Assembly (NCBI GenBank): GCA_903881585.1
Contig: CAIRTW010000062.1
Location: 1-42,380, forward strand
Direction: 5' to 3'
Length of the DNA stretch: 42,380 nucleotides
DNA from: an uncultured Bacteroidota bacterium
GTDB taxonomy: Bacteria > Bacteroidota > Bacteroidia > Chitinophagales > Chitinophagaceae
The position numbers and the translations under genes were made by a program. Each line of letters begins with the position of its first letter. Within the stretch, counting starts at the first letter, position 1. Under the pieces are notes generated by a model. It made no database searches. It was not told the DNA's origin and saw only the letters and a program-made list of their open reading frames with translations. This document shows positions 1 through 42,380 of this stretch, piece by piece.

Positions 1-110
1 ATGACCTTTCTGATAAAGTTGCCGATCTAGTAAAAAGCATTGAAAATGAAACTATAAAAACGCTCACATCCTTCGACTATTATATGAATAGCTTTAGTGC
101 CGTTTTTTAA
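1..110 (+). CDS. 3' end of an unidentified gene (partial)
   Basis: An open frame enters from the left edge (codons in phase with base 3) and stops with TAA at 108-110. The 35 visible residues begin DLSDKVADLVKSIENE and end FSAVF; they look like an amphipathic helix followed by an aromatic-rich tail. No family can be assigned from so short a piece. The 119 bases between this stop and the next gene hold no convincing gene or terminator. That this is a real gene end is inferred only from the uninterrupted frame and ordinary codon use. Confidence 0.5.
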   Translation, partial: DLSDKVADLVKSIENETIKTLTSFDYYMNSFSAVF

Positions 111-229
111 TGTCTAATTGGTATAATTAAGTCTCTATTGCGCACTGACATAAGGCGATACCTTTAAATGATACCGCAATTTTAAAGCTATAACCTTAAA
201 ATAAGAATAAAAATGAGGCAAATATCAGT

Positions 230-628
230 TTACATTAAAGACGGCGGCTTCCTCATTTCCTTCTTCAGCGACTCCTTTTTCTTACTATCCAGTCGCTTCT
301 CTTTCGCCTCTTTAGATATTTTGGTGGGCTTGCGTTTCTTCGGCTTAATGAGGCTTTTGGCTACCAGTTGCTCCATTTTATTTTGGGCTATGGATTTGTT
401 CTCTATCTGTGAGCGAGCCTCGCTGCTTCTTACTGCCAACTGACCTTCTTTGTTTATTTTCTTTTCCAGTTTTGACTGTATCAGTTCTTTTTCTTCGTCT
501 GTAAAAAAGCGTGAGTTGGCCACATGCCACAGCGCCTCGGCCATGGTTTCCACCTTGTTCACGTTTTGGCCACCCTTGCCGCCACTACGCGCAGTTTTAA
601 AAGATATTTCAGAAGAAAAGTCGTTCAC
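230..628 (-). CDS. arfB: ArfB-type peptidyl-tRNA hydrolase (ribosome rescue factor)
   Basis: A 132-residue protein with the class I release factor catalytic motif GGQ at residues 19-21, inside the context SGGKGGQNVNKVET typical of ArfB/YaeJ/ICT1. It lacks the codon-recognition domains of RF1 and RF2. After the catalytic domain comes a long tail rich in Lys and Arg (about residues 92-132), which in ArfB inserts into the empty mRNA channel of stalled ribosomes. Known role: hydrolysis of peptidyl-tRNA on non-stop or stalled ribosomes in the cytoplasm. It lies 15 bp downstream of the secreted hypothetical gene on the same strand, so the two may be co-transcribed. Length and motif fit the family well; the assignment is firm. 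Confidence 0.93.
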   Translation of the reverse strand: MNDFSSEISFKTARSGGKGGQNVNKVETMAEALWHVANSRFFTDEEKELIQSKLEKKINKEGQLAVRSSEARSQIENKSIAQNKMEQLVAKSLIKPKKRKPTKISKEAKEKRLDSKKKESLKKEMRKPPSLM

Positions 629-643
629 ACAGCAAAAGTAGGA

Positions 644-1714
644 TTAATGTTTGGGGCGGTCATAAAATTGATAATAATAATGGCACTCGGCAGCATATAT
701 TTTCACCTTAGAGCCATCGGGCAGAAAACGGGTGTATTTTTCATCGCTTACTTCCGATGTTCGGTAAACCGGCTGGCCAAAAGAATTGTATCGAAACGTA
801 AAGTTATGATAGAGGCCTTTTCCTCCGTCTTTGAACGATAAAAGCCAGTGATCGCCATTATAGGTGAGCGTGTCTGGTGTTAGTATGTTCCAGGTGGTAT
901 CTGCTTTCTTTTCCTGGCGGTATAACACAAGGTCACCCTTATTGTATTCATACGAATTTCGAACCGTAATAGAAGAGGAGTCACTCTTTATATACTCCGT
1001 GATCTGTGCGGAGATCGTTTTAGTTTCACCATTCGCGCCATAGGAAAAATTCACAACCCGGTTTGGTGATTCGATCTTTGTTACCTGGTTCTTTGAATCG
1101 AAATAGTACAAAAACCCTACAGCAGAATCGGCAGATGCGACGGGAACAAATTTCTTTAACGATAGCCTGCCGCTTTTGTCATACATATACTGGACATAGC
1201 CGGCAAGTACAGTGGAATCTCCCGTGCTGTCTGGCAAATAAATATTCCGGGATTCAATTAGTTTATTGCGGCCATATTTATTCACTGTTTGCGTGTTGGT
1301 CAACAGGTTTACCTGCCTGCTGAGAGCCCCGCTCTTATCGTACTCATTCCATTCTACATAAGAAGTGCTCCAGTTTTCAATGAACAATATCGAATCTTCC
1401 TTATTGTCCATTTTGATGGCCGAGTCATACTCCGCCGGATAAATATCATAGAAACCTGGATCGTGCAAATAGGCCATTTCGGGGTATTTATCGGTATCTA
1501 CCGTATTCAGAAATACATACTTCAACTCATTGCTTCGGCTTTTGGTATACCCATAATGGATAGAATCAACCGGCACTGTGTATTCTTTGCCAGCCTCATC
1601 TTTATAAAGATAGTATCTGCTCTCGCCCACCAATCTTGTCAGTTGCTTTTGCGCATGGGCGTTTGCGCTTAGCAAGAGAATAAATACTACAATAAAGTTG
1701 ACTGGTATTCTCAT
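644..1714 (-). CDS. secreted hypothetical protein with YD/RHS-like repeats
   Basis: A protein of about 356 residues starting MRIPVNFIVVF, with a hydrophobic signal peptide ending near ANAHA-Q. An in-frame ATG 33 bases upstream (1747) would give a longer N-region; I chose the inner one because the signal peptide then has normal length. The body is β-rich with irregular Tyr/Asp/Gly motifs (EYDKSGALSR, VNKYGRNKL, YMYDKSGRLSLKK, YNSFGQPVY) that resemble the 'YDxxGr' repeats of RHS/YD proteins. This suggests an extracellular or periplasmic β-structure. No catalytic motif is visible. It is divergent from the reductase gene and upstream of arfB. Confidence 0.75.
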   Translation of the reverse strand: MRIPVNFIVVFILLLSANAHAQKQLTRLVGESRYYLYKDEAGKEYTVPVDSIHYGYTKSRSNELKYVFLNTVDTDKYPEMAYLHDPGFYDIYPAEYDSAIKMDNKEDSILFIENWSTSYVEWNEYDKSGALSRQVNLLTNTQTVNKYGRNKLIESRNIYLPDSTGDSTVLAGYVQYMYDKSGRLSLKKFVPVASADSAVGFLYYFDSKNQVTKIESPNRVVNFSYGANGETKTISAQITEYIKSDSSSITVRNSYEYNKGDLVLYRQEKKADTTWNILTPDTLTYNGDHWLLSFKDGGKGLYHNFTFRYNSFGQPVYRTSEVSDEKYTRFLPDGSKVKIYAAECHYYYQFYDRPKH

Positions 1715-1790
1715 AATTGTCGGGACCTTGTGCGAAAAATGCGACATTGTTTCTCCTGTTAAATTAGCTATTTTTATTCACGCTTTTGTC

Positions 1791-2840
1791 ATGCTTCCAG
1801 TTAGCCCCGGTTTACAAACATTAGTTATCACATCCATCCGCGAGGAGGCATCGGGGGTGAAAACTTTTTCTATCACGCCCGAAGACGGACGCGGTATACC
1901 CTATGCCGCCGGCCAGTTTATTACTTTAGTGTTCACCCATCATGGCAAAGAGGAGCGGCGTTCATTCTCTTTATCTTCCTCCCCTGTTCTAAATGAGCCG
2001 CTCGCTTTTACCATCAAGCGCATAGATAATGGTGCCTACTCCCGGCTGCTCATTGATAAAGCCCAGGTAGGAGATAAGTTATACACAGCAGGTGCTGCAG
2101 GCCTCTTCACATTGCCTGCGGAAATACCTGCCAAACAAATTTTCTTCTTTTCAGCAGGCATCGGCATCACTCCTGTTTTCTCTATTATCAAAACACTGCT
2201 GCACACTCAACCCGGCACTCATGCAGTGCTTATCTACAGTAACCGCTCACGGGAAGAAGTAGTTTTCTATAACAAGCTGCAAGCATTAGCAGAAAAATTT
2301 TCAGACCGGCTAAAACTGGTATTTCTCTACAGCACTTCTTTCGATCTTTCCCGTGCAAGATTGAGCAAGGCGCTATTGCCTGTATTACTCAAAGAAAATG
2401 CACTTGCACCAAAAACGGACCTGCTCTTTTATATTTGCGGGCCATTCAGCTACATGCGCATGGTCATAATATCGCTCGAGGAGCAGGGCATACATGAAGA
2501 CCAGATCAGGAAAGAAAATTTCAACACTAACGACCGCAATATAATTAAGGTAGAACCGCCGGATAAAGCTACGCATACTGCTACTATCAAATACCTGGGC
2601 AGAGAATATTCTTTTCCCGTAGCATATCCAGACACCATTTTGCAGGCTGCAAAAAAGAACGGCCTTTCACTGCCCTTTAGCTGCGAGGTAGGCCGCTGCG
2701 GCAGTTGTGCTGCCCGCTGCACCAGCGGCAAGGTTTGGCTCTCCTACAACGAAGTACTTATGGACACCGACCTGCAACATGGCAGCATACTCACCTGTGT
2801 AGGGCATCCCGTAAATGGCGATGTAACTATTGATGTGTAG
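1791..2840 (+). CDS. ferredoxin-NADP reductase-like flavoprotein with C-terminal 2Fe-2S domain
   Basis: Starting at MLPVSPGLQTLVI the protein has 349 residues. The open frame extends upstream to 1698, but that part overlaps the divergent gene and resembles no domain. Visible modules: an FAD-binding barrel with RRSFSLSSSP (R-x-x-S), an NAD(P)H-binding domain with SAGIGITPVFSI (GxGxTP), and a plant-type 2Fe-2S domain whose ligands lie in CEVGRCGSC (C-x4-C-x2-C) plus a fourth Cys in ILTCVGHP. This order matches the PaaE / Hcr / CDH-reductase class, which passes electrons from NAD(P)H through FAD and the cluster to an oxygenase or other acceptor. No oxygenase gene is adjacent, so the partner is unknown. 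A paaE name would overreach. Confidence 0.9.
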   Translation: MLPVSPGLQTLVITSIREEASGVKTFSITPEDGRGIPYAAGQFITLVFTHHGKEERRSFSLSSSPVLNEPLAFTIKRIDNGAYSRLLIDKAQVGDKLYTAGAAGLFTLPAEIPAKQIFFFSAGIGITPVFSIIKTLLHTQPGTHAVLIYSNRSREEVVFYNKLQALAEKFSDRLKLVFLYSTSFDLSRARLSKALLPVLLKENALAPKTDLLFYICGPFSYMRMVIISLEEQGIHEDQIRKENFNTNDRNIIKVEPPDKATHTATIKYLGREYSFPVAYPDTILQAAKKNGLSLPFSCEVGRCGSCAARCTSGKVWLSYNEVLMDTDLQHGSILTCVGHPVNGDVTIDV

Positions 2841-2864
2841 CATTTAGGTGTGGCACACTACCCG

Positions 2865-4574
2865 TTAATTCTGGTCCACACCCTTCTTACTCATATCCAC
2901 CACATGCCATTGATCCCCCACCTGGTACAGCAGCAGGTATCGCGCTGCAGGCTGCTTCAGCGTAAGCTCATAAAAACGCCCGCCGTCTATCATGTTCAGC
3001 TTGTAGTCTTCGTTTTCGTAGCTATGGCCGCCCTGGCCTTCATACCACCACCAGGTGCCCCATTGGTTCAACGTCACACGCACCATGCTGTCGTTGAGCA
3101 CTAAGGTATGCACACCATCTTCGGGCGTCTCCATGTTGTAAGATAGGCCGTCATACACCTTATTGCTGATAGCCTTTGCCGGCAGGAGCAGGTTGTGCAT
3201 GAGCTTGTACTCACTATCTTTTTCAGAGCCTATCATAGGCACACCATGCATTGACTCCGGCAGATTCAGTAATACAAGTATCTTATCTCCGGCATCCGGC
3301 AGTTGCTGCAGCAACCCATAGTCCACTTTATATGACTTCCCCCAATACCTGCTCACCAATATCGCAAAGCGCAGGTTGGCCAACGCATATACTCCGAGCA
3401 CTCCCCACCGCACATATTGCATGGTGATAAAGCCCGCAAGCACCGCCAGCAGCATATAAAAAAATGCTCCGGTGAAATAGGTATATCTGTCAAATAGCAC
3501 CAGCAGCAAGTTCCCGAACCACAGTGGCAGCAGCAGCACAAAAGTTATAAGCATCCACGCAAACAGCAGGCTGGCCACTTTCCCTTTGCCGCTCATGGAC
3601 TTGAAGCGATAAACAATATACCCGCAGATAGTTACCACCACAGCATAAAAAGCAACGATGCCCTTAGTGCTGTCGCAAAGATCATAGACCTTTTCCCTCA
3701 CCTCATGCCCAAAGAACCTGCCCAGGAACAACAGATGGAAAAGATACTTCGCCGGCTTGCCAAGACCCGTCAGCGGCCCCGCAATAGCAGCATCAGTGCC
3801 TATTCGCGATACCCAGCTGCCGTACAGCACCCTGAACTCAACCAGTCTGAGGCAGAACATAATAAGCTCCGGCACAAAAAAGAGCAGCAATACTTTTGCA
3901 AACCGGCCCCTATTAGTCATGCCACCTGAATTATAGAATACCGTCAGCATCAGCACCAGCCATGGTGTTATGTAAAACACCTCCAGCGTATGTGTGGACA
4001 GCAGATAAACAATAGCCGCCCACCATGCATACTTGTTGTTCCCGGTATGTACGTACTTCCGCACCCATACCAGCACCAGCAATATAATTAGCAGCCCCTG
4101 CAAAAAATGAAACGAAGGCTCCCAAACCACTACCTCGGAGAGATAAGGTGATATGCAAAACAGGACCACCCCGGTAAAAGATATTTCCCTGCTGTTCTTT
4201 ACGCCCACATCATCAAGTAATGCCTGGCACAGACCGAACAAAAGCGTAGCATTGATGACATGTAGCGTAATAAACAACAAGTGCCACAGCCATGCATGTA
4301 TGCCGAAGATCTGGTAGAAGATCCACGTCACAAACTGTGTTACCTGGTAGAGGCTGGTAACTTTAAAATTGCTGCGGTTGATGTATTCCCAAAAGCCGCG
4401 ATTCTTCACCTGGTCCAGCCAACCCGTAAAGTCGGTTACGAATCCAGCCTTGGCAGCCGGCAGGTAAAGGATAAACATCAGCGCCCACAAAATGCAAAAC
4501 ACTCCGACCCGCTTTTTTTGCGCGGCATTTTCGGGGGTCATGAGGTCAATATTTGAATTGCTATCGTTAAGCAC
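2865..4574 (-). CDS. polytopic membrane protein, GT-C glycosyltransferase-like
   Basis: A 569-residue protein with about ten or more hydrophobic segments between residues 25 and 410, then a soluble C-terminal domain of about 150 residues rich in Trp/Tyr/Gly (for example GTWWWYEGQGGHSYENEDYKL). An acidic residue in the first extracytoplasmic loop (FVTDFTGWLDQV) and large periplasmic loops recall GT-C enzymes of the PMT/TMTC type, which use lipid-linked sugars. No diagnostic catalytic motif is certain. It is convergent with the reductase gene (24 bp gap) and lies 60 bp from mgtE on the same strand. The family call is inferred from topology. Confidence 0.7.
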   Translation of the reverse strand: MLNDSNSNIDLMTPENAAQKKRVGVFCILWALMFILYLPAAKAGFVTDFTGWLDQVKNRGFWEYINRSNFKVTSLYQVTQFVTWIFYQIFGIHAWLWHLLFITLHVINATLLFGLCQALLDDVGVKNSREISFTGVVLFCISPYLSEVVVWEPSFHFLQGLLIILLVLVWVRKYVHTGNNKYAWWAAIVYLLSTHTLEVFYITPWLVLMLTVFYNSGGMTNRGRFAKVLLLFFVPELIMFCLRLVEFRVLYGSWVSRIGTDAAIAGPLTGLGKPAKYLFHLLFLGRFFGHEVREKVYDLCDSTKGIVAFYAVVVTICGYIVYRFKSMSGKGKVASLLFAWMLITFVLLLPLWFGNLLLVLFDRYTYFTGAFFYMLLAVLAGFITMQYVRWGVLGVYALANLRFAILVSRYWGKSYKVDYGLLQQLPDAGDKILVLLNLPESMHGVPMIGSEKDSEYKLMHNLLLPAKAISNKVYDGLSYNMETPEDGVHTLVLNDSMVRVTLNQWGTWWWYEGQGGHSYENEDYKLNMIDGGRFYELTLKQPAARYLLLYQVGDQWHVVDMSKKGVDQN

Positions 4575-4634
4575 TTAGATGGTGTTACTACAAATATACT
4601 CATCGATATGCTTTGTAGTATGCGCTCATCCAGC

Positions 4635-6053
4635 CTATAAATGCAGCATCATCGCCGCCACACTAAAATAAATGATAAGCCCCGTTACATCCACAAGCGT
4701 AGCCACAAACGGCGCCGATGATGTGGCAGGGTCCAGCTTCAGCCTTTTCAGCACTATTGGTATCATGGATCCGCTCAGAGTGCCCCACATCACAATGCCG
4801 ATAAGGGAGAAGGAAACGGTAAGCCCCACCAGCACCCAGCTCCCCGGCACCCCTCCCTGTGGGATGCCTGACTCCTGGGCAACTGCGCGGATATTATAAT
4901 TCCAGAAAGAGAGCTTCTGCCATATGGTGATGCGAACAAACCCGATACTGCCTAGTATAAGGCCCAGTGTGAGACCCGAGAATATTTCACGGCGCATTAC
5001 ATACCACCAGTCGCGCGGCGACAATTCTTTAAGGGCCATAGCGCGTATGATAAGCGTTGCTGCCTGCGAGCCGCTGTTGCCACCGCTGCTCATGATGAGT
5101 GGCACAAACATGGCCAGCACAACCAACTTATCCAGTTCACCCTGGAAGTGCTGCATGGCAGTAGCCGTCAGCATTTCACTCAGAAACAGGATGATGAGCC
5201 AGCCCGCCCGCTTTTGTATCAGCGTAAAGAAGCCCGTTTTCACATACGGCAGGTCCAGCGATTCCACACCACCAAACTGCTGCATGTCTTTGGTGTCTTT
5301 TTCTTCCGCCTCATCGATCACATCATCTATCGTCACCACCCCCATCACCACATTATTGCTGTTGGTCACCGGCAGGGCCACACGGTCGTACTCCTTAAAT
5401 TTCTGTATCGCGTCCTCTATGCTGTCCTGTATGTCCAGTTTCACATAAAATCCGTCCATTATGTCCTCTATCGTCTTGCTGTGCTCGTTCAGCACCAGCC
5501 GGCGTATCGGTATATCGTCCACCAGTTTGCCGGTATTGTCCACCACAAAGATCACATTGGCGGCAGGTGTATCGGTATAGAACCGGCGCAGATGTTCTAT
5601 CGCCTGGCCTATGGTCCATTCCTTTCTTACAGTGGTGAAGTTGGTATTTATCAGGCGCGCCACGCTGTTTTCCGGGTAGCCCAGCAGGTCGTAGGTAGCC
5701 AGCCTGTTTTTATCATTCAGCAGATTCAGGAATTCCGTTACCTGCACACCGTCCAGCGTATCAAAAAACGCGATACGGTCGTTCGACTCCAGGCTGTTCA
5801 GGATGTTCGATATTTTCGGACGCGGCAGCTCATCTATCACCCCTATCTGCAGCACATGGTCCAGGAACGAGAATATCTGTATCTGTATTTTTTCCGGTAA
5901 AGAGAGGAAAGTATTTATCGCAAATTCTTTCGGCAGTGAGCCCAATAGCTTAGACACCTCAGCCGGATAGTCTTCATCCTTGCTGTGGTGCAGCAACTCG
6001 CTGAGGTCGCCTTCCAGAATTTTCTCCCTTAGATCCTGAACCAGCATTGCCAT
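4635..6053 (-). CDS. mgtE: magnesium transporter MgtE
   Basis: A 472-residue protein with the full MgtE architecture. The helical N domain covers about residues 30-135, two CBS domains about 140-260 (second one with VALPVTNSNNVVMGVVTIDDVID), and five transmembrane helices follow from about residue 285. The pore helix signature is present (PLIMSSGGNSGSQAATLIIR), as is the late motif DPATSSAPFVATLVDVTG, whose Asp residues line the Mg2+ pathway in this family. The protein is an inner-membrane Mg2+ channel gated by Mg2+ binding to the N and CBS domains. Length matches the family. The start MAMLVQDL is kept; a frame running further upstream would cross a hairpin repeat at 6101-6132 and is not convincing. 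Confidence 0.95.
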   Translation of the reverse strand: MAMLVQDLREKILEGDLSELLHHSKDEDYPAEVSKLLGSLPKEFAINTFLSLPEKIQIQIFSFLDHVLQIGVIDELPRPKISNILNSLESNDRIAFFDTLDGVQVTEFLNLLNDKNRLATYDLLGYPENSVARLINTNFTTVRKEWTIGQAIEHLRRFYTDTPAANVIFVVDNTGKLVDDIPIRRLVLNEHSKTIEDIMDGFYVKLDIQDSIEDAIQKFKEYDRVALPVTNSNNVVMGVVTIDDVIDEAEEKDTKDMQQFGGVESLDLPYVKTGFFTLIQKRAGWLIILFLSEMLTATAMQHFQGELDKLVVLAMFVPLIMSSGGNSGSQAATLIIRAMALKELSPRDWWYVMRREIFSGLTLGLILGSIGFVRITIWQKLSFWNYNIRAVAQESGIPQGGVPGSWVLVGLTVSFSLIGIVMWGTLSGSMIPIVLKRLKLDPATSSAPFVATLVDVTGLIIYFSVAAMMLHL

Positions 6054-6100
6054 CCATATTTAATAGATTTAGAATTGGATTGTACTTACCGAAAGTACGC

Positions 6101-6132
6101 TTGCCCGAACGTACTTCTGTACGGGCGGGCAA
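6101..6132. repeat. hairpin repeat, copy A (CCGAA...GGCGGG family)
   Basis: TTGCCCGAA is followed by a 5-bp arm CGTAC, loop TTCT, arm GTACG, then GGCGGGCAA. Similar elements lie at 8620-8647 and 22940-22970, with the same flanks but a different arm sequence. It sits in the 302-bp gap between mgtE and the TPR gene, which otherwise shows only AT-rich sequence with no gene. Confidence 0.6.
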
Positions 6133-6354
6133 AATTAACCTTATTTCGGTAGCTGCAAACAATTAATTTGAGCGTTTTCAGGCTATTTCATTAATTAATC
6201 ATTAAAAATATTGGGGGTTGTAGAAAATGGCAAGTGGATACCTGGTTTTTAAAATATCATAAATGTTAATTCTGATGATTGTCCTTTGCAGATATTTGCC
6301 AGATGAGTTTCTATTGAGAAAATAAAAGAACTTCGTAAAGTCTGCCATCAGCCC

Positions 6355-8532
6355 ATGAAAAAACTATTTTCTTCTGTCCTTCTTCTTTTCATAACAGCAA
6401 CCGCTTTCTGCCAGAACGCTGAGATAGACGACTATACCCGCAACATACAGATCAACCCATACAGCGCCGAATCTTATTACGGCAGGGCCAACGCCAAACG
6501 CAAGGCGCACGACACCACTGGCGCTATAGCAGACTATACAAAGGCGATCTCACTTGATCCAGCACTGAAGAAAGCTTACTACAACCGGGCCTATACTTTC
6601 TTTCACCTCAGAAAATACAAAAACGCTATAGACGATTATTCAACAGCTATTGGTCTTGATACGGCCTATGCAAAGGCATATTACAGCCGTGGCGAAGCAA
6701 AATTTGAAGCACACGATTATACCGGTGCCATAGCAGACTATTTCGCTGCAGACAAAATTGATACGGTTTTCGCTATTCCTTACTTCAAAGTTGGTATAGC
6801 CAAATACCGCCTCAATGATCTGGCTGGCGCAATTACCGATTACACAAAAGCCCTGGAAAAAGATACGGCCAGGGCACCTATCTATTTTAATCGTGGTGAA
6901 GCAAAGTATGCGCTGAAAGACTATTCCGGTGCTATAGACGATTATACAGCCTCAGTAAATATCAAAAGAGATCCTGCGACCTACAACAGCCGGGGCAATG
7001 CGAACAACAAGCTTAACGGCCCCGCCGCTGCAATAACCGACTATACCATCGCGCTGTTGCTGGATAGTAATTATTCGACCGCATACTACAACCGGGGCAC
7101 TGCCGAATACGCGCAGAATGATTTTGTAAAAGCAATTGCAGATCACTCCAAAGCAATAAAAATAAATCCGGGATATGTGGAAGCCTATATTGGTCGGGGC
7201 ATGGCAAAAGCAGCACAGCACAACTACGCCAATGCTATTACCGATTATTCCAAGGCACTGGAAAAAGACAAAGTGAACGCAACTGCCTACTACCAGCGGG
7301 CAGAATCCCGCTACGCACTGAAGGATTATAGTAAAGCCACCGAAGACTATAACAAAGCCATAAGCATAGATCCCAAAGACGCAAAAATGTACAACGGACT
7401 CGGAAATGCAGCCCAGGCCCTGAAAGATGAAAATGCAGCTGTAAACGCATACACAAAGGCCATCGGCCTTGATCCGTCCTATACACGGGCATATGTGAGC
7501 AGGGGTGTAGCAAATGTGGCGCTGCTAAAGTATGAAGTTGCTGTAACGGATTTTAATAAAGCCATAGCGTTAGATGCCAGGTTTGCCGGTGCATATTACA
7601 ACCGCGGTATTGCCCGGTTTAAAATGCAAAATGACAGCGGAGCTATAAATGATGAGAACAAAGCCATAGCCCTCAACCCCACCTACGCCGAAGCCTGGTA
7701 CACCCGTGGCCAGGTAAAGAGCGACATGAAAAACGATACCGATGCTATTGCAGATTACGACAAAGCGATCGCCCTGATGCCCGCTTATGCCGAGGCTTTC
7801 TATAGCAGGGGCATATCAAAAGTGAAATTGCAGAACGATACGGGGGCGATAAACGATGAGAGCAAAGCCATAGCGCTGAACCCCAACTATACCGATGCCT
7901 ACTACAACAGGGCCGTTGTAAAAAGCATGTTACAGCAGGACAGTGCAGCTATAAAAGATTACAACAAGGCTTTATCGCTGAATCCATCTTTTAGCGCAGC
8001 TTACTACAACCGCGCCATATCCAAAAACAAGATCCAGGACCACAGCGGCGCACTAGCCGACTATACTGCCGTAATAAAGATAGATACTGGCTCAGTGCAG
8101 GCATATTACAACAGGGGAGCAGAACGTGCAGCATTAAAAGACGACAGTGGTGCCATAAAGGACTATAACAAAGCAATATCGCTAAGCCCCGGCTTTGCAG
8201 GAGCCTACGTAAGAAAAGGCATCTCCGAAGACAATCTGCAGAACGATAGCGCAGCGGTTGAAGAGTTTACCAAAGCCCTCGACCTGAGTCCCGATACACT
8301 GGCTTACTACAGCCGCGGCACTGCAAAAATAAAACTCGCCAACTACGACGGAGCCATAGGCGACTTCACCAGTGCCATAGACATGGACTCCCTGTATGCA
8401 AAGCCCTACACTTTTCGCGGTGTATGCCGTATACTCACCGGTGAAAAAAAGAGCGGCTGCAACGACCTGAAAAACGCACAAAGGCTCGGCGATGCGAGAG
8501 CAGAGAAATATATAAAGGATGCCTGTAAGTAA
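6355..8532 (+). CDS. secreted tetratricopeptide-repeat protein (about 20 TPR units)
   Basis: A 725-residue protein with an N-terminal signal peptide (Lys-Lys, hydrophobic core, cut near TAFCQ). It is then built almost wholly of consecutive 34-residue TPR units of the form AYYNRGxAkxxlxDyxGAIxDYxKAIxLdP. I count 20 units by their AYY-x-R turns. The repeats stay close to consensus throughout, as in TPR solenoids that scaffold periplasmic or outer-membrane complexes. The C-terminal cap (about 690-725) carries two Cys residues, CNDLKNAQRLG...KDAC, a pattern common in secreted Bacteroidota TPR proteins. No enzymatic domain is attached, so the partner is unknown. It is flanked by gaps of about 300 and 250 bp and is probably transcribed alone. 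Confidence 0.85.
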   Translation: MKKLFSSVLLLFITATAFCQNAEIDDYTRNIQINPYSAESYYGRANAKRKAHDTTGAIADYTKAISLDPALKKAYYNRAYTFFHLRKYKNAIDDYSTAIGLDTAYAKAYYSRGEAKFEAHDYTGAIADYFAADKIDTVFAIPYFKVGIAKYRLNDLAGAITDYTKALEKDTARAPIYFNRGEAKYALKDYSGAIDDYTASVNIKRDPATYNSRGNANNKLNGPAAAITDYTIALLLDSNYSTAYYNRGTAEYAQNDFVKAIADHSKAIKINPGYVEAYIGRGMAKAAQHNYANAITDYSKALEKDKVNATAYYQRAESRYALKDYSKATEDYNKAISIDPKDAKMYNGLGNAAQALKDENAAVNAYTKAIGLDPSYTRAYVSRGVANVALLKYEVAVTDFNKAIALDARFAGAYYNRGIARFKMQNDSGAINDENKAIALNPTYAEAWYTRGQVKSDMKNDTDAIADYDKAIALMPAYAEAFYSRGISKVKLQNDTGAINDESKAIALNPNYTDAYYNRAVVKSMLQQDSAAIKDYNKALSLNPSFSAAYYNRAISKNKIQDHSGALADYTAVIKIDTGSVQAYYNRGAERAALKDDSGAIKDYNKAISLSPGFAGAYVRKGISEDNLQNDSAAVEEFTKALDLSPDTLAYYSRGTAKIKLANYDGAIGDFTSAIDMDSLYAKPYTFRGVCRILTGEKKSGCNDLKNAQRLGDARAEKYIKDACK

Positions 8533-8619
8533 CCATTGGGATGTTGAAGGGACACTAAACAGAGCTGTTTAACCAATCTCTTATTTTTCATAAAATAAGG
8601 CACGTAATACCTCCCCTCC

Positions 8620-8647
8620 CCGTCCGAACGGCTTCAGCCGGGCGGGC
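8620..8647. repeat. hairpin repeat, copy B
   Basis: CCGTCCGAA, arm CGGCT, loop TC, arm AGCCG, then GGCGGGC. Same flanks as the copy at 6101-6132, with a different but still complementary arm pair. It is nested between CCTCCCCTCCCC (8610-8621) and AGGAGGGG (8655-8662), which can pair as an outer stem. Confidence 0.6.
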
Positions 8648-8664
8648 TGTTTTTAGGAGGGGAC

Positions 8665-8686
8665 AACCGGTCGCTTGCGACCGGTT
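8665..8686. repeat. perfect palindrome AACCGGTCGC-TT-GCGACCGGTT
   Basis: Ten-bp perfect arms (8665-8674 and 8677-8686) around a 2-base centre, directly after the hairpin repeat at 8620 and before GGTTTGGGGTGG. It may help end transcription of the TPR gene or be part of a composite dispersed repeat. No T-tract follows, so it is not called a terminator. Confidence 0.55.
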
Positions 8687-8730
8687 TGGGGTGGTTGGTT
8701 CGCGCCGGACACCCTACGCATTTCGCGCAT

Positions 8731-8763
8731 AAAAAAAACGCCCCGGAATAATATCCCGGGGCG
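8731..8763 (-). terminator. rho-independent terminator of the coiled-coil lipoprotein gene
   Basis: The arms CGCCCCGG (8739-8746) and CCGGGGCG (8756-8763) form a GC-rich 8-bp stem. On the minus strand the hairpin is followed by a run of eight T residues (A run 8731-8738 on the plus strand). It lies 20 bp past the stop of the minus-strand gene ending at 8784. Confidence 0.85.
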
Positions 8764-8783
8764 CAGCAATCATTAAGAAGATC

Positions 8784-9713
8784 TTATTTCAGTTCCACCT
8801 GGCCACCGCCTATGCGGTAACCGCCATTGTAAATAGTAATTGTGTAAACGCCGGATTCATAGTCGGCTTCCTGGTTCCATTCTATGCTTATGTCTTTTAC
8901 GGGCTCGTTGGTAACAAGAGGTATATCTTTCTGTACACTGTAATTCAACTGGCTTCCGTTGCTTATAGTTGTAGATCCGGAACCAGCAGCAGTATTACTG
9001 AGCAGATTGCCTGCAGGGTCTTTGATTACGAGATACAGTGTCTTAGTACCATTTTCAGCTACCCTGTTTTCGTCTATGTCAAAGGCCACCTTCAGCTCAT
9101 CGGCCCTGCGTGCACGATTGGTTTCCTTTTCTTTGGTACCGTGCTTTTTCAGGTGTATAGCCTCAAGCCTGATGTTTGATGCATGTAATACAGAACCAAG
9201 AGCCAGCACCTTGTTGTATTTAGAGAGCAATTCGTCTCTCTGGCGCATCAGGTCCTTTTTATCGTTTTCAAGTAAGCCGAGCTGTTGTTCGTAGGCCTTC
9301 TTCTTTTCGTTCAGGTCATCCTTCATAGAGGCTATAAGCTTCTTGTCGGTTTTCAGCTCGCTGGCAAGTTTCTTGTTGTTGCTGGCAAGGTTGCTGTTTA
9401 TGCTCTTCAGTTTGCTGATCTGCAGGTCCTTTTGCGCGATCTGGCTATCGAGGCGGGCGCTTATGGTAGCATATTCATCCATCTGCGAGTGCGAAGCATT
9501 GGCCTGGGCCTGTATAGTGTCCTTAGCCATGGAAAGGGAATCTTTCAGTGCCTTGTTTTCCGTATTAGCCGGTGTGTTGCTGTTGTTGCACGAACTGGTC
9601 GCGCTGATCACACAGGCAACAATCGGCGCATACATAAACGCCATGCGCAATCTGTACAAAAAGGCGTTCGTTTTGAGTTTGTTTATCATCGTTAATTCTG
9701 TTTTGTTATTCAT
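8784..9713 (-). CDS. coiled-coil lipoprotein with C-terminal β domain
   Basis: A 309-residue protein with a lipobox ending ATSSC (lipid-modified Cys at about residue 42). Several in-frame Met codons precede the hydrophobic segment, so the exact start is uncertain (M1, M9 or M24). Residues 54-165 are a long heptad-rich coiled coil of Lys, Glu, Asp and Leu. The last about 130 residues form a β-rich domain ending GVYTITIYNGGYRIGGGQVELK, a pattern I associate with an uncharacterised terminal domain in Bacteroidota envelope proteins. It follows the helical secreted protein gene by 47 bp on the same strand and has a strong terminator behind it, so the two form a likely bicistronic operon. Function unknown; probably a periplasmic or outer-membrane-anchored spacer. 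Confidence 0.75.
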   Translation of the reverse strand: MNNKTELTMINKLKTNAFLYRLRMAFMYAPIVACVISATSSCNNSNTPANTENKALKDSLSMAKDTIQAQANASHSQMDEYATISARLDSQIAQKDLQISKLKSINSNLASNNKKLASELKTDKKLIASMKDDLNEKKKAYEQQLGLLENDKKDLMRQRDELLSKYNKVLALGSVLHASNIRLEAIHLKKHGTKEKETNRARRADELKVAFDIDENRVAENGTKTLYLVIKDPAGNLLSNTAAGSGSTTISNGSQLNYSVQKDIPLVTNEPVKDISIEWNQEADYESGVYTITIYNGGYRIGGGQVELK

Positions 9714-9760
9714 AAAATGTTGTTTTTGAGTGTTTGTGAGATTAGCTATAAAAATCGCGC

Positions 9761-10954
9761 CTACAGCACTTTATACATCTGCGTGGCAGAATGTACATAC
9801 TGTGTGGGCTCAAATGTTTCGTCAAATGTAGACTTTAACTGGTTGAGTTTTTCGTCCAGTTTGCCCACATTGCTGCCTATTTCTTTGTTGTTCTTGTATT
9901 TGGTAATAAGGATCGTGTATTTGTTGATGTGGTGCTTTATCCGGTAAGTGAGGTCTCCGTACCTCACCTTCAGCGACTGCACATCCATAAGCTGGTAGTA
10001 TATGTTTTCCTTCCAGTCCTTCGGGTTTTGCTTCTTCATGTCCACTACGTAGTCACCGGCCTTCTGGCGCAGCATGGTGAGGTATATGTAGCGCTTGCTG
10101 GCGTCACTTTGCCGGGTAAAACCGTTGTTTACGTTGTCGCGGTCCATGTTGAGCATGCGCATGTTCCGGTCTATCACCGTGTCATACTGCACCTGCATCT
10201 CTTCCAGTGATTGTGTAATGCCGTCCCACTCGTTTTCTACCAGGTTCTTATCTGTGGTAAACTGGCTGAGTGCAGCAGTAACCGCAAACATCTTTTCGGC
10301 TTCCACTTTCAGATCTCTCCGCTTATGACCAATAGAGTTCACATAATCAGCCATTCCCGAAAACAACAACTGCGAATACGCGCCAACAATAGGCACTCCA
10401 AACGAAATGCTTCCGGTAGCGGTAATTACTTCACCTATGGTCTTCAAGGTGGCGCTATTATCCTTGGTCTTATCCACATACACCCTGAATTTTTCGTACC
10501 CCGCCCTGAACCCGTCGTAATTCATAGGATTGCTGGTTTCGGTAAGGGCATTGAAAAAATCCTTGGTAGTGCGAAACAGGATGAGTGGTTTTATTTCCCG
10601 ATCCATAGATACAAGGTTGATAATCGCAGACTGGTAATTTGCCTCATACACATTGAGCTCATTTTGCTCCACGGCTTTTTGTTTCTCCTCCAGTATTTGC
10701 ACCCGCTCTACTATCTTGTCAAGGCGCTCCTTCGGGTTACCGGTCAGTTTTATGACGCTGTCCAGGCGGCTTACCTTGCCATCCAGCCGGGTTATGGTAG
10801 AGTCCACCACTTTGTTCTTGCGGTCCAGGTTCTGCTGAATGTCGTTAAGTATTTTCTCACGGACACCTTTCTCAGTAAGCGATGTGTCCGTTATCCCGGC
10901 AATTGCAGGTATAAAAAAACACAGGCACAGGAAGGTAATAATGGTCTTTTTCAT
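9761..10954 (-). CDS. secreted α-helical protein with central hydrophobic segment
   Basis: A 397-residue protein with a signal peptide (MKKTIITFLCLCFF, cut near AIAG). Predicted content is almost entirely helical: a coiled coil at about residues 28-100, a helical region, one uncharged stretch at about 170-200 (ITATGSISFGVPIVGAYSQLLF), then more long helices to the end. No catalytic motif is seen. One hydrophobic segment in the middle of a helical bundle is the layout of α-pore-forming toxins (ClyA/Hbl/YaxAB class), but it could equally be a structural periplasmic protein. It is the first gene of a likely operon with the coiled-coil lipoprotein. The toxin idea is inference only. Confidence 0.7.
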   Translation of the reverse strand: MKKTIITFLCLCFFIPAIAGITDTSLTEKGVREKILNDIQQNLDRKNKVVDSTITRLDGKVSRLDSVIKLTGNPKERLDKIVERVQILEEKQKAVEQNELNVYEANYQSAIINLVSMDREIKPLILFRTTKDFFNALTETSNPMNYDGFRAGYEKFRVYVDKTKDNSATLKTIGEVITATGSISFGVPIVGAYSQLLFSGMADYVNSIGHKRRDLKVEAEKMFAVTAALSQFTTDKNLVENEWDGITQSLEEMQVQYDTVIDRNMRMLNMDRDNVNNGFTRQSDASKRYIYLTMLRQKAGDYVVDMKKQNPKDWKENIYYQLMDVQSLKVRYGDLTYRIKHHINKYTILITKYKNNKEIGSNVGKLDEKLNQLKSTFDETFEPTQYVHSATQMYKVL

Positions 10955-11023
10955 GTTGCTGTTATTTGGCTGTTACTTGTATTTACTTATATAACTAGTA
11001 AAATAACACACTAAAAACGTTTC

Positions 11024-11040
11024 GGTATTAACGTAATACC
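11024..11040. promoter_or_regulatory. small dyad GGTATTA-ACG-TAATACC
   Basis: Perfect 7-bp arms around three bases, in the gap between the start of the helical-protein gene (10954, minus) and the end of the small secreted gene (11062). It could be an operator upstream of the operon or a weak terminator stem. AT-rich arms without a T-tract make the terminator reading less likely. Confidence 0.35.
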
Positions 11041-11061
11041 ATGATAATTAGTGTATTTGCT

Positions 11062-11436
11062 TTAAACAAAAGCGATGCAACCGGTTGGTGGTCCTCTAAG
11101 GCTAAGTAAAAGCTGCTCATGTGAAGGGATCAGAAAATAAGAGGAAATACCTACCAGCTTATCTGCAAATTCAGGAGCAGCCTGGTACAAGTCTATCGGG
11201 CAAATATCAAAGCTACAGTCGCCACCCATGTAGCGGACTTTCAAATGATCGTTCCTGGTTATGGCTTTGAAAGAATGGCCGGCAGTGATAGTCCTTTTTG
11301 TGCAGTTCTTTGATGATGGTGTATAATGTGAGGCCTGTATGGCATGAAAGGCTCTCTCACAGCGGGATCTGCCTTCGCTGGAAAAGACAGACAACAATAA
11401 AAACAAAAAGGGAACTATGAATTTACCTTTAGCCAT
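11062..11436 (-). CDS. small secreted hypothetical protein with Cys residues
   Basis: A 124-residue protein starting at ATG 11436 (MAKGKFIVPF); the upstream in-frame codon at 11442 is TTG and is not preferred. A signal peptide ends near SSEG. The mature part carries five Cys residues (SRCERAF, KNCTKR, GGDCSFDIC, TGC), which suggests disulphide bonding in the periplasm or outside the cell. No known family is recognised. It is transcribed away from metH. A TAATTTTA sequence just upstream could serve as a -7 box. It is a plausible real gene because the signal peptide is good and no competing frame exists. Confidence 0.6.
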   Translation of the reverse strand: MAKGKFIVPFLFLLLSVFSSEGRSRCERAFHAIQASHYTPSSKNCTKRTITAGHSFKAITRNDHLKVRYMGGDCSFDICPIDLYQAAPEFADKLVGISSYFLIPSHEQLLLSLRGPPTGCIAFV

Positions 11437-11576
11437 TGGCAATTTTGTAACGTAAAATTAGAGATTTAAATAACCTTCTTCAATATATTCGATAATAGAA
11501 ATGTTAATTTTTTTAAAATGAAAACGAGACTACCCACATGTCTCTTATCAACTTATCAACATATCTCCCTATCCCA

Positions 11577-11584
11577 TACCTTTG
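11577..11584 (+). promoter_or_regulatory. -7 promoter box TACCTTTG of the metH half gene
   Basis: Exact match to the Bacteroidota σABfr -7 consensus TAnnTTTG. It ends only 4 bases before the ATG at 11589, so transcription would start at or next to the start codon. No clear TTG -33 element is seen at the usual distance. Confidence 0.55.
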
Positions 11585-11588
11585 CATT

Positions 11589-12614
11589 ATGAATACAGAA
11601 TCAAAGCTTCGCGAACTTCTTGACAAACGCATCCTGATAATAGATGGCGCTATGGGCACTATGGTGCAGCGCTACAGGCTGGAAGAAGCAGATTATCGCG
11701 GTGAGCGGTTCAAAGACTGGCATACTGACGTGAAAGGAAACAACGACCTGCTGTGCCTTGCGCAACCGCATATCATAAAAGAGATACACCGTAAATACCT
11801 GGAAGCGGGCGCAAACATACTGGAGACCAATACATTCAACGCGCAAGTAATATCGCTGGCGGATTATGATATGCAGCCTCTGGCCTATGAGCTTAATGTA
11901 GCTGCTGCAAAGCTGGCAAAGGAGGCAATACAGGAATATCGTGCTACTAATAACCTTACTGTGTCCGATCACTTTGTTGCCGGAGCCATAGGCCCCATGA
12001 ACAAAACGCTTTCGCTGTCGCCCGATGTAAATAATCCCGGGTACCGTGCTGTTACATTTGATGAAGTAGCCGATGCTTATTATGAGCAGATAAAAGGACT
12101 GGTTGATGGCGGTGCAGATATACTGGTAGTGGAAACTATCTTTGATACACTCAATGCAAAAGCTGCCATATACGCGATCAATAAATTCTTCCGTGATACA
12201 AAACATGAAAAACTGCCGGTGATGATCTCCGGTACCATTACTGATGCATCTGGCCGCACACTGAGCGGGCAAACGCTGGAGGCGTTCTATATATCTGTGA
12301 TGCACGCCAATCCTATAAGCATTGGCCTGAACTGTGCGCTTGGCGCCGAGCAGATGCGCCCGCACGTGGAGGAACTGGCACAGATAGCAGCTTGCTATGT
12401 GAGTGCCTACCCCAATGCCGGCCTGCCAAACGCAATGGGCGAATATGATGAAAGCCCCGAGCATACCGCATTTGTTATTTCGCAGTGGGCGAAGGAAGGA
12501 TGGGTGAATATGGTAGGCGGCTGCTGCGGCACTACACCAGACCATATAGCCGCCATAGCCAAGGCCATGAAGAAATACAGTCCACGGCCTTTGCCGGAGA
12601 TGATGGTTGCTTAG
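11589..12614 (+). CDS. metH: methionine synthase MetH, N-terminal homocysteine S-methyltransferase half
   Basis: A 341-residue stand-alone homocysteine-binding domain beginning [27 protein letters not shown]. The zinc-binding Cys residues of the family are present: one in [11 protein letters not shown] and the pair in [12 protein letters not shown]. Full MetH has about 1200 residues with folate, cobalamin and activation domains; this protein stops after the first. Many Bacteroidota split MetH so that the remaining part is a separate gene, usually adjacent as I recall. Here the next gene is an unrelated ATPase instead. The start was chosen at ATG 11589 because it begins the conserved domain and sits behind a -7 box; the frame is open from 11538. 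It supplies the homocysteine activation step, and needs the other half from elsewhere. Confidence 0.9.
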
Positions 12615-12646
12615 AATTTGAGTATATTAGTTCCGAATTTTTCTCA

Positions 12647-13837
12647 ATGATCAGCCAACTCCATATCCGCAATTTCAGAAGCATACAAAGCGCCGACCTA
12701 AATCTCGGTAAAATAACTGTGCTTACTGGTGCCAATAATAGTGGGAAATCGAGTTTTATATACGCCCTATTAGTTCTGAAGAATATTGTCGATAATCCAA
12801 ACAGAAGCATAGATAACTTTTTGAATTTACCTTTTATAAACCTTGGTGGGTTTGAGCAGGTTGTGTTTAACAAAGATATCGCAGCAAATATAGCACTTGG
12901 CGTTACAATTGAAGATAGTGTATGGGAGGTAACATACTATGTTAGATTTAATCCCCAATCAGCATTAATTAATTTATTCATAAATAAGCCCGTCTCTGAA
13001 GAATATCATATTGAGATTGCGTTTCCATATTCGGCGAATAAGGCTATAAATATTACTCAGGCGATTAATGGGGCGGAGGTAAGTATTAATTGGAATGGTT
13101 TTATAGCATCTTTTTCTGATAATCCGCCTTTAATTAGCAATTTGGAAATGTCCTACTTATGGCCTTTTCAAATGCCTATCAATACATTCTCTGGAGCAGA
13201 TTTTGTACCAATCAGACGAGGTTTCACTCAACCGTTTTATGGCCAGGTGCCGTTACAATCTCAAATATCTACGGAAGAAGAAATTGCTACTTTGCTAACC
13301 ATTGATAGTATACTGGTTAATAAAATCGCGTTCTATCTTGAAAAAATCGTTGGTCATGGGTTCTTGGTTCAAAAAATCCAAAGTATTTCAAGTTTTTACT
13401 TATTAGCAGACGACAAAAAAACGGGGTATGTCTCATATTTAGTAAATGAGGGCTTAGGCACTAATCAATTAGTAACTATACTGGCAAAGGTTTTGCAGGA
13501 CAAAAACAAATTTATCTGTATTGATGAACCTGAAATCCACCTGCACCCTTCTATTATTGATAAGCTGGTATCAGTAATGATAGAGATCGCTGAAAAAGAA
13601 GACAAACAATTTCTCGTCTCCACTCATAGTGAGCACTTTATCACTGCGTTGTTAAACAGCGTAGTGAAAAAAGACATCAGCAATAATGATGTAAAGGTCT
13701 ACTACCTCACAAAAGACGGGAAAGAAACAAAGGCGGAAGAGCAGGCAATAAATGAGAAAGGACAGATAGACGGCGGGCTGAAAAACTTCTACGCATCAGA
13801 GCTTGATAATTTGAAAACACTCTTCAATATAGCCTGA
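12647..13837 (+). CDS. ABC-type AAA ATPase (AAA_15/DUF3696-like), likely defence cassette
   Basis: Starting at MISQLHIRNFRSIQ the protein has 396 residues. Visible: Walker A GANNSGKSS (28-36), a degenerate ABC signature NEGLGTNQL (267-275), Walker B with catalytic Glu FICIDEPEIHLHP (289-301), and the switch His in VSTHSEHF (H327). The end, GQIDGGLKNFYASELDNL, resembles the C-terminus of DUF3696 ATPases. The class includes OLD, PtuA and AriA, ATPases that pair with a nuclease or toxin in phage defence. The start is 32 bp after the metH half; the open frame reaches back to 12485, but that part is a shadow of metH. The PIN-like gene follows after 2 bp, implying coupled translation. The gene is visibly more AT-rich than its neighbours, suggesting acquisition. 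The defence role is inference. Confidence 0.85.
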   Translation: MISQLHIRNFRSIQSADLNLGKITVLTGANNSGKSSFIYALLVLKNIVDNPNRSIDNFLNLPFINLGGFEQVVFNKDIAANIALGVTIEDSVWEVTYYVRFNPQSALINLFINKPVSEEYHIEIAFPYSANKAINITQAINGAEVSINWNGFIASFSDNPPLISNLEMSYLWPFQMPINTFSGADFVPIRRGFTQPFYGQVPLQSQISTEEEIATLLTIDSILVNKIAFYLEKIVGHGFLVQKIQSISSFYLLADDKKTGYVSYLVNEGLGTNQLVTILAKVLQDKNKFICIDEPEIHLHPSIIDKLVSVMIEIAEKEDKQFLVSTHSEHFITALLNSVVKKDISNNDVKVYYLTKDGKETKAEEQAINEKGQIDGGLKNFYASELDNLKTLFNIA

Positions 13838-13839
13838 TA

Positions 13840-14307
13840 ATGGATTTCGTTATTAATGAGTGGTTTCCAGAATATTGCAGGGTTGAAACACCGAACGAAA
13901 GCAAAGAATTATTAAGGGTATTTCTGGAAAAATTCATGCAAAAAACGGACGTATTATATGTCCGGAATCCAAGCCCCTTTTTGAGAAAATTATATACCTA
14001 CGCTAAAGAATACCAAAGCCATAGCGATGTTTCCACGCTAAAGATAATAACCTACTTTATTACCCGGGTTGTTAAGGACAGCAAACGGTGTGTCTTTATT
14101 GACGATGAATGTGTGCTCGATGAGCAAATTCTTGAAAAGCTGAATGAGCCGGGCACCAATTACTACAGCGATACTTATCTATTTGAAGCCGCATCGAAGA
14201 CGGAAAGCAAAATAATAATAACCATGGACGATAAACTTTGCAGACAAATGCACAATGTTGCCGGTTACCAGGTAATCAATCTAAAAGATTTTTTACGAAA
14301 CTACTAA
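13840..14307 (+). CDS. PIN-like domain protein, putative effector of the ATPase cassette
   Basis: A 155-residue protein 2 bp downstream of the ATPase. Its second half has the PIN-fold pattern: acidic cluster FIDDECVLDE (88-95), an Asp-led helix YYSDTYLFEAASK (Asp111), a β strand, then the acidic turn IIITMDDKL (130-131), followed by YQVINLKDFL. In PIN nucleases, such residues bind the metal for RNA cleavage. The N-terminus (MDFVINEWFPEYC) offers Asp2 and Glu7, but not the usual D-x-N motif, so activity is not assured. No antitoxin of VapB type is adjacent. Tight coupling to an ABC-type ATPase suggests the ATPase controls it. Family assignment is by eye and moderate. Confidence 0.65.
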   Translation: MDFVINEWFPEYCRVETPNESKELLRVFLEKFMQKTDVLYVRNPSPFLRKLYTYAKEYQSHSDVSTLKIITYFITRVVKDSKRCVFIDDECVLDEQILEKLNEPGTNYYSDTYLFEAASKTESKIIITMDDKLCRQMHNVAGYQVINLKDFLRNY

Positions 14308-14316
14308 CCTTCTTTT

Positions 14317-15744
14317 ATGAGACCCTTTCTTCTTGCCTTTCTTACTTTCATTACTACAAATGCCCTCGCGCAGGACAGCGTAAAATTGTCCGGAAGGATT
14401 CTAAACCCTCAGTCCGATAGCTTTATTGTTAGCTATAATGACAACATCATTGCTTACTATCCCAAAGATTTTATTGCTCGTGTGGACCCAAAGGGGAATT
14501 TCTCCATGGCTTTTCCTATACCGCGTGGTGTATATACCCAGGCCACTATTATCCATCGTGGCAAGATAGCTGAGGTAGTATTTCAGCCGGGCGATAGCCT
14601 TACCCTGTCGGTGGATGCCGCGCATTTCGACAGTACGCTGCACTTTAGCGGCCGAGGAGGTGCAGTGCAGAACTTCATAGCAAAACACACAATAGCCACC
14701 GGCCGCATAAATCAATATGTGCTGAAAGTAAAAACGCACGTCAACAAAGAGCCGGATGACTTTTTGAAGAGTGTAGAGGCCGAGCGAAAAATAGAAAATG
14801 AATTTCTTGACAAGAATAAATCCGGCCTGCCTAAATCTTTTATCAGCTATTGGACCAACCTGTACCAGTATTACAACTACTTTTTCATGGAGCAATACCC
14901 GCAGATGCATGCCATGGTAAAAGCAAGAAAATACACCGACTCGATACCGGAAGCTAACTATTCGGTAGTCTCTCATCTGCCTTATGCGTTCAACGATTCG
15001 CTGCTAGAACTTTCTCCTTACTTACTTTATCTCACGGGTATTTTTGAAGTAAAGCTAAAGGCGGCAGGATATACCTTTTACGGGCACGATACAACGGCCT
15101 ATCGCAAATTCCAGGATAGTGTACTGCAACTCGTTTACAAACAGCTGCCCACTAAAAGTGCAGAATACTACATGGCACAAAATCTTTACGGGCGGGCTAG
15201 AAACCAGCCGATAGACAGGACAGAATTCATGTATGCCGATTTTAAAAAGCACTGGCCCCAAAGTGAATACCTGCCCACGCTGGATAAACAGATAGCTCTT
15301 GCTGAGCGCCTGGCACCCGGCCAGTCTGCGCCAGATTTTGATATAACTACGCCCGATGGCAAGCACATGAAACTCTCCGATCTCAGGGGTAAGGTGGTCT
15401 ATATAAATTTCTGGGCGAGCTGGTGCAAACAATGCATCGGCGAGATCGTTAAGGAAGGAAAAATGAAAGAGCTTATCAAAAATAAGCCACTGGAATTTGT
15501 GTATGTATCCATAGACAATGATACCACGGCAGACAACAATTTGATAGTCAAATACAAAATGGACGGACTGTTCACACACAGCAACGGCGAGTGGAGCTCA
15601 CCGGAAGTACAGCTATACGGTGTGCAGGCTTTGCCAGCGTATTTCCTTATAGATGAGGATGGAAAATTTGCAATGCAAAACCCACCTCCATCGCCTCTTC
15701 AGTCAACCGAACTTATTCTGGCGTTGGAAAAGCTCCTCAAATAG
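14317..15744 (+). CDS. TlpA-family thiol-disulphide oxidoreductase
   Basis: A 475-residue protein with a signal peptide (cut near TNALAQD). The N-terminal β-rich domain of about 110 residues (KLSGRILNPQSDSF...) matches the DUF4369-like domain seen in front of Bacteroidota thioredoxins, and a helical linker follows. The C-terminal thioredoxin/AhpC-TSA domain (about 330-475) has the redox motif WCKQC (369-373) and the cis-Pro loop VQALPAYFLIDEDG. Such proteins reduce disulphides or deliver thiols at the periplasmic face; the substrate cannot be read here. It starts 9 bp after the PIN-like gene, but its composition resembles the core genome, so it is probably not part of that cassette. Confidence 0.88.
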   Translation: MRPFLLAFLTFITTNALAQDSVKLSGRILNPQSDSFIVSYNDNIIAYYPKDFIARVDPKGNFSMAFPIPRGVYTQATIIHRGKIAEVVFQPGDSLTLSVDAAHFDSTLHFSGRGGAVQNFIAKHTIATGRINQYVLKVKTHVNKEPDDFLKSVEAERKIENEFLDKNKSGLPKSFISYWTNLYQYYNYFFMEQYPQMHAMVKARKYTDSIPEANYSVVSHLPYAFNDSLLELSPYLLYLTGIFEVKLKAAGYTFYGHDTTAYRKFQDSVLQLVYKQLPTKSAEYYMAQNLYGRARNQPIDRTEFMYADFKKHWPQSEYLPTLDKQIALAERLAPGQSAPDFDITTPDGKHMKLSDLRGKVVYINFWASWCKQCIGEIVKEGKMKELIKNKPLEFVYVSIDNDTTADNNLIVKYKMDGLFTHSNGEWSSPEVQLYGVQALPAYFLIDEDGKFAMQNPPPSPLQSTELILALEKLLK

Positions 15745-15873
15745 GTCTTTTACGACGGTCATTGCTGTACATAAAGCTGACATCAGGCGTGGATTGTTAT
15801 TTATCTTAGCGTATAAATTTTTGCGGAATATCTGTGATGCATTCAGTATCACAATGGCAATTAATAAAAAAAT

Positions 15874-15897
15874 AGAGACGCAATGGGTTGCGTCTCT
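15874..15897 (-). terminator. rho-independent terminator AGAGACGCAA-TGGG-TTGCGTCTCT
   Basis: A perfect 10-bp stem with a 4-base loop. On the minus strand it is followed by a run of seven T residues, so it suits the response regulator gene that ends at 15970. The GAGACGCAA...TTGCGTCTC palindrome also resembles a short dispersed palindrome I recall from other Bacteroidota and cyanobacterial genomes. Confidence 0.75.
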
Positions 15898-15969
15898 ACG
15901 AAATATAAATTTTCTGCTGTGACTTTGAAAACAAACCGCGGGGTAATAATGCCTTTGTGAGCGATTATT

Positions 15970-16671
15970 TTACTCCGGGTTGTAATTGAACTTAAAGCCG
16001 ATACCGTGTATCGTCTGCAGTTTAGCTACGTTCTGTGATTTAAGGTATTTACGCACCTTGGTAATGAACACATCCATGCTCCTGCCGAGGAAGTAATCGT
16101 CCTTGCCCCATACGCTCATGAGTATCTCATCGCGCTTCAGCACACGGTTGGCATTCAGGCACAGAAATCGCACCAGATCTGCTTCCCGCTGGGTTAGCTG
16201 GTGGCTCACCTTCTCATTGCTAAGGGTAAGATTGGTATAATCAAACAAGAGGTCTCCTATCTTAAAGATAACCGGGCCGAGGTCATCTTTCTTCTTACTG
16301 CGTTTCACAAACACCTGTATCCTGTGCAGAAGCTCCTGCAGGTTGTATGGCTTGGTGATGTAGTCATCGGCGCCGCTCTCAAAACCCATGATCTTGTCAT
16401 TGTCCATGTTTTTGGCCGATAACAAAATGATAGGAATATTCTCGTTCTTCTTACGGATGCTGTTTGCCAGTTCCATGCCGTCCTTTTTGCCGGGCAGCAT
16501 TACATCAAGCAAGCAGATGTCGTAGATGTTTTTCATGAACTGATGCCAAGCGGCATCACCCTCAGTACAATGAGTTACATCGAAGTCCTGCTTTTGCAGA
16601 AAATCTTTCACCACATACCCCAAAACAGGGTCATCTTCCACCAACAGTATTTTAAGTTTCGGTTGTGACAT
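15970..16671 (-). CDS. OmpR/PhoB-family response regulator (orphan)
   Basis: A 233-residue protein starting MSQPKLKILLVEDD; an earlier in-frame Met (16698) adds only a non-conserved segment. The receiver domain (1-120) has the acidic pair ED, the phospho-acceptor Asp in CLLDVMLPGKKDG, the Ser of ILLSA and the Lys of ITKPY. The C-terminal winged helix (about 135-233) has the transactivation loop and recognition helix pattern SMDVFITKVRKYLK and ends IHGIGFKFNYNPE. It is a DNA-binding transcription factor. No histidine kinase lies next to it in either direction, so its sensor must be elsewhere. Its gene is followed by a strong terminator. Confidence 0.93.
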   Translation of the reverse strand: MSQPKLKILLVEDDPVLGYVVKDFLQKQDFDVTHCTEGDAAWHQFMKNIYDICLLDVMLPGKKDGMELANSIRKKNENIPIILLSAKNMDNDKIMGFESGADDYITKPYNLQELLHRIQVFVKRSKKKDDLGPVIFKIGDLLFDYTNLTLSNEKVSHQLTQREADLVRFLCLNANRVLKRDEILMSVWGKDDYFLGRSMDVFITKVRKYLKSQNVAKLQTIHGIGFKFNYNPE

Positions 16672-16776
16672 AGGCACGAAAAAAAATAAATTTGACAATT
16701 TTCCTTCGGCTAATATAATACCTATTTGTTAATAACCGAAATTTAATCAACAATTTAATATATAATGACAAAAGAT

Positions 16777-17355
16777 TTATTTTATCCGGCCCGGGTTCTG
16801 CGCAATAAATGAAGCCCAGGAGTTGCCGGTTCCGGCCTTGACCTTAGGTGCATTATCTTTTTTTAAGGCGGCAGTTTTGCTCTGGTAATGATGGCAGAGG
16901 GCGGCTGCAACGGCATCAGTAGCATCCAAAAACCGCACATCTTCGGTAATGTTAAGCGTATGTTGCAGCATTTTCAACACCTGTTCCTTGGTGGCATTTC
17001 CCCTGCCGGTAATTGATTGCTTTATTTTGCGGGGCGCATATTCTACGGCATGGAGATCGTGCATCATGGCGGCGGCTATGGCCACGCCCTGCGCGCGGCC
17101 CAGTTTCAGCATACTTTGCACGTTCTTGCCGAAGAACGGCGCTTCTATCGCAACTGCATGTGGTTTATGCAGGGTGATAAGGCTTTCCATTTTTTTGAAA
17201 ATAAGCTGGAGCCGCTCTGCATGGTCTTTATGTTTGGATAAATGTAATACACCCATTTCTATGAGTGATACGTTACTTTTGTTAACAAGGATAAGCCCAT
17301 ACCCCATCACTATAGTACCGGGGTCAATTCCAAGAATTATCTGGCTCTCTTTCAA
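16777..17355 (-). CDS. ruvC: Holliday junction resolvase RuvC
   Basis: A 192-residue RNase H-fold endonuclease. The four catalytic acids are in place: Asp11 in LGIDPGT, Glu71 in AIEAPFF, and Asp144 and Asp147 in FLDATDAVAAALCHH, matching D7/E66/D138/D141 of the E. coli enzyme. It resolves four-way junctions with RuvAB in homologous recombination. The C-terminal about 30 residues are basic and variable (ALKKDNAPKVKAGTGN), slightly longer than usual. It is divergent from the flippase-like gene with only 20 bp between starts, so each promoter must overlap the other gene or lie in that gap. Confidence 0.96.
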   Translation of the reverse strand: MKESQIILGIDPGTIVMGYGLILVNKSNVSLIEMGVLHLSKHKDHAERLQLIFKKMESLITLHKPHAVAIEAPFFGKNVQSMLKLGRAQGVAIAAAMMHDLHAVEYAPRKIKQSITGRGNATKEQVLKMLQHTLNITEDVRFLDATDAVAAALCHHYQSKTAALKKDNAPKVKAGTGNSWASFIAQNPGRIK

Positions 17356-17375
17356 AAAAGTATGGATTAAGCATT

Positions 17376-18317
17376 GTGAACAAAAATACCAAAATATGGC
17401 TTAACTATCTGGTTCGCGCAGCTATTTCATTATTGCTGCTCTGGAGCATATACATGCAGGTACAGAAGCAACTTGCGGGAATGGATACCGCCATATGGAA
17501 GCAAACCGGCCAAAGTGTTTTTTTGATGTTATGCGTTGTCCTGCTGTTTGTTAATATCTTACTGGAAAGTGGGAAATGGTACCTGCTTACCAATTCAGTG
17601 GAGCACATCGTTTATCCCAGGGCGCTTGCCAGTTACCTGGCGGGCATGGCGTTTTCTCTTATAACGCCCAATCGCGTTGGCGACTATCCCGGACGCGTTC
17701 TTTACCTGGGCCGGAGCAATACGTTCCGGTATGTTAATGTTTCGGTATTGGGTATTATGTCGCAGTTATCGGCCATATTTCTTTTCGGGCTTTTGGGGCT
17801 CATATACTATAATATAGTTTTTCCGGCAATGATAGCACGCGTGGCGCTGGCATTATGCTTCCTGGCCAACATCGGTATTGGCATCGTTTACTGGCGCTTT
17901 GAAAAATGGCTGCCTTCTCTGGTCCACATCAAGTGGCTGAAGAAGTTCGTTATATATGGCAGGTCTCTGAGGCGCGTTACCACACGTAGGCAAATAATAG
18001 TATTGGGGCTCTCTGTATTACGGTTCGCCGTCTTTACGGCACAGTATTTGTTTTTACTGCGGTGGATGAATGTTGAGATACCGCTGGGCGAAGGATTTAT
18101 TGTTGCCGCATTATTTTTCTGGGTAATGGCAGTGATACCCTCCATAGCAGTGGCAGAGTTGGGTGTTCGTGGCAATGTGAGCTTGTATCTTTTTCATCAT
18201 TTTTCACCAAATACTGTAGGTGTGCTTGCAGCAACTATAGGCATATGGTTGCTCAATCTTATTTTACCGTCAATTTTTGGCAGTATATTGATAATGAGAA
18301 TGAGATTATTACGTTAG
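17376..18317 (+). CDS. lysylphosphatidylglycerol synthase/flippase-like (UPF0104) membrane protein
   Basis: A 313-residue protein with about seven to eight transmembrane helices. The conserved region around SYLAGMAFSLITPNRVGDYPGRVLYL, with Gly/Pro/Arg in a membrane loop, and the later AVIPSIAVAELGVRGNVSLYLF match the LPG_synthase_TM (AglD2/UPF0104) family. Members are proposed lipid or glycolipid flippases, or the membrane part of MprF. No catalytic C-terminal domain is present here, so a flippase role is more likely. The start is GTG (17376), 20 bp from the divergent ruvC start. The DUF3108 gene follows after 12 bp, suggesting an operon. Confidence 0.82.
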   Translation: MNKNTKIWLNYLVRAAISLLLLWSIYMQVQKQLAGMDTAIWKQTGQSVFLMLCVVLLFVNILLESGKWYLLTNSVEHIVYPRALASYLAGMAFSLITPNRVGDYPGRVLYLGRSNTFRYVNVSVLGIMSQLSAIFLFGLLGLIYYNIVFPAMIARVALALCFLANIGIGIVYWRFEKWLPSLVHIKWLKKFVIYGRSLRRVTTRRQIIVLGLSVLRFAVFTAQYLFLLRWMNVEIPLGEGFIVAALFFWVMAVIPSIAVAELGVRGNVSLYLFHHFSPNTVGVLAATIGIWLLNLILPSIFGSILIMRMRLLR

Positions 18318-18329
18318 TATGGTAGATTT

Positions 18330-19175
18330 ATGAAAGCACTAAGAAGAGAGAAGATGAATGGATTATTTAGACTGGTTCTTTGTGCCTGCTTTATCGGGTT
18401 ATCGGCAGCGGCATTTGCACAAAATGACTTTTGCAATACGAAGAATACCAGTTTTAAAGATGGGGAGAAGCTGACCTTCAAGGTCTTTTACAACCTGAAT
18501 TTCGTATGGATAAATGCCGGTAATGCCTATTTCAGCACGGTGCAGGAAGACCTGAACGGCCGTAAGGTGTATCACATAACCGGGGATGGGAAAACCGCCA
18601 AATCGTATGAATGGGTGTATAAAGTGAATGACCGGTATGAAACCTACATAGACAAGGAAACCATGCTGCCACTAAAGTTTGTGCGGAATGTGAACGAGGG
18701 CGGCTTCAAAATAAATCAGGATGTTACTTTCGATCATAAAAAAGGGAAGGTTACGTCCAATAAAAAGGTGTACGATATACAAAAATGTACGCAGGACGTG
18801 CTGTCCACTATCTACTTTGCGCGCAATATAAACTACAATAAATACCAGCCGGGAGACAAGATACCCTTCAGCATGTTCCTTGATGATAAGGTTTACAACC
18901 TCTATATTAAGTACCAGGGCAAGGAGAAAATAAAAACAAAGATGGGCACATTTAATGCCATCAAGATAGTGCCGCTGCTTATAGAAGGCACAATATTCAG
19001 CGGTGGAGAAAAGATGACTGTTTGGGTAAGTGACGATTCAAACCATGTTCCGTTGCGCATTAACAGCCCTATACTGGTAGGCAGTATAAAGGTGGATCTT
19101 ATTGACTACAGCAAACTGCGAAATCCCTTTACATCAATAATAAAAGAGAAGAATGGGCACTCAGAATCAGAATAG
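18330..19175 (+). CDS. DUF3108 family periplasmic protein
   Basis: A 281-residue protein with a signal peptide ending near AAAFAQ. Starts at 18330 or at an inner ATG (18354) are both possible, since both leave a good signal sequence. The body matches the DUF3108 pattern: an early FKDGEKLTFKVFYNLNFVWINAGNA, then β-strand pairs, YEWVYKVNDRYETYID, DVLSTIYFARNI, and the end GEKMTVWVSDDSNHVPLRINSPILVGSIKVDL. DUF3108 is a β-barrel-like periplasmic fold, sometimes compared with lipid carriers; its function is unproven. It probably forms an operon with the upstream flippase-like gene. Its last 9 bases overlap the convergent polysaccharide flippase gene. Confidence 0.85.
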   Translation: MKALRREKMNGLFRLVLCACFIGLSAAAFAQNDFCNTKNTSFKDGEKLTFKVFYNLNFVWINAGNAYFSTVQEDLNGRKVYHITGDGKTAKSYEWVYKVNDRYETYIDKETMLPLKFVRNVNEGGFKINQDVTFDHKKGKVTSNKKVYDIQKCTQDVLSTIYFARNINYNKYQPGDKIPFSMFLDDKVYNLYIKYQGKEKIKTKMGTFNAIKIVPLLIEGTIFSGGEKMTVWVSDDSNHVPLRINSPILVGSIKVDLIDYSKLRNPFTSIIKEKNGHSESE

Positions 19176-20678
19176 CCGCTTGTTTTTCTTTATGGTCGCT
19201 ATGTATTCCAGCAGGTCCGGCGAGGGTTTCAGCCATAGGAGCATGAGCGCATAAACGATAATGATAACAGTGCTGCGGATGACTATATCAGCAAATGTGC
19301 GCACATATATATGGTGTGCCTGGTCGAAAAAATGCGGAAAATAATAACCGGCAGCAAGCGCTGCGCCAGCGGCAACTAGTACCAACATGGTTCCCTTTGA
19401 AAAGGGCTGCATGTCCAGCTTTTTCCAGACAAACAGGAATTTCAGGATGTTAAATGCCATAAGTATTGTGGTGGTACTCCAAGCCGCGCCATATATGCCA
19501 TAGCGTGGCACCAGTACCCGTATCAGCAGAAACAGAACGCCCATAAGAAACAGCGACAGGTAAAAATTGAATTTGTAGTAATTAGCTATCGACAACACCT
19601 GGTCGTTCATACCGGTGGCAATGTTAACTATGTTGCCTATGGACAGAATGGCAAAGACGGGTATGATCTCTGTGTAACCATTCCTGATGATCGCAATAGC
19701 GTTTTCGAGGCTACAGCAAAGCAGCACGGCTATTCCAACAGTAGGGATAAGGATATTGATAGACGACCGGGAAAAAATGTTTTTTGCTTTGGGCATATCA
19801 TTGTCGGCAAACGCCTTTGCAAGCACCGTGAAACTGGCCGGCTGCATGGCTTTCATCGGCAATTGCAAAAAGGAAATAAAGAAAACAGCATTAGAATATA
19901 TCGCCACGGAACTAAAACCATTACGATCGTAAAACGGCAGCGAGAGTGCGTCCATATACCCCATAAGCAGCACAGAGACCGTTAATAAAAAGTGATACCA
20001 GGAGAAATGAAGCATCTCCTTGTATTCGCCTTTTGTAAAGTCGCCCGGGTGGAACGAGATACCGAAACCTTTAGTAAGCGCGGAAAGGAACAGGAAAATC
20101 ACTACCGGCAGAAAGTAAATAAGTATAGAGCCGATCACAAAGATATTGAAGGCGATATACCCGAACCCGAACAGCAGGATCAGTAAAATACTACCCGCTC
20201 TCACCACCACCTCCCTCATAAATGCCGATACCGCTACTTTCATCTGCGAGCCCAGGTACTGCTCCAGGATCACCATATAAATAAACAATAACGTATACAA
20301 AGGAAGCCAGTAAAAGTAACGCTGCATGTAGGGAATATCATCAGGCTGAAAATGAGGGAGTATCCAGGAATGCAGAAAGATATATACCAGTGAAAATATT
20401 GCCGCAATGACCAGTGGCAAAAGAAGGCAAATAGTGATGAGCGATCTCTTTTTGCGTGCGTCATTGGCGTACCGGTGAATATAAACCGCAAGTGTATTGT
20501 TAAGCCCGAGTAGTAATATCTGGGATATCACTACCGCGTAGTTGGTGAGGTTCCGGGTAAAGCCCAGTTGCGGTTTCGTAAGATATTTGATGGACAGCCA
20601 AATGATCAGCCCGCCAAGGATGGCCCCAAGGATCACAACAATAGAATTTTTTGCAGATTGCCGGAAGACAACACCCAT
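19167..20678 (-). CDS. polysaccharide flippase (Wzx/MATE-type)
   Basis: Starting at MGVVFRQSAKNSIVV the protein has 503 residues and about 12-14 transmembrane helices spaced evenly. The N-terminal pattern (QSAKNSIVVILGAILGGLIIW, then LTKPQLGFTRNLTNYAVV) fits oligosaccharide flippases of the MOP superfamily, which carry lipid-linked glycan units across the inner membrane. The alternative start at 20702 adds eight residues without conserved features. It lies beside gmd and fcl, so export of a fucose-containing glycan is a reasonable inference. The 3' end overlaps the convergent DUF3108 gene by 9 bp. Confidence 0.88.
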   Translation of the reverse strand: MGVVFRQSAKNSIVVILGAILGGLIIWLSIKYLTKPQLGFTRNLTNYAVVISQILLLGLNNTLAVYIHRYANDARKKRSLITICLLLPLVIAAIFSLVYIFLHSWILPHFQPDDIPYMQRYFYWLPLYTLLFIYMVILEQYLGSQMKVAVSAFMREVVVRAGSILLILLFGFGYIAFNIFVIGSILIYFLPVVIFLFLSALTKGFGISFHPGDFTKGEYKEMLHFSWYHFLLTVSVLLMGYMDALSLPFYDRNGFSSVAIYSNAVFFISFLQLPMKAMQPASFTVLAKAFADNDMPKAKNIFSRSSINILIPTVGIAVLLCCSLENAIAIIRNGYTEIIPVFAILSIGNIVNIATGMNDQVLSIANYYKFNFYLSLFLMGVLFLLIRVLVPRYGIYGAAWSTTTILMAFNILKFLFVWKKLDMQPFSKGTMLVLVAAGAALAAGYYFPHFFDQAHHIYVRTFADIVIRSTVIIIVYALMLLWLKPSPDLLEYIATIKKNKRLF

Positions 20679-20755
20679 GTGCGCAAAGGTAAATGTTAGC
20701 AAACGTAAGATACAGGAACATTCAATAATGTTAAAAGTTTATATTTCGACGCTAA

Positions 20756-20790
20756 TAGGTGTCCCACATCTTTGAGAAGTGGGACACCTA
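20756..20790. promoter_or_regulatory. 12-bp inverted repeat upstream of gmd (operator candidate)
   Basis: TAGGTGTCCCAC (20756-20767) and its exact complement GTGGGACACCTA (20779-20790) flank 11 bases. The right arm falls where the -33 region of the gmd promoter would lie (its -7 box is at 20807-20814). It could be a regulator site or an RNA hairpin of the divergent transcript. Confidence 0.6.
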
Positions 20791-20806
20791 CCGGCACAGA
20801 AAAGTT

Positions 20807-20814
20807 TATATTTG
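20807..20814 (+). promoter_or_regulatory. -7 promoter box TATATTTG of gmd-fcl
   Basis: Exact TAnnTTTG match 15 bases before the gmd ATG at 20830, as expected for a short-leader Bacteroidota promoter. Confidence 0.55.
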
Positions 20815-20829
20815 CCAAAATTTACCCTG

Positions 20830-21942
20830 ATGAAGAAAGCCCTGATAACAGGCATAACGGGACAAGACGGCGCCTACCTTGCAGAACTATTGCTGGGCAA
20901 AGGCTACGAGGTGCATGGCATAAAGCGGCGCACTTCGCTTATAAATACAGGCCGCATAGATCACCTGTACAAAGACCCGCATGAAAAAAATGTGAAATTC
21001 GTGCTTCATTACGGGGATCTTACTGACTCTACCAATATTATCCGCATCATACAGGAAGTGCAGCCCGATGAGATATACAACCTGGGGGCTATGAGCCATG
21101 TGCAGGTGAGTTTTGAAGAGCCGGAATATGTAGCCAATACAGACGCCACCGGAACACTGCGCATACTGGAAGCAATACGCATACTAGGGCTGGAAAAGAA
21201 AACACGCATCTACCAGGCATCTACATCTGAGCTTTATGGTAAGGTACAGGCTGTGCCGCAAAATGAAACCACTCCGTTTTACCCGCGCTCACCATACGGT
21301 GTAGCGAAACTATACGCCTACTGGATCACGGTCAACTACCGCGAGGCATATGGCATGTATGCCTGCAACGGCATCTTATTTAACCATGAAAGCCCGCTGC
21401 GTGGAGAGACTTTCGTGACGAGGAAGATAACAAGGGGCATAGCGGAAATAGTGCTTGGCCTGAAGAATAAGCTGTGGCTGGGCAACCTGGGCGCAAAACG
21501 CGACTGGGGCCACGCCAAAGATTATGTAGAAGCCATGTGGCTGATGCTGCAGCAGCCGGAGCCGGAAGATTTTGTTATAGCAACAGGTGTTACTACTTCT
21601 GTGCGCGATTTTGTGAAGCTTGCTTTTGCACATGCGGGTGTGGAAGTGTCGTTTGAAGGAACAGGAGAAAAAGAGCAGGGTATAGTGAGCAAAGTGATAG
21701 ACCCAAGTTGCAAAGTAAATGTTGGCGATGTGGTGGTAGAGGTAGATAAGCGTTATTTCCGCCCCACGGAGGTGGACCTGCTGCTGGGCGATGCTTCCAA
21801 GGCAAAGGAAAAAATGGGCTGGGTGCCAAAATATACATTAGCCGAACTGGCTAAAGAAATGGTGCTGTCGGATATTGCACATTTCCGGAAAGAAGTGCTG
21901 CTCAATGAAAAGGGCTACCGCACCTTAAATCAATATGAATAA
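20830..21942 (+). CDS. gmd: GDP-mannose 4,6-dehydratase
   Basis: Starting at [22 protein letters not shown] the protein has 370 residues, the normal length for Gmd. Seen: the NADP-binding motif GITGQDG, the following R-R-T-S stretch ([15 protein letters not shown]), the catalytic Thr region [10 protein letters not shown], and Y-x-x-x-K in [29 protein letters not shown] and [20 protein letters not shown] are strongly conserved Gmd segments. It converts GDP-D-mannose to GDP-4-keto-6-deoxymannose, the first step to GDP-L-fucose. The start was set at 20830, behind a -7 box; the frame extends to 20779 but that part runs through the inverted repeat. The fcl start overlaps its stop (TAATG). Confidence 0.97.
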
Positions 21943-22871
21943 TGGAATCAGCAGGTAAAATTTTTGTTGCCGGCCATAGGGGCATGGTGGGTGCAGCTAT
22001 TGTGAGAAAGCTGCAAAGTGAGGGCTATACGAATATCATTACGCGCTCATCAAAAGAGCTGGACCTGAGAGACCAGGCAGCTGTAAATGACTTTTTTGCA
22101 AAAGAGCAGCCGGAATATGTGTTTGTAGCCGCTGCAAAAGTAGGCGGTATCCTGGCCAATAATACTTACCGTGCTGAGTTTTTATACGATAATCTGATCA
22201 TTGAGACCAACCTGATACATGCGGCCTATACTGCTAAAGTAAAAAAAATGCTGTTCCTGGGCAGCTCCTGCATTTACCCCAAAATGGCACCCCAGCCGCT
22301 AAAGGAAGAATACCTGCTTACCGGCCTGCTGGAGGAAACCAACGAGCCTTATGCCATAGCTAAAATAGCCGGTATAAAGCTATGCGAGGCATACCGCGAC
22401 CAATACGGCTGCAATTTTATCTCCGGTATGCCTACCAATCTTTATGGGCAGGGCGATAACTACAACCTGCAAAATTCGCACGTTATTCCTGCATTTCTGC
22501 GCAAGTTTCATGAGGCAAAAAAAAGCGGCGCTGCTTTCACGGAAATATGGGGCTCTGGCTCACCGCTGCGGGAGTTCATGTTTGTTGATGATCTCGCTGA
22601 CGCCTGTTTTTTCCTGATGAAGGAATACAACGATAAGCTGTTTGTGAACATTGGCACTGGCGAGGAAATAACAATAAAAGACCTTGCCTTGTTAGTGAAG
22701 GAAGTAGTCGGCTTTGCCGGCGAAATAAAATTTGACGCCACCAAACCAGATGGTACGCCCCGCAAGCTCATGGATAGCTCCCGCCTTCATGCAATGGGCT
22801 GGAAACATAGCACTACGCTGCGCGATGGGCTTGCGAAGGCTTATGGGTATTTTAAGCAGGAGAATGAATAG
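21942..22871 (+). CDS. fcl: GDP-L-fucose synthase
   Basis: A 309-residue SDR-family enzyme. Seen: the nucleotide motif [14 protein letters not shown], the family segment [31 protein letters not shown], and the catalytic Y-x-x-x-K in [15 protein letters not shown], followed by [11 protein letters not shown]. It epimerises and reduces the Gmd product with NADPH to GDP-L-fucose. Its ATG shares one base with the gmd stop codon, so the two are translationally coupled and form one pathway unit. GDP-fucose would feed the surface glycans made by the flippase and glycosyltransferases in this region. Confidence 0.97.
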
Positions 22872-22880
22872 GCAGGAAAG

Positions 22881-22900
22881 TGATTTTTCGATAAAAATCA
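22881..22900. terminator. hairpin TGATTTTT-CGAT-AAAAATCA after fcl
   Basis: A perfect 8-bp stem with a 4-base loop 9 bp behind the fcl stop. The stem is AT-rich and holds the T run inside itself, so it would be a weak terminator. Confidence 0.4.
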
Positions 22901-22939
22901 TCGCATAACGCCTGAACAATAAGGGAAAGCCCCTTTAGG

Positions 22940-22970
22940 CCCGACCGAATGGATAATTCATCCGGGCGGA
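22940..22970. repeat. hairpin repeat, copy C
   Basis: CCCGACCGAA, arm TGGAT, loop AATTC, arm ATCCG (one T·G pair), then GGCGGA. Flanks match the copies at 6101 and 8620. It is embedded between GCCCCTTTAGG and GGTTTGGGGTTA, so it sits inside another repeat-like sequence between the convergent fcl and purH genes. Confidence 0.55.
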
Positions 22971-22979
22971 GGTTTGGGG

Positions 22980-24494
22980 TTAATGCTTAAAGTGCCGTAA
23001 CCCCGTTATCACCATTGCCATATCATGCTCCTTGCAAAACTGTATGCTGTCGTTGTCCCGTACAGATCCGCCGGGTTGTATTACCGCGGTAATACCCGCC
23101 TCGTGAGCAACTGTGACACAGTCATTGAACGGGAAAAACGCATCGGAGGCCATTACCGCACCCTTAATGATAAAACCAAATTGCTTCGACTTGTCCAGGG
23201 CGTGGCGAAGAGCATCTATACGGCTGGTTTGGCCACAGCCCTTGCCTATGAGCTGCTTGTTTTTTACAATAGCTATCGCGTTCGATTTAAGGTGCTTGCA
23301 CACAATGTTGGCAAATAGCAGGTCTTCTTTCTCTGCCTCGCTGCTGTTTCTTGCGCCGGCTTCCTTCCATTCGGCAAAGTTCTGAGTGTCCGCGTCCTGC
23401 ACCAGTATGCCGTTGAGGATGCGCTTGTATTCTTTGGTAGGATAGAATGATTTTTTCTGGAGCAGCAGGTTGCGGTTCTTCTTGCTTTTCAATAATGCCA
23501 GTGCATCTTCGTCAAATGACGGCGCAAGAAGTATTTCAAAAAAGAGTTCGTTTATTTTCTGGGCTGCATCAATATCTATTGTTTGATTAGTGATGAGCAC
23601 ACCGCCAAAGGCGCTTTCAGGATCGCATGCAAGTGCGGCCTCCCAGGCGTGGGTTAGGTTGTCGCGCTCGGCAATGCCGCAAACATTAGTATGCTTGATG
23701 ATAGCGAATGCGGGTTTGGAAAACTCGGAGATGATCTGGCAGGCAGCATCTATATCCACGAGGTTGTTGTAGGACAATTCCTTGCCGTTTAGCTTCTCGA
23801 ACATTGCATCAAGGTCACCATAGAAGGCAGCAGACTGATGGGGGTTTTCTCCATAGCGAAGCGACTTTTCATTACTGAATGAAAGCTGGAAATGCCCGGT
23901 ACCAGATATTTGAGAGAAATAGCTGGCTATAGCCACATCATAATGCGCGCACTCTGCAAAAGCTAGTGCCGCAAAATGTTTCCGGTCGTGCAGCGATGTC
24001 ACACCATTTTGGGTTTCCAGCAATTGCAACAGTTCGCCATACTGATTTCTCGAGGCTACAATACATACGTCATTAAAATTCTTACCGGCAGCGCGTATCA
24101 GCGAAACGCCGCCGATGTCTATTTTTTCAATTATAGTTTTTTCGTCTGTGGTCTGCTTTACTGTCTCCTCAAACGGATAAAGATCAACGATCACCAGGTC
24201 GAGCAGCGGAATTTCGTATTCTTTTATATGCTGCTGATCCTGCTCAAGTGCGCGGCGGGCCAATATGCCGCCAAATACTTTGGGATGCAAGGTTTTCACC
24301 CGGCCGCCAAGAATGGAAGGGTAGCCCGTTACGCTTTCCACCGATGTGCAGGGAATGCCCAGCTGCTCAATGAATGTTTGGGTGCCGCCGGTAGAGTATA
24401 ATGCTGCGCCCAGGCTATGCAGTTTACGAACGACAGGCTCCAGACCGTCTTTATAGAAGACAGAGATCAGCGCTGATTTTATGGTACAGTTCAT
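22980..24494 (-). CDS. purH: bifunctional AICAR transformylase/IMP cyclohydrolase PurH
   Basis: Starting at MNCTIKSALISVFYKDGLEPV the protein has 504 residues, the normal PurH length. The N-terminal IMP cyclohydrolase (MGS-like) domain shows STGGT, GGRVKTLHPKVFGGIL and DLVIVDLYPFEETV. The C-terminal AICAR formyltransferase domain has the catalytic Lys-His in IIKHTNVCGIAE, the segment KSNAIAIVKNKQLIGKGCGQTSR, and the end VITGLRHFKH. It performs the last two steps of IMP synthesis. The frame extends to 24542, but the conserved domain begins at the chosen Met. A 7-bp stem (24520-24542) lies in the upstream leader. It is monocistronic, with no other pur gene beside it. Confidence 0.97.
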   Translation of the reverse strand: MNCTIKSALISVFYKDGLEPVVRKLHSLGAALYSTGGTQTFIEQLGIPCTSVESVTGYPSILGGRVKTLHPKVFGGILARRALEQDQQHIKEYEIPLLDLVIVDLYPFEETVKQTTDEKTIIEKIDIGGVSLIRAAGKNFNDVCIVASRNQYGELLQLLETQNGVTSLHDRKHFAALAFAECAHYDVAIASYFSQISGTGHFQLSFSNEKSLRYGENPHQSAAFYGDLDAMFEKLNGKELSYNNLVDIDAACQIISEFSKPAFAIIKHTNVCGIAERDNLTHAWEAALACDPESAFGGVLITNQTIDIDAAQKINELFFEILLAPSFDEDALALLKSKKNRNLLLQKKSFYPTKEYKRILNGILVQDADTQNFAEWKEAGARNSSEAEKEDLLFANIVCKHLKSNAIAIVKNKQLIGKGCGQTSRIDALRHALDKSKQFGFIIKGAVMASDAFFPFNDCVTVAHEAGITAVIQPGGSVRDNDSIQFCKEHDMAMVITGLRHFKH

Positions 24495-24519
24495 TCGGTT
24501 TGCTTTATTAAAGTGATGT

Positions 24520-24542
24520 TTGTACCGGCTATACGGGTACAA
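24520..24542 (-). promoter_or_regulatory. hairpin TTGTACC...GGTACAA between lipoprotein gene and purH
   Basis: Perfect 7-bp arms (24520-24526 and 24536-24542) with a 9-base loop. It lies past the stop of the tiny lipoprotein gene at 24577 and before the purH start, so it may act as a terminator or as leader structure. No long T-tract follows. Confidence 0.35.
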
Positions 24543-24576
24543 GAAAAATATATGGGGCTAATAGCGCAGCCAGGAA

Positions 24577-24714
24577 TTACCACCAGCGGTCCCCCGCATG
24601 ATAAGCGCCATGCCGTGGAACCCGCCTGTTGGTGCGTACACGTTGCGTGACACAACTGCTTAATTGAGCAAGGAGGAGCAGGACGGCGATTATTTTTATT
24701 AGTCTGTATTTCAT
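24577..24714 (-). CDS. tiny lipoprotein 1 of 4
   Basis: A 45-codon gene beginning MKYRLIKIIAVLLLLAQ with the lipobox LSSC (Cys21). The mature peptide is only 25 residues and very basic and aromatic at its end (RVRTNRRVPRHGAYHAGDRWW). It is the last and most divergent of four similar short genes on this strand. The n-region, hydrophobic core and lipobox are all textbook, which makes chance unlikely despite the length. The predicted product is a lipid-anchored peptide in the inner or outer membrane. Function unknown; in size and build it recalls entericidins and bacteriocin-release peptides, but no homology is claimed. Confidence 0.6.
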   Translation of the reverse strand: MKYRLIKIIAVLLLLAQLSSCVTQRVRTNRRVPRHGAYHAGDRWW

Positions 24715-24929
24715 TTGAAATTTTTTATTGTTGGCTGCGCAAAAAAGAGAGAACTCAATTATATCTCATTCCTAAAGCCATTTTGGCTTTACTTTGAAAT
24801 GGCAGTTTCATAAAACCATTTAACAGGTTTAAAAGTAATAAAATCTTCTGTTTTACGAATAGAATTTTTCAAAAGGCAATAAGTAAGCACACCGCTATGC
24901 GGGCAGCGTCTGTTGCAACGCAAGCCGTT

Positions 24930-25061
24930 TTAATAGTTTCTTTGGCGCGGCTGAGGGCGTACGGTCTTGTGCGGTTCTACCGTTTTTTTGCAGGTTGCAC
25001 AGCCTGTGATGTTAAGAGACACAATTAAAAGCAGCACTAACCTGAGCAGATCTCGTTTCAT
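24930..25061 (-). CDS. tiny lipoprotein 2 of 4
   Basis: A 43-residue protein from ATG 25061 (MKRDLLRLVLLLIVSLN) with lipobox ITGC, then ATCKKTVEPH and the tail KTVRPQPRQRNY. The frame is open for 20 more codons upstream, but the inner Met gives a normal signal peptide and aligns with the neighbouring copies (each begins ATGAAA). The 12-residue tail is identical to that of the gene at 25164. Nine of the twelve codons differ synonymously, which points to selection on the peptide. A TACTTTTA box lies at 25081-25088. Confidence 0.72.
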   Translation of the reverse strand: MKRDLLRLVLLLIVSLNITGCATCKKTVEPHKTVRPQPRQRNY

Positions 25062-25080
25062 TTTGGGAAGAGTATATAAG

Positions 25081-25088
25081 TAAAAGTA
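25081..25088 (-). promoter_or_regulatory. -7-like box TACTTTTA before tiny lipoprotein 2
   Basis: Matches TAnnTTTA on the minus strand, 19 bases before the ATG at 25061, a spacing close to those of the next two copies. Confidence 0.4.
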
Positions 25089-25163
25089 CATTTTCCAAAT
25101 AAGAAATAGGGCAATAGCCATCCTGTCTGCACGGGCAGAAGAATAAAAACACTGGAAATCAAA

Positions 25164-25295
25164 TTAGTAATTCCGCTGGCGTGGCTGGGGGCGCACCGTT
25201 TTTTGGGGTTCCACCACCTTCTTGTGTGTATGACAGCTTGCTATGCTAAATGCCACTACCGCCAGCAGCATTATCCTGAGTATATTATGTTTCAT
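25164..25295 (-). CDS. tiny lipoprotein 3 of 4
   Basis: A 43-residue protein from ATG 25295 (MKHNILRIMLLAVVAF) with lipobox SIASC, then HTHKKVVEPQ and the tail KTVRPQPRQRNY. It is the close paralogue of the gene at 24930: after the Cys both run [K]K-x-VEPxKTVRPQPRQRNY. The mature peptide has a net positive charge and two Pro residues, so it may be extended. It has its own -7 box at 25315-25322. The predicted location is a membrane face, lipid-anchored. Role unknown. Confidence 0.72.
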   Translation of the reverse strand: MKHNILRIMLLAVVAFSIASCHTHKKVVEPQKTVRPQPRQRNY

Positions 25296-25314
25296 CTGGG
25301 AGAAAATGTACGAC

Positions 25315-25322
25315 TAAAGATA
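25315..25322 (-). promoter_or_regulatory. -7 box TATCTTTA before tiny lipoprotein 3
   Basis: A TAnnTTTA box on the minus strand, 19 bases before the ATG at 25295. A TTTTGG sequence about 17 bases further upstream could be the -33 element. Confidence 0.5.
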
Positions 25323-25402
25323 ATCAATTTTGCGAATCCCAAAAGAAGCGGCAATAAAATATTGCTCCGCGTGTGCAGACCAGTAAAAGAACGAAGCGGC
25401 CA

Positions 25403-25525
25403 CTAATCGTTTATATGCCGTGCATGAGGACGAAGCACGGTGTATTGTGGTTGCTTCTTTTGTGTTTTGCAGCTGGCTATCAAAGCCACTGCCAGGAGGA
25501 CGAGAATGTATGTAGTGCGTTTCAT
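25403..25525 (-). CDS. tiny lipoprotein 4 of 4
   Basis: A 40-residue protein from ATG 25525 (MKRTTYILVLLAVALIASC). The lipobox is LIASC, followed by KTQKKQPQYTVLRPHARHIND. It keeps the Cys, the Lys-rich linker and a TVxRPxxR-like tail of the family, with the order slightly changed (TVLRPHAR). It is first in the cluster by direction of transcription and has its own TATCTTTA box at 25547-25554. The gene lies in what would otherwise look like a 1.1-kb empty region between purH and the membrane protein gene. Confidence 0.68.
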   Translation of the reverse strand: MKRTTYILVLLAVALIASCKTQKKQPQYTVLRPHARHIND

Positions 25526-25546
25526 TGGGGGGATAAATTTATAAAC

Positions 25547-25554
25547 TAAAGATA
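25547..25554 (-). promoter_or_regulatory. -7 box TATCTTTA before tiny lipoprotein 4
   Basis: Same eight bases as at 25315, again about 21 bases before the ATG; the following AGT is also shared. Confidence 0.5.
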
Positions 25555-25647
25555 TTCACTTCGTCGCTTCAAAGTATATTTATTGGTATATGATTAACCG
25601 AGGATTAACGAAAGTGAATTTGCCGGAAGGATGCTTTAATTCAAATA

Positions 25648-27123
25648 TTAGTTTACTCTGCAAACTGTAAAACTATATCCCTGTGGTGTATTGGTGAGCG
25701 GGATGCCGAGGAATTTTCTCTTTTCAGCAGTACGCCAGTCGTAGATAATCGTGCATTTGCTTAGGAATTCGTTAGCAAAGGGCAAATACATTTGCTGGAT
25801 AATAAGGGTATCACCGCTCTTAAAGTGAATGCTGTCGAAAAATTTCACATCATCCACGTCATCAACCAGTGGCCAAAGGTTTACGGTGATATACACGTTC
25901 TTGCCATTGTGCACAAAACCATTAATAAGGGGCCTCGCTGCGGCAAAGTCTTTCCGGTCGTTCTTGTAATCTATAAAAAGGATGAATACCCGTAGAAATA
26001 CTATAGTCCCTGCTACATAAGTAGCAATGGTCAATGTATTAACTGTTGTTTTCAAAAACCCTTTTGGCAGCGATAAAATGCTCAGGAACAAATAAACGGA
26101 CAACGGCAAAATGAACTGCGTAGCATTATAAACCGTTGGCGACGCATACAGGATGAACCGGGCAATACCATACAATATCATCAGCTGTAGCGCGGATACA
26201 AGAATTATAGTAATGACACTATTGCGTTTAAAATGCGCGAAAAGCGATCTTAAATAAAAGAAGGTACACAACAGGAACAATATCAGGAAGCCAAAATTGA
26301 GCGGTGCTAAAAGCCAGTAGTGTATAAAGAGTTTTGCACTGCGGTCGATGCGCGTCATGGCAGATGCGGCATGGAGGCGAATGGTGTTTATAGTGTCTGC
26401 AAACCCATGTGGAGATGCCGATAAGATGCCATAGAAAACCAAAGCAATAACAGCAAAACGCGCGGCATTCACCCAAATACATCTAAAAACGTCGCTGGTA
26501 TTTAATAGTTCAAATGTCACAAAGAACAGGAAGCAGAAATAAAAACAGATGAGCTGCGTTGCGAACATTACAGAGAAAATGACGCAGATAAGCAGGTTAT
26601 ACAGCATTGCGTTCATGCCTGCCCGCTTGTTGTAAAGCAGAAATATCATAAACACCAAGAGCACAGTAATGGTCTCCGGGCGGCCAACAGTAGGAATGAG
26701 ATAGGTAGATACATAAACGACTGAGAACAGTACCATCATTTTCAATGCTGTACCGATCCGTTCGGGTAACACCGAGATCATAGTGCGGCAGTATAAAAAC
26801 AGGCTGGCAATGCTGAAGAGCGAGCAAATGAAAAAAATTGTTTTTATACCGGGATGCACCCTGCTCAATGAACCCAGCAGCATAGGAAAAAAAGGAACGT
26901 AGTAATTGAATTTTATAGCATTGTGAATATCCGTAGCCACTCCTACCACAGAGACATCATAAAGCGGGTTAATGAGCCCTAACCCATGTGAATATAGCAA
27001 CGCGGTAGGAATAAATACCCTGGAATCAGTACCGGGCGTGGGATATACATTGAGCCCATACAGAATAAGGATAACACACACAACGGCAGTTAAGGAATAA
27101 AGCAAAACCTTAAATCTATTCAT
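25648..27123 (-). CDS. GT-C-like polytopic membrane protein (PMT/ArnT-type topology)
   Basis: A 491-residue protein with about ten transmembrane helices. The first helix is followed by YPTPGTDSRVFIPTALLYSHGLG. An Asp in the first periplasmic loop next to Arg (TDSR) is the layout of GT-C enzymes such as GT39/GT83, where it acts in catalysis with a polyprenyl-phosphate sugar. The C-terminal about 110 residues are soluble, with DWRTAEKRKFLGIPL. The family call rests on topology and this motif only. It is close to the Wzi-like barrel gene (45 bp) on the same strand, so a role in surface glycans is plausible. Confidence 0.72.
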   Translation of the reverse strand: MNRFKVLLYSLTAVVCVILILYGLNVYPTPGTDSRVFIPTALLYSHGLGLINPLYDVSVVGVATDIHNAIKFNYYVPFFPMLLGSLSRVHPGIKTIFFICSLFSIASLFLYCRTMISVLPERIGTALKMMVLFSVVYVSTYLIPTVGRPETITVLLVFMIFLLYNKRAGMNAMLYNLLICVIFSVMFATQLICFYFCFLFFVTFELLNTSDVFRCIWVNAARFAVIALVFYGILSASPHGFADTINTIRLHAASAMTRIDRSAKLFIHYWLLAPLNFGFLILFLLCTFFYLRSLFAHFKRNSVITIILVSALQLMILYGIARFILYASPTVYNATQFILPLSVYLFLSILSLPKGFLKTTVNTLTIATYVAGTIVFLRVFILFIDYKNDRKDFAAARPLINGFVHNGKNVYITVNLWPLVDDVDDVKFFDSIHFKSGDTLIIQQMYLPFANEFLSKCTIIYDWRTAEKRKFLGIPLTNTPQGYSFTVCRVN

Positions 27124-27168
27124 AACACGTGTTCCTGATAATCCTGCTAAGATATACCGTTTGCCTGT

Positions 27169-28938
27169 TTAGAAGAAATCATAATCGCGCCTCGATGCAT
27201 TAAGCCGAATGCCCACATAGAAATAATTAGTGGTAAGCGGGCCATACACGGGGCCGGTGGTAGAATAGTCGTTCTTATAAATACCGTCATTGTTGGCATA
27301 TTTCCGGTAGGTATCGCCGATATCAATAAACATATTTCTGCGCACCTGGTAAGAGATATTTAGGTTCATCATCTCGCAGTGCGCCCTGGGCCCATTGATC
27401 ATACTTACTCCATACTGGCTGGGCGCGGAAACATAGGGGTCAAAGATGTTGTTGCCCAGGTTTGCGCCGCCTGTATCCACGCCTTGTATATAGTAAGTGC
27501 CTTTAAGGGTGAGGTAAAGATTCTTTGCCGGCTGATACTTTGCTACACCCACAACGCGTATAAAGCCGGAGCCGAGCGGATCTGCCAGCGGCTGATTGTA
27601 ATTGGTATAGTTGGCAAGGGTATCTTTTGCAGCATAGGTATAGGGGCGCACGGCGTCTATCTCTCCCTGTAGGTCCAGGTTCTTTATGGTGAAGGCATCG
27701 AAGTATTTTCCACCAGCCTGTATGCCCCATTTGTTGCCATACCATCCCTTACTGCTGATAAGCTCTTTAGCCCTGAACTCATTGAACATGAGCTGGCCAT
27801 AAAACTGCAGGTGTTTCGCCACTATGGCTTTTGCACTCATACCAAGTATGGACTTATCACCTTCACCGTTAAAACGGTTTATAGCCGTAGAGAAAATGAT
27901 CGGGTTGAGATAAGACAGCTCGTAAGTATTGGGCCGGTCAAACACCTCGGCTTCAAAAAAGCCAAGATTCAGCCATTTGGTTGTGTTCCAGGTGAGGTAG
28001 TGAATAGTAGAGTATTTATGCGCAATAAGGCCGTCGCCCTGGTTCTTATCATATTGAGGCGTCAGCTCCAGGTACAGGCATTCATAGTTGATATGCCATA
28101 TGCGTGTCTGCAATTGCAGGAACGGCATATTGGATGAATAGTCGGTAAGAAAAAGGCTGCTGATACCATCGCCCAGGAAATGTTTGCCGGAGCCGAACGA
28201 AACATTCACATGGTTTTTAATCGCATCGAAATTAACATAACCGCTGGCTTGCAGATAATCATAACGCCCGGTGGCGCCAGTGGCGATACCGGGAGGTAAA
28301 AAGTAATCAGCTCCCGGCACATTCTGGTGCCTGGGGTCTGTGACAGAATTATAAACAAAATAAGGGTATTGCTCCTGGTTATCAACTACAGATGTATAGA
28401 AACCGATCTTTTTGGCTATCCAGCCGCGCAGCTCTGCGCCCTGGCTGTTGGTAATGACCTTGTGCGATATGCCCTCTGGCGCAGGGGTATTTTGCTGGTA
28501 CAGAGCTATTCCACTAAGCACGGGATTTACCACCACAAAAAAGTCCTTAGTTTTCACATAAGCCAGGTCATATTGCTTCGTATAAAAAGTATGGAACCAT
28601 GAAAGCTTTGAGTTTAAGGCACCATTTTCATTGCGTGCCCACTCACCGCTCTCAGATACCATTTGCTCTATATTGTACCAATCTATCTGTGAAATACTCT
28701 TTTTAGTCGGTGTGTCACTGCCCACAGGTGGTACCAGCGATTCAAGAAAATATATTGCGTTTCTGCGCGACTCCGGCTTATCTCCGGTGCAAAGCGTATC
28801 AGAAAGCCTGCCGGAGCGCGTCTCCAGCCGGTCCAGCACATGATTATCTTCTGAGCCTATCTGCAAAAAAGTGGTTTGAGCCTGTGAAAGAACAGCAGTA
28901 GATAACAGCGCAGCAAGCAGGCAGGCTTTTTTAAGCAT
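27169..28938 (-). CDS. outer-membrane β-barrel, Wzi/RemB-like capsule assembly family
   Basis: A 589-residue protein with a signal peptide (cut near LSQAQ). The rest has regular amphipathic β strands and a C-terminal aromatic residue (RRDYDFF), as in outer-membrane barrels. Segments such as FGSGKHFLGDGISSLFLTDYSSNMPFLQLQT and NLGFFEAEVF, LNPIIFS are typical of the Wzi capsule-assembly family. In Flavobacterium a member of this group is the gliding protein RemB. The likely role is binding or export of surface polysaccharide at the outer membrane. It is upstream of the GT-C-like gene on the same strand and divergent from pyrC (79 bp gap). Confidence 0.83.
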   Translation of the reverse strand: MLKKACLLAALLSTAVLSQAQTTFLQIGSEDNHVLDRLETRSGRLSDTLCTGDKPESRRNAIYFLESLVPPVGSDTPTKKSISQIDWYNIEQMVSESGEWARNENGALNSKLSWFHTFYTKQYDLAYVKTKDFFVVVNPVLSGIALYQQNTPAPEGISHKVITNSQGAELRGWIAKKIGFYTSVVDNQEQYPYFVYNSVTDPRHQNVPGADYFLPPGIATGATGRYDYLQASGYVNFDAIKNHVNVSFGSGKHFLGDGISSLFLTDYSSNMPFLQLQTRIWHINYECLYLELTPQYDKNQGDGLIAHKYSTIHYLTWNTTKWLNLGFFEAEVFDRPNTYELSYLNPIIFSTAINRFNGEGDKSILGMSAKAIVAKHLQFYGQLMFNEFRAKELISSKGWYGNKWGIQAGGKYFDAFTIKNLDLQGEIDAVRPYTYAAKDTLANYTNYNQPLADPLGSGFIRVVGVAKYQPAKNLYLTLKGTYYIQGVDTGGANLGNNIFDPYVSAPSQYGVSMINGPRAHCEMMNLNISYQVRRNMFIDIGDTYRKYANNDGIYKNDYSTTGPVYGPLTTNYFYVGIRLNASRRDYDFF

Positions 28939-28964
28939 AAAGAAGGTTTTTCAGATGCGTTTGG

Positions 28965-28972
28965 TAGATTTG
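28965..28972 (+). promoter_or_regulatory. -7 promoter box TAGATTTG of the dihydroorotase gene
   Basis: A TAnnTTTG match 45 bases before the ATG at 29018, in the gap between the divergent Wzi-like gene and pyrC. The -33 element is not clear. Confidence 0.4.
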
Positions 28973-29017
28973 TGGGAATCAAATTTGTCCCGCTTAAACC
29001 GGTACGAATATACCATT

Positions 29018-30349
29018 ATGTTTTCGAAATTAATAAAGAAGGCCACCCTGGTCAACGAAGGAGTAAGCGCTGTAAAAGATGTATTCATAAAGGACGGCTT
29101 CATAGAGCGTATCGATGATGACATACAACCCTCCGGCAACTGCCTGGAAATTAATGGCGAGGGCTTGTACCTGCTGCCGGGTGTTATTGATGACCAGGTA
29201 CACTTCCGTGAGCCGGGGCTAACGCACAAAGCCACCATTGCTACCGAAGCACATGCGGCTATAGCTGGCGGCACCACATCCTTTATGGAAATGCCTAACA
29301 CCAATCCGCCCGCGCTCACACAGGAACTGCTGGAATCGAAGTATGATATTGCGGCGGCAACTTCGGTTGCCAACTATTCGTTTTTCATGGGTGTGTCTAA
29401 CAGCAACGCTGATGAAGTGCTGAGGACCAATGGCAGGAAGAAAGACGTTTGCGGCGTAAAGATATTCATGGGCTCCAGCACCGGCGATATGCTGGTGGAT
29501 AACTACATAACGCTATCGAAGATATTTTCTGAATCTGAGCTGCTGATAGCAACACATTGCGAGAACGAGCACATTATCAACGCGAACAAATTAAAGTACC
29601 CCGATGCCGACAACGCCTCATATCACCCAATGATACGGGATGCTGAAGCTTGCTTTGAAAGCTCATTTTCGGCTGTACAACTCGCAAAACAATACAACAC
29701 CAGGTTGCATATACTGCATATATCCACTGCGAAGGAATTGCAATTGTTTACCAATATGTTTCCGCTGAAAGACAAGCGCATCACATCAGAAGTTTGCGTA
29801 CACCACCTGCATTTTACGGCAGATGATTATGCACGCCTGGGAAACCTCATCAAGTGCAACCCTGCTATAAAAGCGCCGGAAAACAAAGCTGCTTTGTGGG
29901 AAGCGCTGCTGGATGACCGCCTGGATATTATAGCTACCGATCATGCACCGCATACCTGGGAGGAAAAACAGCAGCCTTATCAGAAAGCGCCGGCCGGTGT
30001 GCCGCTGGTGCAGCATTCGTTGCTGCTGATGCTGCAATACGTGAAAGAGGGCCGTATCTCCATAGAAAAGGTGGTAGAGAAAATGTGTCATGCCCCGGCG
30101 CAATGTTTCCAGATAGATAAGCGCGGCTACATCCGCGAAGGCTACCATGCCGACCTGGTGCTGGTGGACATGAACGAAACCACGAAAGTGACCAAAGAAA
30201 ATATTCTGTACAAATGCGGCTGGTCGCCATTTGAGGGACATACGTTCCCGGCTGCTGTGCGATACACCTTCATCAATGGGCAGATAGCATATAACGATGG
30301 TAAGGTGAATGATGCGGTGAGGGGGCAAAGGTTAATGTTTGAACGGTAA
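29018..30349 (+). CDS. pyrC: dihydroorotase
   Basis: Starting at MFSKLIKKATLVNEG the protein has 443 residues. Seen: PGVIDDQVHFREPGLTHK (59-71 region), the carboxylated Lys148 in GVKIFMGSS, His180 in THCENEH, HILHIST, and the catalytic Asp in ATDHAPHT. It cyclises carbamoyl-aspartate to dihydroorotate in pyrimidine synthesis. In the canonical D-x-H-x-H-x-R motif the first His is Gln60 here; I recall the same 'DDQVHFREPG' in other Bacteroidota dihydroorotases, so it is probably a phylum trait rather than a defect. The frame is open upstream to 28955, but the domain starts at the chosen Met. The MutS-like gene begins 2 bp after its stop. Confidence 0.93.
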   Translation: MFSKLIKKATLVNEGVSAVKDVFIKDGFIERIDDDIQPSGNCLEINGEGLYLLPGVIDDQVHFREPGLTHKATIATEAHAAIAGGTTSFMEMPNTNPPALTQELLESKYDIAAATSVANYSFFMGVSNSNADEVLRTNGRKKDVCGVKIFMGSSTGDMLVDNYITLSKIFSESELLIATHCENEHIINANKLKYPDADNASYHPMIRDAEACFESSFSAVQLAKQYNTRLHILHISTAKELQLFTNMFPLKDKRITSEVCVHHLHFTADDYARLGNLIKCNPAIKAPENKAALWEALLDDRLDIIATDHAPHTWEEKQQPYQKAPAGVPLVQHSLLLMLQYVKEGRISIEKVVEKMCHAPAQCFQIDKRGYIREGYHADLVLVDMNETTKVTKENILYKCGWSPFEGHTFPAAVRYTFINGQIAYNDGKVNDAVRGQRLMFER

Positions 30350-30351
30350 AA

Positions 30352-31692
30352 ATGCAAAACGATAAAACCACGCTCCGGGATCTGTCCATATTCACCTCTG
30401 ACGGGAGCGGGGATGTATTTGCATTAGTAGACCACACTACCACACATGCGGGCAGGGACATGCTGCGTAAGCACATCCAGCATCCGCCGGACAGTTATGA
30501 AAAGCTAAAAGAAGTACAGGAAGCCATAAAATTCTGGGCAGCCAATGTGGAATTGTGGCCCAAAATGATCCTGAACGGTACATTGGTGATGCTGGATAAG
30601 TTTTTCGAATCGGCAGATAACCTTTCAACGCCGCCTACCGGCATCACATTACTGCTCAATTCCTATTTTCAGAAGCTGCTGCACAAGCAGGAATATTTTT
30701 ATACCCGATTTTCGCTCTCCCATTTGGCTGATTTTCTGAATGGCTGCGCCCAGCTTGCTAACATCGCAGACCGGACCGACGTACCAGCCCTTTTAAAACG
30801 GGAGCTGGAAACTATAAAGGAGGAATTAAAGCACCGGCTCACCGCCCCGATCGCCGCCATCACCAAGGAAACAAAATATGCGGACCTGATGCAGCTTGAT
30901 TACAGGGCACGTCGTGAGCTAAAGCATACCGTACACCGGCTTATAGATAGCTACTCGAGACTGGATGCGTGGCGGTCTATGGCCATAGCGACGAATGTAC
31001 ATGGCTGGATTTTCCCCGAACTGTTGCCAGCCAGCCCTGTTTGTCTGGAGACCGCAGGGCTCAGCCATCCTTTGCTGAAGCAGCCGGTTAGCTATGACAT
31101 AGCCTTTGAGCAAGACCGGAATTTTCTTTTACTTACAGGCGCTAATATGTCGGGCAAGACAACCTTTATGCGGGCGCTTGGGGTAGGCGCTTTGCTGGCA
31201 CATGTGGGTATGGGTGTTCCTGCGCGTGCTATGCGCGTCAGTTTTTTGCAGGGCATTATCACCAATATGCAGGTAGAGGACAACATACTGCGTGGAGAAA
31301 GCTATTTCTTTGCCGAAGTGCAGCGTATGAAGCAGACCGCCGAAAAACTGCTGAAGCGCGAGCCCCACCTGGTGCTGATGGATGAATTGTTTAAAGGCAC
31401 CAATGTGCATGATGCCTATGAGTGTACGCGGGCGGTAATGGACGGACTGCTGCACCATCCCAACCACCTGATGATCATATCCACGCATCTATACGAGGTA
31501 GCGCAGCAATTCAAAGCAGACAATGTGCGCAATAAGGAGATACTTTTTTATTACTTTGTCACCACTATGAGCACGGAGGGAGAATATAAATTTACTTACG
31601 AACTGAAAAGTGGTATATCTGATGACCGGATAGGGTATAGGATCTTGCAGAAAGAAGGTGTTATTGACCTATTGAACCGCAATGCGGGATAA
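30352..31692 (+). CDS. MutS-like ATPase lacking the mismatch-recognition domain
   Basis: A 446-residue protein with a helical lever/clamp-like domain (about 20-210) and a MutS ATPase domain (about 235-446). Seen: Walker A GANMSGKTT (263-271), DNILRGESYFFAEVQRMKQ, and Walker B LVLMDELFKGTNVHDAYECTRAVMD. MutS proper has about 850 residues with an N-terminal mismatch-binding domain carrying a Phe-x-Glu motif; none is present, nor is there a C-terminal Smr domain as in MutS2. It belongs with short MutS homologues common in Bacteroidota whose function is not settled. It is coupled to pyrC (2 bp gap), so it may be expressed with it. Confidence 0.85.
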   Translation: MQNDKTTLRDLSIFTSDGSGDVFALVDHTTTHAGRDMLRKHIQHPPDSYEKLKEVQEAIKFWAANVELWPKMILNGTLVMLDKFFESADNLSTPPTGITLLLNSYFQKLLHKQEYFYTRFSLSHLADFLNGCAQLANIADRTDVPALLKRELETIKEELKHRLTAPIAAITKETKYADLMQLDYRARRELKHTVHRLIDSYSRLDAWRSMAIATNVHGWIFPELLPASPVCLETAGLSHPLLKQPVSYDIAFEQDRNFLLLTGANMSGKTTFMRALGVGALLAHVGMGVPARAMRVSFLQGIITNMQVEDNILRGESYFFAEVQRMKQTAEKLLKREPHLVLMDELFKGTNVHDAYECTRAVMDGLLHHPNHLMIISTHLYEVAQQFKADNVRNKEILFYYFVTTMSTEGEYKFTYELKSGISDDRIGYRILQKEGVIDLLNRNAG

Positions 31693-31722
31693 AAAGCGAT
31701 TGTTAATTCAAAATTTTATATA

Positions 31723-31878
31723 GTGGCGCTTACAAAAAAAACAAAAGGTGTATTGGTAATTATTCTGTTCATGGCCATTCTGTTGCTGCCATTTTGTTAT
31801 GCATTTCTGCGTGACAGGCTCGGAGGACATACGGAGATGAAGCAAGAGCAGACCCCCGCTGCGCCGGTAAACAGATAG
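31723..31878 (+). CDS. 51-residue single-pass membrane protein (short gene)
   Basis: An open frame from GTG 31723 to TAG 31878 encodes MALTKKTKGVLVIILFMAILLL, then CYAFLRDRLGGHTEMKQEQTPAAPVNR. A Lys-rich N-terminus, one hydrophobic helix (about 9-29) and a polar Pro/Ala-rich tail give a clear single-pass topology. It lies 30 bp after the MutS-like gene in the same direction and is convergent with the aldolase gene. The GTG start and short length leave doubt; no ATG gives a complete helix. Confidence 0.5.
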   Translation: MALTKKTKGVLVIILFMAILLLPFCYAFLRDRLGGHTEMKQEQTPAAPVNR

Positions 31879-31889
31879 CATTTGTGCCT

Positions 31890-32912
31890 TTACCTAAGCT
31901 TATCGACCGCCCCCGCAAACTTCATTATATCCTCTTCCTTAGTATCCCAGGCACACATCAGCCTTACTTCGTGGGTATTCTCTTTCCATACATAAAATGG
32001 GTAATGCTCTTGCAGCGGCTCATACCAGGTACGGGGTATTTCGGCAAATACAGCATTGGCCTGTACTGGTTTTGTGATCTTCACCTGCCTGTTGGGCGTT
32101 AAAGATTTGCACAAAAGCTCAGCCATTTTATTGGCATGTGTGGCATGTTTTCTCCAGAGTTCGTCCTGGAGCATTGCTTCAAATTGGGCTGCGATAAACC
32201 GCGTTTTTGATGCCAGCTGCATGATCTGCTTATGCTTGCAGGCTATGTGCTTCGACAGTTCTTTGTTGAAAACAACCACCGCTTCGCCAAACATCATCCC
32301 CGCCTTAGTACCACCCAGGGAGAGAATATCTATGCCGGCAGCCGTACTTATATCTTTTAACCCGCAGCCTAGTGATGCGGCTGCATTAAAAAAGCGGGAA
32401 CCGTCCATATGCAGGTATAGTCCATGTTCTTTTGTAAGTTTTGAGATCTCTTTTATTTCATCTGGCTTGTAAACCGTGCCATATTCTGTGGCCTGGGTAA
32501 TGGAGAGCATAGCAGTCTGCGCATAATGCACATCGCCCTTTCTTATCAGCCGCTCATTTATGGTTTCTATATCCAGCTTTCCCTTGTCATTGGCGCGGAG
32601 CGGGAAGAACCTGCATCCGGTAAATGTTTCGGGGGCAGAAGACTCATCATTATATATGTGCGAAGTGTCTGAGCATAGAACCGCATTGTATGACTGTGTC
32701 GCGCTGCTGATACTGAGCACATTAGCCCCTGTGCCATTAAAAACAAAATAGACATCTACATCCGCATCAAACACCTCTTTGAATAATGCAACACTGCGAC
32801 TGGTAACCTCATCGGCACCGTAGGAGCGTACGTGGGCTTTATTTACTTTTTGCAGGGCATCCATCACTTCCGGCAGTACCCCGGCATAATTATCACTGGC
32901 AAAGCTCTTCAT
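31890..32912 (-). CDS. ltaE: low-specificity L-threonine aldolase
   Basis: A 340-residue fold-type I PLP enzyme. Seen: the N-terminal FASDNYAGVLPEVMDAL, FNGTGANVLSIS (phosphate binding), Asp170 in LHMDGSRFFNAA, and the Schiff-base Lys203 in SLGGTKAGMMFGE. It cleaves L-threonine or allo-threonine to glycine and acetaldehyde and is cytoplasmic. A few Bacteroidota homologues are annotated as β-eliminating lyases, but the GGTKAG context supports the aldolase reading. Together with the Kbl gene 5 kb away it forms a Thr-Gly link, though the two are not in one operon. The length is normal. Confidence 0.92.
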   Translation of the reverse strand: MKSFASDNYAGVLPEVMDALQKVNKAHVRSYGADEVTSRSVALFKEVFDADVDVYFVFNGTGANVLSISSATQSYNAVLCSDTSHIYNDESSAPETFTGCRFFPLRANDKGKLDIETINERLIRKGDVHYAQTAMLSITQATEYGTVYKPDEIKEISKLTKEHGLYLHMDGSRFFNAAASLGCGLKDISTAAGIDILSLGGTKAGMMFGEAVVVFNKELSKHIACKHKQIMQLASKTRFIAAQFEAMLQDELWRKHATHANKMAELLCKSLTPNRQVKITKPVQANAVFAEIPRTWYEPLQEHYPFYVWKENTHEVRLMCAWDTKEEDIMKFAGAVDKLR

Positions 32913-32973
32913 GAGAAATAGATTTTGCTTTAAAAGTAGCGGTTTTCCTAACTTTAGACAACAAATGATTCAG

Positions 32974-33480
32974 ATGAAACGCATATCGCTGCTTTTATTT
33001 GCGCTTATTCTTTCAGTAAGTGCCTTTGCCCAGCGCACCATACAGTTGCGGAATCTTTGGATCAGGCCACAGGTACATGTGCTATTCCAGGGGTATAGTA
33101 TTTCATTCACTATAAAGGATATTGACAAAGCGCTGCAATTACTGGCAGAAACCGGCGATACCACCTATGGCACTTCGTGTGGGCTGGACACGGCAGGTGA
33201 TTATGTGGTAGAGTTATTTCCGGGGCTGAAAATGGAATACCACATGCCCCTGCAGGTATTGATGCAAAAGGCTGTAGGTGCGTTTTTGATTTCAGCAGGT
33301 CACGCCTACATAGAAAACCCGAGACGCAAGATAGTGAGGGCTGTTGTTTCCAACATCCAGCCGCTTTCGCCAGGTGTGGATGACGCCTATATCATATTTA
33401 CCGACCCGAATAATGATAATATGATCTTCACGGGTATGATGGCTGCAGATATGTACCACAAAGACCTGGGGATAGATTAA
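32974..33480 (+). CDS. secreted hypothetical protein
   Basis: Starting at MKRISLLLFALIL the protein has 168 residues and a signal peptide cut near SAFAQ. The frame opens at 32911, but the inner Met gives the proper signal sequence and the outer one overlaps the divergent aldolase start. The mature domain (about 145 residues) has mixed α/β character with GDYVVELFPGLKMEYHMPLQVLMQKAVGAFLISAGHAYIENP. I do not recognise the family. No lipobox is present. A TAACTTTA sequence shortly upstream could be its -7 box. Confidence 0.7.
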   Translation: MKRISLLLFALILSVSAFAQRTIQLRNLWIRPQVHVLFQGYSISFTIKDIDKALQLLAETGDTTYGTSCGLDTAGDYVVELFPGLKMEYHMPLQVLMQKAVGAFLISAGHAYIENPRRKIVRAVVSNIQPLSPGVDDAYIIFTDPNNDNMIFTGMMAADMYHKDLGID

Positions 33481-33493
33481 GGAACGCTGACAC

Positions 33494-34063
33494 TCATTTT
33501 TTCTCAGCTCGTATCTCCATGAACACCGACACGGCATCATCAAGCCCATCTTCTTTGTTGCCCAGGCCATACGCCAGCCTGCTGATGTCGAAACCGCCTC
33601 TGAAAACATAGCTTGCCCCCATAGGTGTACCTATAAATTGAATATTCACGGGTTTTGTGATGTCCTTTATGGTAAGAGTGCCGTGTATAATATATACAAT
33701 ACTGCCGGCCCGGTCTTGCGTCACGCTGGTAGATTTCAGATGTATCACCGGGTACCTGGCTGTATTGAAAAACAACTCGTTTTTCAAATTATTGTTCCAC
33801 TCTGTCATTCCGGTGTTAAAGACCGCTGTTCCTATGGTTATATCAAAAGCTGCCGTACTCAGGTTCTTAGGGTCAAAAGCGATCTTTCCTTTCACCCCTC
33901 CTAAAGAACACTTTACCACCTGCTCAGCTTTGTGGTTGGTAAACTTCAGCTCCATCTTCGAGCCTTTTGCCGTGACCGCGTAATGTTGTGCAGCTACTTT
34001 GGTAAAAAAGCAAGTCAATATCAGCGTAATGGCTGCCAGGAGATTTTTAGAGATATGGCCCAT
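33494..34063 (-). CDS. YceI family periplasmic protein
   Basis: A 189-residue protein with a signal peptide (cut near KVAAQ) followed by the YceI lipocalin-like barrel. Seen: LKFTNHKAEQVVKCSLGGVKGKIAFDPKNLSTAAFDITI, then MTEWNNNLKNELFFNTARYPVIHLKSTSV, GTLTIKDITKPVNIQFIG and the end LDDAVSVFMEIRAEKK. These are the standard YceI segments. The family binds isoprenoid or other lipid ligands in the periplasm; the ligand is unknown here. The family's usual order (x-x-D-x-x-N-x-x-F-x-x-x-x-Y/P) is kept. It is convergent with the hypothetical gene before it (13 bp gap). Confidence 0.9.
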   Translation of the reverse strand: MGHISKNLLAAITLILTCFFTKVAAQHYAVTAKGSKMELKFTNHKAEQVVKCSLGGVKGKIAFDPKNLSTAAFDITIGTAVFNTGMTEWNNNLKNELFFNTARYPVIHLKSTSVTQDRAGSIVYIIHGTLTIKDITKPVNIQFIGTPMGASYVFRGGFDISRLAYGLGNKEDGLDDAVSVFMEIRAEKK

Positions 34064-34103
34064 AAATCTGCAAAATTAAAAAGGGTTTTACGTCCGCAAT
34101 AAT

Positions 34104-34125
34104 ATGTAAATATCAATATTTACAT
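34104..34125. promoter_or_regulatory. 22-bp palindrome ATGTAAATAT-CA-ATATTTACAT (operator candidate)
   Basis: Perfect 10-bp arms around a 2-base centre. It directly abuts the -7 box at 34126-34133, so it covers the -33 to -8 region of the promoter of the SBBP-type gene. A dimeric DNA-binding regulator would fit such a site. Confidence 0.55.
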
Positions 34126-34133
34126 TATCTTTA
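34126..34133 (+). promoter_or_regulatory. -7 box TATCTTTA of the SBBP-type gene
   Basis: A TAnnTTTA box 21 bases before the ATG at 34155, immediately behind the palindrome at 34104. Confidence 0.5.
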
Positions 34134-34154
34134 TGTCAGACAAAACCGAACCCA

Positions 34155-35918
34155 ATGTACAGAATATTATTAACGATCGTCTGCTGTACCAGTATAATGA
34201 TCTCGCAACCTACCATAGCCCAGGTTGGCTGGAAATGGGCAAGGGAGAACCAATTTTCAAATTCTGCAACCAATCCTTTTGAGGACTCATGGCTGGAAGC
34301 TATTGGCCAGGATGGCTACGTTTATACTGCCGTTACCACGGGAAGCCAATCTTCTGTCTCTCTCGCGGGAACGATAACGCAATGCGGTTCCATTTCAGTC
34401 ACAGATTCTGCGAATTATGCGCAGTTGCTGGTCTCAAAAATAGACTCAAACGGTAATTATATATGGGTGGACGGAACCCAGAATACCAACGTAAGCAGTA
34501 TAGGTATTACCACTGACAACGCCGGTAATGTATATGTACTGGCAATGTATGATGGTGACTCATGTACAATAGGTGGGGTGACCGTAAATAATCCAACTTT
34601 GAGCTCAGGGCTGGAGAGTATGTATTTTATGATCAAATGCGACGCCTCTGGAAGTGTGTTATGGGCTAAGAATATTGCCCCCACCCAGGCATCAGGTATT
34701 GGGGATGTAAAGTTTAATGCCGGTACTATCAGCGCTGACGGGGCAGGCAGCGTTTATGTATCAGGCATATTTTCTGACGCAAGCATTACCATCGGGAGCA
34801 TTACTATACCCAACACATCGAGCGGCTATTCGATTTTCGTAGCAAAGTACGATGCGCTTGGCAACCCAATATGGGCTAAAGGCTATGGTACTGCCGTAGG
34901 GTCAAGTACTAATTTTAATGGTTTATGTGCCGCCGTCTCTCAAAGCGGCGACCTCTATTTGGCTGGGAGTTACAAAAATACATCTATCACGTTTGGAACC
35001 ATAGTTCTCACCAGCGCTACAACTTATGGCTTTTTTCTTACCCGCTTCGACTCCTCGGGCGACACAAGGTGGGCAAAGAGTATAGACAGAAACATAGCTG
35101 ACGGATTAGGTGGCATTACAATAGATCCAAAACAGAACCTGTACATAACTGGTAATTTTTCAGCCGCAACTATCGTTTTTGGAAGCCATACTCTTACTAA
35201 CGCCAGTGCAGGCACAACGGACATATTTATCTCAAAGTACGATTCATCTGGAAATGCGCTCTGGGCAAAGTCGGCTGGCGGCAATGGTGTTGACCAGGGA
35301 CATTCCGTGGCGGTTGACGAAAAAGGAACTGTATTCGTAACCGGCAATATGGGTGGCGGATTCTATGATCCGGGCTACCAGATGGCTTTTGGAATTGATA
35401 CGTTTACAGAAACAGTCGGCATTATGGGCGAAGACCCCCTGTTTATAGCTAAATATGATAGCAGTGGTAACTTCATAAATGTGATGACTATACATGGCGG
35501 CGGCGATGACCTGAGCGGTATTATTGTTGATAACCTGGGCAGCTTTTACTTGTGCGGAGACTGGTATGGGGGAACACAGGTATTTGGTACAGATACATTG
35601 ACGCCCACAGGCATGGAAGAGCAGTCATTTATTGCGAGATACCGGTACGATACCTCTGCTTTCGCGGCTCTTCATTTACCATCTGTTACCGCCGTTGCGG
35701 AGCAAATAAGTCTTTTCCCTAACCCGGCTACGGCACAATTAACTATAACAGCCCCGGATAACATAACCTCGATAGCCATCACTAACCTGCTGGGGCAATG
35801 CGTATTTACCTGCCAATATGATAACAGGCAAGTAAAGATCAATGTTGCAAGCCTGGCGCCAGGCACCTACCTTGTACGTATAAATGGCGCTGAAGTAAGA
35901 AAATTCGTCAGGCAATAA
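34155..35918 (+). CDS. SBBP-type repeat protein with T9SS C-terminal sorting domain
   Basis: A 587-residue protein with a signal peptide (cut near PTIAQ). Residues 25-505 hold repeated units such as GITTDNAGNVYVLAMYDGD, SADGAGSVYVSGIFSD and IVDNLGSFYLCGDWYG, paired with FIAKYDSSGNALWAKS-like strands; this is the SBBP/β-propeller pattern. The last about 75 residues form a type A T9SS signal: ISLFPNPATAQLTI, then SLAPGTYLVRINGAEVRKFVRQ. The protein is therefore exported across the outer membrane and attached or released. No enzyme motif is seen; such proteins are usually surface or extracellular adhesive factors. It is transcribed alone from a promoter with an operator-like palindrome. Confidence 0.85.
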   Translation: MYRILLTIVCCTSIMISQPTIAQVGWKWARENQFSNSATNPFEDSWLEAIGQDGYVYTAVTTGSQSSVSLAGTITQCGSISVTDSANYAQLLVSKIDSNGNYIWVDGTQNTNVSSIGITTDNAGNVYVLAMYDGDSCTIGGVTVNNPTLSSGLESMYFMIKCDASGSVLWAKNIAPTQASGIGDVKFNAGTISADGAGSVYVSGIFSDASITIGSITIPNTSSGYSIFVAKYDALGNPIWAKGYGTAVGSSTNFNGLCAAVSQSGDLYLAGSYKNTSITFGTIVLTSATTYGFFLTRFDSSGDTRWAKSIDRNIADGLGGITIDPKQNLYITGNFSAATIVFGSHTLTNASAGTTDIFISKYDSSGNALWAKSAGGNGVDQGHSVAVDEKGTVFVTGNMGGGFYDPGYQMAFGIDTFTETVGIMGEDPLFIAKYDSSGNFINVMTIHGGGDDLSGIIVDNLGSFYLCGDWYGGTQVFGTDTLTPTGMEEQSFIARYRYDTSAFAALHLPSVTAVAEQISLFPNPATAQLTITAPDNITSIAITNLLGQCVFTCQYDNRQVKINVASLAPGTYLVRINGAEVRKFVRQ

Positions 35919-35993
35919 CTGATGTCTACGTCATACCCTAAATACTAACTGAAGATAGTTTCCAGCGCCTGTTTACTTAATACAATTCCCTCC

Positions 35994-36001
35994 TATCTTT
36001 G
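35994..36001 (+). promoter_or_regulatory. -7 promoter box TATCTTTG of the nitroreductase gene
   Basis: Exact TAnnTTTG match ending 5 bases before the ATG at 36007. Transcription would begin at or within a base or two of the start codon. Confidence 0.6.
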
Positions 36002-36006
36002 CCGCC

Positions 36007-36594
36007 ATGATGAACGAAAAATTTGAGCTGTTAAAGACAATAATAACGGGCCGCCGCTCGGTAGGCTGGGCCAAAATGAATGGTAAAATAATACCGGATG
36101 AGACCGTGAACGAGCTGTTATCGCTGGCGCACTGGGCCCCAACGCATGGTCGTACAGAGCCATGGAAATTCTTTGTTTATGGTGGTGAAGCCCTGAAACA
36201 GTTTGGCAAGGCCCACGGCGAGGTTTACTGGAACCATACAGCCGAGGACAAACGCCAGGAGGCTACACGTGAAAAATTAGAACATAATGTGGATCTGGCA
36301 TCTCACCTGGTGATAGCCGTGATGAAACGTGGCGAAAATGTAAAGATCCCACAAGTAGAAGAAGTGGCGGCGGCATCTGCAGCTGTACAAAACATTTTGC
36401 TGGGTGCAACCGCTCTCGGCATAGCATCGTTCTGGAGCTCTGGTGGCATGACCCATACCCATGCCCTGAAAGAGCATTTGCACCTTGAGGCCGATGATAT
36501 TATAATGGGGCTAATATTTCTGGGCTATACCGACGAACCAGCTAAAGAAGGTGTACGCAATAGTGTGATAAGTGAAAAAGTAAAATGGTTATGA
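36007..36594 (+). CDS. nitroreductase family protein (FMN-dependent)
   Basis: A 195-residue protein of the nitroreductase fold. Seen: the FMN-contacting ITGRRSVGWAKM, the family segment LSLAHWAPTHGRTEPWKFFVYGG, HLVIAVMKRG, and AAVQNILLGATALGIASFWSSGG near the flavin. Family members reduce nitro- or quinone-type compounds with NAD(P)H, and some have other flavin roles; the substrate cannot be told. The start MMNEKF has two Met codons. The next gene follows after 43 bp and may be co-transcribed. The very short 5' leader is unusual. Confidence 0.9.
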   Translation: MMNEKFELLKTIITGRRSVGWAKMNGKIIPDETVNELLSLAHWAPTHGRTEPWKFFVYGGEALKQFGKAHGEVYWNHTAEDKRQEATREKLEHNVDLASHLVIAVMKRGENVKIPQVEEVAAASAAVQNILLGATALGIASFWSSGGMTHTHALKEHLHLEADDIIMGLIFLGYTDEPAKEGVRNSVISEKVKWL

Positions 36595-36637
36595 TTTTAC
36601 ATGTTATGGGTGTATCTTTCCGCTTTAAAACAGATGT

Positions 36638-37372
36638 ATGAAAAAAATCGGTTTACTGGTGATCACACTTTTTGTGGTGGCTTGTGTTGTTGTTATTTCC
36701 TGCGATAAAGCTGTAAAAATTCCTGTTTCCTATACAGTGGTAAGCAACCATGCGAGCGTGGTCAATGATGTTTTTATCCCCGACAGCGGCCAGTTTGATA
36801 TGCAGGTACTGGTGAAATTTATGAGTGGTTATGCCGAAGACAATGTGACTTTGAAAATAAGCGGCTTGCCTGCGGATATCAGCGTAACCCCTGATTCTTT
36901 CAGTGCAGTGCCCACTTATGTGGAAGACTTTGTATTCAGCACCAACCATGCTGCCCATAACACTTACCGCGTAACAATAACGGGATATGCACCCGGTGAA
37001 GCGCCGCAAACCTACAGCTTTAACCTTACGGTGATACCTGCTGATTGTGCAACCTCCTTACTGGGCAGCCTTAGCGGGCACAATGCCTGCGCGGTATCCG
37101 GAAGTACATCTTATACTTCTACAGGCGTGGCTTCGGGAACTGCTAATACGCTCATTGTAAAAAACTTTGCTGGCTATGGTACTGCAACAAATGCTACGGT
37201 TGTACTGAATTGTGATAATGATTCGCTGAGCATCCCTAACCAAAACATCGGAAACGGTACGCAGTTGAGTGGATATGGCACATTTACTGCCACGGGCATG
37301 ACGATCTACTTCCGTGCGACAAGTACACCTACCGGTCCGGCTGATAATTGCACTGTAACCTACTCGAAATAG
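36638..37372 (+). CDS. lipoprotein of unknown function
   Basis: A 244-residue protein starting MKKIGLLVITLF with a lipobox ending VISC (Cys22). The mature part is β-rich with two Ig-like stretches: residues about 30-130 (KISGLPADISVTPDSFSAVPTYVEDF ending YSFNLTV) and about 135-244, rich in Ser, Thr, Gly and Asn. Cys residues (DCATSL, HNACAV, NCDND, DNCTV) may form disulphides in the second part. No family is recognised. The likely location is lipid-anchored at the outer membrane. It lies downstream of the nitroreductase gene and is followed by an AT-rich gap with an inverted repeat. Confidence 0.72.
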   Translation: MKKIGLLVITLFVVACVVVISCDKAVKIPVSYTVVSNHASVVNDVFIPDSGQFDMQVLVKFMSGYAEDNVTLKISGLPADISVTPDSFSAVPTYVEDFVFSTNHAAHNTYRVTITGYAPGEAPQTYSFNLTVIPADCATSLLGSLSGHNACAVSGSTSYTSTGVASGTANTLIVKNFAGYGTATNATVVLNCDNDSLSIPNQNIGNGTQLSGYGTFTATGMTIYFRATSTPTGPADNCTVTYSK

Positions 37373-37409
37373 TGAAAATTGTATTTTCTTAGGAATTTGT
37401 ATTTATGGA

Positions 37410-37466
37410 ATTAGGAATTGGGATTATTTCCAATAACTTATATTAAATTCAATCCAAATTCCCAAT
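37410..37466. repeat. imperfect inverted repeat upstream of kbl
   Basis: Sixteen-base arms at 37410-37425 (ATTAGGAATTGGGATT) and 37451-37466 (AATCCAAATTCCCAAT) match at 14 of 16 positions. A third related stretch, CCCAATTCCAAA, follows at about 37493. GGAATT/GGGATT-rich sequence of this kind recurs upstream of genes in Bacteroidota; its role here is unknown. Confidence 0.45.
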
Positions 37467-37523
37467 GTCATAGTGAGCGTAGTAGAACTACCCAATTCCA
37501 AACATCATAAAAAACTAAAGAAA

Positions 37524-38717
37524 ATGTCCAGTCCTTCATTTTATGCGCGGCTGCAAACGGAATTGCAGGAGATAAAAAACGCAGGCTTATACAAGCAGGA
37601 ACGAATCATAGAATCTGAACAAGGCGCTGAGATAACGGTAAACGGGAATAAAGTGCTCAATTTTTGCGCCAATAACTACCTTGGCCTCTCATCTCATCCC
37701 AAGGTGATAGAAGCGGCTCACCGCACTGTGGACCAGCGTGGATATGGCATGAGCTCCGTGCGGTTCATATGCGGTACGCAGGATATACATAAGGAACTGG
37801 AAGAAAAGCTCTCAAAATTTCTGGGTACAGAAGACACAATACTTTATGTGGCTTGTTTTGATGCCAACGGCGGTGTATTTGAGCCGCTGCTAGGCGAGAA
37901 TGATGCCATTATATCTGATGAACTGAACCATGCCTCGATCATTGATGGTGTAAGGCTTTGCAAGTCGCACAGGGGACGGTACAAGCACAATGACATGGCC
38001 GACCTGGAAGCGCAGCTGCAGGCTAATATGGATGCCCGCACCCGTATCATTGTTACCGATTCTGTATTCTCTATGGACGGCACCATAGCCCAGCTGGACA
38101 AAATATGTGACCTAGCCGATAAGTATGATGCACTGGTAATGATAGATGAAAGCCATTCTTCCGGTTTCATGGGGGCCACTGGTCGTGGTGTGCATGAATT
38201 GTGTGGTGTCATGGGCCGTATAGATATTATCACAGGTACTATGGGCAAGGCCCTTGGCGGTGCATCCGGTGGATTTACCAGCGGCAAAAAAGAGATCGTG
38301 GATATGTTGCGCCAGCGTAGCCGACCTTATTTATTTTCCAATTCCCTTGCACCTTCTATAGTTGGCGCTACAATAGCTGTGCTGGATATGCTCAGCGAAA
38401 CAACCCAGTTGCGCGACAAACTCGAAGACAACACACTCTACTTCCGCAAACGCATGACAGAAGCGGGTTTTGACATAAAGCCAGGCACCCACCCCATATG
38501 CCCGCTGATGCTGTATGATGCAGTAGTGGCGCAGAAATTTGCCGCCCGTATGCTTGAAGAAGGCATATATGTGGTCGGCTTCTTCTTCCCCGTTGTGCCC
38601 AAAGGCCAGGCGCGCATTAGAGTGCAGATATCCGCCGGCCACGAGCGCCACCACCTCGATAAAGCGATCGAGTCGTTTATTAAAGTAGGTAGGGAGTTGG
38701 GGGTGGTGAAAAATTAG
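37524..38717 (+). CDS. kbl: glycine C-acetyltransferase (2-amino-3-ketobutyrate CoA ligase)
   Basis: Starting at [15 protein letters not shown] the protein has 397 residues, the length of E. coli Kbl. Seen: [29 protein letters not shown], the PLP-binding [18 protein letters not shown], and the Schiff-base Lys in [14 protein letters not shown]. The C-terminal [10 protein letters not shown] and [16 protein letters not shown] segments fit Kbl. It cleaves 2-amino-3-ketobutyrate with CoA to glycine and acetyl-CoA in threonine breakdown. The partner threonine dehydrogenase (Tdh) is not in the window. A GTG upstream (37473) extends the frame but adds low-complexity sequence. A bidirectional terminator follows. 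Confidence 0.95.
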
Positions 38718-38741
38718 TAAAGAATGATTGGACATAAAAAA

Positions 38742-38765
38742 GCCTTATTGTGCGAGCAATAAGGC
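38742..38765. terminator. bidirectional rho-independent terminator
   Basis: The arms GCCTTATTG (38742-38750) and CAATAAGGC (38757-38765) form a perfect 9-bp stem with a 6-base loop. A run of five T follows on the plus strand (38767-38771) and an A run precedes it, giving T residues on the minus strand. It ends both kbl and the convergent LamG gene. Confidence 0.9.
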
Positions 38766-38782
38766 GTTTTTATGTGCTCTTA

Positions 38783-40099
38783 TTAATATTGAATTACAAA
38801 AGGCATCGTCGTAATACCACTGTCCGAGCGGATGCGCAAGAAATAGGTGCCGTTCGAAAGGATTCGGTTCAATACCAACTCTTTACTTATTTTTCCGTTT
38901 TGGGACAAAGCTTTATCACTATATACAATTTGACCGATAAGGTCGGTTATTTCAATCCTTACTTCTGCATTTTCAGAAGAGGTGCAGGTGATAGTAAACA
39001 CTCCGTTGTTAGGGTTTGGCGATATTGCTACATTCTTAATGTTTTGTAGCGTGGCTACAACGAGAGGCGATGGGGGTGTTACCAATAATTTTGCGATACC
39101 TGAGGTATCAGAGAGACACGTACCAGACAAGGGGATGCACCTGTAAAGGTATCCAGACAAGGTAGTATCTGCAGGAGAAACTGTCAATGTTGCTGTATAA
39201 ACACCAGAATATGGAGAAACGTTCGCCAAATTAACAAAGCCAGAACCGGTGTCCACTTGCCATTGATATGTGCCTGTGGGAGCTGTATCGTGTATTGTAA
39301 AGATCGCACTGCCTCCAGAAGTAACGGTATCGTCTGCTGGCTGGCTGGTTGGCAAATGCGCTACAGATTGATAAAGCGCAGCTATTTCACATGCGGTTAA
39401 AGCACGTCTCCATATAGCCAATTCATCAATAGCACCATAAAAGAACTGCCATGTACCTCCATCTACGGCCCCAATATAATTATACATTGTGGATGTCGGA
39501 TAGGTTTCAAGTCCCGGCAAAACTGCGGAATTTTTAAGCATGCCATCGATATATACAGCCATGACCCCGCTGATCGAATCGTACGTGCCTGTCAGCATGT
39601 GATAATTAGTATCAAGGGTTGTTAGCGATGCCCCGACTTCCAACGATGTTGTGCCGGGATCCACGTCTCTCCTGATCCGGACTTCGGAACCATTAAAATA
39701 CAGCATATGCGGGTCATGGGCAGAGGTTGCGTCCCCCCTCCAGTATATCTGTTCCTGGCCTGCCAGAAAATAATTCCGAGATTTTACCCATGCAGATATC
39801 GTGAGACTAGCCGTAATATCTACGGTTCTGTCTTTGAGAAGTGTGCCAGGAGGAACGTATATGTAGTCACTGGTGCCATTAAAGAAAAATGCTGTATTGG
39901 GTTGTCCGTAACGGCCAGAAGTCATTGCAGTGCCATGAACAACACCGTCATGTCCGTTCCCTGTACTATCAATAGCGTTTCCCGTGAATGGGAACCATGC
40001 AGTAAGGCCCCCAAGAGGTAAATACGAGGGTAACTGAGCGAAGGAAGTAAGAGTTGCTAACGGTAGGAGCAACATCAAAATGAGTAAACGCTTTTTCAT
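38783..40099 (-). CDS. LamG-domain protein with T9SS C-terminal sorting domain
   Basis: A 438-residue protein with a signal peptide (cut near TSFAQ). Residues about 30-245 form a LamG/concanavalin-like lectin domain: GLTAWFPFTGNAIDSTGNGHDG, ASLTISAWVKS, GVMAVYIDGMLKN and AIDELAIWRRALTACEIAALYQS. An Ig-like domain follows (about 250-345; GTYQWQVDTGSGFVNL). The last about 80 residues are a T9SS sorting signal: VAISPNPNNGVFTITC, then ILSNGTYFLRIRSD and PFVIQY. The protein is exported to the surface, probably to bind carbohydrate or other ligands. It shares the terminator with kbl. Confidence 0.87.
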   Translation of the reverse strand: MKKRLLILMLLLPLATLTSFAQLPSYLPLGGLTAWFPFTGNAIDSTGNGHDGVVHGTAMTSGRYGQPNTAFFFNGTSDYIYVPPGTLLKDRTVDITASLTISAWVKSRNYFLAGQEQIYWRGDATSAHDPHMLYFNGSEVRIRRDVDPGTTSLEVGASLTTLDTNYHMLTGTYDSISGVMAVYIDGMLKNSAVLPGLETYPTSTMYNYIGAVDGGTWQFFYGAIDELAIWRRALTACEIAALYQSVAHLPTSQPADDTVTSGGSAIFTIHDTAPTGTYQWQVDTGSGFVNLANVSPYSGVYTATLTVSPADTTLSGYLYRCIPLSGTCLSDTSGIAKLLVTPPSPLVVATLQNIKNVAISPNPNNGVFTITCTSSENAEVRIEITDLIGQIVYSDKALSQNGKISKELVLNRILSNGTYFLRIRSDSGITTMPFVIQY

Positions 40100-40241
40100 T
40101 ATTAAAATTGGTTAGAGGTTCAATTAGGTATAACGAGCGAATTTACAAATAAAACGGTATAATAATATTATATTTTGGCCGCCCATTCCCGATCGCATAG
40201 AAAAAGGCCATTTGAGAAGTCGGATAGCGGCATGGCGGGAA

Positions 40242-40249
40242 TATCTTTA
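40242..40249 (+). promoter_or_regulatory. -7 box TATCTTTA upstream of the glycan cluster
   Basis: A TAnnTTTA box on the plus strand, 74 bases before the FkbM-type gene. It is the only such box seen in this 225-bp divergent gap and may start the run of glycan genes. Confidence 0.4.
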
Positions 40250-40323
40250 CAAACTAACCAGGAAGACGAACCTTTATTGGCGATCAATTGCTATTTTTAT
40301 CCTTTTCTAATTCGATATCACCT

Positions 40324-41202
40324 ATGCTGAATGCACTAAAACGAAAACTGCTAAAAACGTTCTCGAAAGTTTACGATCCGCTTGTCTCACTAAATATCGG
40401 TAATCAAACAATAAAGATTCCGCTATCGCATGATCTGCGCGACATTCTTAAGCTATATCCCGAATACAATTTTAATTTGTCCCGGATAGTTAAATATGTA
40501 AATGAGCAGGTGTCGGACGTTAAAGTGATAGACATTGGTGCAAATATCGGAGATACAGTTGCTTTCATAAAAAACTATAGCGATGTGCCTATCCTGTGTA
40601 TTGACGGTGATGAAAAGTACATGAAGCTATTGAGCGAAAATACGGCACAGTTCAAGAATGTATATTCGTGCAAAACATTAGTAGGTGCGGAAACAAAGGA
40701 AGTAAATCTGAAACTCAAATCAGAGAAAGGCACTGCTTATGTTGAAGAAGGAGGAAAGGCGGTACAAATGAGATCGCTGGAGAACATATTGCTGGACTTC
40801 CCGGAATTCAAAAGCAGCAAGATAATCAAGTCGGATACGGACGGTTTCGATACGATCATTTTGAGATCTTGCGTTAATTATCTTAAAAGCGTTAAGCCAA
40901 TACTGTTTTTCGAGTTCGATCCGCACCTGATCAAAAAAAATAACGACGATGCCTTTGATTTTATTAAATTCCTTGAAGAAAGTGGCTACCATTACTTCAT
41001 ATTTTATGTAAACATTGGTGATTATCTTGTTTCCTGCACCTCAGAACAAAAAGAACTGCTTTCTCAATTGATCAATTATTTTTCAGGAAGGAAATTAGAT
41101 ATATTCGCAGACGTTTGCGCGTTTACGACGGAAGACAAACAGATTTTTGAAAATATTGTAGAGAAAGAGGTAAGTCATTTCCGCCAGGTAAGAAATTATT
41201 GA
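40324..41202 (+). CDS. FkbM-family SAM-dependent methyltransferase
   Basis: Starting at MLNALKRKLLKTF the protein has 292 residues. Seen: the SAM-binding motif VIDIGANIGDTVAFI, the acidic CIDGDEKYM at the end of strand 2, and IIKSDTDGFDTIILRS, which corresponds to the family's 'K-x-D-x-E/D-G' segment. FkbM enzymes O-methylate sugars or polyketides; next to glycosyltransferases, sugar methylation is likely. The start at 40324 was chosen over a TTG at 40288. It is 6 bp from the GT4 gene, so they form an operon. The segment is more AT-rich than most of the window, as is usual for variable glycan loci. Confidence 0.85.
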   Translation: MLNALKRKLLKTFSKVYDPLVSLNIGNQTIKIPLSHDLRDILKLYPEYNFNLSRIVKYVNEQVSDVKVIDIGANIGDTVAFIKNYSDVPILCIDGDEKYMKLLSENTAQFKNVYSCKTLVGAETKEVNLKLKSEKGTAYVEEGGKAVQMRSLENILLDFPEFKSSKIIKSDTDGFDTIILRSCVNYLKSVKPILFFEFDPHLIKKNNDDAFDFIKFLEESGYHYFIFYVNIGDYLVSCTSEQKELLSQLINYFSGRKLDIFADVCAFTTEDKQIFENIVEKEVSHFRQVRNY

Positions 41203-41208
41203 TCCATC

Positions 41209-42309
41209 ATGAGAGTTTTTTATGATCACCAGGCTTTTTCTTTGCAGGATTACGGAGGGGTTTCCCGTATTTTTTCTGAATTGGTAACTGGTATCAATAA
41301 GCGGGGCAGCGATGCCCATCTTTCTCTTTTGTATTCAAACAATACGCATCTAAAAGAAAATAACATTGCTCCGCACACACTGTTCGGCGATTCTTTCTTT
41401 CTAAAAAAGCGAAAAATAGTATATGCTGTTAACCAGGTTTATAATATCCTGGATATCCGAAGAAATGAATTTGACGTTTACCATCCTACTTATTATAGCC
41501 CTGATTTGATAAAATATGTGAAGGACAAACCTATCGTTGTGACCTTCCACGATATGATCCATGAAAGGCTTAACGGCACGTTTGATGAATTACAAAAAGA
41601 CCATAAGCTGATCGCGCAAAAAAGAAATATCGTAAAAAAAGCAACACATATAATTGCCGTATCCGAGAATACAAAAAAAGATGTAGTTGAAATTTACGGG
41701 ATTGATCCGGGGAAAATTAAGGTTATCTACTTGGGTAGTTCCTTTCAATCTCCGGCAATCAATGATCATAACATCAGCCAAAGACCATACTTATTATATG
41801 TTGGTAACAGGGGCCTGTACAAAAATTTTTTACCATTCCTGAAAGCGATCGCGCCACTGCTACTAAAAAACAACGTTTCTTTTATTTGTGCTGGTGGAAA
41901 AGAATTTACCAAAAACGAGGGTGATGCGATCGCTGCGCTCGGGGTTCGGAATTTGGTGCAACAGGAACCGGCTAATGACAAAAAATTGGCACAGTTGTAC
42001 AGCAATGCCCTTGCTTTTGTTTTTCCGTCATTGTACGAGGGCTTCGGCATACCGGTTTTAGAAGCCTTCGCATGCAACTGCCCCTGCCTGTTAAGTAATA
42101 CATCTTCATTACCCGAAGTTGCCCAAAATGCTGCTTCCTATATGGATCCGCATGATGCTGAATCGATGTACAATGCGGTAGAGACTATTTTAAATGACAG
42201 TTTGTTCAGAAATGAACTGGCGGACAGAGGGAAAATTAGGTTAAAACATTTCTCCTGGGACAAACATGTAGATGAAACACTCGATCTTTATACTCAATTA
42301 TTGAAATAA
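41209..42309 (+). CDS. GT4-family glycosyltransferase
   Basis: A 366-residue GT-B enzyme. The N-terminal domain starts RVFYDHQAFSLQDYGGVSRIFSEL, with the Gly-Gly sugar-acceptor loop. The C-terminal domain has YLLYVGNRGLYKN, and the nucleotide-sugar motif E-x7-E in PSLYEGFGIPVLEAFACNCP. A conserved segment LSNTSSLPEVAQNAA follows. It transfers a sugar from an NDP-sugar to a growing glycan at the cytoplasmic face. The donor cannot be read; GDP-fucose or GDP-mannose are possible in this context. The next gene starts 3 bp after its stop. Confidence 0.92.
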   Translation: MRVFYDHQAFSLQDYGGVSRIFSELVTGINKRGSDAHLSLLYSNNTHLKENNIAPHTLFGDSFFLKKRKIVYAVNQVYNILDIRRNEFDVYHPTYYSPDLIKYVKDKPIVVTFHDMIHERLNGTFDELQKDHKLIAQKRNIVKKATHIIAVSENTKKDVVEIYGIDPGKIKVIYLGSSFQSPAINDHNISQRPYLLYVGNRGLYKNFLPFLKAIAPLLLKNNVSFICAGGKEFTKNEGDAIAALGVRNLVQQEPANDKKLAQLYSNALAFVFPSLYEGFGIPVLEAFACNCPCLLSNTSSLPEVAQNAASYMDPHDAESMYNAVETILNDSLFRNELADRGKIRLKHFSWDKHVDETLDLYTQLLK

Positions 42310-42312
42310 CCA

Positions 42313-42380
42313 ATGCCCACCCGCATATCCATCATAACCATTTGCTTCAACAATCTTGAAGACCTGAAGGCTACCTGTGC
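42313..42380 (+). CDS. GT2-family glycosyltransferase (5' end only)
   Basis: The visible 22 codons read MPTRISIITICFNNLEDLKATC and run off the right edge. ISIITICFN-x-x-x-x-L is the usual first strand and loop of GT2 (GT-A) glycosyltransferases, where the donor nucleotide binds. It is 3 bp from the GT4 stop and continues the glycan operon. Confidence 0.7.
   Translation, partial: MPTRISIITICFNNLEDLKATC

What the first reader, a model, noticed from the sequence alone, without database searches (positions are those of the whole stretch)
24577..25525. Cluster of four tiny lipoprotein genes hidden in an apparent gap
Seen: four minus-strand genes of 40-45 codons, each with a basic n-region, hydrophobic core, a lipobox (LSSC, ITGC, SIASC, LIASC) and a basic, Pro/Arg-rich mature peptide of about 20-25 residues. 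Three share the start context C-C-C-n(2-4)-ATGAAA. Together they fill most of the 1.1 kb between purH and the next membrane gene. Known: entericidins and bacteriocin-release peptides have similar size and build. Inference: a small paralogous family of lipid-anchored cationic peptides, perhaps an envelope-stress, toxin/antidote or signalling set.
Basis: partly seen in the sequence, partly recalled or inferred. Interest (0 to 1): 0.7.

Follow-up and report, generated by a model that had tools for sequence, protein, structure and literature searches.

The report
Genus-conserved tiny cationic lipoprotein genes
Four very short genes beside purH encode tiny, positively charged peptides that look lipid-anchored and that selection has preserved in related bacteria, so they are real genes of a still uncharacterised kind whose job is probably in the cell envelope.

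Summary
Four minus-strand ORFs of 45, 43, 43 and 40 codons (A, B, C, D) each have a lipoprotein-type signal peptide and a short basic tail. By one set of criteria, set afterwards, they are the only four in the 42 kb window; shuffles of the gap give 0.0015 on average. They fill about 46% of the gap, not most.

They are real genes. A is found in 33 of 35 genomes of the genus; the two without it are 57% and 65% complete. In the 34 A loci read without a tail filter the last residue is W in 34, and Y and R hold fixed places in 33 and 32. B, C and D form a second family, 12 genes at this locus in 7 of 35 genomes. B and C share 11 tail residues though 8 of 11 codons differ. pN is below pS in every pair tested.

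No family library gives a match above threshold. Nothing found supports a toxin/antidote or bacteriocin-release role. Best reading: envelope lipopeptides whose conserved tail docks on a periplasmic partner; lipidation, location and partner are inferred. A new family of a known kind.

The parts
24577..24714 (-). Gene A: 45-aa predicted lipoprotein (lipobox LSSC), tail ...RTNRRVPRHGAYHAGDRWW
   Evidence: match in 33 of 35 genomes of the genus; last residue W 34/34 loci, Y 33/34, R 32/34; pN<pS in 153 of 153 pairs of 18 sequences
24930..25061 (-). Gene B: 43-aa predicted lipoprotein (lipobox ITGC), tail ...KTVRPQPRQRNY; paralogue of C
25164..25295 (-). Gene C: 43-aa predicted lipoprotein (lipobox IASC), tail ...KTVRPQPRQRNY
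25403..25525 (-). Gene D: 40-aa predicted lipoprotein (lipobox IASC), tail ...VLRPHARHIND
24829..24844 (-). AT-rich element ATTTTATTACTTTTAA upstream of A, likely its promoter (a -7-like TAHHTTTA lies inside it)
   Evidence: 26 of 32 distinct A genes carry it, 0.07 expected; motif set afterwards; one other exact match in this genome
25062..25088 (-). Leader of B with -7-like box TACTTTTA (25081-25088) and CCC before ATG
   Evidence: (12 of 12 B/C/D-type genes have such a box, 1.9 expected; motif set afterwards)
25296..25322 (-). Leader of C with -7-like box TATCTTTA (25315-25322) and CCC before ATG
25526..25554 (-). Leader of D with -7-like box TATCTTTA (25547-25554) and CCC before ATG
24556..24571 (-). 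Weak terminator-like hairpin between A and purH
   Evidence: 4 sites in the region, 1.8 +/- 1.4 expected; weak
24889..24909 (-). Terminator-like hairpin after B
   Evidence: same weak statistics
22980..24494 (-). purH (AICARFT/IMPCHase; ATG at 24494 assumed), downstream neighbour of A; context, not part of the finding
   Evidence: Pfam PF01808 E 1e-103; for the ATG
25648..27123 (-). Membrane protein of 491 aa (glycosyltransferase-like by eye only), upstream neighbour; context
   Evidence: no Pfam or NCBIfam match

Best explanation
These are genes for tiny lipoproteins. After signal-peptide cleavage at the lipobox Cys, a peptide of about 20-25 residues is left, tethered by its lipid to a membrane, most likely the inner leaflet of the outer membrane. 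The tether leaves a flexible, strongly basic tail in the periplasm. The residues under strongest constraint lie at fixed distances from the C terminus (Y-x-x-[AG]-[GD]-R-x-W in A; RPx[PA]R in B/C/D). So the tail most likely works as a short docking motif on a fixed envelope partner, such as an outer-membrane barrel or an assembly or tethering factor, much as LptM docks on LptDE. A is the genus-wide copy with its own promoter-like element; B, C and D are an array expanded at the same locus in some relatives. Shown here: codon-level selection on the protein, conserved tails, distribution. Inferred: translation, lipidation, outer-membrane location, periplasmic orientation, docking, partner.
For: Only four such ORFs in 42 kb, 0.0015 expected in the gap. 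A in 33 of 35 genomes of the genus. pN<pS in 153/153 pairs (A, 18 sequences), 15/15 (C set of 6, which includes B), 6/6 (D, 4); median dN/dS among pairs with pS below 0.6: 0.19 for A (13 pairs), 0.29 for the C set (3) and 0.085 for D (1) (about half of the A genes and the G012 and G033 array genes were not in these sets). B and C tails: 11 identical residues, 8 codons changed. Tails read at the profile-hit coordinates without any tail filter: last residue W in 34 of 34 loci, Y 33, R 32; net charge (R+K-D-E) +3 to +7. In A the tail's third codon positions vary more than first and second (1.61, 1.01, 0.95 bits). AlphaFold gives one helix over residues 2-24, confident over about the first 20, and a low-confidence tail (pLDDT about 57) with only a short helical stretch at 40-43, compatible with a linear motif. 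Acidic residues just after Cys, which in Bacteroidetes form the surface-export signal (PMC5080379, passages), are absent within five residues in the window peptides and in 33 of 34 A loci.
Against: No partner was identified and no experiment or SignalP run was available. The tail is also simply basic and aromatic, so charge could explain part of the constraint. A sits in two different gene neighbourhoods, so gene order does not point to one partner. Beyond the genus no full-length A was recognised in 396 genomes of the order, odd for a factor serving conserved machinery, although that search scored at most 18 candidates per genome. Low model confidence for a 45-aa peptide is also what a poor prediction looks like.
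Confidence: 0.45

Rival explanations
1. Electrostatic envelope glue: the basic tails bind anionic polymers (inner-core lipopolysaccharide phosphates or peptidoglycan carboxylates) without a specific protein partner and help hold the outer membrane to the wall.
For: A tails have net charge +3 to +7. A dispersed third set of about 52-aa lipoproteins in the genus (family E) has the same basic, aromatic build with a different sequence.
Against: Positions at the very C terminus of A are fixed as residues, not only as charge (W 34/34, Y 33/34). B and C tails are identical in 11 residues.
Confidence: 0.25
2. Entericidin-like, bacteriocin-release-like or spanin-like lipopeptides: membrane-active toxin and antidote, or lysis aids.
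For: Similar size and signal peptide; weak entericidin A matches to D and B; weak matches to Rz-like spanin families, best E 0.006 for A.
Against: All these matches lie below cutoff or above E 0.001. Two viral-contig scans, limited to one short peptide pattern each, confirmed no relatives. A is near-universal in the genus, with one strong match per genome in 32 of 33.
Confidence: 0.08
3. Peptide signals or antimicrobial peptides: the Pro/Arg tail of B/C/D (RPQPRQRNY) recalls proline-rich antimicrobial peptides (a recalled resemblance) and may act on other cells through vesicles.
For: The array occurs in 7 of 35 genomes, as two or three copies in four of them (the window, G004, G015, G020), a patchy, expanding pattern.
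Against: A lipid anchor would retain the peptide; tails are under purifying, not diversifying, selection. Export or immunity genes were not searched for.
Confidence: 0.07
4. A is a leader peptide or regulatory uORF of purH.
For: A lies upstream of purH on the same strand in 22 of 33 genomes, 72-278 nt away in 20 of these 22.
Against: In the other 11 genomes the fetched stretch around A holds no purH (some stretches are short), yet the tail is conserved in all. In one of them, G017, purH was seen on another contig.
Confidence: 0.03
5. The frames are by-products of conserved DNA or RNA and are not translated.
For: Upstream elements are conserved too.
Against: Non-synonymous change is below synonymous change in every pair; no Rfam match in the window.
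Confidence: 0.03

Closest known systems
LptM (YifL) of Enterobacteriaceae
   Same: Lipoprotein of about 6 kDa whose short mature part docks on an outer-membrane machine (PMC10567701, abstract and passages)
   Different: LptM has PF13627 around the lipobox, and LptM-like genes are virtually absent outside Proteobacteria (same passages); here the C terminus is what is conserved, and PF13627 is not among the Pfam matches of the four
Entericidin A/B and Atu8019
   Same: Signal peptide plus short mature lipopeptide; Atu8019 has 53 aa, mature 32 aa, and showed no lysis (PMC7296081, abstract and passages)
   Different: NCBIfam entericidin A reached only 14.7 and 13.1 bits against 86 for D and B and was not listed for A and C
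Rz1-like o-spanins of phages
   Same: Tiny outer-membrane lipoproteins, often proline-rich (recalled)
   Different: PHROG matches do not reach E 0.001; the flanking genes are purH and a 491-aa protein; no relatives confirmed in two viral-contig scans
Lpp (Braun lipoprotein)
   Same: Small lipoprotein linking outer membrane and wall (recalled)
   Different: No C-terminal Lys in the sequences read and no folded domain in the model of A; criteria recalled
Family H: order-wide tiny lipoproteins with tail KKDC[RK]GxTKHRLxNG[VI]W (found here)
   Same: 42-50 aa, lipobox, basic tail with W next to the end; K-[HY]-R and W fall at the same spacing as in A (column-permutation fraction 0.05)
   Different: Profile comparison with A aligns only the lipobox, so common descent is not shown
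Genus-specific small-protein families of the global smORF catalogue
   Different: Membership of these peptides in that catalogue was not checked

Membership tests
Bacterial lipoproteins (type II signal peptide) | Basic n-region, hydrophobic core, lipobox | tested here: met
   Pattern check; no SignalP run available
Bacterial lipoproteins (type II signal peptide) | Diacylglycerol on the Cys | not testable with these tools
   needs globomycin or palmitate-labelling test
Bacteroidetes surface-exposed lipoproteins | Acidic export signal directly after Cys, e.g. C-x-K-(D/E)2 | tested here: not met
   Window peptides read CVTQRV, CATCKK, CHTHKK, CKTQKK; 1 of 34 A loci has an acidic residue within five; rule from PMC5080379
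Entericidin | NCBIfam entericidin A model above cutoff (86 bits) | tested here: not met
   14.7 and 13.1 bits
LptM | PF13627 lipobox motif | tested here: not met
   not among Pfam matches up to E 10 for the four (HMMER filters drop most weak matches)
Rz1 o-spanin | PHROG spanin family match at E 0.001 | tested here: not met
   best E 0.0059
Rz1 o-spanin | Paired i-spanin gene overlapping or adjacent | tested here: inconclusive
   flanking genes are purH and a 491-aa protein without family match; no dedicated i-spanin search
B/C/D as one paralogous family | Significant similarity and shared tail RPx[PA]R | tested here: met
   D alone against C is weak (E 0.28)
A as a member of the B/C/D family | Similarity beyond the signal peptide | tested here: inconclusive
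   C as query does not find A; shared layout only
A as a member of order-wide family H | Profile similarity beyond the lipobox | tested here: not met
   hhalign aligns nine columns at the lipobox; tail spacing similarity only suggestive

The most novel reading that the evidence does not exclude
A class of envelope docking lipopeptides in the order that family libraries miss: several families of about 40-55-aa lipoproteins whose C-terminal motif (AGRYW, RPQPRQRNY, HRNRDW, TKHRLxNGxW) is the working part. A, B/C/D and E each have their own upstream element, and A may be read from a leaderless or nearly leaderless mRNA in about a third of its genes. The tail recruits or regulates an outer-membrane machine that has no counterpart in Proteobacteria.
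Probability: 0.25. Interest if true: 0.65.

Novelty: new member of a known kind. Interest (0 to 1): 0.42.

Why it matters
Tiny lipoproteins such as LptM have proved to be working parts of outer-membrane machines that were long uncharacterised. Here a genus keeps one such gene in practically every genome examined, with an invariant tail end, and some members amplify a second family beside it. That gives a short, testable motif and a set of natural variants for finding an envelope partner in Bacteroidota.

Tried and rejected
Pfam, NCBIfam, PHROGs, PADLOC and Rfam gave nothing above threshold for the four peptides or the window stretch; a PDB search with the A profile gave one match at E 0.33 over the signal peptide (B, C, D not searched). 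Two viral-contig scans confirmed no relatives (18 and 261 pattern matches, none confirmed). A purH-leader role was rejected because A occurs without purH in the fetched stretch in 11 of 33 genomes. The A element was tested as a genome-wide promoter and is not above its control in this genome (12 sites against 17). The E motif gives 45 sites against 17 in the control, 44 of them with two mismatches; only one is known to lie before an E gene, so a wider use of it is not excluded. The 589-aa neighbour looked like a Wzi-type protein to me from memory; no Pfam, NCBIfam or PDB match supports it and its model is worthless (mean pLDDT 29.8), so I do not claim it. Literature searches for such lipoproteins (listings only, open-access library) showed none described. 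Descent of A from family H was tested and not shown.

Limits. All upstream motifs and the ORF criteria were defined after looking at the sequences, so expected counts are guides. The A sets were picked with patterns that demand a terminal W and at least six R/K/H, and the B/C/D and E sets with patterns that demand their tails, so the 33/33 W is by construction; one search repeats the count without that filter. In one search, 6 of 32 A genes lack the strict motif: two carry a near variant, four none seen. Large searches scored few candidates per genome (18, 36-37), so absence outside the genus is weak. One search matched 28 of 195 genomes with the B/C/D profile, the window's own included; of the other loci I looked at 7 and 9, saw no RPx[PA]R tail, and did not look at the rest.

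Full report
What is there. On the minus strand between a 491-aa membrane protein (25648-27123) and purH lie four ORFs: D 25403-25525 (40 aa), C 25164-25295 (43 aa), B 24930-25061 (43 aa) and A 24577-24714 (45 aa). purH is confirmed by Pfam. Each ORF starts with a basic n-region and a hydrophobic core and has a lipobox (IASC, IASC, ITGC, LSSC), followed by a short basic tail. The tails end VLRPHARHIND (D), KTVRPQPRQRNY (C and B) and PRHGAYHAGDRWW (A). With explicit criteria written after seeing them, these are the only four such ORFs in the whole window; 2000 dinucleotide shuffles of the gap give 0.0015 on average and never four. They cover about 525 of some 1150 bp.

Are they genes? The window lies in a genome of 4.85 Mb in 376 contigs. 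Thirteen relatives found in named records are Chitinophagaceae or Bacteroidetes MAGs. A profile of A finds a full-length or nearly full-length match (E below 1e-8) in 33 of the 35 genomes of the genus; the other two, G025 and G014, are 57% and 65% complete. A profile of B/C/D finds 12 genes at this locus in 7 of 35 genomes: three in the window, two each in G004, G015 and G020, one each in G003, G012 and G033, plus one weak match elsewhere in G033. Non-synonymous change is below synonymous change in all pairs compared: A 153 of 153 (18 sequences), the C set with B 15 of 15 (6), D 6 of 6 (4). The pairs are not independent, many are saturated at silent sites, and not every gene was in the sets; the median dN/dS among the pairs with pS below 0.6 is 0.19 (A, 13 pairs), 0.29 (C set, 3 pairs) and 0.085 (D, 1 pair). 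B and C end in the same 11 residues while 8 of those 11 codons differ. Reading the A frame at the profile-hit coordinates with no filter on the tail, the last residue is W in 34 of 34 loci (33 genomes), the Y at the eighth place from the end is present in 33 and the R two before the W in 32. In a set of 33 A proteins picked by their tail, codon positions 1, 2 and 3 of the tail have 1.01, 0.95 and 1.61 bits of entropy. This is protein-level constraint aimed at the tail.

Are the four one family? B and C are clear paralogues (63% identical). D shares KK and RPxAR with them, and its orthologues match their profile (the profile was built with D-type rows), but C alone finds D only at E 0.28. A is not found by C and is best treated as a second family with the same layout. 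Further families of this layout exist: a dispersed family of about 52 aa ending in DW (E), one member of which lies in the window's own genome on another contig (L046), and a longer one beginning CRMR. Tails containing GKYW, GRYW or GQYW occur in a few other genera of the family (G146, G222, G103). Across 396 genomes drawn from the order I recognised no full-length A outside the window's own genome; most matches cover the signal peptide and little more, and at most 18 candidates per genome were scored. One of those matches led to family H: 42-50-aa lipoproteins with the tail KKDC[RK]GxTKHRLxNG[VI]W, found in 44 of 198 genomes drawn from the order but not in the window's genome, without Pfam match and with only sub-threshold NCBIfam matches for three members scanned. 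Its K-[HY]-R and W fall at the same spacing as in A, but a profile comparison aligns only the lipobox and a column-permutation test gives a fraction of 0.05, so common descent is not shown.

Gene order. In 34 loci from 33 genomes, purH lies downstream of A on the same strand in 22 (72-278 nt away in 20 of them, 561 and 1678 nt in the others); the remaining 12 loci, from 11 genomes, have no purH in the fetched stretch. Some of those stretches are short. B/C/D genes lie upstream of A at the purH site in all seven genomes. So A is not tied to purH as a leader peptide.

Transcription. Upstream of A, 26 of 32 distinct genes carry an AT-rich element (near RTTTTAYTAHTTTTAA) at 5 to 124 nt from the ATG, in both gene orders (0.07 expected by mononucleotide shuffling). 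In the window's genome it is matched exactly only here and at one other place, and the count with one mismatch is not above its control, so it is not a general promoter. It contains TAHHTTTA, close to the Bacteroidetes -7 box TAHHTTTG (PMC6847099, passages). In 10 of 32 it ends 5-7 nt before ATG, which would leave almost no leader; in Flavobacterium 87% of predicted leaders are longer than 10 nt (same passages). B/C/D genes have a TAnnTTTR-like box in 12 of 12 (1.9 expected), 8-32 nt before ATG. Weak terminator-like hairpins follow A, B and D, but the count is only slightly above shuffles (4 against 1.8 +/- 1.4). Separate small transcripts are therefore plausible, not shown.

What they do. No library gives a function: Pfam and NCBIfam, PHROGs and PADLOC, Rfam, PDB with the A profile. 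AlphaFold on 14 aligned A sequences gives one helix over the signal peptide and a tail of low confidence without a folded domain. In Bacteroidetes, acidic residues directly after the lipidated Cys send lipoproteins to the surface (PMC5080379, passages); the window peptides have none there, nor do 33 of 34 A loci, so a periplasm-facing tail is expected. My best explanation is a lipid-anchored docking motif on an envelope partner, the way LptM acts on LptDE (PMC10567701, passages). The main rival is non-specific binding of the basic tail to anionic envelope polymers. Toxin, bacteriocin-release and spanin readings rest on weak resemblance below threshold and found no support. Translation, lipidation, membrane, orientation and partner are all inferred.

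Verdict. I found no description of them in print (searches, listings of an open-access library only), and they are a new family, or two, of a known kind of protein.

Noticed in passing
L230-L249 (match near 1501), first seen at L142 1486-1635: Family H: 42-50-aa lipoproteins with a strikingly conserved tail (KKDC[RK]GxTKHRLxNG[VI]W), in 44 of 198 genomes drawn from the order, no Pfam match and only sub-threshold NCBIfam matches for three members. Neighbours differ between families: a polyphosphate-kinase-like gene in 7 of 20 loci, a polyprenyl-synthase-like gene in 6 (names by eye).
   Followed up: partly
L019, L020, L021, L023, L026-L029, L046, L047, L048 (match near 1501): Dispersed family E of about 52 aa ending in DW, rich in His, Arg, Tyr and Trp; 10 of 10 distinct genes that a tail pattern recovered carry CGATATTAG or a close variant 34-60 nt before ATG. 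Also in the window's own genome, contig C83.
   Followed up: partly
L054, L059, L062, L066 (other genera of the family): Tiny lipoproteins with a KxGCP motif after the lipid Cys, adjacent to a small protein that looks like the bacilliredoxin YtxJ (name recalled, not searched).
   Followed up: no
L185 6823-7059; L032 1387-1614: A further layout of 75-78 aa beginning CRMR and ending in an HRG-containing tail, found near purH in two genomes.
   Followed up: no
L153-L155, L160-L163, L168, L171, L172 (upstream of gene A): The A promoter-like element ends only 5-7 nt before ATG in these ten genomes, suggesting leaderless or nearly leaderless mRNA.
   Followed up: partly
window 27169-28938: A conserved 589-aa protein upstream of the cluster in many genomes of the genus, with no Pfam, NCBIfam or PDB match.
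   Followed up: partly
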